Assembly (NCBI GenBank): GCA_020072815.1
Contig: JAIQGE010000007.1
Location: 62,001 to 126,000, forward strand
Source: Terriglobia bacterium
Lineage (GTDB): Bacteria > Acidobacteriota > Terriglobia > Terriglobales > Acidobacteriaceae
DNA: 64,000 bases
Reading direction: 5' to 3'
Every line of letters starts with the position of its first letter. Within the stretch, counting starts at the first letter, position 1. Under the pieces are notes generated by a model. That model ran no database searches and was not told the origin of the DNA. It saw only the letters and a list, made by a program, of their open reading frames with translations. Shown one piece after another: positions 1-64,000 of the stretch. The position numbers were made by a program, and so were the translations under genes.

Positions 1-2
1 AC

Positions 3-218
3 CGCCGCTACATGAAGAATTATCACGTGGTCCGCAATCTGGTGCAGAATCCCCGCTGCCCCCTGGACATTGCTTTGCCTCTGGTGAAAATGCTGCTGGT
101 GTACGACCTGAAGGGCATGCAGCACAGCCGCAGCATTTCTGAAACCATTCGCAAGGTGGCGCAGAAGTACTATAAGGAGAAATCCCTCTCAGGAGGCAAG
201 ATCAAGAGCGAGGAGTAA
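3..218 (+). CDS. C-terminal end of an unidentified protein (5' end outside window)
   Basis: The frame is open from the first bases of the window and ends with TAA at 216-218. The codons before the internal ATG at 12 (Arg-Arg-Tyr) continue the same composition, so this is most likely the tail of a longer gene, not a 68-residue protein. The visible part is basic and helical. Its pattern (NPRCPLD, then LPL, LLVYDLKG, then a Lys-rich end) resembles the end of a helical-repeat domain. It lies 40 bp upstream of the next gene on the same strand. I cannot name the family from this fragment. Confidence 0.6.
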   Translation, partial: RRYMKNYHVVRNLVQNPRCPLDIALPLVKMLLVYDLKGMQHSRSISETIRKVAQKYYKEKSLSGGKIKSEE

Positions 219-258
219 ACGGGCGGCTCGCCCGCCAGACGCTCTGGTCACAATCAAT

Positions 259-900
259 ATGCGGCGCAGAATCAAATCTTGTTTGCTTGTAGCGGTGGCG
301 TTGACTGCGCTCACGGTGCCGCTGGCCGTCCGCGCCCAAGCCCATAAGCCTTCCGAGTATGCCGCTCTCCGCGACCGGGTGAAGAGCGGCGACCAATCTG
401 TGGATTTTGCCCGCCTGCGCATCTCTTACGTTGATTCGCCGGAGTTCAAGAACGCCAAAGACACGTCTGAAGAATCAACCAAGATGAGCGAGGCCTTCAA
501 GGCGCGGGAATTCAAGCAGGTGATCAAGACTGCAGAAGTAGTGCTGGAGAACAACTACACTGATCTGGACGCACACTTCTATGCGTTCACGGCTTGTCGC
601 GAACTGGGCGAGGTCAAGCAGGCGGAGTTTCATCGCGCGGTGTTCAAGGGACTGGTCGACTCCATCCTGCATTCCGGCGACGGCAAGACCCCGGAGACCG
701 CCTATGTTGTGGTTACTGTCCACGAAGAGTATGTGGTCTTGAGCATGCTCGGCTTGCAGCCGCAGGGTCAGGCGCTGCTGCATGACAAAGGACATTCCTA
801 TGACGTCATGAAGGCCAAAGACAAGAAATCCGGCGAGGCCGTCACGCTGTATTTCAACGCGGACATTCCTTTCAAAAGTTACGAAGTAAAGATGAAATGA
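259..900 (+). CDS. Exported DUF4919-type protein
   Basis: This is a 213-residue protein with a classical signal peptide: MRRRIK, a hydrophobic stretch at about residues 7-22, then VRAQA as a probable cleavage site. The mature part starts with a charged helical segment (YAALRDRVKSGD, DFARLR, YVDSPEF). A TPR-like helical middle follows, and then a C-terminal half with VHEEYVVLSMLGL and a beta-rich end. This arrangement matches the family called DUF4919, whose function is unknown. It would act outside the cytoplasmic membrane. It is followed 80 bp later by a CoA-binding protein gene on the same strand. The family call rests on pattern memory only. Confidence 0.65.
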   Translation: MRRRIKSCLLVAVALTALTVPLAVRAQAHKPSEYAALRDRVKSGDQSVDFARLRISYVDSPEFKNAKDTSEESTKMSEAFKAREFKQVIKTAEVVLENNYTDLDAHFYAFTACRELGEVKQAEFHRAVFKGLVDSILHSGDGKTPETAYVVVTVHEEYVVLSMLGLQPQGQALLHDKGHSYDVMKAKDKKSGEAVTLYFNADIPFKSYEVKMK

Positions 901-980
901 CGCCGCGACTTCCGCCCAAGGCTGGAGCCGCGCTCGCGAGCCCGATGGCGACTGCCGTAAACGATTGAACGTCCAGAAAG

Positions 981-1406
981 TTGAACACTCAAACTATGAA
1001 CCCCAGCGCCACTGACGAAATCGGTAACCTGCTGAAGAACGCCACCATCATTGCCGTGGTGGGGCTTTCGGACAGCCCGCTGCGGCCCAGTTACGGCGTC
1101 TCCGCCTACATGCAAAGCCATGGCTACAAGATCATTCCGGTGAACCCGGAAATCAAAGGCGCGCTGGGCGAGAAGGCCGTGCCGTCACTTTCCGACATCA
1201 AAAACAAGATTGACATCGTGGACGTGTTCCGCCGCTCGGAGTTTGTCGCCGATATCGTGGACGAAGCCATCCGCCTCAAAGTCCCCGCCATCTGGCTGCA
1301 GGAAGGCGTGATCGACGAGCGCGCCGCGGAGAAGGCCCGGCAGGCGGGAATCTTTGTGGTGATGGACAAGTGCATTCTGAAGGAGCATCGGGCACGGTTC
1401 AGGTGA
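981..1406 (+). CDS. CoA-binding domain protein (YccU-like)
   Basis: This is a 141-residue single-domain protein of the CoA_binding_2 family (Rossmann fold). The glycine-rich first strand appears as IIAVVGLSDSPLRPSYGVSAYM at about residues 20-42. It is followed by the typical IIPVNPE segment, DVFRR, and an ending with AIWLQEGV and VMDKCILKEH. Family members bind CoA through the loop after strand 1; their cellular role is poorly defined. The coordinates use the TTG at 981. An in-frame ATG at 996 would remove five residues and is an acceptable alternative. The stop is followed 10 bp later by a dispersed repeat. Confidence 0.85.
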   Translation: MNTQTMNPSATDEIGNLLKNATIIAVVGLSDSPLRPSYGVSAYMQSHGYKIIPVNPEIKGALGEKAVPSLSDIKNKIDIVDVFRRSEFVADIVDEAIRLKVPAIWLQEGVIDERAAEKARQAGIFVVMDKCILKEHRARFR

Positions 1407-1416
1407 ATCACCGGTC

Positions 1417-1449
1417 AATCCACCACGGAGACACGGAGGCACGGAGAAG
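1417..1449 (+). repeat. Dispersed repeat, CACGGAGACACGGAG family
   Basis: This 33-bp stretch lies 11 bp after the preceding stop codon. It is built from the unit ACGGAG(A/G)C. It matches positions 48513-48545 at all but one base. Both copies lie just downstream of a plus-strand stop codon. Confidence 0.8.
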
Positions 1450-1527
1450 AAAAGGGGCCGCGCTCGCAGCCCCCAGGTTATCGTGTGAAGTAGCCCGATT
1501 CAGGAAGCTCCTTCAAAGGACGTCTGC

Positions 1528-1749
1528 GTGAATTCACTCACAGCTTTTGGACTCGTCGCCGTCTCCGCCATGATGGTCTTCTACGCCTTGGAGAAGCGCA
1601 GCCGCTGGTTCATCCTGGCGTTCGCTGGATCGTGCGTCCTGGCTTCGGTTTATGGCTTCCTGCAAGGCGCGTGGCCCTTTGGAGTTGTGGAAGCCGTATG
1701 GTCTCTGGTGGCGCTGAGGAAATGGTGGATTGCGGCGAAGTCCGCATAG
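1528..1749 (+). CDS. Small two-helix membrane protein
   Basis: This is a 73-residue protein starting at GTG. Two hydrophobic segments (about residues 5-20 and 28-45) are separated by EKRSRWF. They are followed by a conserved-looking FLQGAWPFGVVEAVW segment and a basic tail. Small inner-membrane proteins with this layout, ending in ALRRW-like residues, occur in several phyla and have no known function. No strong Shine-Dalgarno sequence is visible, though CTCCTTCAAAGGACG lies upstream with AAAGGA about 12 bases before the start. Confidence 0.6.
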   Translation: MNSLTAFGLVAVSAMMVFYALEKRSRWFILAFAGSCVLASVYGFLQGAWPFGVVEAVWSLVALRKWWIAAKSA

Positions 1750-1794
1750 CTTAACCACAAAAGACACCATCGAACACAAAGTCTGATTAAGTCT

Positions 1795-1870
1795 TGTCAT
1801 TCCGAGAGTCGCGTAAAGCGAGTGCGCGCTTTTTTCAGCGCGCGAGTAGCGACCGAGGAATCTGCTCCGC
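1795..1870 (+). repeat. Dispersed repeat, TGTCATTCCGA...GAGGAATCTGCTCC family
   Basis: The element starts TGTCATTCCGAG and ends CGAGGAATCTGCTCCGC. It contains an internal GCGCGC inverted repeat around a T-rich loop. Shorter or variant members are at 55787-55855, 59575-59609 and 60135-60202. It lies in the 224-bp gap between the small membrane protein and the 3' end of rarA. The rest of that gap shows nothing recognisable beyond a degenerate ACCACAAAAGACACC stretch at 1754-1768. Confidence 0.65.
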
Positions 1871-1973
1871 CATCCCCTTTCCCGGCGTGTTACGTGCTTC
1901 TTGCTCCCGTGGGTGCCGGGCCTTATGTCCCTTCGGCGCGGTGGCGCCGTGCTACGCCTGGGCGTTTGACGAG

Positions 1974-3350
1974 CTACTCTTTTCTCTTCCGTTTGTCTTC
2001 CTTCGTGTCCTTTGTGGTTGAGCTGCTCTTCCGCGCTTCCTCACGCAACCTTCTGATCTCTTCCATCCTCTGCGCCAAGAGTTTTTCCCGGCCTTCCTGC
2101 GTTGGATGGTAATACCGCCGGTCGCGCAGGTTGTCTGGGAGGCACTGCATGTCGGCGACTTTCTCTTCCAGGTCGTGCGCGTACTGGTAGCCCTTGCCGT
2201 AACCTGCGCTCTTCATCAGCGTGGTGGGAGCATTGCGGATGTGCAGCGGCACCGGCTCGGCCGCGGTCTTTTCCACGTCCTCCAGAACTTCGCCGTAGGC
2301 GACGTAAAGCGCATTCGACTTGGGCGCCAGCGCCAGGTACGCGACGGCCTGGGCCAGAGCCAGATTCGCTTCCGGCATGCCGAGGAAATCAATGGCGTCT
2401 TTGGCGGAGAGGCACAGGTTCAGCGCTTCCGGCGACGCCAAGCCGATATCTTCTGACGCCATGCGCACCACGCGCCGCGCAATGTACAGCGGATCTTCGC
2501 CCGACTCCAGCATGCGCGCCAGCCAGTAAAGGGCCGCGTCCACGTCACTGTTGCGGACGGACTTGTGCAACGCCGAAATCAGGTTGTAATGCTCTTCGCC
2601 CGACTTGTCATAGAGCAGGACGCGCTTCTGCAGCGTGTCCTTAATGATCTGCTCAGTAATCTCGCCACCGTCGCCAGCGGTCGCCGCCGCCACTTCCAGC
2701 ACGTTGTACGCGGCGCGGGCATCGCCGCTGGTATAAGCGGCGATCTGCTGCAGGACCGCTTCGCCGGCCCGCACGTTCATCTTGCCCAGACCGCGCTCCT
2801 GGTCTTCCAGCGCGCGGCGCAGCAACGTGACGATCAGCGTTTCGCTCAGCGGATTCAGGATGTACACCCGGCAGCGCGAAAGCAGAGCGCCGTTGATCTC
2901 AAACGACGGGTTCTCCGTGGTGGCCCCGATCAGCCGTATGTTGCCGCGCTCCACGTGGGGAAGAAACGCGTCCTGCTGGGCGCGATTGAAGCGGTGAATT
3001 TCATCAATGAAAAGAATGGTGCGCGTTCCGTAAGCGCGGGCCTTCTCCGCGTCCGCCATGACCTGTTTGATTTCCTTGATGCCGGAGAGCACGGCGGAAA
3101 ACTCAATGAACTCTGCCTTGGTCATGTGTGCGATGATCTGCGCCAGCGTGGTCTTGCCCGTCCCCGGAGGCCCCCAGAAAATGATGGAGCCGGGATCGTC
3201 GCGCTCAATCTGCAGGCGCAGCGGCTTGCCCGGGCCCACGATGTGCTCCTGTCCCACGAACTCGTCCAGCGTGCGCGGCCGCATGCGGTCGGCGAGGGGG
3301 CGCGCGCCTTTGGATTGCGGTGCGTCCGCGAGTGGTTGAAACAAGCCCAT
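1974..3350 (-). CDS. rarA: Replication-associated recombination ATPase RarA/MgsA
   Basis: This 458-residue protein is a member of the clamp-loader-like AAA+ RarA/MgsA/WRNIP1 family, which acts in the cytoplasm at stalled replication forks. The Walker A motif GPPGTGKTT is at residues 60-68 and Walker B LFIDEIHRFN at about 114-122. Sensor 1 is ATTENPSFE, followed by the lid and the conserved C-terminal tetramerisation domain (VRNSDVDAALYWLARML, ASEDIGLA, YQYAHD). Length is normal for the family. The last residues (TTKDTKEDKRKRKE) are not family sequence. They are the translation of a dispersed ACCACAAAGGACACGAAGG-type repeat that supplies the 3' end and the stop codon. The gene stands alone on the minus strand, divergent from the next gene. 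Confidence 0.97.
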   Translation of the reverse strand: MGLFQPLADAPQSKGARPLADRMRPRTLDEFVGQEHIVGPGKPLRLQIERDDPGSIIFWGPPGTGKTTLAQIIAHMTKAEFIEFSAVLSGIKEIKQVMADAEKARAYGTRTILFIDEIHRFNRAQQDAFLPHVERGNIRLIGATTENPSFEINGALLSRCRVYILNPLSETLIVTLLRRALEDQERGLGKMNVRAGEAVLQQIAAYTSGDARAAYNVLEVAAATAGDGGEITEQIIKDTLQKRVLLYDKSGEEHYNLISALHKSVRNSDVDAALYWLARMLESGEDPLYIARRVVRMASEDIGLASPEALNLCLSAKDAIDFLGMPEANLALAQAVAYLALAPKSNALYVAYGEVLEDVEKTAAEPVPLHIRNAPTTLMKSAGYGKGYQYAHDLEEKVADMQCLPDNLRDRRYYHPTQEGREKLLAQRMEEIRRLREEARKSSSTTKDTKEDKRKRKE

Positions 3351-3488
3351 AGGTTCTTGATGACCAAATGACCGCAGATGTCGTCAAATTATAAACACCA
3401 TCACAGCCGCGGGGTTGCCTGCGGAGAGTGGTTTGCTGGTGGCAGGTCTCTTCTTCCAGGTCTGGGCTGGAGTCGCAATGGAGGTCTT

Positions 3489-4283
3489 ATGCGCAAGCTG
3501 GGCGAGCTGATTTGTGCCGTGCTGCTTTCCTCAACGTTGTCTCTCTGCATCGGCTGCGGAGGCGGCCAGCCAACACCACTTCCGGGACAGGGGTTGCCGC
3601 CTATTAGCGGCAACTACAGCTTTCAACTGGGAACGTTTGGCGCCATCGGCGGACCTCTCGCTACCACCGCCGGAAATGTGACCGGCGGGATCATCCTTAG
3701 CGACTCCGTCACCTCATGCCAGGTCGGCGTCTTCAACGTGTTCGGCTCAATTAAGGCGGGCGGAGCTTTATCGCTGTTTGCGTCCGCCGCGGGCGCGTCG
3801 CTTAACCTGGACGGCACGGTCAGCGCCGACGGGAAGACCATCTCCGCCGCCACTTTCACCATGACCGGGACTGCCGGCTGCGTGGCCAGCGGCTCGGCCA
3901 CCGGCGTCCAGATGCAGGACCTGAGTGGCGTCTACTCCGGCACGCTCACGCTGACGCACGGTGGCGTAGCCGTGCCGATTAGCTGGTCGGGCGCCCTCTC
4001 ACAAACGGTCCTGACCACCGGTTTCATCGAACTCACGGGCGGTGACGCGACGGTAGGCGGCATTCCCGCGGCGTGCGGGTTTACCACGTCCACTTTTTCT
4101 GTGGTTGGCGGCGGCTTGGTGTTTGGCGCGCACTCCAGCGGCAACTTTCAAGGTGGGGCCAACGGCTTCAACTTCAAGGCCGACGCCACCGACGCGACCG
4201 CCAAGACGCTGAATGTCTCGATGTTCGTTCAAGGCGGCCCCTGCGCTGCCGACACCGTGGCGGGAACACTCAGCCGGCCTTAA
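3489..4283 (+). CDS. Predicted lipoprotein, Gly/Thr-rich, unknown function
   Basis: The ATG at 3489 was chosen because GGAGG lies 5 bases upstream and the product then starts with a lipoprotein signal: MRKLGELI, a hydrophobic core, and the lipobox LCIGC with Cys at about residue 23. An upstream in-frame start at 3378 adds only non-conserved residues. The mature part (about 240 residues) is rich in Gly, Ala, Thr and Ser. It appears to be a repetitive beta-structure with two similar halves (TVSADGKTISAATFTMTGTAGC and later segments). Proteins of this kind, with a GGG run after the lipid Cys, are common in Acidobacteriota and uncharacterised. Confidence 0.75.
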   Translation: MRKLGELICAVLLSSTLSLCIGCGGGQPTPLPGQGLPPISGNYSFQLGTFGAIGGPLATTAGNVTGGIILSDSVTSCQVGVFNVFGSIKAGGALSLFASAAGASLNLDGTVSADGKTISAATFTMTGTAGCVASGSATGVQMQDLSGVYSGTLTLTHGGVAVPISWSGALSQTVLTTGFIELTGGDATVGGIPAACGFTTSTFSVVGGGLVFGAHSSGNFQGGANGFNFKADATDATAKTLNVSMFVQGGPCAADTVAGTLSRP

Positions 4284-4291
4284 AACCGATT

Positions 4292-4537
4292 CAAAAACCT
4301 TACCGCTGATGAACGCTGATGACGCTGATCTTTATTTGTTGTCGCTCGAATTCGCTTGCCGGCATCGCTCGTGGGGGAGAGCCTTCTGCTCCCGTTGCAG
4401 GCTGCTCGCCGCGCAAGCCAGGCCGCCTGCCCCACCACGCGAAGTCCGTGGGGTAGCGAGGATCCCCGGACACGCGGCAAAGCATCTTGCGTTTGCCTTA
4501 TCTGTGTCATCAGCGTTCATCAGCCGTAAGGTTTTTC
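4292..4537. repeat. MITE-like element with about 35-bp terminal inverted repeats
   Basis: The left arm (about 4292-4329) reads CAAAAACCTTACCGCTGATG and continues as tandem GCTGATGA(A)C units. The right arm (about 4500-4537) is its inverted copy with a few mismatches. The internal 170 bp have no coding potential that I can support. The element lies between two convergent genes. Its right arm supplies the last residues and the stop codon of the RNA methyltransferase gene. A third single arm of the same family is at about 55920-55957. Confidence 0.7.
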
Positions 4538-5349
4538 TGCCGCTGCCTTGCCGCTTCGTACAGAAATATTGAAGCCGCGATCCCCGCATTCAATGACTCC
4601 ACCCGCGCTGAGTGGGGAATGGTGACCAATTCATCGGCTGCGGCGAGAATTTCCGCCGGCAGTCCTGCGCCTTCATTGCCGATCACGATCATCAGCGCGC
4701 CGGTGAAGTCGGCTTGATCGAGCGCCTTGCCCTTATGCGACGAACTGGCCAGCACCCGCACGCCGGCCTGCTTCATCTGCGCGATGGCGGGAGCGAGTTT
4801 CACGCGGACCAGCGGTTCGCGAAACAGGCTCCCCGCGCTGGCGCGGACAACTTTGGTGTTGAATGCGCTCACGGTGTTTTCTCCCAGCAGCACGCCGCGC
4901 GCGGAAAAAGCCTCCGCCGAGCGGATAATGGTACCCAAATTTCCCGGATCTTGAATGCCCGCGGCGGCCACGGCGAGAAAGTTGTCGTTCACCTGTTCCA
5001 GCAAGTCTTCGAGTTTGCCGGGCTTCAGCTTCACCAATGCGGCCACGCCTTGCGGCGTTTCCGTGCTCACGGCGCTGGAAAAAATGTCATCGGGGAGCAG
5101 GAGAGCTTCCGTGTGGCTGGAAACTTGGGGCATCAGGCGCGTGGCGTGGTGGCGCGCACTCTCACTGAAGAAGATGGCCTGGAAGCGCAGCCCGCTGCGC
5201 AGGGCCTCTTCAATCATGCGGATGCCTTCAATGGCGATGAATCCTTCGCTGGTGGGTTCGCTCTGGGTAAAGGCCTTGCGCAGGTCCTTTACCAGCGCGT
5301 TCTGGCGGCTGGCGATGGGACGCAAACGTGTGTCGTCAGTGGCGGGCAT
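4510..5349 (-). CDS. TrmH/SpoU-family RNA 2'-O-methyltransferase
   Basis: This is a 279-residue SPOUT-class methyltransferase using S-adenosylmethionine on rRNA or tRNA ribose. The N-terminal substrate-binding domain (residues 1-105) begins with the typical IASRQNALVKDLRKAF and has FIAIEG and TPQGVAA. Catalytic motif 1 is QDPGNLGTIIRSAEAF at about 133-148, motif 2 is VIGNEGAGLP at 222-231 and motif 3 is IPHSARVESLNAGIAASIFLYE at 244-265, forming the trefoil knot. The closest named class is RlmB/TsnR-like, but the target base cannot be told from sequence. The final QKNLTADER is translated from a dispersed repeat arm. The gene is transcribed alone. Confidence 0.92.
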   Translation of the reverse strand: MPATDDTRLRPIASRQNALVKDLRKAFTQSEPTSEGFIAIEGIRMIEEALRSGLRFQAIFFSESARHHATRLMPQVSSHTEALLLPDDIFSSAVSTETPQGVAALVKLKPGKLEDLLEQVNDNFLAVAAAGIQDPGNLGTIIRSAEAFSARGVLLGENTVSAFNTKVVRASAGSLFREPLVRVKLAPAIAQMKQAGVRVLASSSHKGKALDQADFTGALMIVIGNEGAGLPAEILAAADELVTIPHSARVESLNAGIAASIFLYEAARQRQKNLTADER

Positions 5350-5405
5350 TTGGATGTAATCATACCGATTGCGGGGGACCGCGTGAAAGACGTGCGTGCT
5401 TCGCG

Positions 5406-6356
5406 CTACTTGCGCGCGGTGATGGCCTTGCGAATCGCCGCTTCCGGCGCTTGGTCGTCGTAATGGACGTCGCGGCCGTCAAGAGCAAGGCCCAGCTTCT
5501 TCCAAAGCTCGTCAAGGTCCACCGGGGAAGGCTTGTCGCGCAGCTCCGCATACAGCTCCTGCAGAACTTTGGTTCCGGTGGCTTTGTCGCCGATGGCCAG
5601 GGCTTTCTCTAAGTCCCAGTCCTGGCTGATCACGCCCCCGTGGTTGCGGATGGCGCGCAAGGCGTCCTGCAGGCCTTTGCGGTTGTGGGTGCGCTCGCGG
5701 ATGCGCACGTCGGCCAGCAGGCAGAACATGGCGCCGCCCCAGTACGTGCGTCCCCAGGTTGGGGTGTTGTCCAGGCCGTGGTCGCCATATTGCGGCTGGC
5801 CTTTGGGCATGTCGCGAATGAACTGCCGCCAGACTTCGTCCACGGGAAGACCGCCGGCTTGCGCGCGGGCCACCGGCTCCACGTAAGTGGAGATGCCTTC
5901 TTCAATCCAGTGATGGTTGTCCCCCATGGAAGGAAATGCCAGATGGACCATCTCGTGGGTAAGCGTCCAGTCATCTTTCAGTGCGTCGAGACTGGTGTCT
6001 CGTCCCACGCTGATGAGGATCAGTCCGCCGTCTTTAGCGTAGGTAACGCCGCGATGGACGCCGGAGCGGTCGTCGGTGCGGACGCGCAGGGTCAGGTGCG
6101 GCACAGGGAACCGGCCGTAGTACGTCGAAACCGTGCGCGCTGCCGTCTTGATCCAGGCGAGAATATCATCGCGGGCGATGCTGAGCTGCTCGTCCGGCAG
6201 CGTGACCTCAATTTTCCCGCTCGGAACCGCCAGGATGAGTAGTTGTGCGTCTGATTTCTGACCGGCCGTTCCTCCGCTGAGGCCGACCAGCGTCAGAATA
6301 GGGAACAGCAATACTCTTAGCTTTCGCGGACGAGAGAATGCGGCAAGGGATGTCAC
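5406..6356 (-). CDS. Exported gluzincin-type metallopeptidase (peptidase MA-like)
   Basis: The coding region is clear from the HExxH motif HEMVH at residue 134 with the downstream WIEEGIST (Glu at 152-153). This is the zinc-ligand pattern of gluzincins such as M1/M61 and peptidase MA-like proteins. The GTG at 6356 was taken as start because upstream codons overlap the DoxX gene in another frame. From there the product begins with SRPRKLRVLLFPILTLVGLSGGTAGQ, a signal peptide. No ATG exists before the motif. The protein is about 316 residues and probably periplasmic. It follows DoxX by 25 bp and is probably the last gene of the RiPP-type operon, so a role in processing or degrading exported peptides is possible but not shown. 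Confidence 0.8.
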   Translation of the reverse strand: MTSLAAFSRPRKLRVLLFPILTLVGLSGGTAGQKSDAQLLILAVPSGKIEVTLPDEQLSIARDDILAWIKTAARTVSTYYGRFPVPHLTLRVRTDDRSGVHRGVTYAKDGGLILISVGRDTSLDALKDDWTLTHEMVHLAFPSMGDNHHWIEEGISTYVEPVARAQAGGLPVDEVWRQFIRDMPKGQPQYGDHGLDNTPTWGRTYWGGAMFCLLADVRIRERTHNRKGLQDALRAIRNHGGVISQDWDLEKALAIGDKATGTKVLQELYAELRDKPSPVDLDELWKKLGLALDGRDVHYDDQAPEAAIRKAITARK

Positions 6357-6381
6357 CAGACGCTCATTGTAGCGTGCCGCG

Positions 6382-6861
6382 CTATGCCGCGGCAGTCTGG
6401 CGTTTCTTGAAATAGCGGGCCACCAGGGTGTCCAGCGAAAACATTCCTGGTCCAAAAAACAGCACCAGTAAAGACGCGAACAACAGCGTGTACGGGGCCG
6501 CGGCGTAAAACTTGTCAGTGTCAGAAAAGATGGAGAGCAGGGCTTCGCGATCCGCCGTGATGAAGGCCACCAGCATGTCCCCGGCAAGCAGCAGGGAAAT
6601 CAGGCGAGATCCCAAACCGAGGGCCAGCAGAATGCCGCCGCCGAATTCCAGCACGGCGACGAAATGCGCGTTGAGTGATGGCGCGGGAATCCCCAGGCTG
6701 ATGAAGAAGTCCACGAACTTTGGCATGTCGTGGAGGTGGGCCCACCCGGACTGCCAAAATTGCCATCCCCAAAACAGGCGGACCAACAGAAGAAAGGGCG
6801 ATTGGCAGCCGTCAGCAATCTTCAGAAACCACGCGTAGGCGACTTCAGCTTTCTTGATCAT
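6382..6861 (-). CDS. DoxX-family membrane protein
   Basis: This 159-residue protein starts at the ATG at 6861 (MIKKAEVAYAWFLKIADG). It has four predicted membrane helices, including LLLVRLFWGWQFWQSGWAHL, FVAVLEFGGGILLALGLGSRLISLLLAGDML and AAAPYTLLFASLLVLFFGPG. The order of helices and the FWGWQFWQSG and EFGGGILL motifs are typical of DoxX. In bufferin/Hvf and gig operons a DoxX protein is the usual membrane partner of the MNIO-DUF2063 pair. Here it directly follows the DUF2063 gene (50 bp), supporting one operon. Its biochemical role is unknown. Confidence 0.9.
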   Translation of the reverse strand: MIKKAEVAYAWFLKIADGCQSPFLLLVRLFWGWQFWQSGWAHLHDMPKFVDFFISLGIPAPSLNAHFVAVLEFGGGILLALGLGSRLISLLLAGDMLVAFITADREALLSIFSDTDKFYAAAPYTLLFASLLVLFFGPGMFSLDTLVARYFKKRQTAAA

Positions 6862-6911
6862 TGGCTGGGGCGTTCTCCGTTCGTCCTTAGTCTTGAGTCT
6901 TGGGAAAGTCC

Positions 6912-7720
6912 TTAGTCTTGGGGAGCGTGGCAGAACCAGCCCAGCGACGACCAGTTGGCAAACCAGCCGTGCAGCTGTCCGGTCACGTGCTCCACTTTTT
7001 GATTGCTCCAATTCACGGAGACTTCAATGGCTTCGCCCAGAGTCTTGCCTTGTCGCAGCGCGCCCAGCAGGGCGAATGCCTCCGGCTCTAGACGTTTGAA
7101 GTAAACCACGTTCTCTTGCCGATGGACCGCCAGATAGATCTGCTTGGCGCGAGGCAGGGCCGCGCGGTGGCCTCGCTTGCGCGGCACGGATATGCCAGGT
7201 CCAGCAGCCGCAGATAGGGCTGAAGGTGGAAGCGCGGGTCTTCGCCCAGATTGCCCAGGTCTTCCTGCTTCAGCGCAGGCAGCTCGGCGGCGTCGTAGAC
7301 TTCGATATCGGCCCACTCCAGCCGCACCATGTCCAGGGCCAGGCGCTCGTGCTTGGGAGTGAATTCCGGATGGGCGCGCAGCCAGGTTTCGAGGCGCTCG
7401 CCCAGGTTGCGCAGGGAGAAAGACTCCGACGGCAGTTCCGTCAGGTACGCGAGCAGCACTTGGTCGAATTTCTTCTGCCCGATGACCGCCCTCAGGCCGG
7501 GAAAATCGTCCGCCAGCGACGACAGGATGCGGAACCAGTAGACGCGGTTGTAGATTTCCAGGCGCTCCACCGAAGTCAGACGGTCATTGGGCTTGATGAT
7601 GGCCTCAGCGATTTCGCGCGAAGAGCGCCCGTCGAGCATGGTAGGGCGCATGCGTTCGTCATCGGTCAGCGGCTGCCGCACTACGTCAAACACCGCGCTC
7701 TGGAGTTGTTCTAAATTCAT
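6912..7720 (-). pseudogene. DUF2063 (HvfC/BufC-like) RiPP partner protein, frameshifted
   Basis: Two adjoining frames together encode one DUF2063 protein. The first (from ATG 7720, after GGCGGGG) has MNLEQLQSAVFDVV, RLTSVERLEIYNRVYWFRILSSLADDFPGL and LDMVRLEWADIEVYDA, running to LLDLAYP near 7190. The second frame resumes with AKQIYLAVHRQENVVYFKRLEPEAFALLGALRQG and ends at 6912. The switch falls in a GC-rich stretch at about 7145-7190. A GTG at 7768 overlapping the upstream stop (GTGA) is an alternative start. DUF2063 proteins bind the MNIO enzyme and present the precursor. Either the gene is broken, or a single-base assembly error or programmed shift is present. The downstream part is well conserved in sequence, which favours an error or recent mutation. 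Confidence 0.75.
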
Positions 7721-7764
7721 AACCCCGCCAGGTTCATTCGCGCCGCCGGACTGATGACGCGCCC

Positions 7765-8613
7765 TCACGATGCCACCGCTGCCTTGTCCGGAATAAAGCG
7801 TTTGGCCTTGAGCGCTTCCTTGTGGACTTCTTCAAAGGAAGGAATCTCATCGTCCCACTCCAGCAGCGTCGCCGTGGGGCCAACCCGCTCAATGGCTTTG
7901 GCGTAGAGCTCCCAGACCGGATCAATCACCGGGTGGTCATGCGTGTCCAGAATGTATTTTTCGTACTTGGAGTGGCCGGCGATGTGGATCTGGGCCACGC
8001 GGTCGGCGGAAACGCTGGTGAGATAATCCAAAGGATTGAAATTGTGGTTGCGCGAAGAGACGTAAATATTGTTTACGTCCAGCAGGATGCCGCAGTCGGC
8101 GTCTTCGACGACTTCATTCAAAAATTCCCATTCGGTCATCTGCGAGACGTGATATTCGGCGTAGCTGCTCACGTTCTCCACGCATATGGGGACTTCGAGG
8201 AAGTCGCGGGCCTCGCGGATCTTCTGCGCCGTCCGCTTGGCGGCTTCGAAGGTGTAGGGCATCGGGAGCAGGTCGTGGGAGTAACGTCCGTCCACGCTGC
8301 CCCAGCAGAGATGGTCGGTGAGCCAGGGGGTCTTGGTGCGCTTGACCAAGGTTTTGAGGCGGCGCAGGTGTTCGCGGTTCAGGGGCTCCGCCGAACCAAA
8401 ATACATGGAGACGCCGTGCTGCACCACGCGATAACGTTCCAGGATCTGGTCCAGCGTGTGCAGCGGGCGGCCGCCATCCACCATGAAGTTTTCTGAGATG
8501 ATTTCGAACCAGTCCACCACCGGCTTCTTCTCGAAGATGTGGCGGTAGTGGGGGATGCGGAGGCCGATGCCCACGCCGTAGTCGGTGTGGCCGTTGAAGC
8601 GATTAGCAGGCAT
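7765..8613 (-). CDS. MNIO-family (DUF692) iron-dependent RiPP-modifying oxidase
   Basis: This 282-residue TIM-barrel protein belongs to the DUF692/MNIO family (multinuclear non-heme iron-dependent oxidative enzymes, e.g. HvfB/BufB and MbnB). Visible family marks are GVGIGLRIPHYRHI, DWFEIISENFM, GVSMYFG, DHLCWGSVDG, VENVSSY, DVNNIYVSSRNH, QIHIAGH and LLEWDDEIPSF. The His, Asp and Glu metal ligands are present in these segments. Known members oxidise Cys residues of ribosomal peptides, often to copper-binding heterocycles. It lies 85 bp after the Cys-rich precursor gene and overlaps or adjoins the DUF2063 gene, the standard order. The start is the ATG at 8613, with a weak ribosome binding site. 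This would lower its expression relative to the precursor. Confidence 0.93.
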   Translation of the reverse strand: MPANRFNGHTDYGVGIGLRIPHYRHIFEKKPVVDWFEIISENFMVDGGRPLHTLDQILERYRVVQHGVSMYFGSAEPLNREHLRRLKTLVKRTKTPWLTDHLCWGSVDGRYSHDLLPMPYTFEAAKRTAQKIREARDFLEVPICVENVSSYAEYHVSQMTEWEFLNEVVEDADCGILLDVNNIYVSSRNHNFNPLDYLTSVSADRVAQIHIAGHSKYEKYILDTHDHPVIDPVWELYAKAIERVGPTATLLEWDDEIPSFEEVHKEALKAKRFIPDKAAVAS

Positions 8614-8638
8614 AAGTCAGGAATGAATGAGTCCGTTT

Positions 8639-8679
8639 AAAAAATTCAGAGGGCCAGGGGGCTTTCCCATCTGGCCCTC
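8639..8679 (-). terminator. Rho-independent-like attenuator between precursor and MNIO gene
   Basis: A perfect 9-bp stem (GAGGGCCAG at 8649-8657 with its complement at 8671-8679) encloses a 13-base loop. In the minus-strand direction it is followed by TGAA and six T (A run at 8639-8644). It stands directly after the precursor stop and before the MNIO gene. It would limit readthrough, giving more precursor than enzyme. Confidence 0.75.
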
Positions 8680-8698
8680 CGAGAGAGTGAGAGACCCG

Positions 8699-8980
8699 TT
8701 ACTTTTTCTTGGCTTCTTTCATTGGCTTGCCGTCGGTGCGGCATTCGCCCTTGCCTTTGCAGTCATTCTTGCCCTTGGTTTCCCCGCAGCCGCCTTTGCC
8801 TTTGCAGGAGTTCTTTCCTTTGCAGGAGTGTTTGTCAACCTTCTCTTTGGTGGCTTTCTTGCCGGAGTCGGCGGCCTTGGGCTTGTCGTCGCTGGTCTTT
8901 GCAGCAGCGGCGAGGCTTGTGCCCGCAACGAACCCAGTCAGTGCAGCGCCAACCAGCAGTGCGCGAATCGATTTCGTCAT
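8699..8980 (-). CDS. Cys-rich exported RiPP precursor, HvfA/bufferin-like
   Basis: This 93-residue peptide starts with the ATG at 8980, AAGGAG lying about 11 bases upstream. It begins with a signal peptide (MTKSIRALLVGAALTGFVAGTSLAAA) and a Lys/Asp-rich linker. Next comes a Lys/Gly region with five Cys spaced C-x5-C-x5-C-x8-C-x5-C in CKGKNS, CKGKGG and CKGKGE units, with a Lys-rich tail. This is the layout of low-complexity HvfA-type precursors modified by MNIO enzymes. The described HvfA cores use EGKCG-like motifs, while here the nearest are GKGGCG and GKGECR, so it is a variant. It is the first gene of the operon with MNIO, DUF2063 and DoxX. A copper-related role is inferred from the family, not from this sequence. 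Confidence 0.8.
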   Translation of the reverse strand: MTKSIRALLVGAALTGFVAGTSLAAAAKTSDDKPKAADSGKKATKEKVDKHSCKGKNSCKGKGGCGETKGKNDCKGKGECRTDGKPMKEAKKK

Positions 8981-9371
8981 ATTCAGTCAGTCTCCTTCGT
9001 TTAAGTGGTCTTACGTGTTGTCTGTTTCCGGGGGGCCTAGACTACACAACCGGCCTCGTTTAACGATCTTTCCGAGGTACGAAGGGCTATCAGGACTTAG
9101 ATTGCCTCTCGCTCCCTATTTTTCTCGGGCGCCGGCGCCAGCCTGGACAGGCAAACACAGACGAACCTGAGATTTTGGCCGAAGAAACGACCGGAAGATG
9201 GTATCACGGAGGTCAAATTTCGGGCGTCGGGGGAGCCGAAAGCATAACCTGGGCCTAGGTTTTTTCCCAAAAACCGTTTATTCTTAGTCGTTTGTCCGGG
9301 GCAGCCGAACCTACCCGGAACGCGCCCGGAAGCAGCAAGGGCCGTCACCCGTCCTCCAGAGGAGCTGTTTT
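8981..9371. other. Intergenic region between divergent RiPP operon and tsaC-like gene
   Basis: This gap of about 390 bp contains the precursor ribosome binding site (AAGGAG near 8993-8998 on the minus strand). It also has a small hairpin GGTTTTT...AAAAACC (9258-9275) and a GC-rich structured-looking tract at 9290-9365 with GGAAGCAGCA. The end has GAGGAG, which serves as Shine-Dalgarno for the TTG at 9372. No ORF, promoter pair or known riboswitch could be fixed with confidence. Confidence 0.5.
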
Positions 9372-10010
9372 TTGACTGCGGAAATCGTAAAAATCAATCC
9401 TGATAATCCTGACCCGCGCATGGTTTCGTATGTGGCTGACCAGATCAAAAAGGGCCAGGTCGCCGGCATGCCCACGGACACCTTCTACGGACTGGCCGCC
9501 GACCCTTTCAACCTGCACGCGGTGGACCTGATCTATGACGTCAAGTCCCGCAGCCGGCACAAGCCGCTTTCGCTGCTGATTGAGAGCGTGGAGCAGGCCG
9601 AATACCTGGCGCGCGACCTGCCGGAGGAGTTCTACGAGATCGCCCGCAAGTACTGGCCGGGCCCGCTGACCATCATCGTGAACGCGTCAGAACGGCTGCC
9701 GCTGAAGGTGACGGCCAATACCGGCAACGTGGCGCTGCGGTTGCCCGCCGCGCGCATTCCGGTGGAGGTGATCCGCGCCGCCGGGGTGCCGATTACCGCC
9801 ACGTCGGCCAACATCAGCGGGGCCAGCGAGTGCACCAGCGCTGACGGCGTCCGCCAGCAACTGGGCAAGCAGATTGGTTTGATCGTGGACGGCGGCCCCA
9901 GCCCGCGCGACGTGGCCTCCACCATCATCAACATGAGCGAGCCGGGCCGGGTGACCATCCTGCGCCAGGGCGCCATCCCGGAAAGTGAATTGCAGAAATT
10001 CCTGAATTAA
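9372..10010 (+). CDS. tsaC: Threonylcarbamoyl-AMP synthase, TsaC/YrdC/Sua5 family
   Basis: This 212-residue YrdC-domain protein makes L-threonylcarbamoyladenylate from threonine, bicarbonate and ATP for the t6A modification of tRNA. The family marks are GMPTDTFYGLAADP at about residues 32-46, KSRSRHKPLSLL, KYWPGPLTIIV, VALRLPA and SATSANISG-type PITATSANISG. The end is IVDGGPSPRDVASTIINM and ILRQGAI. The length fits the short TsaC type without a Sua5 C-terminal domain. The TTG start at 9372 is supported by GGAG 8 bases upstream; the next in-frame ATG (9420) would cut into the domain. The next gene overlaps its stop by one base. Confidence 0.93.
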   Translation: MTAEIVKINPDNPDPRMVSYVADQIKKGQVAGMPTDTFYGLAADPFNLHAVDLIYDVKSRSRHKPLSLLIESVEQAEYLARDLPEEFYEIARKYWPGPLTIIVNASERLPLKVTANTGNVALRLPAARIPVEVIRAAGVPITATSANISGASECTSADGVRQQLGKQIGLIVDGGPSPRDVASTIINMSEPGRVTILRQGAIPESELQKFLN

Positions 10011-10603
10011 TGGCCGCAAAGCGGAAGACAAAATGGCTGCTGGCGTTGCTGTTGGCCGCGCTGGCGTACTTGGGGCTAGTGTACTTTTTCGTGGTGCGCC
10101 GGGCGTCGGGCGATGAAGCCCGCCACGCCGACGTGATCGTAGTCTTTGGCGCCGCCGAGTATGCCGGACGCCCTTCACCGGTGTACCGCGCGCGGCTGGA
10201 CCACGCGGCCGAACTCTATCGCCACGGCATGGCTCCGCTGATCATCACCACCGGCGGCGCCGGCGCCGATCCCCGTTACAGTGAAGGCGAAGTTGGCCGC
10301 GACTACCTGAAGACGCTGGGCATTCCCGACCGCGCGCTCATCGCCGAGACGCAAAGCCCGGACACGGCAGCGTCGTCGCGACGCGTGGCCAACATCATGT
10401 ACGTGAACGGCATGCACTCCTGCCTGGCGGTGAGCGACGCCTACCATATCTTCCGCATCAAAAAGATGATGGGCCGCGAAGGGGTGACACAGGTCTATGG
10501 CGCTCCTCGCGCCAACTCCGTGCCGCAGACTTTTCTGAAACGCCAGGAAGCCGCATGGCATGAGATTGCCAGCTACACGATGTGGCTGATGCATATTTCG
10601 TGA
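10010..10603 (+). CDS. YdcF/SanA-type DUF218 membrane-anchored protein
   Basis: This 197-residue protein has one N-terminal membrane helix (KWLLALLLAALAYLGLVYFFVV) and a DUF218 domain. The domain is recognisable from ADVIVVFGA, YRARLDHAAELYR, PLIITTGG, SEGEVGRDYLKTLGIPD, ETQSPDTAASSRRVANIM and VSDAYHIFRIKKMM. The domain probably faces outside the cytoplasmic membrane. DUF218 proteins are linked to envelope and murein precursor homeostasis in a few bacteria, but the activity is not established here. Its ATG overlaps the upstream TAA (TAATG), so it is translationally coupled to the tsaC-like gene. Confidence 0.88.
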   Translation: MAAKRKTKWLLALLLAALAYLGLVYFFVVRRASGDEARHADVIVVFGAAEYAGRPSPVYRARLDHAAELYRHGMAPLIITTGGAGADPRYSEGEVGRDYLKTLGIPDRALIAETQSPDTAASSRRVANIMYVNGMHSCLAVSDAYHIFRIKKMMGREGVTQVYGAPRANSVPQTFLKRQEAAWHEIASYTMWLMHIS

Positions 10604-10621
10604 TAGAGCGAGAAGAAGAGA

Positions 10622-10652
10622 CGGCCGCGAATTTGCGCGAATGAGCGCGAAT
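10622..10652 (+). repeat. Short dispersed repeat, GCGAATTTGCGCGAAT type
   Basis: The tract contains three spaced GCGAAT units between the stop of the YdcF-like gene and the convergent DUF92 gene. It is another low-complexity repeat found immediately downstream of a stop codon. No second copy with the same unit was found in this window. Confidence 0.4.
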
Positions 10653-10666
10653 CCCAGCGGGACGTC

Positions 10667-11473
10667 TCAAAGATTCCAAACCATCACCCAGGCAATCCCC
10701 ACCGCGGTGGCCGTACCCAGCAGGTTGACGGCGTCATTGTTGAGCCAGCCGCGGCGTTCCAGCAGCGCGCCCAGCAGGCTATCCACCAGCGATCCCAGAA
10801 AGCCCGCGAGAACGATCGCCACCAAGAGGTGCGTGGGCACCAGTCCCAGCAGGCGTCCTGTGCCCGCGACGACCCCAGCGGCCAGCAGGGCAGCCGCCGT
10901 GCCATAGAGGCTGACGCCACCGTCCATGCCGGGTGGGACGGATTTCCAAGTGGTGATCAAGACCGTCTTGCCCGGGAAGGCCATGCCGATTTCACTGGAG
11001 CAGGTATCGGCCGCGGCTTCAGCCAATGCCGCCAGAGCCAGCACCGGCCAGACCGCAGGAGAAACTAAGGGAGCCACCGCGACGATGAGCCCCGCCACGC
11101 CCAGGTTGGCCATGACCTGGGAAGCTGAGCGCCCGCGCCGGTCATCTCTTTTTTGGACTTCGTTCAATTGAACTTCGTCGCCGTTCGGGTACTCGCCGCC
11201 GCGGAGTTGCCGTTTGCGGTCCGCGCCGGAACGGGTCGCCAACAGGGTTACGGCGAAGACCACTAGCAAGACCCAGAACATCGCAAGGTCGCGCGCCGCA
11301 AAGACCAGGGCGACGGCGAACCCGGCAAGCCCGCCGGAGGCGTCCACTCCGCTGGCCAGCCAGCCCAGAAGCGCGAAGGCCGTGGTGAGGCCCAGGGCAA
11401 TCAGGAGATGCCGGGCGACGGGCGCCGGTTGTGCGAGCCCAAGCCGGGCGTGATCGAGCCAGGCAAACACCAC
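10667..11473 (-). CDS. DUF92 family membrane protein
   Basis: This multi-pass membrane protein is of the DUF92 (TMEM19-like) family. The diagnostic parts are GVDASGGLAGFAVAL, RSGADRKRQL, the KRDDRRGRSASQVMANLG segment, AEAAADTCSSEIG and TTWKSVPPGMDGGVSLYGTAAA. The end is LAGFLGSLVDSLLGALLE and NNDAVNLLGT. About six to seven membrane helices are expected; the function is unknown. The GTG at 11473 is the conventional start. The frame is open upstream and encodes another membrane helix (DDWVALAAAAGLIVVFAWL). A CTG at 11539 lies 5 bases after GGAGGA, so the true start may be this CTG, adding 22 residues. Confidence 0.88.
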   Translation of the reverse strand: MVFAWLDHARLGLAQPAPVARHLLIALGLTTAFALLGWLASGVDASGGLAGFAVALVFAARDLAMFWVLLVVFAVTLLATRSGADRKRQLRGGEYPNGDEVQLNEVQKRDDRRGRSASQVMANLGVAGLIVAVAPLVSPAVWPVLALAALAEAAADTCSSEIGMAFPGKTVLITTWKSVPPGMDGGVSLYGTAAALLAAGVVAGTGRLLGLVPTHLLVAIVLAGFLGSLVDSLLGALLERRGWLNNDAVNLLGTATAVGIAWVMVWNL

Positions 11474-11588
11474 GATCAGGCCCGCGGCGGCAGCCAGGGC
11501 GACCCAGTCGTCAGGCTTGATTCGGCCAGTGGTAGCCAGCGTGGTCCTCCGGGAAAGCGGTCAAGTTGCGCGATGGTTGCATCATAAC

Positions 11589-11640
11589 TGTTAAATCGCC
11601 GCCTTCGCAGCGGCTGTTAAACTGCCGCAATCGCAGCTGC
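11589..11640 (+). repeat. Tandem duplication, 2 x 26 bp
   Basis: Two adjacent 26-bp units both begin CTGTTAAA and carry TCGCAG near the end; they differ at about six positions. They lie in the 364-bp gap upstream of the beta-propeller lipoprotein gene. The rest of that gap shows only the promoter listed next. Confidence 0.6.
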
Positions 11641-11746
11641 CCAATCGCTGCCGTCAATTCGATACGTTCGAAACAGCAGGCCCGTGCGGATTAAGGGGAC
11701 TACGCTGTGGCAAGCCGAATGTTATACGAAAATGCCGGGAACGTCT

Positions 11747-11774
11747 TTGCGCCGGGCGGATAACCCGCTACAAT
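11747..11774 (+). promoter_or_regulatory. Sigma70-type promoter for the beta-propeller lipoprotein
   Basis: TTGCGC (11747-11752), a 16-base spacer and TACAAT (11769-11774) lie about 64 bp before the ATG at 11838. The -10 box is strong and the -35 box is moderate. Confidence 0.5.
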
Positions 11775-11837
11775 GAATTCCTCGCAATAATCTCAGTTTA
11801 GTTCGTTCATCCCGGTAGGTCCGGTGGAGTCATCTTA

Positions 11838-13340
11838 ATGATCTCAAGAACCAAGGCCGTTTGGCTGATATTGCTGACGGCACTGACGGTAGCGCTGGTG
11901 GCCGGCTGCAATGACACGTTGCGGCAGTTCATTGTGCCGCTGCCTGCCCCGGGAGGCGACCCTTGCACTGGGTGCACCACGCACGCCGTGGTGTTGTCGC
12001 AAAATCCCGCGGGCAACGGCAGCATGATGCACATTGACGTCCTGGGTGACACCGAGGTGGGCATAGTTTCCACCGGTCCGAGCCCGGTGTTTTTCAGCAA
12101 GAACATCAACCGCGTCTTTATCACCAACAGCGACAAGACGGTCACCAGCTACATTGGCCTGCTGAGCAATGCGATCAATCCCAATATCGTCACGCTGCCC
12201 GCCACGGCCAGCGGGTCCATTGCGGGCGCGGCCAGCAGCACTGGCAATTTCTACTTGGCTGACAGCGTCAGCAGTGACGTGAGCGAGATTTCATCGAACT
12301 CGCTGGCGGTCACAGCCACTGTTACCGTGGGGAGCCAGCCGGTGGCGGTGGTGGGCGCCGCCAACAACAGCAAAATTTACGTGATCAACCACGGCAGCGA
12401 TAATCTCACAGTCATCTCCACTACGGACAACACGGTCCTTGGCAACATCGGGCTGGGCGCGGGTGCGCAGCCGGTGTGGGGCGTGATGAGTTCGGACGGC
12501 TCGCATGTTTACATCGTGAACCAGGGCAACGGCACGGTCAGCGCGATTGACACTCTCCTGGACATCGTGATCGCCAACATTCCCGTGGGTTTGTCAGCTG
12601 CGTCATCCCCGAACTTTGCCGTGTTTGACGGCAAGAACCAGCGGGTTTGGGTCAACAACACCGGCGACAACACTGTAAGCGTGATCAAAGCCAATGACAT
12701 TGATCTGGCGGCCGTTCCCCAGGTGCTGCCGCGCAAGATTACCGATATCATCCTTACCGCCGCGCCCACGTCCCTGACCGTGCTGGCCGACGGCACGCGC
12801 GCGTACGCCGCGTTGGGGGGATGCCCCGCTGGGACCAATCACATCAATCTTCTCGACGCAGCCCACCTTCCCCTTTGCACCGGCAACCGGGTCAGCGTGA
12901 TTGACGCCGTGGCGCTGCACGAATCGGGCATCATTACCGTGGCCCCGGGAGCGGTTTCCATAGATTCGGCCACCGATAGTTCGCGAGTGTATGTGGTGGG
13001 CGCGCATGATACCACCACCATCAAAGACAACATGCATAACCCGAGCTGCACCGTTGCCCCGTGCACCACCACCGGCGGAGGCTGCATCGCGCTGCCCTGT
13101 TTGCCGGGGCCGCCGCTTCCTGACAGGACGTTCTCCACGCCGTCCATGGACATCATCCGCACCGCGACCAATGCCATCTTCCATCCTCCGGTGGATGTCT
13201 CGGTCAGCAGCGTGCCGCCGAGTTTCCACACCCCGCAACAGGATTTCAACTGCGTAGCTGCCCTGGATCCCAACTTTAATAAGACGGTGCCGTTGCCGTG
13301 TCCGGCGCAGCAATCGTTCATGGTGCGGATGATTCCGTAG
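11838..13340 (+). CDS. YVTN-type beta-propeller lipoprotein
   Basis: This 500-residue lipoprotein has the signal MISRTKAVWLILLTALTVALVAGC with Cys at about residue 24. Repeated blades of the YncE/YVTN kind follow, e.g. VVGAANNSKIYVINHGSDNLTVIST, MSSDGSHVYIVNQGNGTVSAIDT, KNQRVWVNNTGDNTVSVIK and ADGTRAYAALGG. These predict a surface or periplasmic seven-blade propeller. The C-terminal 100 residues are Pro/Cys-rich (CTVAPCTTTGGGCIALPC) with no recognisable domain. GGTGGAG precedes the ATG. The likely role is protein-protein or ligand binding in the envelope. The gene is monocistronic, with its own promoter and terminator. Confidence 0.85.
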   Translation: MISRTKAVWLILLTALTVALVAGCNDTLRQFIVPLPAPGGDPCTGCTTHAVVLSQNPAGNGSMMHIDVLGDTEVGIVSTGPSPVFFSKNINRVFITNSDKTVTSYIGLLSNAINPNIVTLPATASGSIAGAASSTGNFYLADSVSSDVSEISSNSLAVTATVTVGSQPVAVVGAANNSKIYVINHGSDNLTVISTTDNTVLGNIGLGAGAQPVWGVMSSDGSHVYIVNQGNGTVSAIDTLLDIVIANIPVGLSAASSPNFAVFDGKNQRVWVNNTGDNTVSVIKANDIDLAAVPQVLPRKITDIILTAAPTSLTVLADGTRAYAALGGCPAGTNHINLLDAAHLPLCTGNRVSVIDAVALHESGIITVAPGAVSIDSATDSSRVYVVGAHDTTTIKDNMHNPSCTVAPCTTTGGGCIALPCLPGPPLPDRTFSTPSMDIIRTATNAIFHPPVDVSVSSVPPSFHTPQQDFNCVAALDPNFNKTVPLPCPAQQSFMVRMIP

Positions 13341-13363
13341 CCGGAATTTCCAGGCAAAAATGA

Positions 13364-13391
13364 AAAGGCGGCGAGAGCCGCCTTTCTTTTT
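13364..13391 (+). terminator. Rho-independent terminator
   Basis: A 9-bp stem, AAAGGCGGC with GCCGCCTTT (13364-13372/13377-13385), has a GAGA loop followed by CTTTTTC. It stands after the lipoprotein gene. The A-rich left flank lets it also serve the convergent chemotaxis operon. Confidence 0.9.
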
Positions 13392-13417
13392 CAAGACCGT
13401 TGCAAGGAAATGGAACC

Positions 13418-13909
13418 TTAAGAGGGACGCCGGTCCGCGCGGCGGCGGCGATTGTAGCGCATGGCGATGTTCATGAAGACGTGGCCGCTGTCAGTATCAA
13501 AGCACATGACCAGTGATTCCTGGTCCTCATTGCTCTTTTCCCCCAGTTCGTCCAGGTGGACCACCGGCGGATAGACCTTGAATTGAAAACCCTGGTCGTT
13601 GAGCGCGGTGACGGCGCTGCCGGTCACCATGTTGGCCAATTCGCACACGGTTTCGCGCGCTACCTCGTCGCTCACCTGCATCGGCGATCCGGACAGACGG
13701 CTGGCGACTTTGGCCGCGGTGGACGCATCAACGTCAAAAATGATGCGGCCTTCAATATCGCCCTTGATGGTCACCAGAGACGCAATGCCTTTGCGGCGAT
13801 ACGCATCTTCATCCATGGTGACCTCGCCGATGCGCGTGGTGGACTGCAAGGTCTCCGCCAGCACGGCGTCCGCCGCGTTGATGAACGGTTGAATCAGCTC
13901 CATTTTCAT
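13418..13909 (-). CDS. cheX: CheX-type chemotaxis phosphatase
   Basis: This 163-residue CheC/CheX/FliY-family protein dephosphorylates CheY-P. The catalytic ExxN motif is ETVCELANMVTG with Glu90 and Asn93. The N-terminal MELIQPFINAADAVLAETL and the GRIIFDVDASTAAKVASRL segments match CheX. Only one ExxN is present, as in CheX and unlike CheC. It is the last gene of the minus-strand chemotaxis operon, 4 bp after cheY, and no CheZ or CheC is seen in either array. The Arg-rich tail (RYNRRRRADRRPS) is unusual but short. Confidence 0.88.
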   Translation of the reverse strand: MKMELIQPFINAADAVLAETLQSTTRIGEVTMDEDAYRRKGIASLVTIKGDIEGRIIFDVDASTAAKVASRLSGSPMQVSDEVARETVCELANMVTGSAVTALNDQGFQFKVYPPVVHLDELGEKSNEDQESLVMCFDTDSGHVFMNIAMRYNRRRRADRRPS

Positions 13910-13913
13910 GGAC

Positions 13914-14351
13914 TCAGCTCTCCTGGGCGACCGCGGTGGTCACCACGGCGTCATCCCCCATCACATACTTGATCACTTCGTAGAGGATTTCCGCCTTCAC
14001 CGGCTTCTGCACAAAGTGGCGCGCGCCTTTTTGCAGCGCGGCGACGATGTTTTCCTGGTAGCCGACCGAAGACACCATGACAATGCGCGCTTCCGGGTGG
14101 GCGCGGACGATGCGTTCCGCGGCCTCAATGCCTTCCATCTGCGGCATGGTGATGTCCATCAGCACCATGTCCGGCGTGGCCCGGTCATACTCGGTGATGG
14201 CGGTGCAGCCATCGCCGGCTTCGCCCGCAATTTCACCGCCGAAGGCTTCCACCATCTTGGCGACGTTCTTGCGCGCGAAAACCGAATCATCTACCACCAG
14301 ATACCGGATCGGTTTGTGGTCCTTGCGAAGCAATAAGGGAAACTGGTCCAT
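13914..14351 (-). CDS. cheY: CheY-type response regulator
   Basis: This is a single receiver domain of about 145 residues. The acidic pair is VVDDS at 19-23, the phospho-acceptor is Asp66 (VLMDITMP), SS follows at strand 4, and Lys is in VQKPV. The ATG at 14351 was chosen because AAGGAG lies 8 bases upstream; an in-frame ATG at 14381 overlaps cheB. It lies between cheB and cheX in the operon. It probably carries output from the CheA at 15454-17538 to a motor or other target. No DNA-binding domain is present. Confidence 0.9.
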   Translation of the reverse strand: MDQFPLLLRKDHKPIRYLVVDDSVFARKNVAKMVEAFGGEIAGEAGDGCTAITEYDRATPDMVLMDITMPQMEGIEAAERIVRAHPEARIVMVSSVGYQENIVAALQKGARHFVQKPVKAEILYEVIKYVMGDDAVVTTAVAQES

Positions 14352-14377
14352 ATTCTCACTCCTTGCAACAACGTCTT

Positions 14378-15457
14378 TCATACTTGCACAGTCCTGTTCA
14401 TGCGTTCGGGATTGCAGTGAATCGCCAGCGAGTCCGCCAGCGCGTCCAGCGGCACCACCCGCGTGGCAAAGCCGCGTTCAATGGCCGCCTTCGGCATTCC
14501 GAAGACGACACAAGATTCTTCCGTCTGGGCAATGGTCATTCCGCCCGCGTCCTTGATCATACCCATGCCCGCGGCGCCGTCATCACCCATGCCGGTCATC
14601 AACACGCCGATGGCGCGGCTGCCAAACTCCGCCGCCACCGAGCGGAACAACACGTCCACCGACGGCCGATGCCCGTTGATGCGCGGCTCGTCGGTCAGCA
14701 CCACCGTGCCGGCCAGCGTCATGCGGCGAACTTTTACGTGGCGGTCGCCGGGACAGATCAGCACCCGGCCCGCCGTCAAAAGGTCGCCGCTCTGGGCCTC
14801 TTTCACTTCAAGGGCGCTGCATTCGTTGAGCCGCCGCGCAAACAGATCAGTAAATCCTTCCGGCATATGCTGCACCACAACAATACTGCCGGGAAAGTCT
14901 CCGGGCAATTTCGAAAGCAGGTACTGGAGCGCGTTGGGCCCGCCCGTGGAAACGCCAATGGCGACGATTTTGGTCGGATCCTTGCGCGAGCGGGGAAGCG
15001 GCTTTTTGGCCGGCCTGGCATCATCCATCGGAAGCACTTGCGGCCCGTTCCGGCGCTTGGCCTTGGACGCAGCCTTGATCTTGCTGATGAGGTCGTACGC
15101 AATCTCGTCCATGTGCGCGGACGCTGCGTCATGCGGCTTGGCCACAAAGTCGAACGCGCCCAGGGCCAGCGCCTTGAACGTTGCCGTGGCGCCTTCCGTG
15201 CTGAGGGCGCTGACCACGATGGTGGGCACGCGCGATTGCCGCATGATCTGGCGCAGCATTTCCATTCCGTCCATGCGCGGCATTTCCAGGTCCAGCGTGA
15301 TCACGTCCGGCTTGAGGTCGTGGACCTTCTTCAGCCCGAACGCGCCGTCCATGGCGGTGCCCACCACTTCAATCTCGTGGTCGCGCGCCAGGATTTGCGG
15401 TATCAGTTTCCGCATGAGCGCCGAATCGTCTACCACCAGTACGCGGACCTTGCTCAT
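14378..15457 (-). CDS. cheB: Chemotaxis methylesterase CheB (array 1)
   Basis: This 359-residue receiver-methylesterase demethylates or deamidates chemoreceptor glutamates after phosphorylation by CheA. The receiver has VVDDSALMRKL and Asp56 (TLDLEMPRMDG). The linker (120-165) is Lys/Arg-rich. The catalytic domain has Ser170 (GVSTGGP), His197 (QHMPEGF) and Asp293 (TGMGDDG). The ATG overlaps the cheA stop by four bases (ATGA), so translation is coupled. Length is normal. Confidence 0.96.
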   Translation of the reverse strand: MSKVRVLVVDDSALMRKLIPQILARDHEIEVVGTAMDGAFGLKKVHDLKPDVITLDLEMPRMDGMEMLRQIMRQSRVPTIVVSALSTEGATATFKALALGAFDFVAKPHDAASAHMDEIAYDLISKIKAASKAKRRNGPQVLPMDDARPAKKPLPRSRKDPTKIVAIGVSTGGPNALQYLLSKLPGDFPGSIVVVQHMPEGFTDLFARRLNECSALEVKEAQSGDLLTAGRVLICPGDRHVKVRRMTLAGTVVLTDEPRINGHRPSVDVLFRSVAAEFGSRAIGVLMTGMGDDGAAGMGMIKDAGGMTIAQTEESCVVFGMPKAAIERGFATRVVPLDALADSLAIHCNPERMNRTVQV

Positions 15458-17538
15458 GCCGTGGCCCCCACCATCGCTGGCGTCCGGCCCAGCCGGGAAA
15501 CCACGCTCGAGATATTCAGGATCAGCACCACCGTGCCATCACCCAAAATGGAAGCTCCGCTGACCATGTCTGTGGCTACCAGATGGTCGTCCAGGGCCTT
15601 GATGACCAGTTCTTCTTCACCCACCAGGTGGTCCACCACCAGGCCGAACTTGCGGTCGCCCAGCGTGATCACCACTACAAACATTTTTTCGTCGCCGTCA
15701 TTTTCCGGCGGCGCTCCGCGCAAATACAGCAGAGGCAACACTTCGTCGCGCAACTGCACGACGTCATGGTTGTCCACGCGATGGACGCTGCTCCTTCTGG
15801 CGCGGCTGATCTCCACCACCGCGGCCAGCGGGACGGCATATGTGCGGTCGGCCACGCGGAAGAGCAGCGCTTTGATGATGGCCAGAGTCAGGGGGACCTT
15901 GAGACAAAACGTGGTCCCTTTGCCGGCGGTGCTCTTGGTGGTGACCGAGCCCTTCAAGCGGTCGAGCACGGTCTTGACCACGTCCATGCCCACGCCTCGC
16001 CCGGAGATGGAGGTGACCTGCGCGGCGGTGCTCAACCCGGGATGGAAGATCAGGTTCAGCGCTTCCTGTTCGCTGAGCATGGCGGCGTCGGCCTGGCTGA
16101 GGATGCCGCGTTCCACGGCTTTGCCCACCAACCGGTCGCGATCAATGCCGCGTCCGTCGTCCTCGGCTTCAATCACAATCTGGTTGCCCTGATGATAGGC
16201 GGCCAGCCGGACGGTGCCTTGCGCGGGCTTGCCCGCGTTGATGCGCTCTGCCGGCGACTCAATGCCGTGGTCCACCGAGTTGCGGACCAGGTGCGCCAGC
16301 GGCTCAGCCAGCATGTCCAAAATGCTCTTGTCCAAGTCCGTGTCCTGCCCGGTGATCACCAGCGCCACTTCTTTGCCGCAGGATTTGGCCACGTCGCGCA
16401 CCACGCGCGGGAAGCGGCGGAAAAGGTGCTCCACCGGCACCATGCGGATCTTCATCACCGACTTCTGCAGATCGTTCATGATGCGCGCCTGGAAGGCCAG
16501 GGCGTCAGCGAATTTCATCTTCAGCGGGTCCTTGGGAAAACGTTTGGCAAAGTCGCTGACCGTCTGATGCAGCATGCTCTTGGCGATGATCAGCTCGCCC
16601 ACCAAGTTCATGACGGTGTCAATGCGCTCGGCGTCCACGCGCAACAGGTTCTCGCTGGTGGCGGAGAAGGGGCTGGCCGCGCGTTCCGCCGGCTGCGGCG
16701 CCGCTGCGTTTTGGCTCGCGCTGGGCGCGGCCGGAACGGCCGCAGGGACTTGTTCCTCGGCAAAGAACGACTCGGGATATTCTTCGTCCGTAGATGTTAC
16801 GTGCTCCACAATGTCCAGCACATCGTCGCTGACGTGATCGGTCTTGCGTACTTGCTGCACCAGGATTTCTGAGACCACGGAAGGGATGCGGCACTTCCGC
16901 TCAATCCATTCCTGTGTGCGCTGGCCCGCGACCACGGCTTCTACTACGTCCACATCGTGGGGCAGCATGCTTTGCTCGGGGACCATGGCCACCACGCGGC
17001 CGCACTCCTGCAACACATTGTGGACTAATTGCATGGCCGCCGTACGCATGGGGCAGCGGGGATCAATGCTGAAGGCGATGTTGTAAACGTTTTCGCCGCG
17101 GTCCAGCACGTCGGCGATGACCAGTTGCTCGTACTCGCTCCAGGCGAAGCGCGCCTGCAGCTTGTGCGCCACGCCTCCCGCCCGCTTGCTGGTGAGCGCC
17201 AGGATCTGTTGCCGCAATTCTTCTCCCGCTGGAGGTTGCAGCTTGCCGCGATACGCTGACAGCATGGAACTGAATGTGTCGGCGGCGATGAGCACCGCTT
17301 CCGCGAGCGCTTCGCGCGCCTGCGCGGCGACTTCCGGCGTTAACGCGTCTTCCAGTTGGTGCGCCAAAGCGCTGAATTCCTGGAAGCCGCAGGCGGCGGA
17401 ATCGCCTTTGAGCGTGTGCACGGTGCGCCGCGCCTCGCGCAGGATCTCCTGGTCGCCAGGATGCTTCTCCAGCTCCAGGCCAACGTCGTTGAGGGTCTGC
17501 AGCAGTTCGGCTGCGCCCTCAAAGAAGAGCTCGCGCAT
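15454..17538 (-). CDS. cheA: Chemotaxis histidine kinase CheA (array 1)
   Basis: This is a CheA kinase of 694 residues from ATG 17538. The Hpt domain has TVHTLKGDSA with His41, followed by a linker that includes an Ala/Pro-rich stretch near 280. Next are a dimerisation domain (DTVMNLVGELIIAKSML), an HATPase with HLVRNSVDHGIESP, EDDGRGID, FHPGLSTA and GRGVGMDVVK, and a CheW-like regulatory domain at the end. Upstream of the ATG the frame stays open and encodes NFFSDERAAE, natural for this family. A CTG at 17571 overlaps the cheR stop (CTGA) with GGAGG 7 bases before it, so the true start is probably CTG. The ATG has no visible ribosome binding site. Confidence 0.95.
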   Translation of the reverse strand: MRELFFEGAAELLQTLNDVGLELEKHPGDQEILREARRTVHTLKGDSAACGFQEFSALAHQLEDALTPEVAAQAREALAEAVLIAADTFSSMLSAYRGKLQPPAGEELRQQILALTSKRAGGVAHKLQARFAWSEYEQLVIADVLDRGENVYNIAFSIDPRCPMRTAAMQLVHNVLQECGRVVAMVPEQSMLPHDVDVVEAVVAGQRTQEWIERKCRIPSVVSEILVQQVRKTDHVSDDVLDIVEHVTSTDEEYPESFFAEEQVPAAVPAAPSASQNAAAPQPAERAASPFSATSENLLRVDAERIDTVMNLVGELIIAKSMLHQTVSDFAKRFPKDPLKMKFADALAFQARIMNDLQKSVMKIRMVPVEHLFRRFPRVVRDVAKSCGKEVALVITGQDTDLDKSILDMLAEPLAHLVRNSVDHGIESPAERINAGKPAQGTVRLAAYHQGNQIVIEAEDDGRGIDRDRLVGKAVERGILSQADAAMLSEQEALNLIFHPGLSTAAQVTSISGRGVGMDVVKTVLDRLKGSVTTKSTAGKGTTFCLKVPLTLAIIKALLFRVADRTYAVPLAAVVEISRARRSSVHRVDNHDVVQLRDEVLPLLYLRGAPPENDGDEKMFVVVITLGDRKFGLVVDHLVGEEELVIKALDDHLVATDMVSGASILGDGTVVLILNISSVVSRLGRTPAMVGATA

Positions 17539-17567
17539 TTCCGCGGCCCGCTCGTCAGAAAAGAAAT

Positions 17568-18473
17568 TCAGGACGCCACCTCCAGCCGCTGGTACGCCGT
17601 GCCGTTGTTCAGGTGGATCATGCGGTAGCGGTCGGAAAGGCCAAACAAGCTCTCCGCGTGCCCGATAAAGAGGTAGCCTTCAGGGTTCAGGCAGCGATGG
17701 AACTTGGTGACTAGCCGTTTCTGCTCGGCTTCGTCAAAATAGATCATCACATTGCGGCAGAAGATCACGTCATTGCGCTGCGGCAGGAACTCGGTTTTGA
17801 GATTGTGAAAATCAAAATGGACCATCTCCTTCAACGTGTTCTTGAGCGCGTAGCGGTCGCCCACCTTGTCGAAGTAGCGCAGCCGGTAACCGTACTCCAC
17901 GCCTTCCATCATGTTTTCCGGATAAATGGCTTCCTGCGCGGTGCGCAGCACGCTGTAGTTGATGTCTGAAGCCAGCACCTCCACTTTCCACGGCGGAGGA
18001 ATCAGCGGCTTGGGGCTGGGCATTTCAAAAGGCAACGGGTTGCGCAGGTAGTAGTAGGCCAGGGCGTCGCACACCAGCATGGCCAGCGTGTAGGGCTCCT
18101 GTCCCGTGGAGCAGCCCGCGCTCCAGAAACGCAAGGTCCAGTCGCGGCGCTCCTGCTTGCGGCGCAGCAGGTCTTCCAGGATATTTTTCTGGAAAAGCTC
18201 AAGCTGCGGACGGTTGCGGAAGAAGCTGGTTTCGTTGACCGTGAGGTTCTCCACCAGAGAAACAAGTTCCTGTCTTCCGTGGTGGCTGGTCAGCAGCCGG
18301 TAATAGGCGTAAAAGGTGTCCAGCCCGCAGACTTTCAAGCGGCGCTGCAACCGGTCCTGCAAGAAGTGCGCGCGGCGTTCGTCAAAGTACATGCCGCATT
18401 CCTGGTAGACGAGCGTCTGCAACAGCTTGTATTCGGCGTCAGTGATCTGGACCGGGATGCTGGTCGTAGCCAT
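17568..18473 (-). CDS. cheR: Chemoreceptor methyltransferase CheR (array 1)
   Basis: This 301-residue S-adenosylmethionine-dependent glutamate methyltransferase is of the CheR type. The N-terminal helical domain has YKLLQTLVYQECGMYFDERR and ends with NLTVNETSFFRN. The catalytic domain has RFWSAGCSTGQEPYTLAML (AdoMet loop), VLASDINYSVL, FHNLK, DVIFCRNVMIYFDE and YLFIGHAESLFG. All expected motifs are present. It lies between cheW and cheA, and its stop probably overlaps the CTG start of cheA. Confidence 0.96.
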   Translation of the reverse strand: MATTSIPVQITDAEYKLLQTLVYQECGMYFDERRAHFLQDRLQRRLKVCGLDTFYAYYRLLTSHHGRQELVSLVENLTVNETSFFRNRPQLELFQKNILEDLLRRKQERRDWTLRFWSAGCSTGQEPYTLAMLVCDALAYYYLRNPLPFEMPSPKPLIPPPWKVEVLASDINYSVLRTAQEAIYPENMMEGVEYGYRLRYFDKVGDRYALKNTLKEMVHFDFHNLKTEFLPQRNDVIFCRNVMIYFDEAEQKRLVTKFHRCLNPEGYLFIGHAESLFGLSDRYRMIHLNNGTAYQRLEVAS

Positions 18474-18496
18474 CGTACTCCTGGGAAACTCTTCGT

Positions 18497-18982
18497 TTAT
18501 AGCGTTGCGGCGGCTGCGGGCTGGGGCTCCGTGTTTTCACCCACGCGGCGCAGTTCGCCTTTCTGCAATATCTTGCTCAGGTCAACCAGGATGATCAGGC
18601 GTCCCTGCAGCTTGCCCACCCCGGTCACGTAATTCAATTCACCGTCTTCAAAAACCGAGGGCGCCGCTTGCACGTCGCTCTCCGGAAGCTTGATTACCTC
18701 GGACGCCGAATCCACAATCAGTCCCACCATTTTGCCCGACACTTCGCTGACCAGGATGCGGTTCTTCTTGGTGTTGACAACTTGTTTTTCTCCGAACCTC
18801 TTGCGCAGGTCGAGCACCGACACGATCTTGCCGCGCAGGTTGATCACGCCTTCCACGTAGCCCGGCGAATCCGGGACCGCCGTGATCTCCGGCACGCGCA
18901 CAATCTCATGCACCAGCGCAATGGGCACTCCAAATGTCTCCCGTCCGATGCGGAAGCCGACGATATGCAGTTCTCTGGCCAT
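18497..18982 (-). CDS. cheW: Chemotaxis coupling protein CheW (array 1)
   Basis: This 161-residue single CheW domain has VGFRIGRETFGVPIALVHEIVRVPEITAVPDSPGYVEGVINLRGKIVSVLDLRKRFG near the start. The end has LVDLSKILQKGE. It links the MCP to CheA. It follows the MCP gene by 18 bp. Length and motifs are typical, with a short Ala/Pro tail. Confidence 0.95.
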   Translation of the reverse strand: MARELHIVGFRIGRETFGVPIALVHEIVRVPEITAVPDSPGYVEGVINLRGKIVSVLDLRKRFGEKQVVNTKKNRILVSEVSGKMVGLIVDSASEVIKLPESDVQAAPSVFEDGELNYVTGVGKLQGRLIILVDLSKILQKGELRRVGENTEPQPAAAATL

Positions 18983-19000
18983 GCCATCTTCCTCCGGACG

Positions 19001-21031
19001 TTAGTTGTAGGTCGCGCCGGCCATCTCTGGCGTGCGGCCGTTGCGCTCGCCGCGGACGGAAGATCCGTTGCGGCCATCGCCATTTCCATTGCCGTTGGCG
19101 GCGTTTTCCAGGCTGAAGCGGTCCATGGAGTCCAGCATGGTGCGGGACATCTTGGACATCTGCTCCGCCGAGGCCGCCAGTTCCGTGGACCCGGACGAAG
19201 ACCGCTGCACCAGTTCGCGCATCTTTTCCATGGCGCGGACCACGGCTTGCGCGCCGGAAGCCTGTTCCTCCACCGACGAGTTGATCTCATGCGTGATCTC
19301 ATTGAGCCGCGTGGTGGCTTTGGCGATCTGTGACGAGCCGTGCGATTGCTCGTTGGTGGCCGCGCCAATTTCCTGCGCGAATTTGTAAACTTCAGACACC
19401 ACGTTGGAGATCTTCTTCAGCGCGCTGCTCAAATCCCCGCCCAGCGAAATGCCTTCGTTCACAATGCTGGTGGATTTTTCCATGTTCTCCACGGCCTTGC
19501 GGGCTTCCTTCTGGATGCTCTGGATGAGTTCAGAAATTTCCCGCGTGGACTGCGCGGATTTTTCCGCCAGCTTGCGCACTTCGTCGGCGACTACGGCAAA
19601 GCCCAGGCCATGTTCGCCGGCGCGGGCCGCTTCAATGGCGGCGTTGAGCGCCAGCAGGTTGGTCTGCTCCGCCAGGTCGTCAATCACGCCGATGATCTTG
19701 CCGATGTCGTCGGCGCGCTGGCCCAGGGCGGAGATGATCTCCGCCGACGAGCTGATGGCCGAATTGATGCGGCTCAGACCGTCGGTGGCCTTCTCCATGG
19801 TGTTAATGCCGCTGTGCACTTCGTCGCGCGAACGCTGCGAAATGTCCAGCAGGACCTTGGCAGTGTCCGCCACGCGCTGGATGCTGGCCACCATCTGGTC
19901 AATGGAAGCCGAGGTCTCGCTTACGTTGGAAGCCTGCATCTGCGTGCTCTTCACCATGTTCTGCACGTTGATGCTCATCTCATGCATGGTGCTGGTGACT
20001 TCATCAATGGCGGACGCGGCCTGCACGCTGATCTTGGCGGAATCATCAGAGGATTGCGCCACCTGCGTGGAGCCGCCGGCCACTTGCGAAGCGCTGTCGC
20101 GGACGTTCTTCACCATGCTGCGCAACCCCAGGGTCATTTCGCGGAAGGCCGTGCCTAGCGTGTCACGGCTGGAGCGCGGGGTGATCTCCACCGAGAGGTC
20201 GCCGCCTGCAATGGCTTCCGAGAGTCCGGCCATCTCGCGCAGGTACAGCACCATGTTGTTGAAGGTGTGCGCCAGTTGCGCCACTTCGTCCGCGCCTTTG
20301 ATCTCAACTTTCTGGTCCAGGTCTCCAGCGTCGGCAATTTGCCCCGCCACGGCAATGAGCTGATAGAGCGGGGTGGTGATGGAGCGGGCCACATTGCGGG
20401 CGATGAACGCGCCCAGGCCCATGATGGTTACCATCCCCAGCAAGGTCATGAATTTGATCAGGGAACTCGCCGTCTGGTCTGAGGCTTCCGCGTTGGCCAG
20501 AGCGCTTTTCACAATCGCGTAGAGCTGGCTCATGGCCTCTTCTTCTTTTTTCTGTTGTTCGGGAGAAGGCGTGGACTGCAGATAAGCGATTTGCAATTCG
20601 GCTACGGTAGCGCTGCCGGCATCCACCTGGCGGCGTTTTTCAATCAGCGGAGTGGCGAACGTTGCCACCCAGTCTTTTTCCGTCTCGGAGAGCCGGTCAA
20701 GCAACTGCCGGGCCTGGGAGGAGTTGTCGCCCAGCGACGCGCTGGGTTCTCTCAGTTCCATGATGCGCTGGTTTACGTCCATCAGGCCGCGGGTCAGGGA
20801 CTCCGCTTCCCGGGTATCGCCGTTCAGGAGAAAGTTGCGCAAGCGCAGCCGGTTGTCATTGCGGGCTTTCTCCAGCTTGGAGACTCCCTCCACCATGTAA
20901 ATGGATTTCTGGTAGGTCGCTTTGGTGGACTGCTCGTGCCAGACTGTGCCCAGGGTCACCAGGGACATCACCAGCACGATCACCAGGATCGAGCCGAAGC
21001 CGACGTACAGTTTGCCGCCGATGGTATGCAT
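19001..21031 (-). CDS. Methyl-accepting chemotaxis protein (array 1)
   Basis: This transducer of about 676 residues starts at ATG 21031 (GGAGGTTGGAAG upstream); a GTG 18 bases earlier is an alternative. It has a first membrane helix (GFGSILVIVLVMSLVTLGTVW) and a helical periplasmic sensor of about 155 residues (CHASE3/four-helix type). A second membrane helix follows (FMTLLGMVTIMGLGAFIA), then HAMP, a long coiled coil and a signalling tip with [38 protein letters not shown]. The C-terminus is an Asn/Gly-rich NGNGNGDGRNG linker with no CheR-binding pentapeptide. It is the first gene of the operon and sits behind a near-consensus sigma54 promoter. Confidence 0.95.
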   Translation of the reverse strand: MHTIGGKLYVGFGSILVIVLVMSLVTLGTVWHEQSTKATYQKSIYMVEGVSKLEKARNDNRLRLRNFLLNGDTREAESLTRGLMDVNQRIMELREPSASLGDNSSQARQLLDRLSETEKDWVATFATPLIEKRRQVDAGSATVAELQIAYLQSTPSPEQQKKEEEAMSQLYAIVKSALANAEASDQTASSLIKFMTLLGMVTIMGLGAFIARNVARSITTPLYQLIAVAGQIADAGDLDQKVEIKGADEVAQLAHTFNNMVLYLREMAGLSEAIAGGDLSVEITPRSSRDTLGTAFREMTLGLRSMVKNVRDSASQVAGGSTQVAQSSDDSAKISVQAASAIDEVTSTMHEMSINVQNMVKSTQMQASNVSETSASIDQMVASIQRVADTAKVLLDISQRSRDEVHSGINTMEKATDGLSRINSAISSSAEIISALGQRADDIGKIIGVIDDLAEQTNLLALNAAIEAARAGEHGLGFAVVADEVRKLAEKSAQSTREISELIQSIQKEARKAVENMEKSTSIVNEGISLGGDLSSALKKISNVVSEVYKFAQEIGAATNEQSHGSSQIAKATTRLNEITHEINSSVEEQASGAQAVVRAMEKMRELVQRSSSGSTELAASAEQMSKMSRTMLDSMDRFSLENAANGNGNGDGRNGSSVRGERNGRTPEMAGATYN

Positions 21032-21173
21032 GTTTCTTCCAACCTCCACGCGCCGGCGCCGATTCTGCAGCCTTCGCGTGTTTTCTTTCCGTCCACGACC
21101 CGGCCCGGGATTGTCTAGCCGGCCATGGAGGATGGGGCTTTCTACAAGTCAGGGATTGCCCCGTCGTTCTAAG

Positions 21174-21189
21174 TGCAAGGCCAGTGCCA
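21174..21189 (-). promoter_or_regulatory. Sigma54 (-24/-12) promoter of chemotaxis array 1
   Basis: On the minus strand the site reads TGGCACT-GGCC-TTGCA against the consensus TGGCACG-N4-TTGCA, one mismatch. GG and GC have the required spacing. The -12 end is at 21174, so transcription should start near 21163, about 130 bp before the MCP ATG. Confidence 0.85.
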
Positions 21190-21338
21190 TGCCCGGATGG
21201 TCATAGTCCTTTCGGCATGTATGACGTGCAAGTACCTGAAAATAAGCAGGCGACATGACATCCGGTCGGACGCTGGTGTGGCCATAGCGCTTGCAACCGA
21301 AGCTATCGTCTCACCAAGGCATCATGCGCTCACACCGA

Positions 21339-21355
21339 AGTCTCAGCATGAGACT
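21339..21355. promoter_or_regulatory. Palindromic operator, copy 1 (AGTCTCA-GCA-TGAGACT)
   Basis: A perfect 7-3-7 palindrome lies in the 457-bp gap between the divergent MCP operon and the histidine kinase gene. It is about 184 bp upstream of the predicted MCP sigma54 start site, the range of NtrC-type upstream activating sequences. Related copies are at 27247-27263 and 29375-29391, plus a weaker one at 21401-21417 and a half-site GTCTCA at 21309-21314. Confidence 0.75.
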
Positions 21356-21399
21356 TGACCTCCCGTTTTGCTCATTGATACTGCTTGCGCGATTGGTTA

Positions 21400-21428
21400 T
21401 TGACTCAAAATGAGATTCCAAGGTAACT
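21400..21428 (+). promoter_or_regulatory. Possible sigma70 promoter of the kinase operon overlapped by operator copy 2
   Basis: TTGACT (21400-21405), a 17-base spacer and a poor -10 box GTAACT (21423-21428) precede the kinase gene by 60 bp. A weaker operator, TGACTCA-AAA-TGAGATT (21401-21417, only the inner CTCA/TGAG symmetric), overlaps the -35 box and spacer. This would fit autoregulation, but the -10 box is weak. No sigma54 site in the kinase direction was found. Confidence 0.3.
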
Positions 21429-21488
21429 TCAGGGTTCCCCCGCGAAGAAGTTGAGTGGTCGAACAGACCAGAGGTCGCCTAAACCTGA

Positions 21489-24400
21489 ATGAAGCCGCGT
21501 AAGAAAGCTCGACCCATCCGCCCAACATCCCCGGCGAAAGGGAGGCCGAAGGCCGGGACCCCGATTGAAAAAGTTCTGGAGTCTTGCGCGCAGTTATCCG
21601 CGTTGAGCGGACAGTTGGCAGCGCTGCGGGAGTTTGTGGCGGAAACCGCGCGCAAGACCTTTGCCGTCAACGTGGCTGGAGTTGTGGTCCGCGATGGCGC
21701 CGGCTACAAGCTGGCCGCCGTGTCACCCGCGATGAAAGAAGGAAGCAGAACGACAGCGCTGCTGGCCCACGCCACGTCGTTCGCCAAGCAAGCCATGGAG
21801 CAAAAGCGGATGTTGGGCTTCCGCTTTTCCTATCGCGATTCCGAAGGCCAAAAAATCTACCACGGCATGGGGCTGCCGTTGCTTACCTCGCAAACCTCGT
21901 CCGCCTTGCTGGTGGTGAGACGAGAGGTTTTTGCGCCCTCGGAGATATCTGCCTTCCAGGTGCTGGGCAACATGGCGCGCCTGGCCCTGGACAGCGCCGA
22001 ATTGTCGCGCGTGAGCGCCGCGCAGCAGAACGAACTCAACCAGTTGCTGGAGATTTCCGCTGAGTTGGGCAGCGCGGGACGCCTAAGTCCGTTTCTCAAC
22101 AAGTTTGTGGTGCGCGCCGCGGAATTCATGGGCTTTGAGCGCGCCTTCGTCGCCTTGATCGAAGCCGGCGGGTGCCGTCTGCGCTGGGGATCGAGCAACG
22201 GCGCCGCGCAAAAGCTCGATCTCGAATTTACCGCCGCCGGTCGCCGCGTGCTGGAAACCAGGGAACCTTGCCTCTCCGACGACGTAAGCCAGTTGCCCGT
22301 ACCGGAAAAAAACCAACTGCTCAAGTGGCACGGCAAAGCCCAGCAATACCTGGGCGTACCTCTCGTCTCCGGCGACGGCCAGCCTTTCGGCGTGCTGGGT
22401 TTTCTGGACAAGGGCCTGGCGGAAAAAGACAAGAAAGAACACGCGGCCATCACCCAGCCTGCTATCACGCAAGAAGACTTGCGGCGGGCGCGCGCCCTGG
22501 CCGGCGAAGTTGCCATGGCGCTGGAAGCGGGACACAACCTTCAGGTTGCCGACCATCACAAGAAGCGCGCGGAAGACCTGATGGAGATGGCCTTGGACTT
22601 GGGCTCGGCGTTGCGCCTGCCGGACTTCGTCAAGAACTTTACCGAGCGCGTGGCCGCCATGATCGGCGCCAAGAACGCGGTGCTGGCCCTGGCCGAACGC
22701 AACAAGGTTGAGAGCGTCTGCTTTTATGGCGACAAGCCGGAGCGCGACCTCTTGCGCCGGCTGAACGGCGCCTTGTCGGCATTTGCCGAGAGCAATCCTG
22801 AAATGAAGATTACCGGCAGCGGGGTGCAGGCCCTGGGCGCTGAATTGGCGGAAAGTCTGGGCTGGCACAGCCTAACGCTGGTCCGCCTGGAAGGCACCGA
22901 GTCGGACTTGCTCGGCATCCTCGCGCTGGCCGATATCAGCCGTGAGCTGTTGCCCAACGACCTGAACCTGCTGCAGGCGCTGATCGTGCATGCGTCGGTG
23001 GCGCTGGAGAATTCGCGGCTGTTTACCCGCATTACCCAGTCCAGCCGGCAATGGGCGGAAATTTTTGATTCCATTTCCGACTTCATCGTGGTGCATGACG
23101 AGCAGCACCAGGTGCTGAAGGTCAACCGCTCGCTGGCGGAGTTTATCGGCGTGCGTCCGGCCGAGCTGATTGGCCTGAACATGCACGCGCTCACCGCCAT
23201 CACCTCTGATTCGCCGCACCCGTGTCCGTTCTGCCGCGAGCAAGGCGACTCGGACGAATACCTGCATCCCGTGCTGGAGCGCAGCTATCTGGTCTCCACC
23301 TCGCGCATCCACGCGGCGCTGGATGAAGGTTTGCAGACCGTCCATGTGCTCAAAGACATCACCGACCGCCGCGAGGCCGAGCGCCGCTATCGCGAATTGT
23401 TTGACAACGTGCAGGAAGGCGTCTTCTTCGCTTCACCGGAAGGTCATTTCATCGAAGTAAATGACGCGCTGGTGCGCATGCTGGGCTACGAAAGCCGCGA
23501 TGAGCTGCTTCGTCTGGACCTGACCAACCAGGTTTATCTTTCCGCCGAACAGCGGGAAGAGATCCTTCGCCAGCTGAATGAAAACGGCGCGGTGCGTAAT
23601 TTTGAGGTCACGCTGTGCCGCCGCGACGGCTCCATCATCCACGCGCTGGAGAATGCCTTCGTGGTGCGCGACGGCCAGGGCAAGACTTTGCAGTATCGCG
23701 GCGTGTTCCTGGACATCACCGAAGTGAAGAACTTCCAGGCGCAGTTGCAGCGCGAGCGCGATTTCACCGGCAAAATCCTCAACAATACCCAGACCATGAT
23801 CATGGTCGCCGACACCGCGGGGCTGGTCAGCTACGCCAACCGGCGGTGCGCGGAGTCTGGCAGCTTTGATCAAAGTGAACTGGTCGGGCACCGCCTGGAC
23901 CGTTTTGTCGCGCCGCAGCACAAGCCGATGTTCGCGGAAGGCTTTGAATCCGCGCTGCACGGCATGCAGGTGGACAACCTGGAAGTGATGATCGTGCGCG
24001 GCAACGGCTCGCAGGGAAAGTTCTCCATCAATCTGAGCCCCATGCGCGACGAAAGCGGCGACGTGACCAGCGTGGTCGCATTGATGACCGATATCACCGA
24101 CGCGTCCATGATCCAGGCCAAGCTCATGCACACCGAGAAAATGGCGGCCGTCGGACAGCTTGTCTCCGGCGTGGCCCATGAAGTGAACAATCCCCTCACC
24201 GCCATCATGGGCTTCTCTGACTTGCTCATGGAAAACCCTGAAGTCCCGGGCAGCGCGCGCAAAGACCTTCAGGTCATCCTGGAAGAGGCGCAGCGCACCA
24301 AGGAAATTGTGCAGAACCTGCTGAGCTTCGCCCGGCAACGCCCGCCGCAGCGGCAGCGCCTGCAGATCAATGAGATTCTGCGCAAGACCATCGCCCTGCG

Positions 24401-24848
24401 CGCTTACGATTTTTCCAACCACGGCGTGCAGATTATCGAGAAGTTTAATGAGCGCCTGCCGGAGCTGATCGGCGATTCGCACCAGTTGCAGCAGGTTTTC
24501 CTGAACATCCTGAATAACGCCTATGACGCGGTCCGCGCCACCGGACGCCCCGGCGTGATTGAAATTGAAACTTTGCACGATGGCGGCTGGCTGGAAATCT
24601 TGTTCCATGACAACGGTGAAGGCATCCGCCATCCCGAGCGCATTTTCGACCCCTTCTTTACCACCAAGGAAGTGGGCCAGGGGACAGGCCTGGGATTGAG
24701 CATTTGTTACGGAATCGTGCGCGAGCACGAAGGCGAGATCCTTTGCGCCAACAATCAAGATATGCCGGGGGCCACCTTCAGTGTGCGGTTGCCCGTCCGG
24801 ACCAAGGCTGATTTGAAACTGATGACGGTGGCCGGAGCCAGGCAGTAG
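21489..24848 (+). CDS. Cytoplasmic multi-sensor histidine kinase (GAFx3-PASx3)
   Basis: This is a 1119-residue protein without membrane helices. After a basic N-terminus come three GAF-like domains (about 40-175, 190-355 and 360-510) and three PAS domains (about 520-630, 640-745 and 755-875). The HisKA domain has VSGVAHEVNNPLTAIMGF with the phospho-accepting His near 896. The HATPase end has LNILNNAYDAV, HDNGEGI, FDPFFTTKEVGQGTGLGLSICYGIV. The first PAS contains HPCPFC with two Cys near 578-581, which might bind metal or a redox cofactor. There is no receiver. The following genes (receiver, NtrC-type activator) form one operon, so it probably phosphorylates one or both. Confidence 0.93.
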   Translation: MKPRKKARPIRPTSPAKGRPKAGTPIEKVLESCAQLSALSGQLAALREFVAETARKTFAVNVAGVVVRDGAGYKLAAVSPAMKEGSRTTALLAHATSFAKQAMEQKRMLGFRFSYRDSEGQKIYHGMGLPLLTSQTSSALLVVRREVFAPSEISAFQVLGNMARLALDSAELSRVSAAQQNELNQLLEISAELGSAGRLSPFLNKFVVRAAEFMGFERAFVALIEAGGCRLRWGSSNGAAQKLDLEFTAAGRRVLETREPCLSDDVSQLPVPEKNQLLKWHGKAQQYLGVPLVSGDGQPFGVLGFLDKGLAEKDKKEHAAITQPAITQEDLRRARALAGEVAMALEAGHNLQVADHHKKRAEDLMEMALDLGSALRLPDFVKNFTERVAAMIGAKNAVLALAERNKVESVCFYGDKPERDLLRRLNGALSAFAESNPEMKITGSGVQALGAELAESLGWHSLTLVRLEGTESDLLGILALADISRELLPNDLNLLQALIVHASVALENSRLFTRITQSSRQWAEIFDSISDFIVVHDEQHQVLKVNRSLAEFIGVRPAELIGLNMHALTAITSDSPHPCPFCREQGDSDEYLHPVLERSYLVSTSRIHAALDEGLQTVHVLKDITDRREAERRYRELFDNVQEGVFFASPEGHFIEVNDALVRMLGYESRDELLRLDLTNQVYLSAEQREEILRQLNENGAVRNFEVTLCRRDGSIIHALENAFVVRDGQGKTLQYRGVFLDITEVKNFQAQLQRERDFTGKILNNTQTMIMVADTAGLVSYANRRCAESGSFDQSELVGHRLDRFVAPQHKPMFAEGFESALHGMQVDNLEVMIVRGNGSQGKFSINLSPMRDESGDVTSVVALMTDITDASMIQAKLMHTEKMAAVGQLVSGVAHEVNNPLTAIMGFSDLLMENPEVPGSARKDLQVILEEAQRTKEIVQNLLSFARQRPPQRQRLQINEILRKTIALRAYDFSNHGVQIIEKFNERLPELIGDSHQLQQVFLNILNNAYDAVRATGRPGVIEIETLHDGGWLEILFHDNGEGIRHPERIFDPFFTTKEVGQGTGLGLSICYGIVREHEGEILCANNQDMPGATFSVRLPVRTKADLKLMTVAGARQ

Positions 24849-24885
24849 TTGCGAAAGCGGGGCCAGAAAGCGTGAGTAAGCAAGA

Positions 24886-25311
24886 GTGAACCAAGCAAGT
24901 TCGAACAAGAATGCGACTGCGGAATTGTTACCCCTGTTGGTGATTGAGGACGAACGCTCGGTGATGGACTTTGTCCGCATGGCGCTGGAACGCAACGGCT
25001 ATGTCTGCGCCACGGCCAATTCCGCGGCCGAGGGCCTGCGCCTGCTGGAGACGCAGCATTTCAGCGGCATCATCTCAGACATGCGTACTCCGGGCGGGGC
25101 CAGCGGGGCGGACGTGCATGCCTGGATCGTGGCCCACCGGCCGGAGTTGAGCAACCGAATGCTGTTCATCACCGGCGACACGGTCAATGAAGACACCATG
25201 AAGGCGCTGGTCAGCACCGGCGTGCCGTACATTGAGAAACCGTTCCGCGTCCAGGAACTGATGGGGACAGTGGAAAAGATTTTTGGAAAGGCAAATTCCA
25301 GCTGTGAATGA
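24886..25311 (+). CDS. Stand-alone receiver domain protein
   Basis: This is a 141-residue single receiver starting at GTG. It has LLVIEDERSVMDFVRMAL, the phospho-acceptor in GIISDMRTPGG, LFITGD at strand 4 and YIEKPF at strand 5. No output domain is seen. It lies between the multi-sensor kinase (37 bp upstream) and the sigma54 activator, whose start overlaps its 3' end. It may act as a phosphate sink or as a relay between kinase and activator. Both ideas are inference from context. Confidence 0.9.
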   Translation: MNQASSNKNATAELLPLLVIEDERSVMDFVRMALERNGYVCATANSAAEGLRLLETQHFSGIISDMRTPGGASGADVHAWIVAHRPELSNRMLFITGDTVNEDTMKALVSTGVPYIEKPFRVQELMGTVEKIFGKANSSCE

Positions 25312-26716
25312 CGATTTGCGCGTCCGCTTCCTGATTGTTGACGATCACCAGAGTATCCGGCGGCTCTGCGTGACCGTGGGCGCGTCTCTGGGGTTTGATT
25401 GCAAGGAAGCCGAAAGCGCGGAAGCCGCCATGGGCTTTCTGGAAACCTACGCGCCGGACATCGTGTTGGCTGACCTGATGATGCCCAACATGAGCGGCCT
25501 GGAGTTCCTGCCGCGCGTAAAGCAGCTCCTGCCGCGCAGCGAGATCGCCATCATGACCGGCCACGCTTCCATTGAAACCGCGGTGCAGGCCATGCGCCTG
25601 GGCGCGTATGACTACATCACCAAGCCTTTCCGCATTGAAGAGCTCAAATTGCTGCTGCAGCGCATGGAAGAGAAGGTCAAGCTGGTGGCGGAAAACCAGT
25701 TCCTGCGCGACCGCGTGAACGCGGAAATGGAACTCACCGGAATCGTTGGCTCTTCGTCCAAGATCCAGGACGTTTTTCGCATGGTGGCCCGCCTGAAAGA
25801 TACGCGCACGCCGGTGCTGATCGCCGGGGAAAGCGGGACCGGCAAAGAACTGGTAGCGCGCGCCGTGCATTATCGCGGATCGTTTGCCAAGCGGCCGTTT
25901 GTCGCCGTGGATTGCGGGGCCCTGGTGCCTACGCTGATCGAGAGCGAGCTGTTCGGCTACGAGAAAGGCGCGTTCACCGGGGCCAACAAGTCCAAGGAAG
26001 GCTTGTTCCAGACCGCCAGCAACGGCACCATCTTTCTGGATGAAATCGGCGAGCTTTCCATGGAGCTGCAGGCCAAGCTCTTGCGCGTGCTGCAGGAAAA
26101 AGAAGTCCGGCCGGTGGGCAGCAACCAGAAAGTCAAAGTGGACGTGCGCGTGATCGCCGCGACCAACCGTGACCTGGAGCAAGCCTACAAAGAAGGCAAG
26201 TTCCGCAAAGACCTTTACTTCCGCCTGAACGTGGTCACACTGCATCTGCCGCCGCTGCGGGAGAGAAAGTCGGACATTCCGGCGCTGGTGCATTATTTCC
26301 TGGACAAGTTTGCCCCGGGCAAGATCATCACCATCTCGCCGGACGCCAACAAGTGCATGCTGCAGTACGATTGGCCGGGAAACGTGCGCGAGCTGGAAAA
26401 CTGCATTGAGCGCGCGGTGGCCCTGGGCAGCCAGGACACCATTGGCGTGGAAGATTTGCCGCCGGCACTGCGGGCGCGCGAGCCGCATCGCGCCGCGGAA
26501 CCTGAAACCTTCGCGGGAGACTCCGATCGTCCGGCTTCGGACAACGACAGCGACCTGGAAGAACTGGAACGGGCTACCATCCAGCGGGTCTTCGAGCAGG
26601 TGCACGGCGACAAAGCGCTGGCCAGAAAGATGCTCGGGATCAGCCGTGCAACTCTGTATCGCAAACTCAAGCGCTACAACATTGCTATGGGAAAACGTAC
26701 CGCCGCGGCGTCATAG
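25304..26716 (+). CDS. NtrC-type sigma54-dependent response regulator
   Basis: The protein is about 470 residues from GTG 25304, with GGAAAGG upstream; TTG at 25283 is an alternative. The receiver has Asp57 (VLADLMMP) and Lys in ITKPF. The sigma54-interaction AAA+ domain has Walker A GESGTGKE (about 175-182), the GAFTGA loop at 222-227 and Walker B IFLDEIGEL. It also has RVIAATNRDLE and the R-finger region WPGNVRELENCIERA. The end is a Fis-type HTH, VHGDKALARKMLGISRATLYRKLKRYNI. With GAFTGA intact it should activate sigma54 promoters. Three such promoters with a shared palindrome lie in the same island, which makes it the obvious candidate activator. Confidence 0.96.
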   Translation: MNDDLRVRFLIVDDHQSIRRLCVTVGASLGFDCKEAESAEAAMGFLETYAPDIVLADLMMPNMSGLEFLPRVKQLLPRSEIAIMTGHASIETAVQAMRLGAYDYITKPFRIEELKLLLQRMEEKVKLVAENQFLRDRVNAEMELTGIVGSSSKIQDVFRMVARLKDTRTPVLIAGESGTGKELVARAVHYRGSFAKRPFVAVDCGALVPTLIESELFGYEKGAFTGANKSKEGLFQTASNGTIFLDEIGELSMELQAKLLRVLQEKEVRPVGSNQKVKVDVRVIAATNRDLEQAYKEGKFRKDLYFRLNVVTLHLPPLRERKSDIPALVHYFLDKFAPGKIITISPDANKCMLQYDWPGNVRELENCIERAVALGSQDTIGVEDLPPALRAREPHRAAEPETFAGDSDRPASDNDSDLEELERATIQRVFEQVHGDKALARKMLGISRATLYRKLKRYNIAMGKRTAAAS

Positions 26717-26729
26717 CCCGCGCCGTTAC

Positions 26730-27152
26730 TTATCTGGGCTTGACCGCGTGCTCTGCTTTGCTGGGGTCGGCCACGGGGACCTCACACGTCCCGCCAATGC
26801 GGTAGCGATTGCGGGCCAGAATCGGATAAAGCTTGCGCAACGCCCAGGGCAGCGGAGGGATGCTCAGGAGCAGTCCCACGGGAAACATGAGCGGCATGCG
26901 CAGAAAGATCTGGCGGAAAGCGTCGGCGCCAGTGTAGGTCTTGCCGTTGGGAAAGACCAGGTGCATGGTCTGTTCGCACTCTTCTAGATTCAAGTGGGGG
27001 AAGATTCTCAGCAGGTCGTCGGCCTGATAGGGCGTGGCGTCAAACTTCTTGAGCGTGTCCAGGCGATACAGCCACTTGAGATTGCCTGCACAGATTCCGC
27101 AGGCGCCGTCATAGATCACCACCGGCTTGTCAGGACTGGCATTCATGGACAT
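26730..27152 (-). CDS. DCC-family (DUF393) thiol-disulfide oxidoreductase-like protein
   Basis: This 140-residue protein has VVIYDGACGICAGNLKWLYRLD near the N-terminus. This is the DGxCxxC motif that defines the DCC/YuxK family (DUF393), followed by GADAFRQIFLRMP and a hydrophobic LLLSIPPLPWALRKLYPILARNRYRIGG end. The family is thioredoxin-like by prediction and its substrate is unknown. It is convergent with the sigma54 activator (13 bp between stops) and divergent from the sigma54-controlled gene at 27505. It probably has no role in chemosensing. Confidence 0.88.
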   Translation of the reverse strand: MSMNASPDKPVVIYDGACGICAGNLKWLYRLDTLKKFDATPYQADDLLRIFPHLNLEECEQTMHLVFPNGKTYTGADAFRQIFLRMPLMFPVGLLLSIPPLPWALRKLYPILARNRYRIGGTCEVPVADPSKAEHAVKPR

Positions 27153-27246
27153 CTTCTATTTCTAGGTTAGCAGACCCGGGAACCGACGCGCACGCTCTCG
27201 TCGTCGGCCAGGGAGCGGCCAATTGTGGGCCGGAAAGTGAGATTCT

Positions 27247-27263
27247 TGTTTCATCTTGAGACA
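27247..27263. promoter_or_regulatory. Palindromic operator, copy 3 (TGTTTCA-TCT-TGAGACA)
   Basis: A 7-3-7 palindrome with one mismatched pair has the same core as the copies at 21339 and 29375. Its centre is about 107 bp upstream of the predicted start site of the sigma54 promoter at 27335-27351. An extra TGAGAT half lies just before it at 27238-27243. Confidence 0.6.
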
Positions 27264-27334
27264 AAGTGGGCGGTCGCCGCCTCTGGAAAACCTCCTTTGA
27301 TGCGCAGAATCAACGAGTTACTCATCAGGGGAGT

Positions 27335-27351
27335 TTGGCCGGGGTCGTGCA
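27335..27351 (+). promoter_or_regulatory. Sigma54 (-24/-12) promoter of the unknown 601-residue protein
   Basis: The site reads TTGGCCGGGGTCGTGCA. The GG and GC dinucleotides are 12 bases apart start to start, as required, with TTGGC at -24 and TGCA at -12. The predicted start site is near 27362, leaving a leader of about 140 bp with no ORF that I can support. Confidence 0.55.
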
Positions 27352-27504
27352 TTTAAGTGTTTCAGCTAAGCTCGCCCCCAGCGAGCCAGGGGTTCGCAAG
27401 AGGGGAACACAGGTGGGGACGCAATCTGGCAAATACAATTTTGATACTCTTCCAGCCGGCAGTGCGCGCGTGCGGCGGGATGAAGTGACCTGGACCAACT
27501 AAAG

Positions 27505-29310
27505 GTGACAACTTTAACTTTGAGTGCGGGTGAAATCACGGAATTCTGGCGCATATCCCGGCGCCTGCACGCCATCTATGCGGAGCTGGACCAGATGTTT
27601 GAGCTGGGCCAGCCGTCGTGTCCTGAGCTGGACAGCCGCGTGGACAGCTCTGACCCGGAAACCATGGAGCGCGTGCAACAGTGGTTTGAAACCATGGACG
27701 CGCACGTCCAAGTGTGGCAACTGCGCCAGTTGCTGCAAAGCACCAGCTTGCAGAATGAAGAAAACCTGCGCTACCTCATCAAGCGCCACCTGGACCGCAA
27801 AGAGAAAACGGAATCGGACAAAGAGAAGATTGATTTTCTGCTGGTGCAGTACTTCGCCCACTGCGCGCCGCATGGCATCAACGAACAACTGCTGAGCCTG
27901 GACGAAGTGGCCGAGGTGCTGGAGCCGGCCCTGGGAGCCACTCCGGAGGCATACCCCGATTGGGCGCCCGGCCTGGACGACAAACTGCAGAAGCTGAACG
28001 AGTGCAATTGCCTGGAAGACCTGCAAAACTCCGGCGGCCTGCTGGAAGTCCGCGAACTGAAGCTTGCGGTGGGCGACAAGTATTTTGATCCCGGCCACCT
28101 GGTGGCGTTCACCCGCTTCAACTTCCGCGCCCGGCGCGCGTTTTTCAAGGCCATGCATCTGGACCTGCACGCCATCCGCGGCGCGGTGAACGAACTGGAG
28201 AGGATGGGATACACCACGCTGGACTGCCGCGAGGCCGGCTTGACCGAGAGTGAATCCCTGGACCAGGTGCGTCACGTGGTGCACCAGTGGAAGACACCGT
28301 TTCGCGCCCCGTATTCCGGGGGCTCATCGTTTTTGCAATTGATCCTGCTGCGCCATGCGTTGCGCCTCAAGCTGCAGGAAGCCCATGCGCGCCATAGCGG
28401 TCAGGGCGGAGAAATGCTGGAAGGCAGTGAAGATCCGGCGCAGCTGATGCCGCTGGTCGCCGTGCCGGTGGACACCGCGCACGCCGCAGCTGGAACAACG
28501 GCCAACCCCGAAACGCCGGCGATAGCGGAAATGGCCGTCGGTCCGGCTGGAGATGGCTCTTTCGAATCCGCCGATGTGCGCGAAATTGATCTTGATCAGG
28601 CGCCCATTGAGCCGGTCCACGTACCTGCTGAGGTGATTTCGGCTGCGCCTGCAGAAGTGGGTCCCGAAGTCGTGAGTCTTGAAGCCGCGCTTCCTGCAGA
28701 GTCGGTGGCACTCGAATCGCCCGCGCCACCACCGCCACCGCCGCCTCCTCCACCGCCGCCGCCAACCGTGGAGAAGGCTAACGTCGCAGGGGACGCGCCG
28801 GTAGCCATCGTGCAAGATCCGGCGCCTGCGCAGCAAGAAACACCCAAGACCTCCGAGGCTGACAAATCTGGCGACGTGGTCGTCTCGGAACAAAACCCTG
28901 AAGAAAATGACGATCTGCAGCGCTGCGTCGCAGACATCACGGCGCAGTTGGTTTCTGTGCCGCCCAAGCATGCGCCCACCGTTTCCGCCATTACCCTGGG
29001 TGGATGCAAGCTGTTGATTGCCACCTGGGAAGCGGAGGCATTCATCTTCGGCACCGACGATCTATCGAACGCGCTGAAACGGACCGTGGCGGCCCGCACC
29101 ATCCTGCATGTGTGCCTGGAGCGGCACCGAAAAGGCGAGCCGACTGACCTGACGGCGGCGCTGGAGATCGCGCAACGCCAGGCCGACAAGATGCAAGCCA
29201 GCGTGGCCGAAGCCAAAGAGCTCAAGAATATTGATGCGGCGGTAAACCTGGCGGCCACCAGCAAGCGCCTGCTGGCGCTGATTGAGGAAAGCCACAAAAT
29301 CGCTGGCTAA
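27505..29310 (+). CDS. Unrecognised 601-residue protein with Pro-rich linker in chemosensory island
   Basis: I do not recognise this family. The GTG start follows AAAG and is plausible; MTTLTLSAGEITEFWRISRRLHAIYAELDQMFEL gives a helical beginning. Residues 1-310 are predicted mostly helical and well ordered (LRQLLQ, NEENLRYLIKRHLDRKEK, ELKLAVGDKYFDPGHLVAFTRFNFRARRAFFKAMHLDLHAI). Residues about 320-475 are an acidic Ala/Pro linker containing a run of 13 Pro near 408-420. Residues 478-601 form a second helical domain (LQRCVADITAQLV, ALEIAQRQADKMQASVAEAKELKNIDAAVNLAATSKRLLALIEES). No signal peptide or membrane helix is seen. It has its own sigma54 promoter and operator and precedes the Pil-Chp-like operon, so a chemosensory accessory role is inferred. 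Confidence 0.75.
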   Translation: MTTLTLSAGEITEFWRISRRLHAIYAELDQMFELGQPSCPELDSRVDSSDPETMERVQQWFETMDAHVQVWQLRQLLQSTSLQNEENLRYLIKRHLDRKEKTESDKEKIDFLLVQYFAHCAPHGINEQLLSLDEVAEVLEPALGATPEAYPDWAPGLDDKLQKLNECNCLEDLQNSGGLLEVRELKLAVGDKYFDPGHLVAFTRFNFRARRAFFKAMHLDLHAIRGAVNELERMGYTTLDCREAGLTESESLDQVRHVVHQWKTPFRAPYSGGSSFLQLILLRHALRLKLQEAHARHSGQGGEMLEGSEDPAQLMPLVAVPVDTAHAAAGTTANPETPAIAEMAVGPAGDGSFESADVREIDLDQAPIEPVHVPAEVISAAPAEVGPEVVSLEAALPAESVALESPAPPPPPPPPPPPPPTVEKANVAGDAPVAIVQDPAPAQQETPKTSEADKSGDVVVSEQNPEENDDLQRCVADITAQLVSVPPKHAPTVSAITLGGCKLLIATWEAEAFIFGTDDLSNALKRTVAARTILHVCLERHRKGEPTDLTAALEIAQRQADKMQASVAEAKELKNIDAAVNLAATSKRLLALIEESHKIAG

Positions 29311-29374
29311 CCGACTTTGCCGGCAGTCGTGCACGGTGCGAAATCGTGCCCCACAAAGATCATGGATGAGAAAT

Positions 29375-29391
29375 AGTCTCACAGTGAGACG
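29375..29391. promoter_or_regulatory. Palindromic operator, copy 4 (AGTCTCA-CAG-TGAGACG)
   Basis: A 7-3-7 palindrome with one mismatched outer pair has the same core as the one at 21339-21355. It is about 152 bp upstream of the predicted start site of the sigma54 promoter at 29509-29524. A further half-site, CGTCTCA, is at 29399-29405. Confidence 0.7.
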
Positions 29392-29508
29392 AGCCGGCCG
29401 TCTCAGGTTGGCTTTGCGGGCTCCTAAGGTTCAAGCCTGAACCAAGTTAAGTCTAAGATGTGCTTAAGTTTACCTCAGTTGCGCCGATACCGGGCCACAC
29501 CCGCGGCG

Positions 29509-29524
29509 TGGCTGCGCAATTGCT
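29509..29524 (+). promoter_or_regulatory. Sigma54 (-24/-12) promoter of the Pil-Chp-like operon
   Basis: The site reads TGGC-TGCGCAA-TTGCT, with exact TGGC and TTGC boxes at the correct spacing. The predicted start site is near 29535, about 32 bp before the GTG of the first gene. Confidence 0.75.
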
Positions 29525-29566
29525 GTATTCCTTACCGGATAACTTTGGGCTGAGGTCTGTCTGCAA

Positions 29567-29941
29567 GTGAGCAAGATTCTGATCGTTGATGATTCGCCGG
29601 CTGAGGTCAAACTGATGCAGTCGGTACTGGACCGCGCGGGGTACGTGTCCGTGGCGGTGCATGATCCCCTGCGGCTGGAACAGATGATTGACAGCGAGCG
29701 TCCCAGCTTGATCCTGATGGACGTGGTCATGCCCCAGCGCAATGGCTTCCAGGCCTGCCGCGAACTGAAGGGCAAAGCCGAATACGCGCGCATTCCGGTG
29801 GTGATGGTGAGTTCCAAAAAGAACGAAAGCGACAAGTTCTGGGCCAAAGAGCAGGGCGCGGACGGCTACGTGACCAAGCCGTACACCGCTGACGAACTGC
29901 TGGTGGCGATTCGAAAGTTTATTGGCGCGGTCAAGGTGTAA
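29567..29941 (+). CDS. PilH/PixH-like response regulator
   Basis: This 124-residue single receiver starts at GTG. It has ILIVDDSPAEVKLMQSVLDRAGY and the phospho-acceptor in ILMDVVMPQRNGFQACRELKG. Strand 4 has VVMVSSKKNESDKFWAKEQGADGYVTKPYTADELL. The NGFQACR and ESDKFWxxxQGAxxYVTKPY segments are characteristic of PilH/PixH regulators of type IV pilus chemosensory systems. It is the first gene of the plus-strand operon RR-CheW-MCP-CheR-CheA-CheB, which reproduces the pilG/H-pilI-pilJ-pilK-chpA-chpB order. It probably modulates pilus motility or another non-flagellar output. Confidence 0.88.
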   Translation: MSKILIVDDSPAEVKLMQSVLDRAGYVSVAVHDPLRLEQMIDSERPSLILMDVVMPQRNGFQACRELKGKAEYARIPVVMVSSKKNESDKFWAKEQGADGYVTKPYTADELLVAIRKFIGAVKV

Positions 29942-29952
29942 CAGGCTAGACC

Positions 29953-30555
29953 ATGGAAGAACAACAACTCCAACCCGAACCGGTCCCCGTGGAATTACCT
30001 GCGGAGCCGCTTGATTTGACTGAGCCCAACCTGATTCCGCTGGAAGACGCCGCAGCGGCGCCGGTGGAAGGCGCGCAGGAAGGTGACGCCGGGCAGGTTT
30101 ACGTGGAGCCCGAGCCCGAGCCTAGCCAGTATTGCATCTTCCGCGCGGGGCGCGAGCGATTCTGTTTTTCCGTACTGGACGTGGAAGAAGTCGTGGAATG
30201 GCCGCGGCTGGCGCGGATCCCCCTGGCTCCCAGTTTTTTGATGGGGATTTTCAACCTGCGCGGCTCGATTGTCCCGGTGGTGGACATTGCGTTTACAGAA
30301 GGGCGCCGCCCGGACCTGACGCCCAAGCACGTGGTGGTGGCCAGCTTAAAGGCGGAAGGCGACCGCGACGTGGTGCGCATTGGGATTGCCGCCGACGAAG
30401 TCATCGGCACCTGCAGCACGACGGAGCCGCTTTCGCTGGACGATGCGCCGCTCGAGGTCCCGCACTGCTGCGGCATGCTGCGCCATGACGATCGCCTGGC
30501 CCTGGCCCTGGATTTGAAGAAGTTGACGGAGACGTTTCCCGTCCCGGTGATTTGA
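29953..30555 (+). CDS. CheW-like coupling protein (PilI-like, array 2)
   Basis: This 200-residue protein has a 60-residue acidic, Pro-rich N-terminal extension followed by a CheW domain. The domain shows FRAGRERFCFSVLDVEEVVEWPRLARIPLAPSFLMGIFNLRGSIVPVVDIAF, then IGIAADEVIGT and a LDLKKL end. It should couple the receptor at 30676 to the CheA-like kinase at 33008. It starts 11 bp after the PilH-like regulator. The extension is unlike the array 1 CheW and might contact other partners. Confidence 0.92.
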   Translation: MEEQQLQPEPVPVELPAEPLDLTEPNLIPLEDAAAAPVEGAQEGDAGQVYVEPEPEPSQYCIFRAGRERFCFSVLDVEEVVEWPRLARIPLAPSFLMGIFNLRGSIVPVVDIAFTEGRRPDLTPKHVVVASLKAEGDRDVVRIGIAADEVIGTCSTTEPLSLDDAPLEVPHCCGMLRHDDRLALALDLKKLTETFPVPVI

Positions 30556-30567
30556 GGATTTGGTAAA

Positions 30568-30597
30568 GCCGCGCAGCCGATTGGCGCGCTGAGCGGC
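30568..30597 (+). other. Intra-operon stem-loop
   Basis: GCCGC and CAGC arms (30568-30577) pair with GCTG and GCGGC (about 30588-30597) with one bulge on each side. The structure lies between the CheW-like and MCP genes. No T run follows, so it is more likely an RNA-stability or pausing element than a terminator. Confidence 0.35.
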
Positions 30598-30675
30598 TTG
30601 CGACAAGTGCTGCGTGGTAGTTAAGTTTTTGAAAGCTCTGTGGCGGTTTGGAGCGGAGCGACAGGAGTGATAGTT

Positions 30676-32118
30676 ATGAAAGGCCGTTTGAATGTAACCC
30701 TGTGGCGGTTGATCGTGGTGGACGTGGTCGCGCTGTTTGCCGTCCTCTTGCTGGCGTATGACGCCGGGCAGATCGCGCATGTCTCGATCGCCAACCTGGG
30801 CAGCTTGCCAGCCGCCGCCGGATACCGTCTCCTGTTCGCCTTCTTCATTTGCCTGGCCGCGGGCACCTTCACGCTGTTCACCATTGACAACCGCGTGCTC
30901 ACGCCGATGAAGAACATTTCCGAATTCGCCGAGCGCTTCTCCCAGGGCGATTTGCGCGCCCGCGCCGCGGTGGAGACCCCGGACGATTTCGGCCTGCTGG
31001 CGGAACAGCTCAATCGCGCCGCCGAGAATTCTTCCCGCGCCATGTACAACCAGGAAGCGCAGGAGGCCCTGCAGAAGAGCGTCACCGAGTTCCTGACCAT
31101 CGTCAGCCAGATCGCCCGCGGCGACCTCACGCTGCGCGGGCACGTCACCACCGACGCGCTGGGCAACGTGGTGGACTCGGTCAACTACATGCTCGATAAC
31201 TTCTGCAAAGTGCTGGAGCGCGTGCGCAAAGCCGCTATTGACGTGCAGTCCAGCGCTAACGAGATCCTGATCGCGTCGGAAGAGATGTCCTCCGGCGCGG
31301 TGCAGCAGGACCAGGAAATTACCAATACGTCGTCCGCCGTGGAACAGCTCACGGTGTCCATGAAGCAGGTGTCCAACAACGCCGAAGCCAGCGCGGAAGC
31401 CGCGCGGCGCGCCCTGGACGCCGCCGAACAAGGCAACCGCTCGGTGCGCGACACCTTGGAAGGCATGCAGCGCATCCGTTCATCGGTGCAGGCCACGGCC
31501 AAACGCATCAAGGCGCTGGGCGACCGCTCGCTGGAAATTTCTGAAATCGTCAACGTGATCAATGACATTACCGAACAGACCAACCTGCTGGCGCTGAACG
31601 CCGCTATTGAGGCCGCGCGCGCCGGTGAAGCCGGCCGCGGGTTCGCCGTGGTCGCCGACGAAGTCCGCAAGCTGGCGGAACACTCCCGCAGCGCGACGAA
31701 GGACATTGCCGCGTTGATCAAGGCCATCCAGGCGGAAACCAATGACGCCGTGGTGGTCATGGAAGAAGGGACCAAGGAAGTGGAAATCGGCGCCAAGCTG
31801 GCCGACCAGGCCGGACGCGCGCTGGACGCCATCTCCACCGTGGTGCGCCAGTCGGCCGAACTGGTGCAGGAAATCTCGCTGGCTTCCAAGCAGCAGGTGC
31901 GCGGCACGGAAGGTGTGGCCAACGCCATGCAGATCATCTCCAATATTACGCGGCAGACATCGCAGGGCGCGCGCCAGACATCGCGCACCGTGGAGCAGTT
32001 GGTGCACATGTCAGAGCAGCTGAATGAAGCGTTGTCGCAATTCCGCGTCGTCGGCGGTGGAGCGCCACCCAGCCATGACAGCCGTCCGGAACTGGTGGGA
32101 GCGACCACGCGGCGCTAA
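30676..32118 (+). CDS. Methyl-accepting chemotaxis protein (PilJ position, array 2)
   Basis: This protein of about 480 residues starts at ATG 30676 with AGGAG 8 bases upstream. Two membrane helices ([20 protein letters not shown] and [20 protein letters not shown]) enclose only about 20 residues, so there is almost no periplasmic sensor domain. HAMP follows ([25 protein letters not shown]), then a second HAMP-like segment ([13 protein letters not shown]). The signalling domain has [38 protein letters not shown]. It is the receptor of array 2. With such a short loop it may sense through the membrane, the cytoplasm or a partner protein. Confidence 0.93.
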
Positions 32119-32156
32119 CGAAGCCGCAAAAGCAAGGGATTAGAGGCAGACACTAA

Positions 32157-33011
32157 GTGGCAACTGCGAGCGAACACGAACTGAGCGAGATTCGCGGCCT
32201 GATTGAGGCGCGGTCCGGGATTCTTTTTGACAACTCCCGCGAACGCTTCTTCACCACGCGCGTGAACGAGCACCTGGCGGAGCGCAAGGTGGCCCACGGC
32301 AGTGACCTGCTGCGCCTGATTACCAGTTCCAACGTGGAATACGATTCGCTGTTGCAGCGCCTGCTCACGCAGGAGACGTCCTTCTTCCGCTATCCCGCGA
32401 TTTACGAGGCGCTGGAAAAGAAGGTGCTGCCGGAACTGCACATGCGCAAGTTCTGGGAAAGCCCGCGCTCGCTGCGCATATGGAGCGCCGGGTGCGCCAC
32501 GGGCGAAGAGGCTTACTCCATCGCCATGACCGTGGCTGACGCGCTGGAGTTCGCCGACACCTGGAACATCCACATCCTGGCCACGGACATCAGCCGCCAG
32601 GCGCTGGAGCACGCCGAGCACGGCATCTATGACCAGCGTGAAGTGGAGCCGGTGGCGCCGCGCCATCGCGAACAGAGTTTTTCCCGTTCCGGCGACCACT
32701 ACGTCATCAAGCCGCGCATCCGCAACCTGGTGACGTTTGCGCCCATGAACCTGGCGCAGGTGGCATACATGGGCAAATTCGACTGCATTTTCTGCATGAA
32801 CGTTTTGATCTATTTTTCCGCGGAGCTGCAGTCGCAGCTGGTGCAGCGGTTCTTTGATTACCTGGAGCCCGGCGGTTATCTGTTTCTAGGGCACGCCGAG
32901 TCGGTGAGCCGGGCGGACGTGAAGTTTGAATCGCACGTGTTCCGCGATTCACGGATTTACCAGAAGCCGGCCGCGTTGCGGCGGCCTGCGGTGTTGCAGG
33001 AGAGGGCTTGA
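32157..33011 (+). CDS. CheR-type methyltransferase (PilK position, array 2)
   Basis: This 284-residue CheR starts at GTG 32157. The N-terminal part has LSEIRGLIEARSGILFDNSRERFFTTRVNEHL and QRLLTQETSFFRYP. The catalytic part has RIWSAGCATGEEAYSIAMTVADAL, ILATDISRQALEHA, DCIFCMNVLIYFSAE and YLFLGHAESVSR. It uses S-adenosylmethionine to methylate the MCP encoded just upstream. Its stop overlaps the TTG start of the next gene (TTGA), so it is translationally coupled to the CheA-like kinase. Confidence 0.94.
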   Translation: MATASEHELSEIRGLIEARSGILFDNSRERFFTTRVNEHLAERKVAHGSDLLRLITSSNVEYDSLLQRLLTQETSFFRYPAIYEALEKKVLPELHMRKFWESPRSLRIWSAGCATGEEAYSIAMTVADALEFADTWNIHILATDISRQALEHAEHGIYDQREVEPVAPRHREQSFSRSGDHYVIKPRIRNLVTFAPMNLAQVAYMGKFDCIFCMNVLIYFSAELQSQLVQRFFDYLEPGGYLFLGHAESVSRADVKFESHVFRDSRIYQKPAALRRPAVLQERA

Positions 33012-36000
33012 ACGAGAACGGCGCAGAATTCGTAGAAATATTCCTGGGGGAGGCGTCTGAGCGACTGCAGTTCCTGCGGGAGTACTCCGGCATTCTTCAG
33101 GACGCTTACCCGCCCGCGCAGGAGGTGGAGCGCTTGTACATTGCCGCGCACACTCTCTCCGGGACGTCTGCCTCGTATGGATTCCCGTTGTTCTCAGAGA
33201 TTGCGGGCAAACTGGCCCACATTTTTCAGTACGCGATGAACGCCACCATCGCCGCCGATGCCGCGGCCCCGCTGCTGGAATTCATTGCGGAAGCGGTCTC
33301 CTTGCTGGAATCTGATCTCATCATGATCAGCGCCAACGCGGGGGAATCCGACGAAGACATCGCAGCGTTCAAGCAACGCTACCCGTTTGCGTTCCCGGCG
33401 CCGGTCGAGCCCGCGGAAACCTCTGCGGAGCGTGCAGAAGCCGAAGACATTGAGCAGCCCGTTGAGCGGAGCGCCCCCGAAGAAACCATCGAGCTTCGCG
33501 GCGAAGAATTTCCTGTGGCTCACGTCCAGGAATTTGAACACGACGCTTTGTTGGCTGACGCTGTGCCGCCTGACGAAGCTCCGTCCGACGTTGCGCCGGC
33601 AGACGTCCTGCCGTCCGAAGCCATGCCGTCTGACGTGATGCCCGAGGACGACCAGGTCCCGGCGGAGATTCTGGAGTTCTTTGTTCCCGAAGCGGAAGAG
33701 CATCTGCAAGTGGTCACCGACTGCCTGCTTTCGCTGGAGACCAATCCGGGCGAAGAGCAGATCCATCGCCTGCTGCGGGCCATGCACACGGTGAAAGGCT
33801 CGTCGGCGCAGGTGGGGCTGCACCGGATTTCGCACGTCGCGCACCGCGCGGAAGATTTGATCGGCCGTTTGCGCGATGGCGCGCTGCGTCCCAGCGCGGA
33901 GATCGTGGACATCTGCCTGGAAGCGGTTGACGTCCTCAAGAAGTTTCTTTACCACCAGTGGTCTGACGATGCCCACATGCAGGCCGCGGTGCAGCCGCTG
34001 TTCGCGCGCATTGACCGTTTGGTGGCTGCTCCTGCGCCGGTGGCAGCCGCGCCTGCCGAAGAAGAAGTTTTGCCGCTGCATGAGCTGACTCCGGAAGAGG
34101 AACAGCTGCTGGCCGAATACGCTGAAGCGCGGGCGATTGCCGCGGAAGCTCCCAAGTCAGAGTTTGAGGCCCTGGACGACGCGCGCAAAGCTCTCAAGGC
34201 CATTCCGCATTCGCGCTCCGTGCGCGTGGCCCTGGAGCGCCTGGACCGCATGATGAACGCGGTGGGCGAGCTGGTCATCAACCGCACCCGCATGATCGGA
34301 CGCCTGGCCGAACTGGAACGCCTGGCCGACGTGCTCAACCTGTCCAAGACGCGCATGAATGACAAGGTTGCGGAATTCCAGGACAAATACGAATTCAGCC
34401 GCATCCACTCCGCCGGGTTCCGCACCGGCCCCGGCAACATCGCGGGCTTTGGCGGCGGGTACACCGGGTTCTCCTATCCGTCTGATCCGGCGGACTTCAG
34501 CGAACTGGAGATGGACCGCTACGATGACTTCAGCATCCTGTCCCGCTCGTTGACGGAAATCTCCGCCGACATCTCAGAAGTCCTGACGCAGATGGGCGGG
34601 TTTGTGCGGCGTGTGGACGGCGACATTGACGAGTTCACCAAGCTGGCGCACCGCCTGCAAGACGAAATCACGCAAGCGCGCATGGTGCCCATTGGCAACC
34701 TGTACACGCGGCTCTCGCGCACGGTACGCGACGCGTCCAAGGCCGTGGGCAAGAAAATTGAGCTGGTGCTGGAAGGCGCCGAGACCGAGCTGGACAACAA
34801 CATCATCCAGCAGATTTCCGACCCGCTGATTCACCTGGTGCGCAACGCCGTGGCCCACGGCATTGAGCGCGACGAGGAACGCTACGAGTCCGGCAAGAGC
34901 GACGTAGGCACGGTCACCGTGCGCGCCTATCACCGCGGCAACCACATTTTTGTGGAAGTGGAAGACGACGGCCGTGGCATTGACTACGAGAAGGTCCGCA
35001 GCCTGGCGGTGGAACGCGGCATGGTCTATCCAGAAAGCGCGGCCGCGCTCACCGAACCCGAGCTGCTGGAGATGCTGTTCCAGCCGGGCTTCTCCACGTC
35101 GCCACACAAGACGGAACTCGCAGGACGAGGCGTGGGCCTGGACGTGGTCCGCTCCAACATCGCGCAGCTCAACGGCGAAATTGACGTCGATTCCGAAAAG
35201 GGCCAGGGCACGCGCTTCACGCTGAAAGTTCCGCTCACCCTGATTATTTCCCAGGCGCTGTTTGTGCGTTGCGGCGAAACCATGTTCGCCGTGCCGCTGG
35301 CGTTTGTGGAAGAAGTCCGCCGCGTGAAGGCCAGCGACATTGAAGAAGATGAAGGCAAGCTGACCACCGTGGTCCGCGATGTGCAAATGGAAGTTGTCCG
35401 CGTAGACGTCACCCTGGGGCTGGAGCCGGTGCAGCCGGTCAACGGCTACTTCCGCATGGTGATCGTCAACGCCAGCAGCCGCCAGGTCGGGCTGATCGTG
35501 GAAGACGTGGTCCGCAAAGATGAAATCGTGATCAAGAGCCTGGGCGAGTACCTGCGCAAGGTGAAGATGTATCCGGGCGCCACCATCGCGCCGGACGGCA
35601 GCCTCATCCTGCTGCTGGACGTGAACCGCCTGGTGGCGGGCGAGGCCCTGGAACACGTGGAGACCATTGCCGCCGCGCGCAGCGCCGCCATGGCCACTCC
35701 GAACGTCACGCGCATCTTCGCTCCGGGCGCGGAAGCCGTGGCCCACGGCGCCATCCCGCAGGAAGCCATTGATCCTGTGGTGGAAGAAAAAGTTGTGGTG
35801 TTGGCTGATGATTCCATCAGCGTGCGCAAGTTTGTGGGACGAATGCTGGAAAAAGCCGGCTATCGCGTGAAGCTGGCGTCCGACGGCATGGAGGCGCTGG
35901 AGATTGTCGCGCACACGCGTTGCGACCTGGTGGTCACCGACCTGGAGATGCCGCGCACCAACGGCTATGAGTTGCTGGCGCACTTGCGCCAGGACCCCGC

Positions 36001-36190
36001 GACGCGCGACATTCCGGTGATGGTGGTGACGTCGCGCGCGGGCGCCAAACATCGCGAGCGCGCCATGAAAGAAGGCGCCGCCGCCTTCCTCACCAAGCCG
36101 GTGCAGGAAGACCATTTTATTGCCGCCGTGGGCCGGCTGATTGGCGCGGGCAGCAGCACGCCGGCGGCCGCCGTGGCAGCAGAACGATAG
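33008..36190 (+). CDS. Hybrid CheA kinase with two Hpt domains and receiver (ChpA-like)
   Basis: This is a 1060-residue protein with a TTG start at 33008 preceded by GGAGAGGG. Hpt 1 (1-105) has YIAAHTLSGTSASYG with His48. An acidic linker (135-215) includes tandem PSD-type repeats (VPPDEAPSDVAPADVLPSEAMPSD cut by similar units). Hpt 2 has MHTVKGSSAQVGL with His260. The dimerisation domain has LDRMMNAVGELVINRTRMI. The HATPase has HLVRNAVAHGIERDEE, EDDGRGID, FQPGFSTS and GRGVGLDVVR. A CheW-like domain and a C-terminal receiver follow (VVLADDSISVRKFV, VVTDLEMPRTNGYELL, TKPVQED). It has fewer Hpt domains than P. aeruginosa ChpA but the same plan. Confidence 0.95.
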   Translation: MNENGAEFVEIFLGEASERLQFLREYSGILQDAYPPAQEVERLYIAAHTLSGTSASYGFPLFSEIAGKLAHIFQYAMNATIAADAAAPLLEFIAEAVSLLESDLIMISANAGESDEDIAAFKQRYPFAFPAPVEPAETSAERAEAEDIEQPVERSAPEETIELRGEEFPVAHVQEFEHDALLADAVPPDEAPSDVAPADVLPSEAMPSDVMPEDDQVPAEILEFFVPEAEEHLQVVTDCLLSLETNPGEEQIHRLLRAMHTVKGSSAQVGLHRISHVAHRAEDLIGRLRDGALRPSAEIVDICLEAVDVLKKFLYHQWSDDAHMQAAVQPLFARIDRLVAAPAPVAAAPAEEEVLPLHELTPEEEQLLAEYAEARAIAAEAPKSEFEALDDARKALKAIPHSRSVRVALERLDRMMNAVGELVINRTRMIGRLAELERLADVLNLSKTRMNDKVAEFQDKYEFSRIHSAGFRTGPGNIAGFGGGYTGFSYPSDPADFSELEMDRYDDFSILSRSLTEISADISEVLTQMGGFVRRVDGDIDEFTKLAHRLQDEITQARMVPIGNLYTRLSRTVRDASKAVGKKIELVLEGAETELDNNIIQQISDPLIHLVRNAVAHGIERDEERYESGKSDVGTVTVRAYHRGNHIFVEVEDDGRGIDYEKVRSLAVERGMVYPESAAALTEPELLEMLFQPGFSTSPHKTELAGRGVGLDVVRSNIAQLNGEIDVDSEKGQGTRFTLKVPLTLIISQALFVRCGETMFAVPLAFVEEVRRVKASDIEEDEGKLTTVVRDVQMEVVRVDVTLGLEPVQPVNGYFRMVIVNASSRQVGLIVEDVVRKDEIVIKSLGEYLRKVKMYPGATIAPDGSLILLLDVNRLVAGEALEHVETIAAARSAAMATPNVTRIFAPGAEAVAHGAIPQEAIDPVVEEKVVVLADDSISVRKFVGRMLEKAGYRVKLASDGMEALEIVAHTRCDLVVTDLEMPRTNGYELLAHLRQDPATRDIPVMVVTSRAGAKHRERAMKEGAAAFLTKPVQEDHFIAAVGRLIGAGSSTPAAAVAAER

Positions 36191-36203
36191 AGAAGCAGCA
36201 AGT

Positions 36204-37304
36204 ATGCAAGTGGGCAAGAAAATTCGGGTGCTGGTGGTGGACGATTCGGCGTTCATGCGCAAAGTGCTGCAAGGCATCATCGCCTCTGATCCCCAACTGG
36301 AAGTGTGCGGTGAAGCGCGCGACGGGCGCGAGGCGGTGAGCCAGGTGGAAGCCCTCAAGCCGGACGTGATCAGCATGGACATCAACATGCCCCACATGGA
36401 CGGCCTGGAAGCCACCAAGTTGATCATGGGCAGCAACCCGCATCCAATTCTGGTGGTCAGCTCGGAATCGCGCGACGGCGCTGAGGTCACGCTCAAGTCG
36501 CTGCAATTGGGCGCGATTGATTTTGTGGCCAAGCCTTCCGGCGGAATTGATCTGGACATGAGTTCGGTGCGCGAAGAGCTGTGCCGCAAACTCAAAATGG
36601 CCGCCAAGGTGCGCGTGGTGCGCAACGCCACCGGCCGGGCGCCGGACCCGTCGGCATCGGCACGCAATGCTCATCACGACGACCGTTCACCTGCTCCGTC
36701 GCGCGCCGGCAAATTTCCCATCGTGGTGATGGCATCGTCCACCGGCGGTCCGGCCACGCTGATGCAGTTTGTTCCTTACTTCCCCAAAGATTTTCCCGGC
36801 GCCGTGATCGTGATACAGCACATGCCCGGCAACTTTACCTCGCAGTTCAGCAAGCAATTGGGAGAAGTTTCCCAGATCAAGGTGAAGGAAGCGGAGTCGG
36901 GAGAGATCATTGTCCCGTACCACCTTTATGTTTGTCCGGGTTCGCACCACTTGCGGGTTTCGCCCACGGGCCGGGTCGTATTGGACGATGGCGCGCGCAT
37001 CGGAGGCTATCGTCCCTGCGCGGACGTGGCGCTGGAAACTGCGGCGGTTTACGCGGGACACATGACCATCGGCGTGGTCCTCACCGGCATGGGCAATGAC
37101 GGCGCCCGCGGCGTGCAGGCAGTAAAGGCCGCCGGGGGCCACGTGATTGCGCAGGATGAATCCACCGCGGTGATCTTCGGCATGCCACAGGAAGCCATCA
37201 AGACCGGAGCTGTGGACCAGGTGCTGCCCATCGAAACCATCTATCAGGGAATCGAAAAACGCGTGCAATATGTTTTCGGCGCGGCCAAAGTGGGGGCCCT
37301 GTGA
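36204..37304 (+). CDS. Chemotaxis methylesterase CheB (ChpB position, array 2)
   Basis: This 366-residue protein starts at ATG 36204. The receiver has VVDDSAFMRKVLQ and the phospho-acceptor in SMDINMPHMDG. The methylesterase domain has Ser in ASSTGGP, His in IQHMPGNF and Asp in TGMGNDG, a complete triad. It is full length and differs clearly from the array 1 CheB, so it is not a recent duplicate. Its TGA overlaps the next start (GTGA), coupling it to the pseudo-receiver-DUF4388 gene. Confidence 0.95.
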   Translation: MQVGKKIRVLVVDDSAFMRKVLQGIIASDPQLEVCGEARDGREAVSQVEALKPDVISMDINMPHMDGLEATKLIMGSNPHPILVVSSESRDGAEVTLKSLQLGAIDFVAKPSGGIDLDMSSVREELCRKLKMAAKVRVVRNATGRAPDPSASARNAHHDDRSPAPSRAGKFPIVVMASSTGGPATLMQFVPYFPKDFPGAVIVIQHMPGNFTSQFSKQLGEVSQIKVKEAESGEIIVPYHLYVCPGSHHLRVSPTGRVVLDDGARIGGYRPCADVALETAAVYAGHMTIGVVLTGMGNDGARGVQAVKAAGGHVIAQDESTAVIFGMPQEAIKTGAVDQVLPIETIYQGIEKRVQYVFGAAKVGAL

Positions 37305-38077
37305 TCCCTTCCACGGCTTCCGTCTCCGGCAAGATCCTGCTGATTGATGCCAACGTGTTTGTTGCACGGCGCATTGCCGATGCTCTGCGGCTGGAAGGTT
37401 TTGAGGTGGTGCACAGCACGCAGGCGGGATTCGCGCTCACCATGCTGGAATACGACACGCCGGCTGCCATTTTGTGTTCCACCAACCTGCGCGAAATCAA
37501 CGCCCACGAACTGCCGCCGCTGGTGCACGCCGATCCTAAGAACGCGCACATTCCGGTGATTGCTTTGGGTGAGGGCGGTGACCAGAGCCTGATGGAAGCG
37601 TTCCGCTCCGGTTGCGCCGACTACGTGGACAAGCGGCTGGGACCGGACCTGATCGCTGCGCAGATCAAGACATTTTTGCGCAGCACTACCGAAGGCTTCC
37701 AGCCGGTGCAGATGCTGGGTTCGTCGGATACGGCACTGAGCGGCAGCCTGTCTCACATGGACCTGCCCGGCGTCCTGCAGATGCTTCTGCATTCGCGGCA
37801 TACCGGCGCGCTGTATATCAACTCGGAATTACTGGACGGAATCGTGTTTTTTGAAAATGGAACGGTCACCCACGCCGAAAGCGGCGACCTGGTGGGCGAC
37901 CAGGCGGTGGTACACATTGTGAAAACCTGCAACGGACTAGAGACCGGGTCGTACAAATTCCTGCCCGGCGAAAGCGCGGCCACCCGCACCGTGCTGCGCA
38001 ACGCCACCGAGCTGTTGCTGGAGGCCCTGCGGGAAGTGGATGAAGCCACACAGGAACATTTTGAGGGAGGTTTTTGA
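37301..38077 (+). CDS. Pseudo-receiver fused to DUF4388 (PATAN-like) domain
   Basis: This 258-residue protein starts at GTG 37301 and is coupled to cheB. Residues about 5-125 fold like a receiver (KILLIDANVFVARRIADALRLEGFEVV). The phospho-acceptor position in AAILCSTNLREI is Ser, not Asp. The acidic pair is reduced to one Asp, and the final Lys is in YVDKRL, not KP. It should not be phosphorylated normally. Residues about 140-250 are DUF4388: GSLSHMDLPGVLQMLLHSRHTGALYINSE, IVFFENGTVTHAESG and GSYKFLPGE. DUF4388/PATAN domains occur in PatA-like regulators and gliding/pilus systems. A role as adaptor in array 2 is inferred. Confidence 0.88.
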   Translation: MIPSTASVSGKILLIDANVFVARRIADALRLEGFEVVHSTQAGFALTMLEYDTPAAILCSTNLREINAHELPPLVHADPKNAHIPVIALGEGGDQSLMEAFRSGCADYVDKRLGPDLIAAQIKTFLRSTTEGFQPVQMLGSSDTALSGSLSHMDLPGVLQMLLHSRHTGALYINSELLDGIVFFENGTVTHAESGDLVGDQAVVHIVKTCNGLETGSYKFLPGESAATRTVLRNATELLLEALREVDEATQEHFEGGF

Positions 38078-38868
38078 TGCAACCGGCTCCCACAATCTAT
38101 TTTATTGATGACAGCGCCACCATGCGCGAGGTCATTAAGATCGCCTTCCGGCGGGAAAACATGAACGTGGTGACCTGCCATGACGCCGGCGTGGCTCTGG
38201 AAGAGATCGCCAGGACCAAGCCGGACGTGGTGATCACGGACGTGATCATGCCGGGCAAGGACGGCTATGACGTTTGCCTGAGCATCAAGAGCGATCCTGA
38301 GCTGGGAAAGACGCCGGTGATCCTGATGTCCGGCGTGGTCAACCGGGCGGTGGCGGAAAAAGCATTCGCGGTCAAGGCCGATGAGCTTTTGCGCAAGCCG
38401 TTCCAGCCGCAAGATTTGATCGCGCGCGTCAAGAACCTTCTCAACCTGGGCGCGCCTGCGCCTTCCAAGCCCGTGCCGGCGGTCGCGGCGGCGGCGTTGA
38501 GCAGCATTTTCTCCGGCCCAACACCCGTGGCAGCGCGACCCATGGCTGCGGCGCCGCGTCCTGTGCCGGTATCTCCGGCGGCAGTCGCGGCCGTCGCCAT
38601 GCAACCGGCCGTGACCAGCCAGCCCGCGCAAACTCTGGCGGTGACCGCGGCGTTCCCGTTCATCGCTCCGCATCCCAATCCGAGTGCGGCGCCAACGGCA
38701 GCGCCCGCTGCGCGTCCGGCGAATCCCAGCGACACCACCAAGCTCAGAGTGGAAATTATGCGGCTGGAAGGCCTGGTGAAAAAGCTTCAGTCCGAACTGC
38801 AGGCGGAGCGCGACTACTGCCGGGCACTGGAAGAGCACATCAAGATCCTGCAAGACGGGAACTCATAG
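38077..38868 (+). CDS. Response regulator with Ala/Pro linker and C-terminal coiled coil
   Basis: This is a 263-residue protein starting at ATG 38077, with GGGAGG 8 bases upstream; the ATG overlaps the previous stop (TGATG). The receiver (1-125) is intact: IYFIDDSATMREVIKIAF, VVITDVIMPGKDGYDV, LMSG and LLRKPFQPQDLI. Residues about 130-220 are a low-complexity Ala/Pro/Val linker. The last 40 residues (TTKLRVEIMRLEGLVKKLQSELQAERDYCRALEEHIKILQ) are a clear coiled coil. It is the last gene of array 2, and a tether or scaffold role through the coiled coil is likely. No DNA-binding domain is seen. Confidence 0.88.
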   Translation: MQPAPTIYFIDDSATMREVIKIAFRRENMNVVTCHDAGVALEEIARTKPDVVITDVIMPGKDGYDVCLSIKSDPELGKTPVILMSGVVNRAVAEKAFAVKADELLRKPFQPQDLIARVKNLLNLGAPAPSKPVPAVAAAALSSIFSGPTPVAARPMAAAPRPVPVSPAAVAAVAMQPAVTSQPAQTLAVTAAFPFIAPHPNPSAAPTAAPAARPANPSDTTKLRVEIMRLEGLVKKLQSELQAERDYCRALEEHIKILQDGNS

Positions 38869-39001
38869 CGTCGCGCCGCCCGCCTTCTCGTCTTCGTGAT
38901 AATCAGGCGGTTTCCCGCAGAATTTTGTCCTCCGCGGACCTCGCAGACTCCGCTACATTTGTTCCACAGCGCAACATGCACGCCGCAACAACGGAGGAAC
39001 C

Positions 39002-40960
39002 ATGCCGCTGACCTGGATTGACTGGGTGGTGATTGCCGGCTACCTGCTGATCAACTTGCTGATTGGCATGTACTATCGCCGCCGTTCCGGTGGAAACACG
39101 GAAGAGTTCTTCGTCTCCGGACGCAACGTTTCCTGGTGGCTGGCGGGGACCTCCATGGTGGCCACCACGTTTGCCGCGGACACGCCGCTGTTCGTCAGCG
39201 GAGTGATCGCCACCCAGGGCATCGCCGGCAACTGGCTGTGGTGGAGCGCGTGCCTCAGCGGCATGCTGACAGTATTTTTCTTCGCCCGCTACTGGCGGCG
39301 CGCGGAAGTACTCACCGACGTTGAGCTGACCGAACTTCGCTACAGCGGCAAGCCCGCGGCCTTCCTGCGCGGATTCAAGGCCGTGTATCTGGGCCTGGTC
39401 ATGAACTGCCTGATCCTGGGTTGGGTGACCAACGCCATGGTCAGCATCATCAGCGTGCTGCTGGGACCCATGATGCCCGAAGGCAAGATCGTGGAACTCT
39501 CCGTGGGCGGGCACGCGTTGTTGCACTACACGCTGGGACCGCCGGAGCATTCCGCCCTGCTGATCTGCATCTTTGTTCTGATTCCGTTTACCGGGATTTA
39601 TACCTCCATCGGCGGACTGTGGGGCGTGCTGGTCACGGACCTTTTTCAGTTTGCGTTGAAGATGGGCATGGTCATCGTGCTGGCGTGGGCGGCGGTGGTG
39701 AAGATCGGCGGCATGCACGCGCTGCGCGTGCAGTTGCAGGTGGTGGGCCAAGCGATGCGGCAAAATGGCGCGCAAACTTCTGACCCGCTGGCTTTCTTCC
39801 CCGACTTCCGCCAGGGCTGGACGTCCGGCGCCCTGTGGACGCTGCCCGTCCTCACGTTTCTGATGTACCTGGGCGTGCAGTGGTGGTCGGCGTGGTATCC
39901 GGGAGCGGAGCCGGGCGGCGGCGGCTACGTGGCGCAACGCATGTTCTGCGCGCGCGACGAAAAAAATTCCCTGGGCGCAACGCTGTGGTTCAACATCGCG
40001 CACTACGCGCTGCGTCCCTGGCCGTGGATCGTCACCGGCCTGGTGGCCCTGGCGGTTTACTCGCCCCACGGAGGACTGCATCCCAGCGCGGCTTTTGAGC
40101 AAAGCCCGCAGCAGGGCTACGTGATGGTGCTGCGCGACTACCTGCCTCCGGCGCTGCGCGGTGTAATGATCGCCGCGTTTCTGGCGGCGTTCATGTCCAC
40201 GCTGGGTACGCAGTTGAACTGGGGCGTCTCTTACCTGGTGAATGACTTGTACCGGCGCTTCATCGCGCGCGAAAAGAGCGAGGGCCACTATGTGGCCATG
40301 GGCCGGACGTTCACCATTTTGATGGTGCTGATCAGCGGATACATCGCCGGGCAGCTTGGTTCGGTGGGCGAAGGCTGGAAAATTGTGCTGAGCTTGGGCA
40401 TCGGCACCGGAGCGGTTTACATCCTGCGCTGGTACTGGTGGCGCATCAATGCCTGGAGCGAGATTGTCGCCATGATTGTGGCGGCCATGGTCACGCTGTT
40501 GCTGGACAATCTTTACCTGCGGCACTTGCTGGGGTTGGGCGACGTTCCGTTCTCCGGCAACGAGCCGGTAGTTTTCGCCAAGAAAGCGCTGCTGACCGCC
40601 GGATGCACCACGGTGGCGTGGATCATCGCCACGTTTCTCACGCCGGCGGAGCCCGACGAAAAGCTTTTGCAGTTCTACCGGCGCGTGCACCCCACCGTGC
40701 ACGGCTGGCGGCGCATTGCCGCCATGGCCCCGGAGCTCACCGAGGTGCGCGACGTCACTGCCAACGCCTTTGACTGGTTGATGGGCTGCCTGATGGTGTA
40801 CTGCACGCTGTTCGGCATCGGCAAGCTGGTGTTTGGCGAATGGCTCGTTGGGCTGTTGCTGCTGGCGGTCGCCGGGACTGCGGGGTACCTGATCTTCTGG
40901 GACCTCTCGCGGCGGGGATGGCAATCGCTTTCCGGCACGCAGGACGCGGCCAAGAAGTAG
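39002..40960 (+). CDS. Sodium:solute symporter family transporter
   Basis: This 652-residue SSS-family membrane protein starts at ATG 39002 with GGAGG 5 bases upstream. The N-terminal helix is DWVVIAGYLLINLLIGMYYRRRSG, followed by the family motif EEFFVSGRNVSWWLAGTSMVATTFAADTPLFVSGV. About 13-15 membrane helices are expected, with VAQRMFCARDEKNSLGATLWFN and FMSTLGTQLNWGVSYLVNDLYRRF as further SSS marks. A C-terminal extension (600-652) adds a helix pair. The substrate cannot be told from sequence. The gene is monocistronic and unrelated to the chemosensory operon upstream. Confidence 0.93.
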   Translation: MPLTWIDWVVIAGYLLINLLIGMYYRRRSGGNTEEFFVSGRNVSWWLAGTSMVATTFAADTPLFVSGVIATQGIAGNWLWWSACLSGMLTVFFFARYWRRAEVLTDVELTELRYSGKPAAFLRGFKAVYLGLVMNCLILGWVTNAMVSIISVLLGPMMPEGKIVELSVGGHALLHYTLGPPEHSALLICIFVLIPFTGIYTSIGGLWGVLVTDLFQFALKMGMVIVLAWAAVVKIGGMHALRVQLQVVGQAMRQNGAQTSDPLAFFPDFRQGWTSGALWTLPVLTFLMYLGVQWWSAWYPGAEPGGGGYVAQRMFCARDEKNSLGATLWFNIAHYALRPWPWIVTGLVALAVYSPHGGLHPSAAFEQSPQQGYVMVLRDYLPPALRGVMIAAFLAAFMSTLGTQLNWGVSYLVNDLYRRFIAREKSEGHYVAMGRTFTILMVLISGYIAGQLGSVGEGWKIVLSLGIGTGAVYILRWYWWRINAWSEIVAMIVAAMVTLLLDNLYLRHLLGLGDVPFSGNEPVVFAKKALLTAGCTTVAWIIATFLTPAEPDEKLLQFYRRVHPTVHGWRRIAAMAPELTEVRDVTANAFDWLMGCLMVYCTLFGIGKLVFGEWLVGLLLLAVAGTAGYLIFWDLSRRGWQSLSGTQDAAKK

Positions 40961-40990
40961 CGCTTCATTGGCGGTTCTTGTGGCTGGCGA

Positions 40991-41884
40991 TTACTTCTTG
41001 GACTTTACCAGGGCCGCCCGCGCAACGTCCAATTCTTTGCGGCGCGACGGGTCCACCTTGGGGAATTCCAGGTCGAGCGACGCCAGGGTTTCAATGATCG
41101 CCGCGCTGACCGCTGCGTGCATGAACCGCTTGTGGTCGGCGGGGACCACGTACCAGGGCGCTTCCGGCGTGGCCGTGTTCTGGATCATCTCTTCGTAGGC
41201 GTGCATGTAGTCGCGCCAGCGGTCGCGCTCGTGGACGTCGCCCGCGGAAAACTTCCAGTTCTTCTCCGGTTCATCCAGCCGGGCGAGAAAGCGCTTCTTC
41301 TGTTCCTCCAGCGATATGTTGAGGAAAAACTTGCGCACTACCATGCCGTTGCGCGCCAGGTAGCTCTCCATGTTGCGGATGTCCTCAAAGCGCTCTTTCC
41401 ATATCTTCTTGCCCACCAAGTGCGCAGGCAGGTGCTGCTTGGCCAGGAAGTCCGGGTGCACGCGCACCACCAGCACTTCTTCGTAATACGAACGGTTGAA
41501 GATGCCGATGCGCCCGCGTTCAGGCAGGCACTTATTGGTGCGCCACAGGAAGTCGTGGTCCAGTTCTTCGGTGGAAGGCTGTTTGAAGCTGTACACCTGG
41601 CAGGCCTGCGGGTTCACGCCGGACATCACGTGCTTGATCACGCCGTCTTTGCCCGCGGCGTCCATGGCCTGAAAGATCAGCAGGACGGCCCATTCATCCT
41701 GGGCGTAAAGCTTTTCCTGCAGCTCCTGCATCATAGCGATGTCGTGCCGGAGAAGCTCATCGGCTTTTTCTTTGGAAAACAAGTCCCGCGTGTCCGCCGG
41801 ATCAAAATCTTTCAGGCGAAATGATTTTCCGTGGTCCACGCGGTAGGCGTTGGCCAGCTTCAAGGTTTTCTTGCTGATCTTCAT
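40991..41884 (-). CDS. ppk2: Polyphosphate kinase 2 (PPK2) family protein
   Basis: This 297-residue kinase of the PPK2 family transfers phosphate between polyphosphate and nucleotides. The Walker A-like loop FQAMDAAGKDGVIKHV is at residues 71-86. The lid and substrate region has SFKQPSTEELDHDFLWRTNKCLPERGRIGIFNRSYYEEVLVVRVHP, followed by ERFEDIRNMESYLARNG, FFLNISLEEQKKRFLARLDEPEKNWKFS and RWRDYMHAYEEMI. This is a one-domain form of normal length. Whether it prefers ADP or AMP (class I-III) is not decided. Its ATG is 11 bp from a dispersed repeat and divergent from the DUF3455 gene. Confidence 0.94.
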   Translation of the reverse strand: MKISKKTLKLANAYRVDHGKSFRLKDFDPADTRDLFSKEKADELLRHDIAMMQELQEKLYAQDEWAVLLIFQAMDAAGKDGVIKHVMSGVNPQACQVYSFKQPSTEELDHDFLWRTNKCLPERGRIGIFNRSYYEEVLVVRVHPDFLAKQHLPAHLVGKKIWKERFEDIRNMESYLARNGMVVRKFFLNISLEEQKKRFLARLDEPEKNWKFSAGDVHERDRWRDYMHAYEEMIQNTATPEAPWYVVPADHKRFMHAAVSAAIIETLASLDLEFPKVDPSRRKELDVARAALVKSKK

Positions 41885-41895
41885 GAATAGAAGTT

Positions 41896-41970
41896 TTACC
41901 GCAAAGCACGCGACCGACGCAAAGCCGAAGCAGGCTTACCGCAAAGGACGCAAAGGGCGCGAAGGGGAGA
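41896..41970. repeat. Dispersed repeat, ACCGCAAAGGACGCAAAGG family
   Basis: Two consecutive units both begin TTACCGCAAAG (41896 and 41936) and continue as ACGCAAAG-type repeats ending GCGCGAAGGGG. Related tracts are at 49460-49492 and in the rarA tail (about 1990-2015). It fills most of the space between the divergent ppk2 and DUF3455 genes. Confidence 0.7.
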
Positions 41971-42052
41971 GGAGAATGCTAGAATCCAGCGTTCGAATTT
42001 CGCGACATGCGTTGGCGGTGGACGAACCGAGTTTGCGGTAGGTAATGAGCCC

Positions 42053-42511
42053 ATGATTCCGCCCACAGTTCCTGACAATTTGAAAGCTCCCGATGGAGAA
42101 GAGCTGGTGCTCAAGGTGAGCGCCACCGGCTACCAGATCTACGTTTGCCAGGCAGGCGCGGACGGCAAACCGGCCTGGACACTGAAGATGCCCCTGGCGG
42201 AGCTGTGCGACGAGAAGGGCTCGGTGATCGGCAGCCACTACGGAGGTCCAACGTGGAAGCTTCGGGACGGCAGCGAGGTTACGGGGAAGTTGTTGGCAAA
42301 GGCCGACGCGCCGGACGCTAGCGCGATCCCGTGGTTGCTTGTTGCCGTGGCAAGCAATTCGGGGAAGGGAGCGTTGGGCAAGGCCACGACTATTCAGCGG
42401 GTGAATACTACGGGCGGATTGGCGCCCGCGAGTTGCGGCGGGTCCGATCTCGGCAAAGAAACCAAGAGCGCGTATACGGCTGATTATTATTTTTATGCGC
42501 CGGGGAAGTAG
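42053..42511 (+). CDS. DUF3455 family protein
   Basis: This 152-residue protein matches the DUF3455 pattern closely: IPPTVPDNLKAPDGEELVLKVSATGYQIYVCQ, WTLKMPLAELCDEKGSVIGSHYGGPTWKLRDGSEVTGK, AIPWLLVAVASNSGKGALGKATTIQRVNTTGG and YTADYYFYAP. Members are usually exported and have no known activity. Here no signal peptide is visible from ATG 42053. The in-frame upstream region runs into a repeat, so the secretion signal may have been lost, or the protein is cytoplasmic. Confidence 0.85.
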   Translation: MIPPTVPDNLKAPDGEELVLKVSATGYQIYVCQAGADGKPAWTLKMPLAELCDEKGSVIGSHYGGPTWKLRDGSEVTGKLLAKADAPDASAIPWLLVAVASNSGKGALGKATTIQRVNTTGGLAPASCGGSDLGKETKSAYTADYYFYAPGK

Positions 42512-42517
42512 CGGCCC

Positions 42518-43822
42518 TTACGCCACACCCGCCGGCGCCTGAGTTCGCTGCGGCAGCATCTCGCCGATGCGTTTGATCTGCGCGCCCACGGCGGACAATT
42601 TTTCTTCAATGCGTTCGTAGCCGCGGTCAATGTGGTAGACGCGGTCCAGGATGGTTTCGCCCTGGGCCACCAGCGCGGCGATCACCAATGACGCGGAAGC
42701 CCGCAGGTCAGAACACTGGACAGCCGCTCCGCTCAGCGGCGTTCCGCCACGCACCACGGCGCGCCGGCCTTCCACGCGGATATTGGCGCCCATGCGCACC
42801 AGTTCCTGGGCGTGCATGAAACGGTTCTCGAAAATGTTTTCGGTGATTACGGAACTGCCTTCGGCCTGCGTGGCCAGCGTCATGTACTGGGCCTGCATGT
42901 CCGTGGGGAAGCCCGGGTATTCCTCGGTATTCACGTCGGCGGCCCGGAGCTTGTGGCCGTTGGTGACGCGGACGGAATCTTTGCCGGGTGAGAGCTTCAG
43001 GCCACACTCTTCCAGCTTGTGAAGCAGCGCGCCCAGGTGCCGGGGATCGCAGTTGGCGACGGTGAGGTCGCCGCCGGTGAGGGCCGCGGCAATGATGAAG
43101 GTGGCAGCCTCAATGCGGTCAGGAATGATGCGGTGCCGCGCTCCGCGCAGCTTGCTGACGCCGTGAATGCGAATCGTGGACGTGCCCGCGCCTTCCACGC
43201 GCGCGCCCATTTTGTTGAGCAGGGCAGCCAGGTCAGAGACTTCAGGCTCACGGGCGCAGTTTTCCATCACGGTTTCGCCTTCCGCCAGGGCCGCGGCCAT
43301 CATCAGGTCTTCAGTCCCGGTGACGGTGATCTTGTCAAAAATAATGTGCCCGCCATGCAGGCGTTCGGCGGCAGCTTCAATGTAGCCGTGCTCCTGCATG
43401 ATGGTGGCGCCAAGTTTTTCCAGGCCTTTGATGTGAAGATCAATGGGCCGGGCTCCGATGGCGCAGCCGCCAGGCAGGGAGACGCGGGCGCGTCCGGTGC
43501 GGGCCACGAGCGGTCCCAGGACCAGCGTGGAAGCGCGCATGGTTTTGACCAGGTCGTACGCGGCTTCCGGGTTCGACAAGTTGCGGCAGCAGATGGAAGT
43601 GCGATGCGGGTCGCCGCCGTAGGCCAGCTGAACTTCTGCCCCCATGGTCTCCAGCAGTCTGCGCTCGGTCTGAATGTCGCGCACGTCCGGGACATTTTCC
43701 AGGATGACGGTTTCATCGGTGAGGATGGCGGCGGCCATGGCGGGAAGGGCAGCGTTCTTGGCGCCGCTGACGCGGATGGTCCCCACCAGGGGGTTGCCGC
43801 CGCGAATGACAAATCTGTCCAT
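42518..43822 (-). CDS. murA: UDP-N-acetylglucosamine 1-carboxyvinyltransferase MurA
   Basis: This 434-residue enzyme from ATG 43822 is the first committed step of peptidoglycan precursor synthesis, transferring enolpyruvate from PEP to UDP-GlcNAc. [27 protein letters not shown] gives Lys22. The active-site loop [15 protein letters not shown] has Cys120 (the fosfomycin-target Cys position). Later motifs are [30 protein letters not shown] and [18 protein letters not shown]. Upstream in-frame starts at 43876 (MRAELLDE), 43882 and 43978 would add a non-family N-terminus. It is 177 bp downstream of murQ on the same strand. Confidence 0.96.
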
Positions 43823-43999
43823 AAGGTTATCGTCCAGAGACGCGAATATGCTTTCGTCCAGCAGTTCCGCCCGCATGCTCATGGGCGGCTTCCTGAATCC
43901 GGTAAGAGAACCCGGAAGATTGCCGGCCCCCGGAATTGGCGCGGACCGGAGCGCTCGCCGTTTTGGAATCGTCTTCATTCTAAAATACCCGATTCTAAA

Positions 44000-44911
44000 T
44001 TACCCGGATGTTTGATTCAGGTTGTCCACGATTGCCCTGCGGACATTGCCTTTCGCGCGCTTGAGTTCCTTCCCGGCTTCCGCGCGACGCAAGCCGGTCT
44101 TGAGCGAGATGAGGGCAATCGCCACCTGGTTGCCTGCCGACTTCAAGGCCCGGGCGGCGGTTTTTCGGTCCACCCCGGCGGCTTGCTCCAGGATGGAGAG
44201 TCCACGTTCCACCAGTTTCTTGTTCCTGGTCTGAACGTTGACCATGAAGTTCCCGTAAACATAGCCCAGTCTCGCCATGGCTCCGGTAGATAGCATGTTG
44301 AGTACCATCTTCTGTGCAGAACCGGCCTTCATGCGGGTGGAGCCGGCCAGCGCTTCCGGGCCGACGTCGGCGACAATCTCGATCTCCGCCGCCCGGCCCA
44401 GCTCGGAACCAGGATTGCAAACCACGGCCACGGTCTTGGAGCCTTGCTTGCGGGCGTACTCAATGGCCCCAACCGTGTACGGCGTGCGACCGCTAGCAGC
44501 CACGCCCACCACCACGTCTTTACGATTGGGTTTGCGCTTGGAAATAGCCCGCCGCCCAGCGGCGCGGGAATCCTCGTTGAGTTCGGTGGCGCGGGTCAAG
44601 GCCTTCTCACCGCCGGCGATCACGTACTGCACGGTCTTGGGATCAGTATTAAAGGTTGGAGGACACTCGCAGGCGTCGCCCGCGGCGATTCGCCCGCTGC
44701 TGCCGGCGCCCACGTAAATCAAGCGTCCGCCCATGCGGATGGTTTCCACAATGGCGTCAATGGCGAGCGCGATCTGCGGCAGAGACTTCTCCACGGCAGC
44801 CGCTACTTTGCGGTCTTCCAGGTTGATGATGGTAGCGATCTCCAGAGCTGATTTGGTGTCCAGCTCCGCCGAAGCCCGGTTGGGTTGCTCGGTCCCCAGA
44901 TGCTTGGTCAC
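44000..44911 (-). CDS. murQ: N-acetylmuramic acid 6-phosphate etherase MurQ
   Basis: This 303-residue SIS-domain lyase removes the lactyl ether from MurNAc-6-phosphate to give GlcNAc-6-phosphate in cell-wall recycling. The catalytic region VGAGSSGRIAAGDACECPPTF has Glu82, and ELNEDSRAAG has the second conserved Glu (113). Further marks are VVGVAASGRTPYTVGAIEYARKQG, EALAGSTRMKAGSAQKMVLNMLSTGAM and a C-terminal helical UBA-like part. Length is normal. Its ATG overlaps the stop of the serine hydrolase upstream (4 bp), consistent with a shared recycling function. Confidence 0.96.
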   Translation of the reverse strand: MTKHLGTEQPNRASAELDTKSALEIATIINLEDRKVAAAVEKSLPQIALAIDAIVETIRMGGRLIYVGAGSSGRIAAGDACECPPTFNTDPKTVQYVIAGGEKALTRATELNEDSRAAGRRAISKRKPNRKDVVVGVAASGRTPYTVGAIEYARKQGSKTVAVVCNPGSELGRAAEIEIVADVGPEALAGSTRMKAGSAQKMVLNMLSTGAMARLGYVYGNFMVNVQTRNKKLVERGLSILEQAAGVDRKTAARALKSAGNQVAIALISLKTGLRRAEAGKELKRAKGNVRRAIVDNLNQTSG

Positions 44912-45891
44912 TTGATCGCCTCGATCACCGCGTCATGGAACGCCGGACGGATTTGCTTGATGGACTGCGCTTCGCGGTCCGGCCAAGTACGGTTGGTTAG
45001 CAGAGTAACAGACAGATGGCGCTCCGGATCGAGCCATAAGGACGTGCCCGTATAGCCCAGATGGCCGTACGATCGCGGAGAAAAAAGACTGCCGGATTGT
45101 GACGGAAGTGATGGCGTGTCCCACCCCAGCGCACGCGAGGTTCCAGCCGGAATTTCCTCGTGGCGTGTAAAAAGTTCCACAGTGTGGGGCTGCAGCAACG
45201 GTGCGCCACCGCGGAGCATGCATTCGGCAAAAATGGCTACATCTTCAGCCGTGGAGAAACAGCCCGCGTGCCCGGCCACGCCGCCCATGGCCCAGGCGTT
45301 CTCGTCGTTCACTTCGCCCTGGACGACTTCATGGCGGAAAGTCACGTCATCTTGCGTCGGTGGAATGAGAGGTTTCAGGTTGGCGGCGGGCTTGAAAGTC
45401 ATGGTCGCCATGCCGAGCGGATTGAAGATCTGTTCTTTACAGAACTTATCAAGAGATTGGCCGATGAGGCGTTCCAAGGCTTCGCCCAGCAGGATGAAGC
45501 CGACATCGCTATATTCAGCCCGGCTGCCGGGATCGGCGGACAAGGGAATCTGGAAGGCCTGTTCGAAGATGTCATTCTTGCTGGTTGCGCCTTCAAACAT
45601 GCGGGCGTAAGCGGGCAAGCCGGAGGAGTGCGCCAGCAGCATGCGGAAGGTGACCTGCGCGCGGCGAGCGTCGTAGCCGGCGAATTCCGGCAGGACCTCC
45701 GCTACCGGCTGCTCCAAACGGAACTTGCCTTGCTCATAAAGAACCATGCAGGCGGCGGTGGTCGCCACCACTTTGGTGACGGACGCTAGATCGTAGATGG
45801 TGGCGGGCGTCACCGCAGGCGAGCCGGTGTCGTACGTGAAAGTCCCAAAGCCTTGCAGGGCGACAAGCTTGCCCTGGTGGGCGATGGCCAC
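44908..45891 (-). CDS. AmiE-like serine hydrolase (beta-lactamase fold)
   Basis: This is a penicillin-binding-type hydrolase of at least 327 residues. It has SxxK as SVTK (DLASVTKVVATTAACM), YSD at the YxN position (EYSDVGFILLGEALE), GVAGHAGCFSTAEDVAIFAE and HLGYTGTSLWLDPE. The GTG at 45891 starts inside the domain. The open frame upstream encodes FAHAFGVVAIGIEHHAFPGAAVA, natural N-terminal sequence for this family. The only reasonable start there is a CTG at 46011, preceded by AAGGA, giving 367 residues. With murQ downstream, and AmiE-NamZ divergent, a role as N-acetylmuramyl-L-alanine amidase in MurNAc recycling is likely. No signal peptide is seen. Confidence 0.88.
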   Translation of the reverse strand: MAIAHQGKLVALQGFGTFTYDTGSPAVTPATIYDLASVTKVVATTAACMVLYEQGKFRLEQPVAEVLPEFAGYDARRAQVTFRMLLAHSSGLPAYARMFEGATSKNDIFEQAFQIPLSADPGSRAEYSDVGFILLGEALERLIGQSLDKFCKEQIFNPLGMATMTFKPAANLKPLIPPTQDDVTFRHEVVQGEVNDENAWAMGGVAGHAGCFSTAEDVAIFAECMLRGGAPLLQPHTVELFTRHEEIPAGTSRALGWDTPSLPSQSGSLFSPRSYGHLGYTGTSLWLDPERHLSVTLLTNRTWPDREAQSIKQIRPAFHDAVIEAIK

Positions 45892-46063
45892 GGCGGCTCC
45901 GGGAAAAGCATGATGTTCGATTCCGATGGCGACTACGCCGAAAGCATGGGCAAACCTTTCGTCCTGTCCGGCGAAGGCGTGAGGTAGCAGGCTGTTCGTA
46001 ACTTGGTCCAGAGGCTTCCTTAAGTTGCTTTTGTTCTGGGTTTATAACACACTCAGATTAGAG

Positions 46064-48508
46064 ATGAGATTACTACGCCAGGTAACCCTGTTCATCAGCA
46101 TTCTTGTGCTCGCGCTGACATCGGTGGCGTCCGCGGCTCCGGCTGCTGGTCGCAAGAAGCCAAAAGCCAAGTCTAAGCCCAAGCCGCTGGTCCTGAAAGA
46201 AATGGGCAACTTCACCGCCGTGGACGCCCTGGTGCAGGAGCAGGTGAACAACGAAGCCATCACCGGCGCCGTGCTGGTGGTGGGGCATAACGGCAACATC
46301 GTCCACCAGAAGGCGTTCGGACATCGCGCGGTCTCACCCAAGCGCGAGCCCATGATGCTGGACACGGTGTTTGATCTGGCGTCGCTGACTAAAGTGGTGG
46401 CCACCACCCCGTGCGTGATGCGTCTGCTGCAATACGGGCAGATACGGCTGGAAGAGCCGTTCTCGCGCCACATTCCCGAGTTCGGCGCGAACGGCAAAGA
46501 GAACGTCACCATCCGCCAGATGCTCACGCACTATTCGGGACTGCGGCCTGATCTGGATTTGAACCCGCCGTGGGAAGGCCAGGAAACGGCGTTCCGCCTG
46601 GCGCATGAAGAAAAGTTGCAGGCCCCGCCGGGAGCGCAGTTCGTTTACAGCGACATCAATTTCCTGGAGCTGGGCGAACTGGTGCAGCAGGCCTCCGGAC
46701 TTTCATTGGACAAATACGCTGAAGTGCACATTTTCCAGCCGATGGGGATGACGCATACCATGTTTCGCCCGCCGGCTTCGATCAAAAGCAAGATTGCCGA
46801 GACGCTCTCCGTGGACAACAAGCGGATCCTGCGCGGGCTGGTGCAGGACCCCACAGCCGAACGCATGGGCGGAGTGGCCGGACACGCCGGCTTGTTTTCG
46901 ACGGCCGGCGATCTTGCAATCTACGCGCAGGCGCTGATAGATCGCCGGGGGATTCTGGCGCCGGACGTCATAGAGAAGATGATTACGCCGCAGACTCCGC
47001 CCAACGCGGTGGAAGTCCGCGGGCTGGGTTGGGACATTGACACGCCTTTTTCCACCAACCGCGGCGCGCTGCTGCCGGTGGGATCCTTCGGCCACACGGG
47101 ATTTACCGGGACCAGCATGTGGATTGATCCTTACTCCAACACCTACATCATTCTGCTGACCAATTCGGTGCACCCGCGGCTGGCGTCCGGCCCGGTGGTG
47201 CAGTTGCGGTCGCACGTGGCGACGGCGGTAGCGGCCACGCTGGATTTGAACGTGACTTCGCCGACGCGAGAGCCGTCACTGGGCATCACCGGGTATAACG
47301 AACTGGCGGCGGCATCGCGCCACCTGAGCACGCGCAACGGGCACGTGCTGACGGGGATTGACGTGCTGGAGAAAGACAACTTCGCGGCTTTAAGAAGCGA
47401 CCCCGCCAAAGGCGACAAGACGGAGATGACCATCGGCGTGCTGACCAATCAGACCGGGTTGGACGCGCAAGGCAATCGCACCATTGACGTGCTGGCCGCG
47501 GCGCCGGGTATCAAGCTGGCGGCCATCTTCAGCCCCGAACACGGCATCTTCGGCAACGTGGACACCATGAAAGTTGAGAACCCCACGGACGCCGTCACCG
47601 GAATACAGGTGCACACACTTTACGGGAGTTCTGAAGCCAAGCGCCGGCCGCCGGTGGAAGAGTTGAAGAAGCTGGACGCCGTGGTGTTTGACATTCAGGA
47701 TGCGGGCGTGCGTTTTTACACCTATCCCGCGACTCTTGGCTACCTGCTGGAAGCCGCAGCAGCGGCGAATACCGAAGTGATTGTGCTGGACCGGCCCGAT
47801 CCTATCACCGGTTCCATTGTGCAGGGGCCCATGTCGCGCGACGACCACTTGAGCTTTACCAACTATCGCCCCATACCCATACGCCACGGCATGACGATTG
47901 GCGAGCTGGCGCAGTTCTACAACGAGGAATACAAAATCGGCGCCCGCCTGCGCGTCATTCCCATGCAGGGCTGGCTGCGGGGCGACTGGTTTGACGCCAC
48001 GGGAATCGTGTGGACGAACCCCTCGCCCAACTTGCGATCGGTGAATGAAGCGGCGTTGTATCCCGGCGTGGCGGTGATTGAGAGCACCAACGTCTCCGTC
48101 GGACGCGGCACCGACACGCCGTTTGAAGTGATGGGCGCGCCCTGGGTGAAGCCCCGCGTGCTGGCGGAAGCGCTTAACGCGCGGATGATCCCCGGCGTGC
48201 GTTTTGTTCCGGTGACTTTCACGCCGGCGTCCGGGCCTTATGCCGGGCAGCCGTGCGGCGGCGTCAACATTATTATTACCGATCGCAGCGTGCTCGACGC
48301 GCCGGAGATGGGCATTGAGCTGGCGGCAGCCCTCAAAAAACTCTTCCCTGACGACTGGAAGATGGAGCGGCTGATCAACATCGTCGCCAACCAGGATATC
48401 GTTGATGCCGTGGCCCGTGGCGACGACCCACGGGCCATCGCCCAAAGCTGGCAGGATGAGTTGCAGAAGTTTAGAGAGTTGAGGGCCAAGTACTTGCTGT
48501 ACAAGTAG
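46064..48508 (+). CDS. Exported fusion of AmiE-like serine hydrolase and NamZ-type exo-muramidase
   Basis: This is an 814-residue secreted protein from ATG 46064. It has a signal peptide (MRLLRQVTLFISILVLALTSVASAAP) and a Lys/Pro-rich linker. A beta-lactamase-fold domain (about 60-400) follows, with SLTK (DLASLTKVVATTPC), YSD (VYSDINFLELGELV), GVAGHAGLFSTAGDLAIYAQ and HTGFTGTSMWIDP. A DUF1343/NamZ domain (about 440-814) has GVLTNQTGLDAQGNRTIDVL, IFSPEHGIFGN, VFDIQDAGVRFYTYPATLGYLLEAA, WTNPSPNLRSVNEAALYPGVA and ESTNVSVGRGTDTPF. NamZ (YbbC) releases MurNAc from glycan ends and AmiE (YbbE) removes the peptide. In Bacillus they are separate neighbours of murQ. It is divergent from the second AmiE-like gene. 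Confidence 0.93.
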   Translation: MRLLRQVTLFISILVLALTSVASAAPAAGRKKPKAKSKPKPLVLKEMGNFTAVDALVQEQVNNEAITGAVLVVGHNGNIVHQKAFGHRAVSPKREPMMLDTVFDLASLTKVVATTPCVMRLLQYGQIRLEEPFSRHIPEFGANGKENVTIRQMLTHYSGLRPDLDLNPPWEGQETAFRLAHEEKLQAPPGAQFVYSDINFLELGELVQQASGLSLDKYAEVHIFQPMGMTHTMFRPPASIKSKIAETLSVDNKRILRGLVQDPTAERMGGVAGHAGLFSTAGDLAIYAQALIDRRGILAPDVIEKMITPQTPPNAVEVRGLGWDIDTPFSTNRGALLPVGSFGHTGFTGTSMWIDPYSNTYIILLTNSVHPRLASGPVVQLRSHVATAVAATLDLNVTSPTREPSLGITGYNELAAASRHLSTRNGHVLTGIDVLEKDNFAALRSDPAKGDKTEMTIGVLTNQTGLDAQGNRTIDVLAAAPGIKLAAIFSPEHGIFGNVDTMKVENPTDAVTGIQVHTLYGSSEAKRRPPVEELKKLDAVVFDIQDAGVRFYTYPATLGYLLEAAAAANTEVIVLDRPDPITGSIVQGPMSRDDHLSFTNYRPIPIRHGMTIGELAQFYNEEYKIGARLRVIPMQGWLRGDWFDATGIVWTNPSPNLRSVNEAALYPGVAVIESTNVSVGRGTDTPFEVMGAPWVKPRVLAEALNARMIPGVRFVPVTFTPASGPYAGQPCGGVNIIITDRSVLDAPEMGIELAAALKKLFPDDWKMERLINIVANQDIVDAVARGDDPRAIAQSWQDELQKFRELRAKYLLYK

Positions 48509-48512
48509 AGCA

Positions 48513-48665
48513 AATCCACCACGGAGACACGGAGACACGGAGAAGATTGGGTAAATGGGCAATTTGGTAATTTCGTAATTTCGTAATTGGCAACTTTTGC
48601 AATGCGACTTTCAATTACCCAATTACCAAATTGCCCATTTACTCATTCTTCTGCACGTCTCCGTG
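48513..48665. repeat. Palindromic dispersed element (MITE/REP-like)
   Basis: The left part starts with the CACGGAGACACGGAG repeat also found at 1417-1449. The arms GTAAATGGGCAATTTGGTAA (48551-48570, perfect match extending to 48572) and its inverted copy (48621-48642) enclose about 48 bp. The outer CACGGAGAC/GTCTCCGTG ends also match. The 138-bp element begins 20 bp after the stop of the AmiE-NamZ gene and would fold as a long hairpin. It could act as a terminator or mobile repeat. Confidence 0.8.
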
Positions 48666-48696
48666 ATGAAAATGAACTTGGAATATACTCTTCGCC

Positions 48697-49461
48697 ATGG
48701 CTGACCTGCACATTGGCACTTCAGGATGGTCGTATCCCACGTGGAAGCCGGCGTTTTTTCCGGACAAGCTGCCGTCCAAACGATTTCTGGAGTATTACGC
48801 GACACAACTGAACACGGTTGAGCTGAACGCGACGTTTCGCCGCATGCCCACGGCCAGCGCCATCGCGGGATGGGTGAATGCGACGACACCGGACTTCCGC
48901 TTTGCCGCCAAGGCCCATCAGTCCATCACCCACATCAAGCGGTTGAAAGGCGCGGAGGAGTCACTGCGGTTCTTTCTGCGGAGCCTGGAGCCCATGCGCG
49001 AGTCGGGCAAACTGGGGCCGATCCTGTTTCAAGTCCCGCCGAACCTGAAGGCCGATACCGGGCTCTTGGAGGCGTTCGTCCAACTGTTGCCGCAGGCTTA
49101 CCAGTGCGCGTTTGAGTTTCGCCACGAGACGTGGTTTACCGACGCGGTATATGACATCTTGAAGAAGAGAAATGTTGCGCTGTGCTGGGCGGAAAGCGAG
49201 AAGATCACCACGCCCAAAGAGCCGACCGCCAATTTTCTCTACTACCGGCTGCGTTTGCCGAATTTCAGCAAAGCCCAGATGGACAATTTGAGCGAAGAGT
49301 TCAAGACGCAGCGGCAATCGCGCGAAGTCTACGCGTTCTTCAAGCACGAAGAGACACCGGAAGGCGCGCTGAACGCGGTGATCGTGGCCCGTGCGAACGG
49401 GATCGAAGCCAAGCCGTTCGTGATGCCGGAGAAGAAGGCGGGGAAGAAGAAGACCGGTTAA
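48697..49461 (+). CDS. DUF72 domain protein
   Basis: This 254-residue TIM-barrel-like protein is of the DUF72 (YecE) family: ADLHIGTSGWSYPTWKPAFFPDKLPSKRFLEYYATQLNTVELNATFRRMPTA at the start. It continues with FAAKAHQSITH, FQVPPNLKAD, YQCAFEFRHETWF and FLYYRLR. The family function is unknown. The ATG was chosen because it begins exactly at the conserved IGTSGWSY segment. The C-terminal EKKAGKKKTG tail is short and basic. The stop codon abuts a dispersed repeat. Confidence 0.93.
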   Translation: MADLHIGTSGWSYPTWKPAFFPDKLPSKRFLEYYATQLNTVELNATFRRMPTASAIAGWVNATTPDFRFAAKAHQSITHIKRLKGAEESLRFFLRSLEPMRESGKLGPILFQVPPNLKADTGLLEAFVQLLPQAYQCAFEFRHETWFTDAVYDILKKRNVALCWAESEKITTPKEPTANFLYYRLRLPNFSKAQMDNLSEEFKTQRQSREVYAFFKHEETPEGALNAVIVARANGIEAKPFVMPEKKAGKKKTG

Positions 49462-49492
49462 ACACAAAGGACGCGAAGGAACACGAAGGGGT
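49460..49492 (+). repeat. Dispersed repeat, CACAAAGGACGCGAAGGAAC family
   Basis: The repeat begins at the TAA of the DUF72 gene and runs as AAAGGACGCGAAGG and AACACGAAGGGG units. It is another member of the family at 41896-41970 and in the rarA tail, again directly at a gene 3' end. The following 345 bp up to 49837 hold one small minus-strand ORF. Confidence 0.7.
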
Positions 49493-49519
49493 TTTCTGAG
49501 AAATCTTGGACACGAGTTC

Positions 49520-49729
49520 TCAACGATTCTTCGTCTGTGCGCGCGCTGCTTTGATTATGGCGTCAATTTTTAGCGAAGTAAGGCTGCTTGTGCCTTTGCG
49601 CTTTGACTCCTCCCTAATGTTCTTGAGAACTTGTGGCTCAGACGCGGCAAGCTGCACTCTTGTTCTGGTAAGGCGTAGGCCCGTTAGTGAGGTAGGCTTC
49701 TTGGCAGAGACACCATCTTTCCTCTTCAT
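49520..49729 (-). CDS. Small hypothetical protein, antitoxin-like composition
   Basis: This 69-residue basic protein starts at ATG 49729, with GGAG about 12 bases upstream. The sequence RTRVQLAASEPQVLKNIREESKRKGTSSLTSLKIDAIIKAARAQ looks like a real small helical protein with a possible ribbon-helix-helix start (TRVQLA). The base composition is more AT-rich than its neighbours, suggesting transfer. No toxin partner is adjacent. It is divergent from the recombinase gene at 49838. I cannot assign a family. Confidence 0.45.
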   Translation of the reverse strand: MKRKDGVSAKKPTSLTGLRLTRTRVQLAASEPQVLKNIREESKRKGTSSLTSLKIDAIIKAARAQTKNR

Positions 49730-49837
49730 ACAATCGTAAGCTCCTGTCCTTCTTGTATCACTTCTTCGTTGTATTCGGCAGTGCAGTAACCACCATAGCT
49801 ATTTACCATCGCTCCGCGGCCCTGCCATACTGAGGAC

Positions 49838-50782
49838 GTGACCTCCGCCAGACAGCGCGCCATTACTGGATTTCTTGACTACCTCAAAGTCGAGAAAGGC
49901 CTGGCGCCGCTTTCGGTGAGCGCGTATCAATCTGATCTCACGCAGTTCAGCGAGTTTCTCGCAGGTCGTCGGCGAGAATTGTTGCAGGCGCGGAGGGAAG
50001 ATGTGCGCGCGTTTCTCGGGCAGTTGTTTTCCAACGCCGTGAGCGACCGCTCGGTGGCGCGCAAGCTCTCAGCTCTGCGGCACTTCTACAAGTATCTTCT
50101 CCTCGACCGCCTGATCAAGCACGACCCCACGCTGGACATTGATTCTCCCAAGCAGTGGAAGGTGCTGCCCAAGTCGCTGGCGACGGGCGAGATTGACGCC
50201 ATGGTGGCCTCGGCGTCCCACGAGGCGGAAGGTGATTCCAAGCTGGCCTATGCTTTGGCACAGCGCGATGGCGCGATGCTGGAGATGCTCTACGCCGCGG
50301 GGCTGCGTGTTTCGGAAGTCATCGGCGTGAAGCTGGAAGACTTGAAACTGGAACTGGGACACGTCCTGGTTCGCGGCAAGGGCGATAAAGAACGCCTGGT
50401 GCCGCTGGGGCGGGCGGCGCAGGACGCGATTCGTACATATATAGAAGATGGACGCGAGGCGTTGTTGGTCGAAAGGGTCTCGCCGTTGCTGTTTGTGCGT
50501 CGCGGCGGAGGCAAGCTGACGCGGCAGCGCGTATGGCAGATGGTGAGCGCGGCGTCGGCACAAGGCCGACATGCCAGTCCGCACATGCTGCGGCACAGTT
50601 GCGCCACGCACATGGTCGCCAACGGCGCTGATCTGCGCACCGTGCAGACAATTCTTGGCCATGCCGATGTTTCCACCACGCAGATTTATACCCACGTGGC
50701 GTTGGACCGGCTGAAGACCGTGTATCGCGAGTTTCATCCGCGCGGCAAAGGGAAGAAGGCGGCAAGCGGAGGACGGGGATGA
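49838..50782 (+). CDS. xerD: Tyrosine recombinase, XerD-like
   Basis: This 314-residue protein starts at GTG 49838. The SAM-like N-terminal domain has [30 protein letters not shown] and [19 protein letters not shown]. The catalytic domain has Arg in [18 protein letters not shown], Lys in [38 protein letters not shown] with the final Tyr nucleophile. Xer recombinases resolve chromosome dimers at dif. Its stop overlaps the ATG of a second Xer recombinase (ATGA), so both should be made together. No dif-like site was recognised in the window. Confidence 0.9.
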
Positions 50783-51828
50783 AACAAATTCTTGCTGCCG
50801 CGAACCGAGCGAAGCCGTCGAAAACGAATTCGCAGCCAAATTCCATTCTGCAGCGCGAAGTCCAGATCAGCCCGGAGATCAAGAAGGGAAGCAGCAAATT
50901 CCTGGACCATCTGCGCGCGGAGAAGCACGCCTCGCCGCACACGCTGCGCGCCTATCGCAATGAGCTGCAGCGCTTCGGCGAGTACCTGGGGCCGGAGATT
51001 CGCTGGAAAGACATTGATCATGTGTTCATTCGCAGCTTCCTGTCGCAGCTTCATGCCCAGGGTTTAAGCAAAGTGTCTGTGGCACGGGCGCTGGCGGCGC
51101 TGCGCTCGATGTATAAGTGGCTGGCGCGGGAAGGCGTGGTACAGCAGAACCCGGCCAAGCTGGTAGCTACACCCAAGCTGCCGAAGAAACTGCCGCGTGT
51201 ACCTACGCTGGAAGAAATGAATGGTCTGCTGGATAGCTCGATGGCTGAGGACTCCAGTTTCCCGGAGCGCGACCGCGCGATCTTTGAATTGCTCTATGGC
51301 TGCGGCCTGCGCAACTCTGAGTTGGTGGGCATCGAGCTGAGCGACATTGAGGAATCCAACGGCGTGATCCTGGTTCGCGGCAAAGGGAAGAAGCAACGCT
51401 ACGTCCCGCTGGAAGGCGCGGCGGCAGAAGCGCTGCAAGCATATCGCCAGGCGCGGCAGAAGGCGCTGAATATCGAGGGCAAGAGCACGCGGAGGCTGTT
51501 CATCAACCGGCGCGGTGGCGCGTTGACCACGCGCAGCGTGGGGAGGATCGTCAAGCAGATCGCGGTGGCCAAGGGCTTGCCGCCGGACGTCCATCCGCAT
51601 ACGCTGCGTCACGCCTTTGGCACGCACATGCTGACCGAAGGCGCGGACTTGCGGGCCATACAGGAGCTGCTGGGCCACGAGCGGCTGTCTACCACGCAGA
51701 AGTACACGCAGCTATCGGTAAGCCACGTGATGGAAGTGTACGACCGCACGCATCCTCGGGCGAGCAACCCAGGCGCGAGCAACCCAGGCGCGAGCAACCC
51801 GGGAGCGAGTAACCCAGGAGCGAAATAG
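50779..51828 (+). CDS. xerC: Tyrosine recombinase, XerC-like, with repetitive C-terminal tail
   Basis: This is a 349-residue protein with the same domains as the upstream recombinase. It has [124 protein letters not shown]. The Arg, Lys, His-x-x-Arg, His and Tyr residues are all present. A basic 35-residue N-terminal extension and a C-terminal (ASNPG)4 tail encoded by a 15-bp tandem repeat are unusual. Together with the overlapping gene upstream it forms a recombinase pair. Confidence 0.9.
51760..51819 (+). repeat. 15-bp tandem repeat, 4 units, inside xerC-like gene
   Basis: Units GCGAGCAACCCAGGC at 51760 and 51775 are identical, and those at 51790 and 51805 differ by two to three bases. They encode ASNPG four times at the protein end. 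The unit length is a multiple of three, so copy-number changes keep the frame. Confidence 0.9.
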
Positions 51829-51850
51829 CTGTGGTATAGTTTTTCGCGCC

Positions 51851-52585
51851 ATGGGCCTATTCGGCTTCTACAGATTCGGGATCATTTTCCAGGTCATTGC
51901 CATCATCCACTTCATCCGCCGCCGCCCGGACGGCTATTGGCTGTGGATCATCCTGCTAGGCCCCAGCGGTATTGGCGCGCTGGCATACATTGTGGTTGAG
52001 GTCCTCCCGGACCTGGGCCTGCTGCGGCAGGGATTGGTGATTTTCTCGCACCGCAAACGGATCACCGCGCTGGAGATGATGGTGCTGGATAATCCGTCCG
52101 CCGGCAATTACGAAGAGCTGGCTGATCTTTACCTGGAGCAGAGGAAATACCAGCGGGCGAAAGAGTGTTACGACCGCGCTATTTCGTCGCGGACGGATTC
52201 GCCTGATCCTTTCTACCGGCGGGCGCTGTGCGAAATCGAGCTGGGCGATTTTCCCAACGCGGCCACAGACCTGGAACGGGTGACGACCAAAGACCGCAAT
52301 TACGATTACCAGCGGGCTGCGGGGCTCCTGGCCCATGCCTGGGCCAACACCGGGCGTCAGGAACAGGCTTTGGCGTTGTTTGAGCAAGTCACCCAGACTT
52401 CAACGCTGTCTGAAACGCAGTACAACTATGCGCAACTGCTGGCCGCGCAGGGAAAACTGGCGGAGGCCCGGCAGTGGGTACAGAAGATCGCCAACAAGAA
52501 GGCCACCATGCCGGGCTACCTGAAGCGGCGTGAGCGTCCGTGGTTTCGCCGGGCAGCGGCGTTGCTCAAGCGGCTTCCGGCATAA
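51851..52585 (+). CDS. Membrane-anchored TPR protein with PLDc_N-like N-terminus
   Basis: This 244-residue protein starts with two hydrophobic segments (IIFQVIAIIHFIRRRPDGYWLWIILLGPSGIGALAYIVVEVLPDL). The RPDGYWLWIIL pattern is typical of PLDc_N-type membrane segments. TPR-like units follow (NYEELADLYLEQRKYQRAKECYDRAI, FYRRALCEIELGDFPNAATDLERV, AAGLLAHAWANTGRQEQALALFEQV, NYAQLLAAQGKLAEARQWVQKI). The C-terminus is basic. It probably scaffolds a membrane complex; the partner is unknown. It starts 22 bp after the xerC-like gene. Confidence 0.82.
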   Translation: MGLFGFYRFGIIFQVIAIIHFIRRRPDGYWLWIILLGPSGIGALAYIVVEVLPDLGLLRQGLVIFSHRKRITALEMMVLDNPSAGNYEELADLYLEQRKYQRAKECYDRAISSRTDSPDPFYRRALCEIELGDFPNAATDLERVTTKDRNYDYQRAAGLLAHAWANTGRQEQALALFEQVTQTSTLSETQYNYAQLLAAQGKLAEARQWVQKIANKKATMPGYLKRRERPWFRRAAALLKRLPA

Positions 52586-52677
52586 ATCCGACTTTCTGTC
52601 GTACGGGTGGGCCGTGCGCTGCATCTAATCTTCCTGTCCAGCGTTATTCAAGGTCCTTCAACCGGAGAGAATTTGCA

Positions 52678-53253
52678 ATGAAAATGTTCCGCCACGCGTT
52701 GCTTGTAACCAGCCTGAGCTGCCTGGCCCTGGCACAAACACAAAAATCTTCGCCACCCGCTGCCCATCCTGCCGCGCCGGCAACCAATCCAGCCAAGCCC
52801 AGCGCTGAGGAAGTGATGAAGCTGCTGGAACTGATGCGCGTCCAGGACGGCTTGGACATCACGATAAGCGCCATGAAAGACCAGTTGAAATCCAGCGCGG
52901 AGCAGGCCCTGCGGGAGAAGATCGCCAACCCCACGCCGGAGCAGATCAAGGCGGTCCGCGTCATTGTGGACGAAGAATTCAAAAAGATGTCGCTTGACGG
53001 GCTGCTTCGCGGCCTTATTCCCGTGTACCAGCGCCATCTGACGCAGCAGGACGTAGCCGCGCTGATCGCTTTCTATTCTTCGCCTGCCGGACGGAAAATT
53101 GTGCGCGAGCAGCCGGCCATGCTGCGCGAAAGCATGCAGGCCACCCAAGCCGGCCAGCGGCAGAAGATGGAAGACGTGCTGTCGCGGATGGACGTGCGCA
53201 TACAGCAACTGATCATGGACGAACAGAACAAAGGCGAGCCGGACAAGAAGTAA
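52678..53253 (+). CDS. Exported DUF2059 family protein
   Basis: The ATG at 52678 was chosen because GGAGAG precedes it and the product then has a signal peptide (MKMFRHALLVTSLSCLALAQ). It is 191 residues long. After a Pro/Ala linker come EEVMKLLELMRVQDGLDITISAMKDQL and FKKMSLDGLLRGLIPVYQRHLTQQDVAALIAFYSSPAGRKIVREQPAMLRESMQATQ, the DUF2059 signature. Members are periplasmic proteins of unknown function. The next gene follows after 22 bp on the same strand. Confidence 0.88.
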   Translation: MKMFRHALLVTSLSCLALAQTQKSSPPAAHPAAPATNPAKPSAEEVMKLLELMRVQDGLDITISAMKDQLKSSAEQALREKIANPTPEQIKAVRVIVDEEFKKMSLDGLLRGLIPVYQRHLTQQDVAALIAFYSSPAGRKIVREQPAMLRESMQATQAGQRQKMEDVLSRMDVRIQQLIMDEQNKGEPDKK

Positions 53254-53275
53254 CTGGCGCAGGGACCGCTTCTCC

Positions 53276-53797
53276 ATGCCGCGAAGAACCATCCTCCAGC
53301 TCCTGCAAGGAGGAGACCGCAGAACGATTGGCCGCGCCGGCCAGGCAGCCGCCATGGTGCTGCAAGATGCCAGACTGTTTCCTGAGTTGATTGCAGGTCT
53401 GTGGTCTGACGACCCGCCGGTGCGCATGCGCGCCGCGGACGCCGCCGAGAAAGTCACGCGAACCAAGCGTGAACTCCTTGGGCCCTACAAGAAAGAACTG
53501 CTGGGCTTGATGACGGAGGCCAGGCAGCAGGAGTTGCGCTGGCATCTGGCGGCCATGGTCCCTCGGCTTCCGCTGAATGCTCGGGAGCGGATGCTGGTGG
53601 CGTTTTTGCTGAACCGTTATCTGGAAGACCGCAGCTCCATTGTCAAGACTTTCGCCCTGCAAGGTCTGGCCGACCTGGCGCAGGACGACCTGGGGCTCCG
53701 GCCCAGAGTGCTGGAGATTCTGCGCGAAGCTACCCGCACCGGCACGGCGGCGATGAAAGCCCGCAGCCGCAAATTGCTGACTCGCCTGGAAACCTGA
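53276..53797 (+). CDS. Helical-repeat (HEAT-like) protein
   Basis: This 173-residue protein consists almost entirely of amphipathic helices of HEAT type: RAGQAAAMVLQDARLFPELIAGLWSDDPPVRMRAADAAEKVTR, LRWHLAAMVPRLPLNARERMLVAFLLNRYLEDRSSIVKTFALQGLADLAQDD. Its small size suggests an adaptor. No signal peptide or catalytic motif is seen. It may be cotranscribed with the DUF2059 gene. No specific function can be given. Confidence 0.75.
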   Translation: MPRRTILQLLQGGDRRTIGRAGQAAAMVLQDARLFPELIAGLWSDDPPVRMRAADAAEKVTRTKRELLGPYKKELLGLMTEARQQELRWHLAAMVPRLPLNARERMLVAFLLNRYLEDRSSIVKTFALQGLADLAQDDLGLRPRVLEILREATRTGTAAMKARSRKLLTRLET

Positions 53798-53877
53798 CGG
53801 TCTGCGGTTCGCGGACGGCAGGCCTGCTTCGCACCTGATTCCAGCCGCCCAGCTATAATCTGCGGCGGAGGAAATCA

Positions 53878-55743
53878 ATGTCGAAGTCGCGCAGACAATT
53901 TTTGACCCAGGCAACGCTGGGCGTGTTGGGAACGATGGTCGCGTCCCGTGGCGACGCGCAGAAATCCGCGGAACCGTCCACTCAGACATCGCCCGCGCAG
54001 AAGGCCGTCGAACAGAAGCCTCCCGCAGTGAAGCCCAACGAACCCACGCCGGGAACGCCGCCGGCGTTTGGCACGGCGCCGCCGGTGGGTCCTGAAGTGT
54101 CGCCTTCCACGTTTGCTGAAGCCGAGCGGCTGATGCAAGTGGAGTTGACTGCCGCGGAGCGCAGCCAGGCCGCCGGCAACTGGCGCAGCGCGATGGCCCC
54201 GGTCTATGAGCGGCGCACCGGCCCGCACAAAGTTGCCATTGAGCCGACGGTTGCTCCGTACTCGCAGTGGGACCCGATTCTGCCCGGCGAAAAAAGGCTT
54301 CCGCTGCGCGACCACTTTGTCTGGAGCAAGTCTGATCCCGGACCGCTCCCGGCAAGCGACGCCGACATTGCCTTCGCCCCGCTGACGCGCCTGGCGCGCT
54401 GGATCGAAAAACGCCAGCTGACCTCCGAGCGGCTGACGCAGATTTATCTCGACCGCCTGCAGCGCTTCGACCCGAAATTGCGCTGCGTCATCACGCTCAC
54501 GCGCGACCTGGCGTTGGCCCAGGCGAAAAAAGCTGACCAGGAAATTGCCGCGGGCAAATATCGCGGGCCGCTGCACGGCATTCCCTGGGGCGCCAAAGAT
54601 CTGTTGGACACAGCGGGCATCGCCACCACCTACGGGGCCGAGCCGTTCCGCAACCGCGTTCCCGCCGCCGACGCCGCGGTCGTGAAGCGACTCACCGACG
54701 CCGGGGCGGTGCTGGTCGCCAAGCTGAGCCTGGGCGCGTTGGCGCTCAATGACATTTGGTTCGGCGGCCAGACCATGAACCCGTGGCTGCTGGAAGAAGG
54801 CTCCTCCGGATCCAGCGCCGGCCCCGGCGCAGCGACGGCCGCGGGGCTGGTCGGCTTTGCCATGGGCAGCGAGACCGGCGGCAGCATCGTGGGCCCATCC
54901 ATGCGCTGCGGGGTTACCGGGCTGCGTCCCACATACGGCCGCGTGCCGCGCACCGGCGCCATGACGCTCTGCTGGTCGCTGGACAAGCTGGGCCCCATGA
55001 CCCGCGGCGTGGAAGACACTATGCTCGTCCTTCATGCCATCACCGGCCCGGACGCGGGCGACCTTTCCAGCGTCCCCAGCAAACTGGATTACGACGCCAG
55101 CGCGCCGGTAAACGGACTGCGCGTGGGTTACCTGCCCGGCTGGATGAAAGAAAATCCCGCTACGGACGTGGACCGCGCCGCCCTGGAGACGGTGAAGAAA
55201 GCCGGCATGGTGCCGGTGGAAGTCCAGATCCCCAACTGGCCGTATGACTCGCTGGACGTGATCCTGTTTGCCGAAGCCGCGGCCGCGTTTGAGGAAATCA
55301 CGCTCAACCACCAGCTTGACCAGTTGAAGGTCCAGGTGCCGGACGCCTGGCCCAATGTCTTCCGCCAGGCGCGCTTCCTTTCCGCGGTGGACTTTGTCCA
55401 GTGCGACCGCCTGCGCCGCAAAGTGGCCCAGGAGATGGCGCGCGTCTTTTCCCAAGTGGACTTGCTGCTGGTGCCGTCCCTGCGCGATGAGATGCTGACC
55501 ATCACCAACTTTACCGGACATCCTTCACTCACCTTGCGCGCGGGATTTGTCCAGGTGTCAGAGGCGCGCACCGACTGGGCGCCCGACCCGGCGAACCCTC
55601 TGCCCAAATTCTCACCGCCGCGGCGCGTGCCGCACGGCGTGACGCTGATCGGCCGGTTGTTCGACGAAGGGACCGTGGTCCGCGCCGGCCTGGCACTGGA
55701 GAAGAGTTTCGGCGTAGCGGGGGAGAGGCCGGCGGGGTTCTAG
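53878..55743 (+). CDS. Tat-exported amidase-signature enzyme
   Basis: This 621-residue protein starts at ATG 53878 with GGAGGAAA upstream. The N-terminus MSKSRRQFLTQATLGVLGTMVASRGDAQ has an SRRxFL twin-arginine motif. The amidase-signature domain (about 160-600) has the catalytic Lys in PWGAKDLLDTAGIATTYGAEP. The two Ser residues are in EEGSSGSSAGPGAATAAGLVGFAMGSETGGSIVGPSMRCGVTGLRPTYGRV (linker and nucleophile Ser). It resembles GatA-like amidases, but with its export signal, Pro-rich spacer and no GatB/C neighbours it is unlikely to act in tRNA amidation. The substrate is unknown. Confidence 0.9.
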   Translation: MSKSRRQFLTQATLGVLGTMVASRGDAQKSAEPSTQTSPAQKAVEQKPPAVKPNEPTPGTPPAFGTAPPVGPEVSPSTFAEAERLMQVELTAAERSQAAGNWRSAMAPVYERRTGPHKVAIEPTVAPYSQWDPILPGEKRLPLRDHFVWSKSDPGPLPASDADIAFAPLTRLARWIEKRQLTSERLTQIYLDRLQRFDPKLRCVITLTRDLALAQAKKADQEIAAGKYRGPLHGIPWGAKDLLDTAGIATTYGAEPFRNRVPAADAAVVKRLTDAGAVLVAKLSLGALALNDIWFGGQTMNPWLLEEGSSGSSAGPGAATAAGLVGFAMGSETGGSIVGPSMRCGVTGLRPTYGRVPRTGAMTLCWSLDKLGPMTRGVEDTMLVLHAITGPDAGDLSSVPSKLDYDASAPVNGLRVGYLPGWMKENPATDVDRAALETVKKAGMVPVEVQIPNWPYDSLDVILFAEAAAAFEEITLNHQLDQLKVQVPDAWPNVFRQARFLSAVDFVQCDRLRRKVAQEMARVFSQVDLLLVPSLRDEMLTITNFTGHPSLTLRAGFVQVSEARTDWAPDPANPLPKFSPPRRVPHGVTLIGRLFDEGTVVRAGLALEKSFGVAGERPAGF

Positions 55744-55786
55744 ACGAGCGCGGGCTTCCGATGACCGTGTGGCACCGGCTACCAAA

Positions 55787-55855
55787 CGTGCCATCCCGAA
55801 CCGCGACGGGCGAGCCTTGGTGAGCCGACGCAGTGTGAGGGATCTGCTCCGCGGG
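55787..55855 (+). repeat. Dispersed 69-bp repeat, copy A
   Basis: The repeat runs CGTGCCATCCCGAACCGCGA...GAGGGATCTGCTCCGCGGG. It matches positions 60135-60202 in the same orientation with four differences, one of them a single-base gap. The two copies bracket the 4.3-kb AT-richer segment with the transposase. It is related to the shorter elements at 1795 and 59575. Confidence 0.85.
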
Positions 55856-55918
55856 CCAATCGGCATGCGACGACCGTGTGGCGCCGCTTGGCGGTGCGCT
55901 TTTCTCGCTTTCCTTTCC

Positions 55919-55990
55919 CGATCAGCGTCATCTGCGTCAATCTGCGGCAAAGGTTTTGCCTTTCCGATCATCCGATGACCCGATCACCAG
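55919..55990. repeat. Low-complexity repeat tract near island boundary
   Basis: The first part (about 55920-55957) is an inverted member of the GCTGATGACGC family seen at 4292-4537. The second part is a run of GATCATCCGATGACCCGATC-type units. The whole 365-bp gap between the amidase and transposase genes is made of such repeats, except the promoter at 56074-56102. Confidence 0.6.
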
Positions 55991-56073
55991 ATCACCCGAT
56001 GCCGCGCTCCGCGCGGCCAGCCCCATCCCCGTTCATCCCCGGAAAATAAGGACTTAACTCGGCAATAATATAC

Positions 56074-56102
56074 TTGACAACTCCAAAGATTTAGCGTACT
56101 CT
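56074..56102 (+). promoter_or_regulatory. Sigma70-type promoter of the IS1595-type transposase
   Basis: TTGACA (56074-56079), a 17-base spacer and TACTCT (56097-56102) lie only 6 bases before the ATG at 56109. The message would be nearly leaderless. Confidence 0.6.
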
Positions 56103-56108
56103 TGAAGC

Positions 56109-57107
56109 ATGGCAAACGAACTAAAGACGCTCCAAGAGGCCATCGTTTACTTTTCCGATCCTGACCGTTGCCGCGAGTACTTTGTTGCTCGCCGCTGGCC
56201 TGAGGGCGTGAGCTGCCCACGTTGCGGAAGCGTGAACGTCAAATTCCAGCCCAAGCACAACCGCTGGCAATGCAGCAGTCACCACGACCTGAGACAGTTT
56301 ACCTGCAAAACAGGAACCATCTTTGAGGAATCGCCTATCACCCTGGATAAGTGGATGCTGGCAATGTGGATGATCTGCAATTGCAAAAACGGTGTTAGCT
56401 CCTACAAAGTCCATCGCGCAATCGGCGTTACTCAGAAGTCGGCATGGTTCATGCTTCACAGAATCCGGCTGGCAATGAAAAACGGCTCGATTATGAAACT
56501 CGGAACTGAGGGTGGCCCGGTGGAAGCGGACGAAACTTTTGTTGGCCCTGACCCTCGCCGGATGCACAAGTCCCGCAGAGCGCGGATTCTTGCAATCGCT
56601 GGCAATGACCGGAGCAAGAATCAGCGCGCACCGGGAAAAACTATCGTCATGGGAATGCTGGACAGGAACATGAGACAGGTAAGGACGATGGTCATTCCCG
56701 ATGTGAAGCGAACCACTCTGCAAGAGAAAATCTTGAACAACGTTGAAGCAGGAGCGCACATCATTACCGATGATTTCCCGTCCTATAAATATGCCCTTGC
56801 TGATAAATTCGCACATGACGTTATCAATCACGTTGAAGGGTACGTGAACGGGCAGATTCATACGAACGGAATCGAAAATTACTGGTCTCTTTTCAAACGC
56901 ACTTTGCGCGGCACTTACGTTGCAGTTGAGCCGTTCCATCTCGACCGCTACGCCGATGAGCAAGCATTCCGTTTTAACAATCGCGGGAGCAAAGAGAAGC
57001 CAGTGAATGACGGTCAGCGTTTTGATACATTGCTTTCTCAGGTCGCCGGTCGGCGGGTAACCTATAAGGAACTGACCGGCAAGGTGGGACTTTCAGAGAA
57101 TTTATAG
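56109..57107 (+). mobile_element. IS1595-family transposase
   Basis: This 332-residue transposase has an N-terminal zinc ribbon (CPRCG at 36-40, with Cys55 and Cys66 as further candidates) and an ISXO2-like DDE domain. Asp141 is in VEADETFVG, Asp221/222 in IITDDFPSYK and Glu256 in HTNGIENYWSLFKR, so the catalytic set appears complete. The region is AT-richer than the flanking chromosome. I could not find convincing terminal inverted repeats on either side, so the ends of the insertion sequence, if any, are not defined. A 7-bp inverted repeat ACCGCTT/AAGCGGT (57113-57136) follows the stop codon. Confidence 0.92.
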
Positions 57108-57186
57108 CCCATACCGCTTGAAACGCGGGAAGCGGTCTAAATTATAGCTCTGTTTTATTTCCTGTAAACCTCGCCTAATCAGTGAG

Positions 57187-57226
57187 ATAATTAGCACCCT
57201 CGAGGGTTTTCTCGGGAGCTAATTAT
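57187..57226 (+). promoter_or_regulatory. Stem-loop covering the ribosome binding site and start codon
   Basis: ATAATTAGC (57187-57195) pairs perfectly with GCTAATTAT (57218-57226). The second arm contains the AT of the ATG at 57225 and lies just after GGGAG. Inner CGAG/CTCG pairs extend the stem around GGTTTT. The structure would hide the start site of the ATP-binding protein. Confidence 0.65.
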
Positions 57227-58829
57227 GGTGATTGCGCCGCCATCGGACGACCAATATGAGATCGATTTCCCGAAACCAGCAGGTATTCGCCTTTCAACGC
57301 CGGACGAGATTTATGAAAAGGGTGATGTGGAGATTCTGTCTGCGATAAAGGAAGATCGCAGAATCGAGAAGAAACCAGCGGGCTACCCTGGGCGTGCCAT
57401 GGGCGATTATTTCTCGATGTGGGCCAACACGCCACCCGATGGCGGTCTTGTTGTCATCGGCATGGAGGATGACGGCACGGTATCCAAAGGATGTGTAAGC
57501 GTTACGCAAGAACGAATCAATGAACTAGAATGCGCTGGCAATAATTTCTGCCCTGACGCCCGTCACGAGATTAAAAAAATCACGCTCAAGCGAACTGACG
57601 GAGTGGATGACTACGTCTTGCTTTTCAGGATTTTTTATAACAAGGACAAGGTGGTCAAGACCAATGCAGGCAAAGCGTTTAGACGCCGAGGAGAATCAAA
57701 ATACGAAATACCATCTAAGGAAATTAGAGAATTAGAGCACGAAAAAGGTGAGGTGGATTTTGAGCAAGAACCAATCGACCTTAAATTCCCAGATGATTTC
57801 GATCTTGAACTGATTGGACGCTTCTGCGAGAAAGTCCGGGAACAGGTTGCCTTCACTCAGCCCCATTCTAATCAAGAGATACTTGTAAATCGCCGCCTGG
57901 GAACTTATTCGGCAAAAAAATTTAAGCCTAATGTCGCATGCGCCTTGCTGTTCGCCCGTGATCCACTGCTTAAGTTTCCCGGCTGCAAGACTCGTTTCCT
58001 GAGATTCGAGGGTGAGCACGAACAAACGGGCAGCAATTTTAACGCGGTTAAAGACCTCACCATTGAAGGCAACGTTCCAACCTTGATACGCGAAACTACA
58101 AAGCTCGTTGAGACCCAATTGCGTACTTTCTCTAAGTTGTCTTCTATTGACGGAAAGTTTTATACCGACCCTGAGTATCCGCCGGGGGCGTGGTATGAGG
58201 CTATCGTGAATGCCTGCGTTCATCGCTCCTACAGCATGAAGAATCAAAACATATTCATCCGAATGTTTGATGATCGGCTACTGGTTGAAAGTCCTGGTGG
58301 TTTTCCGCCTTTTGTGACGCCTGAGAATATTTACGAATACAGCCATCCACGGAACCCCCATTTGATGGGAGCGATGTTCTTCCTTGACTTTGTCAAGGCC
58401 GCGAATGAGGGAACTCGAAGAATGCGGGACAGTATGTCACGCATGAGATTGCCAAGCCCAGAATTCAGGGAAAGTGAAAGCGGATTCAATACGTTTGTAA
58501 GAGTTACTCTCAGAAATAATGTTAAGCAGCGCCGAGCTTGGGTTGTAGCCGATGTCAGCAACATAGTTGGCGAAGAAACCGCCCGGCAGCTCAATGAACA
58601 TGAGCGAATGGTCGTCAATCGTCTCGCAGATCACGGACGAATCAATGTCAGCGAGGTACAGCGTCTGACACAGCGTGAATGGCATTCCGCAAAGACGCTT
58701 CTTCAGAGGATGGTCAAGAAAGGCATTCTTGACTGGCACCATGACAAGGGAATAGAGAGAGACTCGAAGGCACATTACACCTTGAAGAAATCAAAACGGA
58801 AGATTGCGAAGGCTGATCCAAATGAATAA
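57225..58829 (+). CDS. AlbA_2/Schlafen-type ATP-binding protein (RecG-like HATPase_c_4)
   Basis: This is a 534-residue protein. The AlbA_2 domain (about 25-165) has EKGDVEILSAIKEDRRIEKKPAGYPGRAMGDYFSMWANTPPDGGLVVIGMEDDG. The HATPase_c_4 domain (about 300-430) has PPGAWYEAIVNACVHRSYSMKNQNIFIRMFDDRLLVESPGGFPPFVTPENI. The C-terminus is a winged-helix region (EHERMVVNRLADHGRINVSEVQRLTQREWHSAKTLLQRMVKKGIL). Such proteins are often transcriptional regulators or parts of mobile or defence loci. It follows the IS1595 transposase in an AT-richer island, and its start lies inside a hairpin. The exact role is unknown. Confidence 0.88.
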   Translation: MVIAPPSDDQYEIDFPKPAGIRLSTPDEIYEKGDVEILSAIKEDRRIEKKPAGYPGRAMGDYFSMWANTPPDGGLVVIGMEDDGTVSKGCVSVTQERINELECAGNNFCPDARHEIKKITLKRTDGVDDYVLLFRIFYNKDKVVKTNAGKAFRRRGESKYEIPSKEIRELEHEKGEVDFEQEPIDLKFPDDFDLELIGRFCEKVREQVAFTQPHSNQEILVNRRLGTYSAKKFKPNVACALLFARDPLLKFPGCKTRFLRFEGEHEQTGSNFNAVKDLTIEGNVPTLIRETTKLVETQLRTFSKLSSIDGKFYTDPEYPPGAWYEAIVNACVHRSYSMKNQNIFIRMFDDRLLVESPGGFPPFVTPENIYEYSHPRNPHLMGAMFFLDFVKAANEGTRRMRDSMSRMRLPSPEFRESESGFNTFVRVTLRNNVKQRRAWVVADVSNIVGEETARQLNEHERMVVNRLADHGRINVSEVQRLTQREWHSAKTLLQRMVKKGILDWHHDKGIERDSKAHYTLKKSKRKIAKADPNE

Positions 58830-58841
58830 AAGGTGCTCAAC

Positions 58842-59009
58842 ATGAAACCACTACCAGCGCCAGAGATTCAGGGCAGGACGCCCGCAGAGCGCATGGACAA
58901 TGCGCTTCGCACGATCCTGAAGGTTCCAAAAGATGTGATCCTCAAAGAAGAGGCCAAGGAAAAGCGCAGGAGAGAGCGCAAGAAGGAACAAAAGGCACGA
59001 TCAAAATAA
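58842..59009 (+). CDS. Small basic protein (55 residues)
   Basis: ATG 58842 lies 12 bp after the preceding stop, with AAAAGGTG about 8 bases upstream. The product starts MKPLPAPEIQGRTPAERMDNALRTILKVPKD and ends in a very basic KEKRRRERKKEQKARSK helix. It is followed at once by a GC-rich hairpin. The spacing implies cotranscription with the ATP-binding protein. The AERMDNALRxILxVPK pattern looks conserved and antitoxin-like, but I cannot assign a family. Confidence 0.65.
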   Translation: MKPLPAPEIQGRTPAERMDNALRTILKVPKDVILKEEAKEKRRRERKKEQKARSK

Positions 59010-59011
59010 AA

Positions 59012-59031
59012 CCCGCCGATACTCCGGCGGG
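59012..59031 (+). terminator. GC-rich hairpin after the small basic protein gene
   Basis: CCCGCCG (59012-59018) pairs perfectly with CGGCGGG (59025-59031) across a 6-base loop, 2 bp after the stop codon. Only TTT follows a few bases later, so it is a terminator with a weak tail. Confidence 0.65.
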
Positions 59032-59057
59032 GGAGTTTGTGTTATGGTTTGTGTCCC

Positions 59058-59195
59058 TTAATTTTTCTTAGGGGCAGGTTTCGGAGCAGGCACATAAACA
59101 TGCTGCCGCTCAGTTGTGCGTGGATGTTGGTCAGCGTAACGTTCAGTGACGAACTGACCGTCAACGGAATCGCGATGAACAATTTTCTTTTCCAA
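59058..59195 (-). CDS. Small conserved protein (45 residues), DGQFVT-type
   Basis: The TTG start at 59195 has GGTGA 6 bases upstream. The product reads MEKKIVHRDSVDGQFVTERY, then ADQHPRTTER, then a Pro/Lys-rich end (PAPKPAPKK). The pattern VHRDSxxGQFVTxxYAxxHPxTT matches a family of tiny proteins of unknown function that are widespread in bacteria, sometimes misnamed multidrug transporters. It is too short to be noticed by length filters. It is convergent with the gene above and separated from it by the hairpin. Longer overlapping frames here (59037-59225 plus, 59042-59242 minus) lack any such pattern. Confidence 0.7.
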   Translation of the reverse strand: MEKKIVHRDSVDGQFVTERYADQHPRTTERQHVYVPAPKPAPKKN

Positions 59196-59341
59196 GATGT
59201 TTCACCAAAAGGGGATGCAACATAATCCCTGGTTCGTAACACTCCCCGGCGGTGTTAGCGCACTGCTGGGGAGCCAATCAGCCCATCAAAATACAACATA
59301 GGCCAGGACTCACCGGCACAAGTACCGGCGAAACTTTTTGG

Positions 59342-59371
59342 TTGACAATGGAATACGAGCGGTGGGATTAT
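59342..59371 (+). promoter_or_regulatory. Sigma70-type promoter in a region without a supported ORF
   Basis: TTGACA (59342-59347), an 18-base spacer and GATTAT (59366-59371) give a good consensus match. It precedes a strong hairpin by about 37 bp and no gene with family support. Confidence 0.5.
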
Positions 59372-59377
59372 ATGAGT

Positions 59378-59446
59378 GCTTCGCTACCCCAACATATCGA
59401 TTCAATTGTCTGCGACCTACTGCTAATAGGTCGCAGACTCATTTTG
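59378..59446 (+). ncRNA. Candidate small RNA of about 65-70 nt
   Basis: The predicted transcript begins near 59378 behind the promoter at 59342-59371. It ends with a perfect 12-bp stem (GTCTGCGACCTA at 59408-59419 with its complement at 59427-59438, loop CTGCTAA) and TCATTTTG. This promoter-terminator pair has no coding sequence between. No family match was recognised. Confidence 0.4.
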
Positions 59447-59574
59447 TACGGGATTCCTACTGAAAATCAAGCACTTTTTCTTCGCCCTGTCACGGCCCTT
59501 AAATTATCCGTCAGAGCTGCGGAGTTGCCAAGTATATTATTGCCCTTAACTCAAGTCATCCCCGGCGATGATTT

Positions 59575-59609
59575 TGTCATTCCGAACGGAGTGAGGAATC
59601 TGCTTTGCC
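59575..59609 (+). repeat. Dispersed repeat, TGTCATTCCGAA...GTGAGGAATCTGCT family
   Basis: This is a short member of the family at 1795-1870. It is followed by CGGCGAT-type low-complexity sequence to about 59652. Confidence 0.65.
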
Positions 59610-60134
59610 GATTTCGGCGATGACGAGCGATGTCGGCGATCTCGGCGATTGGTATACCCCCACCCCTCCCTATTCATCCCAATGGTCCCAATAAACAAAG
59701 GACTTAGCCGCGGGTGATCCCAATCGCATCCCAATCAATCGGCTGAGGGTCGCTGGGGCTTTTGCCTTGGCTGAATGCTGAGTGCTGATTGCTAAATGCT
59801 TGGTTTTCAAAGACCTGTTTCCCGCCGCCTGGGCGGCCGGGGCCTTCAGCCCATGCTCGCGTCAAAGTCAATAGGGTTCAGGGCCAAATCCCCGGATTTT
59901 CGGGGCTCAGCCAAAGGCTAATGGCTAGGTGCTAAAGGCTGGTTGTTCTCTATTTTACCATCCATTCGCCCTGTGTAAAGTGCGAAGAAGGACAGCGGCG
60001 CCGAGCAGAAGGACATTGAACCGCTCAGAATTGCCCTGAACCTACAAACATGCCTCAGGATGTGTCGTCTTGAGCGCAGTGCCGCGCGAACCAATCGCGG
60101 CACGGAGTCGAAAGTTGCACCGCATCCAGTACCA
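59610..60134. other. Gene-free low-complexity stretch
   Basis: About 525 bp without a supported gene. It contains TCGGCGAT tandem units (59627-59652) and two tracts of TGCTGAGTGCTGATTGC-like and GGCTAATGGCTAGGTGC-like sequence (about 59770-59805 and 59905-59945). Nothing else was recognised. It ends at the second copy of the 69-bp repeat. Confidence 0.5.
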
Positions 60135-60202
60135 CGTGCCATCCCGAACCGCAACGGCGAGCCTTGGTGAGCCGGCGCAGCGTGAGGGATCTGCTCCGCG
60201 GG
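60135..60202 (+). repeat. Dispersed 69-bp repeat, copy B
   Basis: This is the same element as 55787-55855 in the same orientation. Between it and the tRNA gene (60203-60576) there is no supported ORF. A TATAAA box at 60554-60559 probably belongs to the tRNA promoter. Confidence 0.85.
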
Positions 60203-60576
60203 TCTGTGGGGTCAGTGCGTGAGTGTGTGCCACACTTCTCTTGCCAACCACCACAAGAACACGATCGTGGCCGCAGCTTCCACGGCGTACACCTTTATCA
60301 GGGTGAAAATCCGATGAGGATTGGGGAGAGGATCGGAATTACGGGAACGGGCTGCCAAGACGCAAATCTCCTTCCCGGCTGAAAGAGATTGGCGACGGCC
60401 AGATCGTTATCCTTAGCTTTGCCCCAGCCGGAGGGCACAATACATGGTGAACTAGCTGAAAAACGGGAGCTAAACAACTACTAGCAAAGTCAGAATAGCA
60501 GGGCCAAATCGGCGGTGCAAGCCAAAAATCCGACGAGGCCCCATCTTTCGGTGTATAAAATGGAAGAAGATTCACT

Positions 60577-60653
60577 GGGGCCGTAGCTCAGCTGGATAGA
60601 GCGAGAGTTTCCTAAACTCTAGGTCGGCGGTTCGACTCCGCCCGGCCCCTCCA
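60577..60653 (+). tRNA. tRNA-Arg (anticodon CCT)
   Basis: This is a 77-base cloverleaf. The acceptor stem is GGGGCCG/CGGCCCC, with D arm AGCTCAGCTGGATAGAGC. The anticodon stem AGAGT/ACTCT has loop TTCCTAA, and the T arm contains GGTTCGACTCC. The discriminator is T and the CCA is encoded. The CA of CCA is also the start of a 10-bp inverted repeat (CATTAAAGGC at 60652-60661 with 60682-60691). The 3' 57 bases are duplicated at 61031-61087. Confidence 0.97.
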
Positions 60654-60705
60654 TTAAAGGCCTTTATCAGCAGTTGCTGACGCCTTTAATGAAAAGGAGG
60701 AATGT

Positions 60706-60951
60706 ATGGAGATAGATGAGTATCGGGCCATTGATCCGGCCGCGTTGATCCTAAGAGGCAAAGCCTTGGAAATTTACTACCTGATTCACCATCCACATGA
60801 ACCATCGATTGAAGAATTGCACCAGGCGCTTGCAAAAGCAACGCCTGAAGAACTCCAAGGTACGCTCGCACAGGCAAAAGCGTTTGTCGCTTACGCAACC
60901 GCAGTGGTAAAAGCCATCGAAACGCTGCCGAGCAAAGGAAAGGCCGCGTAA
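60706..60951 (+). CDS. Small protein inside the tRNA-bounded mini-element
   Basis: This is an 81-residue acidic helical protein starting at ATG 60706 with AAGGAGG 6 bases upstream, the strongest ribosome binding site of this region. The sequence reads MEIDEYRAIDPAALILRGKA, then LEIYYLIHHPHEPSIEELHQALAKATPEELQGTLAQAKAFVAYATAVVKAIETL. It is followed by a rho-independent terminator. It is the only gene between the tRNA and its duplicated 3' part. I do not recognise the family. It has neither integrase nor DNA-binding motifs. Confidence 0.75.
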   Translation: MEIDEYRAIDPAALILRGKALEIYYLIHHPHEPSIEELHQALAKATPEELQGTLAQAKAFVAYATAVVKAIETLPSKGKAA

Positions 60952-60974
60952 AAACCTAAACGAAGATTCCAACA

Positions 60975-61004
60975 GCCGAGCCGGATTTCAGGCTCGGCAT
61001 TTTT
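60975..61004 (+). terminator. Rho-independent terminator of the mini-element gene
   Basis: GCCGAGCC (60975-60982) pairs with GGCTCGGC (60991-60998) across an 8-base loop, followed by ATTTTT. The structure is a canonical terminator. Confidence 0.92.
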
Positions 61005-61030
61005 GTTGGCCGGCCCCCGGACTCCGACGT

Positions 61031-61087
61031 TAGAGCAAGAGTTTCCTAAACTCTAGGTCGGCGGTTCGCCTCCGCCCGGCCCCTCCA
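61031..61087 (+). repeat. Duplicated 3' part of tRNA-Arg (att-like site)
   Basis: This 57-bp stretch repeats 60597-60653 with two changes (G to A before the anticodon stem, A to C in the T loop). It lacks the 5' third of the tRNA, so it is not a functional tRNA. A full tRNA plus a 3' fragment downstream in the same direction is the footprint of site-specific integration into a tRNA gene. The two sites are 434 bp apart. Confidence 0.88.
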
Positions 61088-61088
61088 C

Positions 61089-62237
61089 TCAGCTCGTCGC
61101 CTTAGGCTCATTTCGATCTGCATGTGCCACTGTTTTTTTCGCCACGGTTTTCTTTTGCGTGGTCGTCTTCTTGGTCACAGTAAATTCTCCCTCCAGGATT
61201 TCGCCCGAGCTGAGAAGCACTGGATGTTTTGCAGGTTCAGGAAATGTCAAGCTGCTCGACAATGTTTCAAGTTCGCTAAGAACGTTCTGATCCGTGCCCT
61301 CTTTATTCTCGGTGTTCACATGGATTTCGACCTTCAAGCCTCGCTCGATCTGCCCAAAGAGGCGACGAATATCTGTCCTAACGCCATTTTCTAGTTCGGA
61401 TTTTCGCCCATCCTTAGAATAGCCAGTCAGCACCAGCTTGGTTGATTCCTCAACGAGCTCATCAATACTGGTTTCGACGTGTTCCGTCAGTTCCTCCAGC
61501 GCTCGTCCTTTAAGGCCCATGTCACTCAACTTCGCCCGCATGGTCCTGATCTCTTCGAACTTCTTCCACGAGTCAAGAAACATGTCCACAACTTTGCCAA
61601 TTGCCAAAATGACAGGAACGGCTGCCAAGACTGCGACTGTCGGGTCTGAAGACGATAACTGTTGTAGTACAGCGGGCTGAACTTCACCGGTCACAGCTTC
61701 GCTCACGTGCTCAACTAAGCGATTGATGAAACTCAATTCCTTGGCCAGCAAACCAATGTGATTACTGAATATGTCACGTGGAATCAAAAACGCTATATCG
61801 GCGGAGCCAGTCTCTAGGGGGGCCTCTTGGAGCTTGAGGGTTTTTAGATTTTTAATTGCTCCTCGAACAGTCTCAAGAAAGCCCGCTCTTTTCGAGGTCA
61901 GGTCTTGTACGTAGTCGCGAGCCACAGATGGAGTCATCGCGTTCGTCTGCACTGCGTTCTTGACCTTATTTGACATGGCTGGATCAAAGAAATCCCCACC
62001 ACCCATAGCGTTGATATCAACAGCTTGGGTTGGCGTGATTGCGTCGCGCAACTTAGGTGCAGAAGCCTCGAGTGAGGCGAGCGCATCGGCAAGTGCTTCT
62101 TGGTGCTGCGGTTCTGCCGGTGAGCTGGTCAGATCGGTAAGCGCAGTTTCGATGGCGTCGAGGCTAGATTGTATCTGGAGTTTTTTTTCAGCAGCCTCTA
62201 ACAACGACAGAAGGGCGTACAGTTTTCCAGTTGTCAT
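61089..62237 (-). CDS. Unrecognised 382-residue protein with one hydrophobic segment
   Basis: This protein starts at ATG 62237 behind a sigma70-type promoter. It is mostly helical and acidic (YALLSLLEAAEKKLQIQSSLDAIETALTDL, EALADALASLEASAPKLRDAI). It has a GGGDFFDP segment, a hydrophobic stretch VAVLAAVPVILAIGKVVDMFLDSW at about 205-228 and a Lys/Thr-rich tail (TVTKKTTTQKKTVAKKT). The stop lies 1-2 bp from the duplicated tRNA end, so it may be cargo of an integrated element on that side. The base composition is more AT-rich than the core chromosome. The family and function are unknown. Confidence 0.75.
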   Translation of the reverse strand: MTTGKLYALLSLLEAAEKKLQIQSSLDAIETALTDLTSSPAEPQHQEALADALASLEASAPKLRDAITPTQAVDINAMGGGDFFDPAMSNKVKNAVQTNAMTPSVARDYVQDLTSKRAGFLETVRGAIKNLKTLKLQEAPLETGSADIAFLIPRDIFSNHIGLLAKELSFINRLVEHVSEAVTGEVQPAVLQQLSSSDPTVAVLAAVPVILAIGKVVDMFLDSWKKFEEIRTMRAKLSDMGLKGRALEELTEHVETSIDELVEESTKLVLTGYSKDGRKSELENGVRTDIRRLFGQIERGLKVEIHVNTENKEGTDQNVLSELETLSSSLTFPEPAKHPVLLSSGEILEGEFTVTKKTTTQKKTVAKKTVAHADRNEPKATS

Positions 62238-62267
62238 CTCGTACCTATTTCGGGAGGGGGCGGCTTC

Positions 62268-62296
62268 ATTCTAGCAGTAGGTTTTTGCAGAGGCAA
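62268..62296 (-). promoter_or_regulatory. Sigma70-type promoter of the 382-residue protein
   Basis: On the minus strand TTGCCT (62291-62296), a 17-base spacer and TAGAAT (62268-62273) lie about 30 bp upstream of the ATG at 62237. Confidence 0.55.
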
Positions 62297-62681
62297 ACAA
62301 TAATCAAAAGCTTCTTGGATTCGACATTTTCCCCCGTTATCCCTCAAAGTCGTGTCGTGGCCAGCAAGGCCGGGAGGATTTACACGCGCCTTCTCCGCCT
62401 CAAGCAAGCGCTGAGCCGGCATCCGGACCCAGCCCGTTCCAACTAACAGCGGGGCCAAGCGCGCAAACCAGGGCATTATGAGGACATCCTTTGGTCTTAA
62501 CCATTCTTGTCTTTCGCCTCCGCAACAAATCCGTTTCCCCGGCGTTCTACGTATTGAAAACAGCGGTGAAATCGCCGGAATGACAGTTTTTGTCATGCTT
62601 TTCGGACCAATTATCGAACAACCGATGAAACGAAACCGGGTTTAAGGACACTAGATAGGTAAGGGAAATACCGCAGGCTAC
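62297..62681. other. Intergenic region, no supported gene
   Basis: About 385 bp between divergent genes. A short inverted repeat TGACA...TGTCA (62581-62595) and low-complexity sequence are present. The open frames here have no family pattern and overlap each other on both strands. Confidence 0.5.
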
Positions 62682-63014
62682 ATGACGCAGGCAGCAAGAC
62701 CCAACGACGGACCTGCCGATGAAGCGCAAAGAGGCTGGTACTTCCAAAAGAGCAAGCGATCTCAGGATCTGGAGGAGACTGTGGACATCATTGACGCGTT
62801 ATTCGGGTGCTGGCATAGAAATACGACCTTCCCCCTGACCAGCAAGCGAGAACATCGCCATTCGGAAGCGGCTTCGCAGACGGGCACGTACGTGGTTTGC
62901 CTGGATTGCGGCAAGGAATTTGCTTACGACTGGAAGAAGATGAGGGTTCTCGGCTCCGGCACACAGCGGTCTTTCGCCAACGTGCATGCACAGTTGGAGG
63001 CCAAGGCCAGCTGA
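62682..63014 (+). CDS. Small Cys/His protein, possible zinc binding
   Basis: This is a 110-residue protein. The core FGCWHRNTTFPLTSKREHRH and GTYVVCLDCGKEFAYDWKKMRV contain Cys and His pairs (CWH, CLDCG) that could bind one zinc. Proteins with the CxHxxTTFP...YVVCLDCGKEFxYDW pattern are common and uncharacterised in Acidobacteriota. The first 35 residues from ATG 62682 look non-conserved. No other good start with a ribosome binding site was found. Confidence 0.75.
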   Translation: MTQAARPNDGPADEAQRGWYFQKSKRSQDLEETVDIIDALFGCWHRNTTFPLTSKREHRHSEAASQTGTYVVCLDCGKEFAYDWKKMRVLGSGTQRSFANVHAQLEAKAS

Positions 63015-63036
63015 AGTTGTAAAGGGAGTCCAGGGG

Positions 63037-63150
63037 ATGAATTTACAAGTAAAACACTTCCGGGTGGCGGATGTGGTCACGTCCGCTTTCATGGTTTATC
63101 TGTGGTACAACCCTCCTGTCCATCTCGCTCTGGCCAGGATGATGTTCTAA
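63037..63150 (+). CDS. Very small ORF (37 residues) with strong ribosome binding site
   Basis: ATG 63037 is preceded by GGGAG and CAGGGG. The product begins MNLQVKHFRVADVVTSAF, continues VYLWYNPPVHLALA and ends at TAA 63150. It could be a small membrane-associated peptide or a leader. It follows the Cys/His protein gene by 22 bp, so cotranscription is likely. There is no family support. Confidence 0.35.
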   Translation: MNLQVKHFRVADVVTSAFMVYLWYNPPVHLALARMMF

Positions 63151-63204
63151 CCGCAAAACTTTTTGAGACGGATACGTAGATGAGCACGCGGGCCCGGCAG
63201 GATT

Positions 63205-63999
63205 TCATTCCGGTTCTGGTTTCCTGCCGGCCGCCTCCACTGACGGCTGCTCCATCTCAATGATCTCCACCCACTCGGCTTTGCTTGTCTTCACAAACAC
63301 CACTTTTCCACCCAGCAGTTCGGCGGCGGCCTGCGGCGAGAGATCGCGGTGGTAGTCAAAGAATTTCCGGTTCAACCGCTCCCAGGCTTCTGACCGGAAC
63401 CACGGCGCCGCCTCATATTTGGTGGAAAATAAATATGCCACCTGGTAGCTGGTTTGTTGGAAGCTGGTTTGCTGGAAGTTGGCCCGCATCGTCCGCGCTT
63501 TGAGGACTTCTTCCGCGGTAGAGTCGCGCACCGCCACCACCTGATGCGGACGCGCCGCGTATCCCAGATAAGGTTTGGTGAGTTCGTCGGTGGCCGGCCA
63601 GGCGGTCAGCACCGTGGCATCTTTTTCGTGGTCGGCAAGAAAACGCGCCGCGCTGACGTGCAGGTTCACGTAGTCCTTGTATCGCAGATTGTCCTCCGGA
63701 GCGAACCGGTACGGCGGATCAAACAGCAGCGCCATCACAAAACAGATGATCATGATTGCCGCCGGCCATTCCCAGCGTTGCACGCGCCTCCGCAGTGTGG
63801 ACATGCCGAGGATGATCACCAGCGGATAAGCGGCGAGCAGGTAGCGCGTGAGCAAGGCGCCTCCGAGCAGGGAGAACGCGACCACGTGCGCCAGCATGAT
63901 CACGGCAAATTGCAGTTGCACGGGAATGGTGATGCGCGGGCGTTCTATGGATTCGCCGTCGCCGGCGGCGTCCATCACCGGGGGAAAGCGCATGGCCAC
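63205..63999 (-). CDS. C-terminal part of a multi-pass membrane protein, GT39-like (5' end outside window)
   Basis: The frame is open to the window edge, so the gene starts beyond 64000. The visible part has hydrophobic helices (LQFAVIMLAHVVAFSLLGGALLTRYLLAAYPLVIILGMSTL and WPAAIMIICFVMALLF). A soluble C-terminal domain follows (YKDYVNLHVSAARFLADHEKDATVLTAWPATDELTKPYLGY). The layout resembles the end of GT39/PMT-type glycosyltransferases or related sugar-lipid transferases. A short FQQTSFQQTSYQ tandem repeat (63445-63485, 15-bp unit) interrupts it. Confidence 0.65.
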   Translation of the reverse strand: MAMRFPPVMDAAGDGESIERPRITIPVQLQFAVIMLAHVVAFSLLGGALLTRYLLAAYPLVIILGMSTLRRRVQRWEWPAAIMIICFVMALLFDPPYRFAPEDNLRYKDYVNLHVSAARFLADHEKDATVLTAWPATDELTKPYLGYAARPHQVVAVRDSTAEEVLKARTMRANFQQTSFQQTSYQVAYLFSTKYEAAPWFRSEAWERLNRKFFDYHRDLSPQAAAELLGGKVVFVKTSKAEWVEIIEMEQPSVEAAGRKPEPE

Positions 64000-64000
64000 C

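Follow-up and report, generated by a model that had tools for sequence, protein, structure and literature searches.

A Buf2-type bufferin operon of Acidobacteriota with a frame-disrupted partner gene and a peptidase that co-occurs with bufB

Main finding

The window, a stretch of 64,000 nucleotides from a genome of the Acidobacteriaceae, carries an operon of a known bacterial kind, directing the production of a modified metal-binding peptide, in its Acidobacteriota version. The operon, its family placement, the residue signature of its maturase, the co-occurrence of a peptidase gene with bufB and a frame disruption in the partner gene bufC can be read from sequence. As a single explanation, we consider it fairly probable that a Buf2-type operon is combined here with a peptidase tied to its pathway and with a lesion of the partner gene that impairs modification in this genome.

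Layout and conservation of the operon

The genes for the precursor, the MNIO maturase, the DUF2063 partner and DoxX, and that of an HExxH protein predicted to be exported, all lie on the minus strand, running from 8980 down to 5406. The main features are the following.

8699..8980, minus strand: precursor (BufA2-like), 93 aa, with signal peptide, Lys-rich spacer, Cys core and short tail (NF050166, 25.7 bits)
8741..8824, minus strand: core C53-C80 of the precursor, CKGKNSCKGKGGCGETKGKNDCKGKGEC, with five Cys, the fourth of the usual six being absent
7765..8613, minus strand: MNIO maturase (BufB), 282 aa (NF050167, 346 bits, cut-off 310; PF05114, 357 bits)
7849..7854, minus strand: D254-D255 of the MNIO, aligned to the proposed catalytic base and to the Asp typical of Cys-Lys maturases
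7088..7720, minus strand: N-terminal open frame of bufC with DUF2063 intact, 210 aa, ATG at 7720 (PF09836, 53.5 bits)
7173..7192, minus strand: net 82-nt deletion in bufC with loss of frame; 20 nt remain between the two blocks
6912..7172, minus strand: C-terminal part of bufC with NGO1945_C (RRE-type), not in the frame of the N-terminal part
6382..6861, minus strand: DoxX/HvfX-like membrane protein, 159 aa (PF07681, 70.8 bits; NF050144, 55.7 bits, cut-off 80)
5406..6356, minus strand: gluzincin-type metallopeptidase, predicted to be exported, 316 aa, GTG start (HExxH and fold match)
5943..5957, minus strand: HEMVH (H134-E135-x-x-H138), zinc-binding and catalytic motif of the peptidase; H134, E135 and H138 are invariant in 34 homologues
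5898..5900, minus strand: E153 of the peptidase (in WIEEG), probable third zinc ligand, invariant in 34 homologues

A preliminary description of this DNA had called a bufferin/Hvf-type operon. This call is borne out by gene order and strand, with the MNIO scoring above its NCBIfam cut-off and DUF2063 and DoxX above their Pfam cut-offs. The bufferin-type operon is found at high identity in dozens of loci of Acidobacteriota and Verrucomicrobiota and is therefore not a chance arrangement, and bufABC-doxX-peptidase is contiguous in four genomes of the same genus. The genome of the window has one MNIO of the BufB-type family and a single gene each of the DUF2063 and BufA2-like types; a search for another DUF2063 or BufA2 gene in it found none. 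A scan for promoters and terminators upstream of the operon found nothing, and comparison of the MNIO with plasmids gave distant matches only, all below 60% identity.

Compared with the described Buf2 system (BufA2B2C2, Buf_6/12Cys; NF050166, NF050167), the operon shares a signal-peptide precursor with Cys-Lys units, a BufB-type MNIO, a DUF2063-RRE partner, DoxX and an identical gene order. It differs in that precursors of the window's genus have five Cys instead of six, the window precursor scores below the BufA2 cut-off, an extra peptidase is present, and the partner is frame-disrupted in the window's genome. The operon would accordingly be classed as a Buf2-type (Cys-Lys captophorin) RiPP operon, in which DoxX would be the usual accessory of a bufferin operon.

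The precursor and its cysteine core

The preliminary description had reported a precursor with five Cys in CKGK units and no EGKCG motif. The five Cys and the lack of EGKCG stand, but CKGK begins at only three of the Cys (C53, C59 and C74), with GET after C65 and RTD after C80. The precursor survey comprised 109 loci read beside the MNIO, the window's included, mostly from Acidobacteriota and some from Verrucomicrobiota; as a few genomes entered twice, the distinct sequences number 102. C-x-G-x-N-x-C-x-G-x-G occurs in 107 of them. The preliminary description had named precursors with EGKCG motifs at this locus in close relatives as an observation that would speak against it; they were searched for, and neither EGKCG nor GKCG nor even KC occurs in any of the 109. 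CKGKNxCKGxGGC is thus the core normally found in Buf2-type ("Cys-Lys") precursors, which form one of three large described groups (PMC12452194; PMC13097082); among captophorin precursors, the Cys-Lys group takes in BufA2 (PMC13097082). The view that the CKGK core is divergent has to be given up, as CKGK is the norm of its branch, and divergence of the core was ruled out as a novelty by the 109 loci and these two papers.

Published Buf2 precursors have six Cys in 90% of cases and twelve in the remainder (PMC12452194). In the survey, six Cys were counted at 70 loci, four at 19 and five at 11. Five Cys are found in the window and in loci of the same genus, where the fourth Cys is lost (CGETKGKNDC versus CKSSDNGCKGKNSC). 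The window precursor matches the BufA2 model NF050166 with an E-value of 1e-5, its 25.7 bits lying well under the cut-off of 60; 17 of 18 aligned precursors match this model at E up to 0.01. Because it has five Cys rather than six or twelve, the window precursor is named BufA2-like, a name that stops short of strict Buf2 membership.

The EGKCG oxazolins and fontiphorin (HvfABCD, FonABC) resemble the present system in that an MNIO and a DUF2063 partner act on a repeated Cys motif. However, Lys precedes Cys in their motif and follows it in operons of the window type, and the EGKCG repeats of HvfA-type oxazolins are foreign to the surveyed precursors.

Some variants were seen in the survey. Of the 19 four-Cys loci, most have Gly in place of the third Cys (CKGQGGGKHPGKN); this subgroup includes L007, L014, L019, L022, L026, L029, L042 and others. 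Eight-Cys precursors at L034:2767-2994 and L092:4596-4886 have additional Cys on one side or the other of the usual core. At L096:3683-5001, 1022 bp separate the precursor from the MNIO, compared to the usual 60-150 bp.

The maturase and the expected chemistry

In Pfam, the window MNIO belongs to MbnB_TglH_ChrH. Its residues 252-255 read E-W-D-D, as in the large majority of MNIO loci, versus E-R-D-F in 3BWW. The site of FonB-Phe250 is thereby occupied by Asp (D255, in EWDDEIP) in the window and by Phe in 3BWW. Cys-Lys MNIOs have been described to carry Asp at the site where EGKCG-type MNIOs have Phe (PMC13097082), and in this residue, too, the window MNIO differs from the maturases of EGKCG oxazolins and fontiphorin. 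The earlier suggestion that a core other than EGKCG points to a new heterocycle or metal preference finds no support, since both the core and the Asp of the MNIO match the described Cys-Lys group. Given the Cys-Lys papers and this Asp, the core type indicates a maturase specificity that is different but has already been described, and not a new heterocycle.

In intact relatives, the precursor would be exported by Sec and its core Cys would be modified by the MNIO, most likely to 5-thiooxazoles. The modified product would bind copper in the periplasm. Both the modification and the metal are predicted from papers on relatives (PMC12452194; PMC13097082).

The partner gene bufC

In intact relatives, the DUF2063-RRE partner would present the precursor. 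A point overlooked in the preliminary description is that bufC of the window is not one open frame: the C-terminal NGO1945_C part lies in another frame than DUF2063. In relatives both parts are found in a single protein, and PME type 1 proteins in the literature are DUF2063-RRE chimaeras of full length (PMC12452194). The spacer between the two blocks measures 20 nt in the window, compared to 102 nt in three relatives of the same genus and 108 nt in a fourth; it is a multiple of 3 at all other loci, except for one relative with N bases. A PDB sequence search with the intact partner protein as query gave nothing meaningful.

The two parts of bufC also differ in their rate of change. In pairwise comparisons with the window, the C-terminal part has a pN/pS of 0.24-0.36, versus 0.06-0.09 for pairs of relatives; for the N-terminal part the two ranges are close (0.17-0.25 versus 0.14-0.20). 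The precursor (about 0.25) and the MNIO (about 0.1) of the window are still constrained. All these ratios are rough because synonymous sites are near saturation. Spacer lengths and pN/pS fit a frame disruption that is probably real and perhaps recent.

An assembly or sequencing error appears quite unlikely. An 81-nt in-frame deletion combined with one base error would give the same picture; however, the assembly of 32 contigs has a completeness of 100% and a contamination of 0.14%, and only the C-terminal part evolves faster, which suggests real relaxation. It is also unlikely, to a slightly lesser degree, that the operon is fully working here, with the bufC pieces made separately or joined by frameshifting into a split partner protein. 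Such a reading would agree with the constraint on precursor and MNIO, with a pN/pS below 1 in the C-terminal part, and with the finding that both frames are open through the overlap, a GTG being present in the second frame at the junction (7173-7192). Against it stand the raised C-terminal ratios in the window comparisons and the single bufC frame in every relative without N bases. With a real disruption as the preferred reading, the partner gene is damaged and precursor modification is therefore probably impaired in the window's genome. No other DUF2063 gene is present, and the strain may have lost the ability to modify its precursor.

The exported peptidase

The preliminary description had placed an exported gluzincin 25 bp after DoxX. 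This was confirmed: the GTG start at 6356 lies exactly 25 bp past the DoxX stop and the HExxH motif is present. By inspection, the N-termini of homologues look like export signals. A Pfam search with the window peptidase gave no match, PF05299 (M61) included, while 21 of 34 homologues match PF05299 weakly (best E 6e-4). Sequence searches of the PDB gave nothing with the single sequence and nothing meaningful with a profile, and therefore a fold search was used. The structure model (pLDDT 91, pTM 0.85) had 115 Foldseek matches in the PDB at E up to 0.001, with 7xyo (M61) at E 3.8e-9 and M61 and M1 (6a8z) as top folds. TM-scores near 0.5 and 17% identity to the M61/M1 matches make the peptidase a distant, shortened relative of these families. 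According to the model, it would have an M61/M1-like gluzincin fold (clan MA), with HExxH, a downstream Glu and a thermolysin-like fold. It shares the HExxH gluzincin fold with the M61 glycyl aminopeptidase and M1 aminopeptidases, but is only 316 aa long and lacks a Pfam match to M61 or M1.

At L035:3564-4556, L038:1209-2177 and L052:2608-3570, the peptidase genes are divergent from the bufferin operon and the encoded N-termini are Tat-like. Their RR motif suggests a different export route.

Co-occurrence of the peptidase with bufB

Among 300 genomes of the window's family, bufB (scored as BufB over the cut-off) was found in 105, the peptidase in 70, both in 63 and the peptidase alone in seven. 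The peptidase is thus present in 63 of 105 bufB-positive and 7 of 195 bufB-negative genomes (odds ratio 40, Fisher P 2e-28, kinship being ignored). The added peptidase of the preliminary description is supported by these figures far beyond the single locus. In four of the seven genomes with the peptidase alone, a broken assembly seems to be the reason: MNIO fragments are present in G104 and G167, the peptidase gene of G211 has bufC and doxX next to it, and doxX sits at the end of a contig in G171. At the genus level, all 21 genera with the peptidase have bufB, compared to 28 of 79 genera overall. An unrelated, patchily distributed hydrogenase served as control and gave odds ratios of 1.7 with bufB and 1.3 with the peptidase; its hits were cut at E <1e-90, as with looser thresholds nearly every genome has a member of this protein family. 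A further sample was drawn from the phylum, with the best six candidates scored per genome. Nine of its genomes, belonging to five other families, lie outside the window's family and have a strong peptidase, and BufB is present in all nine.

Linkage is less strict. Peptidase and MNIO lie within 8 kb of each other in 19 genomes, the window's included, and apart or on other contigs in 45 of the 64 genomes that have both. Among the 80 loci retrieved, a same-strand peptidase gene follows downstream in 13, Verrucomicrobiota MAGs among them. The neighbours of ten unlinked copies include no shared gene, except between closely related genomes, and tblastn found no extra precursor beside unlinked copies. 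As 42 of the 105 bufB-positive genomes are without the peptidase, and it is unlinked in most, it is not essential to the pathway.

What the peptidase may do

From its predicted export, its conserved active site and its dependence on bufB, the peptidase seems to act on exported bufferin. Across Acidobacteriota, this M61/M1-like enzyme would be linked in function to the bufferin pathway. Most likely it trims exported bufferin, at the spacer ahead of the core, or turns it over, the substrate being deduced from these associations. A rather doubtful alternative is that it does not act on bufferin, but serves the envelope or nutrient use and is co-selected with bufferins in the same soils, for instance as a metal-stress quality-control protease. 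The many unlinked copies, their unshared neighbours and the bufB-positive genomes that do without the peptidase would be in line with this. Against co-selection stand the odds ratio of 40, compared to 1.7 for the patchy control gene, the complete nesting of genera, linkage also in Verrucomicrobiota MAGs and an invariant active site.

Within action on bufferin, degradation and recycling of the metal-loaded peptide instead of maturation seems improbable as the specific role. Predicted export and an accessory, not universal distribution are as expected of a turnover step; the sequence holds nothing that separates trimming from turnover. The wider proposal, that this is a dedicated bufferin peptidase, and as such the first proteolytic step, in maturation or turnover, of the thiooxazole metallophore (captophorin) class, conserved through Acidobacteriota, shared with Verrucomicrobiota and acting in trans when unlinked, is put forward tentatively, as somewhat less than an even prospect. 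In a study of a close system, no protease was encoded near the cluster (PMC12538549), and further conserved genes at such clusters were reported in extremely low proportions only (PMC12452194). No peptidase reported for the bufferin RiPP class was found in the open-licence literature, and as far as this literature goes, a clade-wide accessory peptidase is new.

The naturally split bufC offers a handle on whether modification requires the RRE-type domain, and the bufB-dependent peptidase is a concrete, testable candidate for cutting of the precursor after modification.
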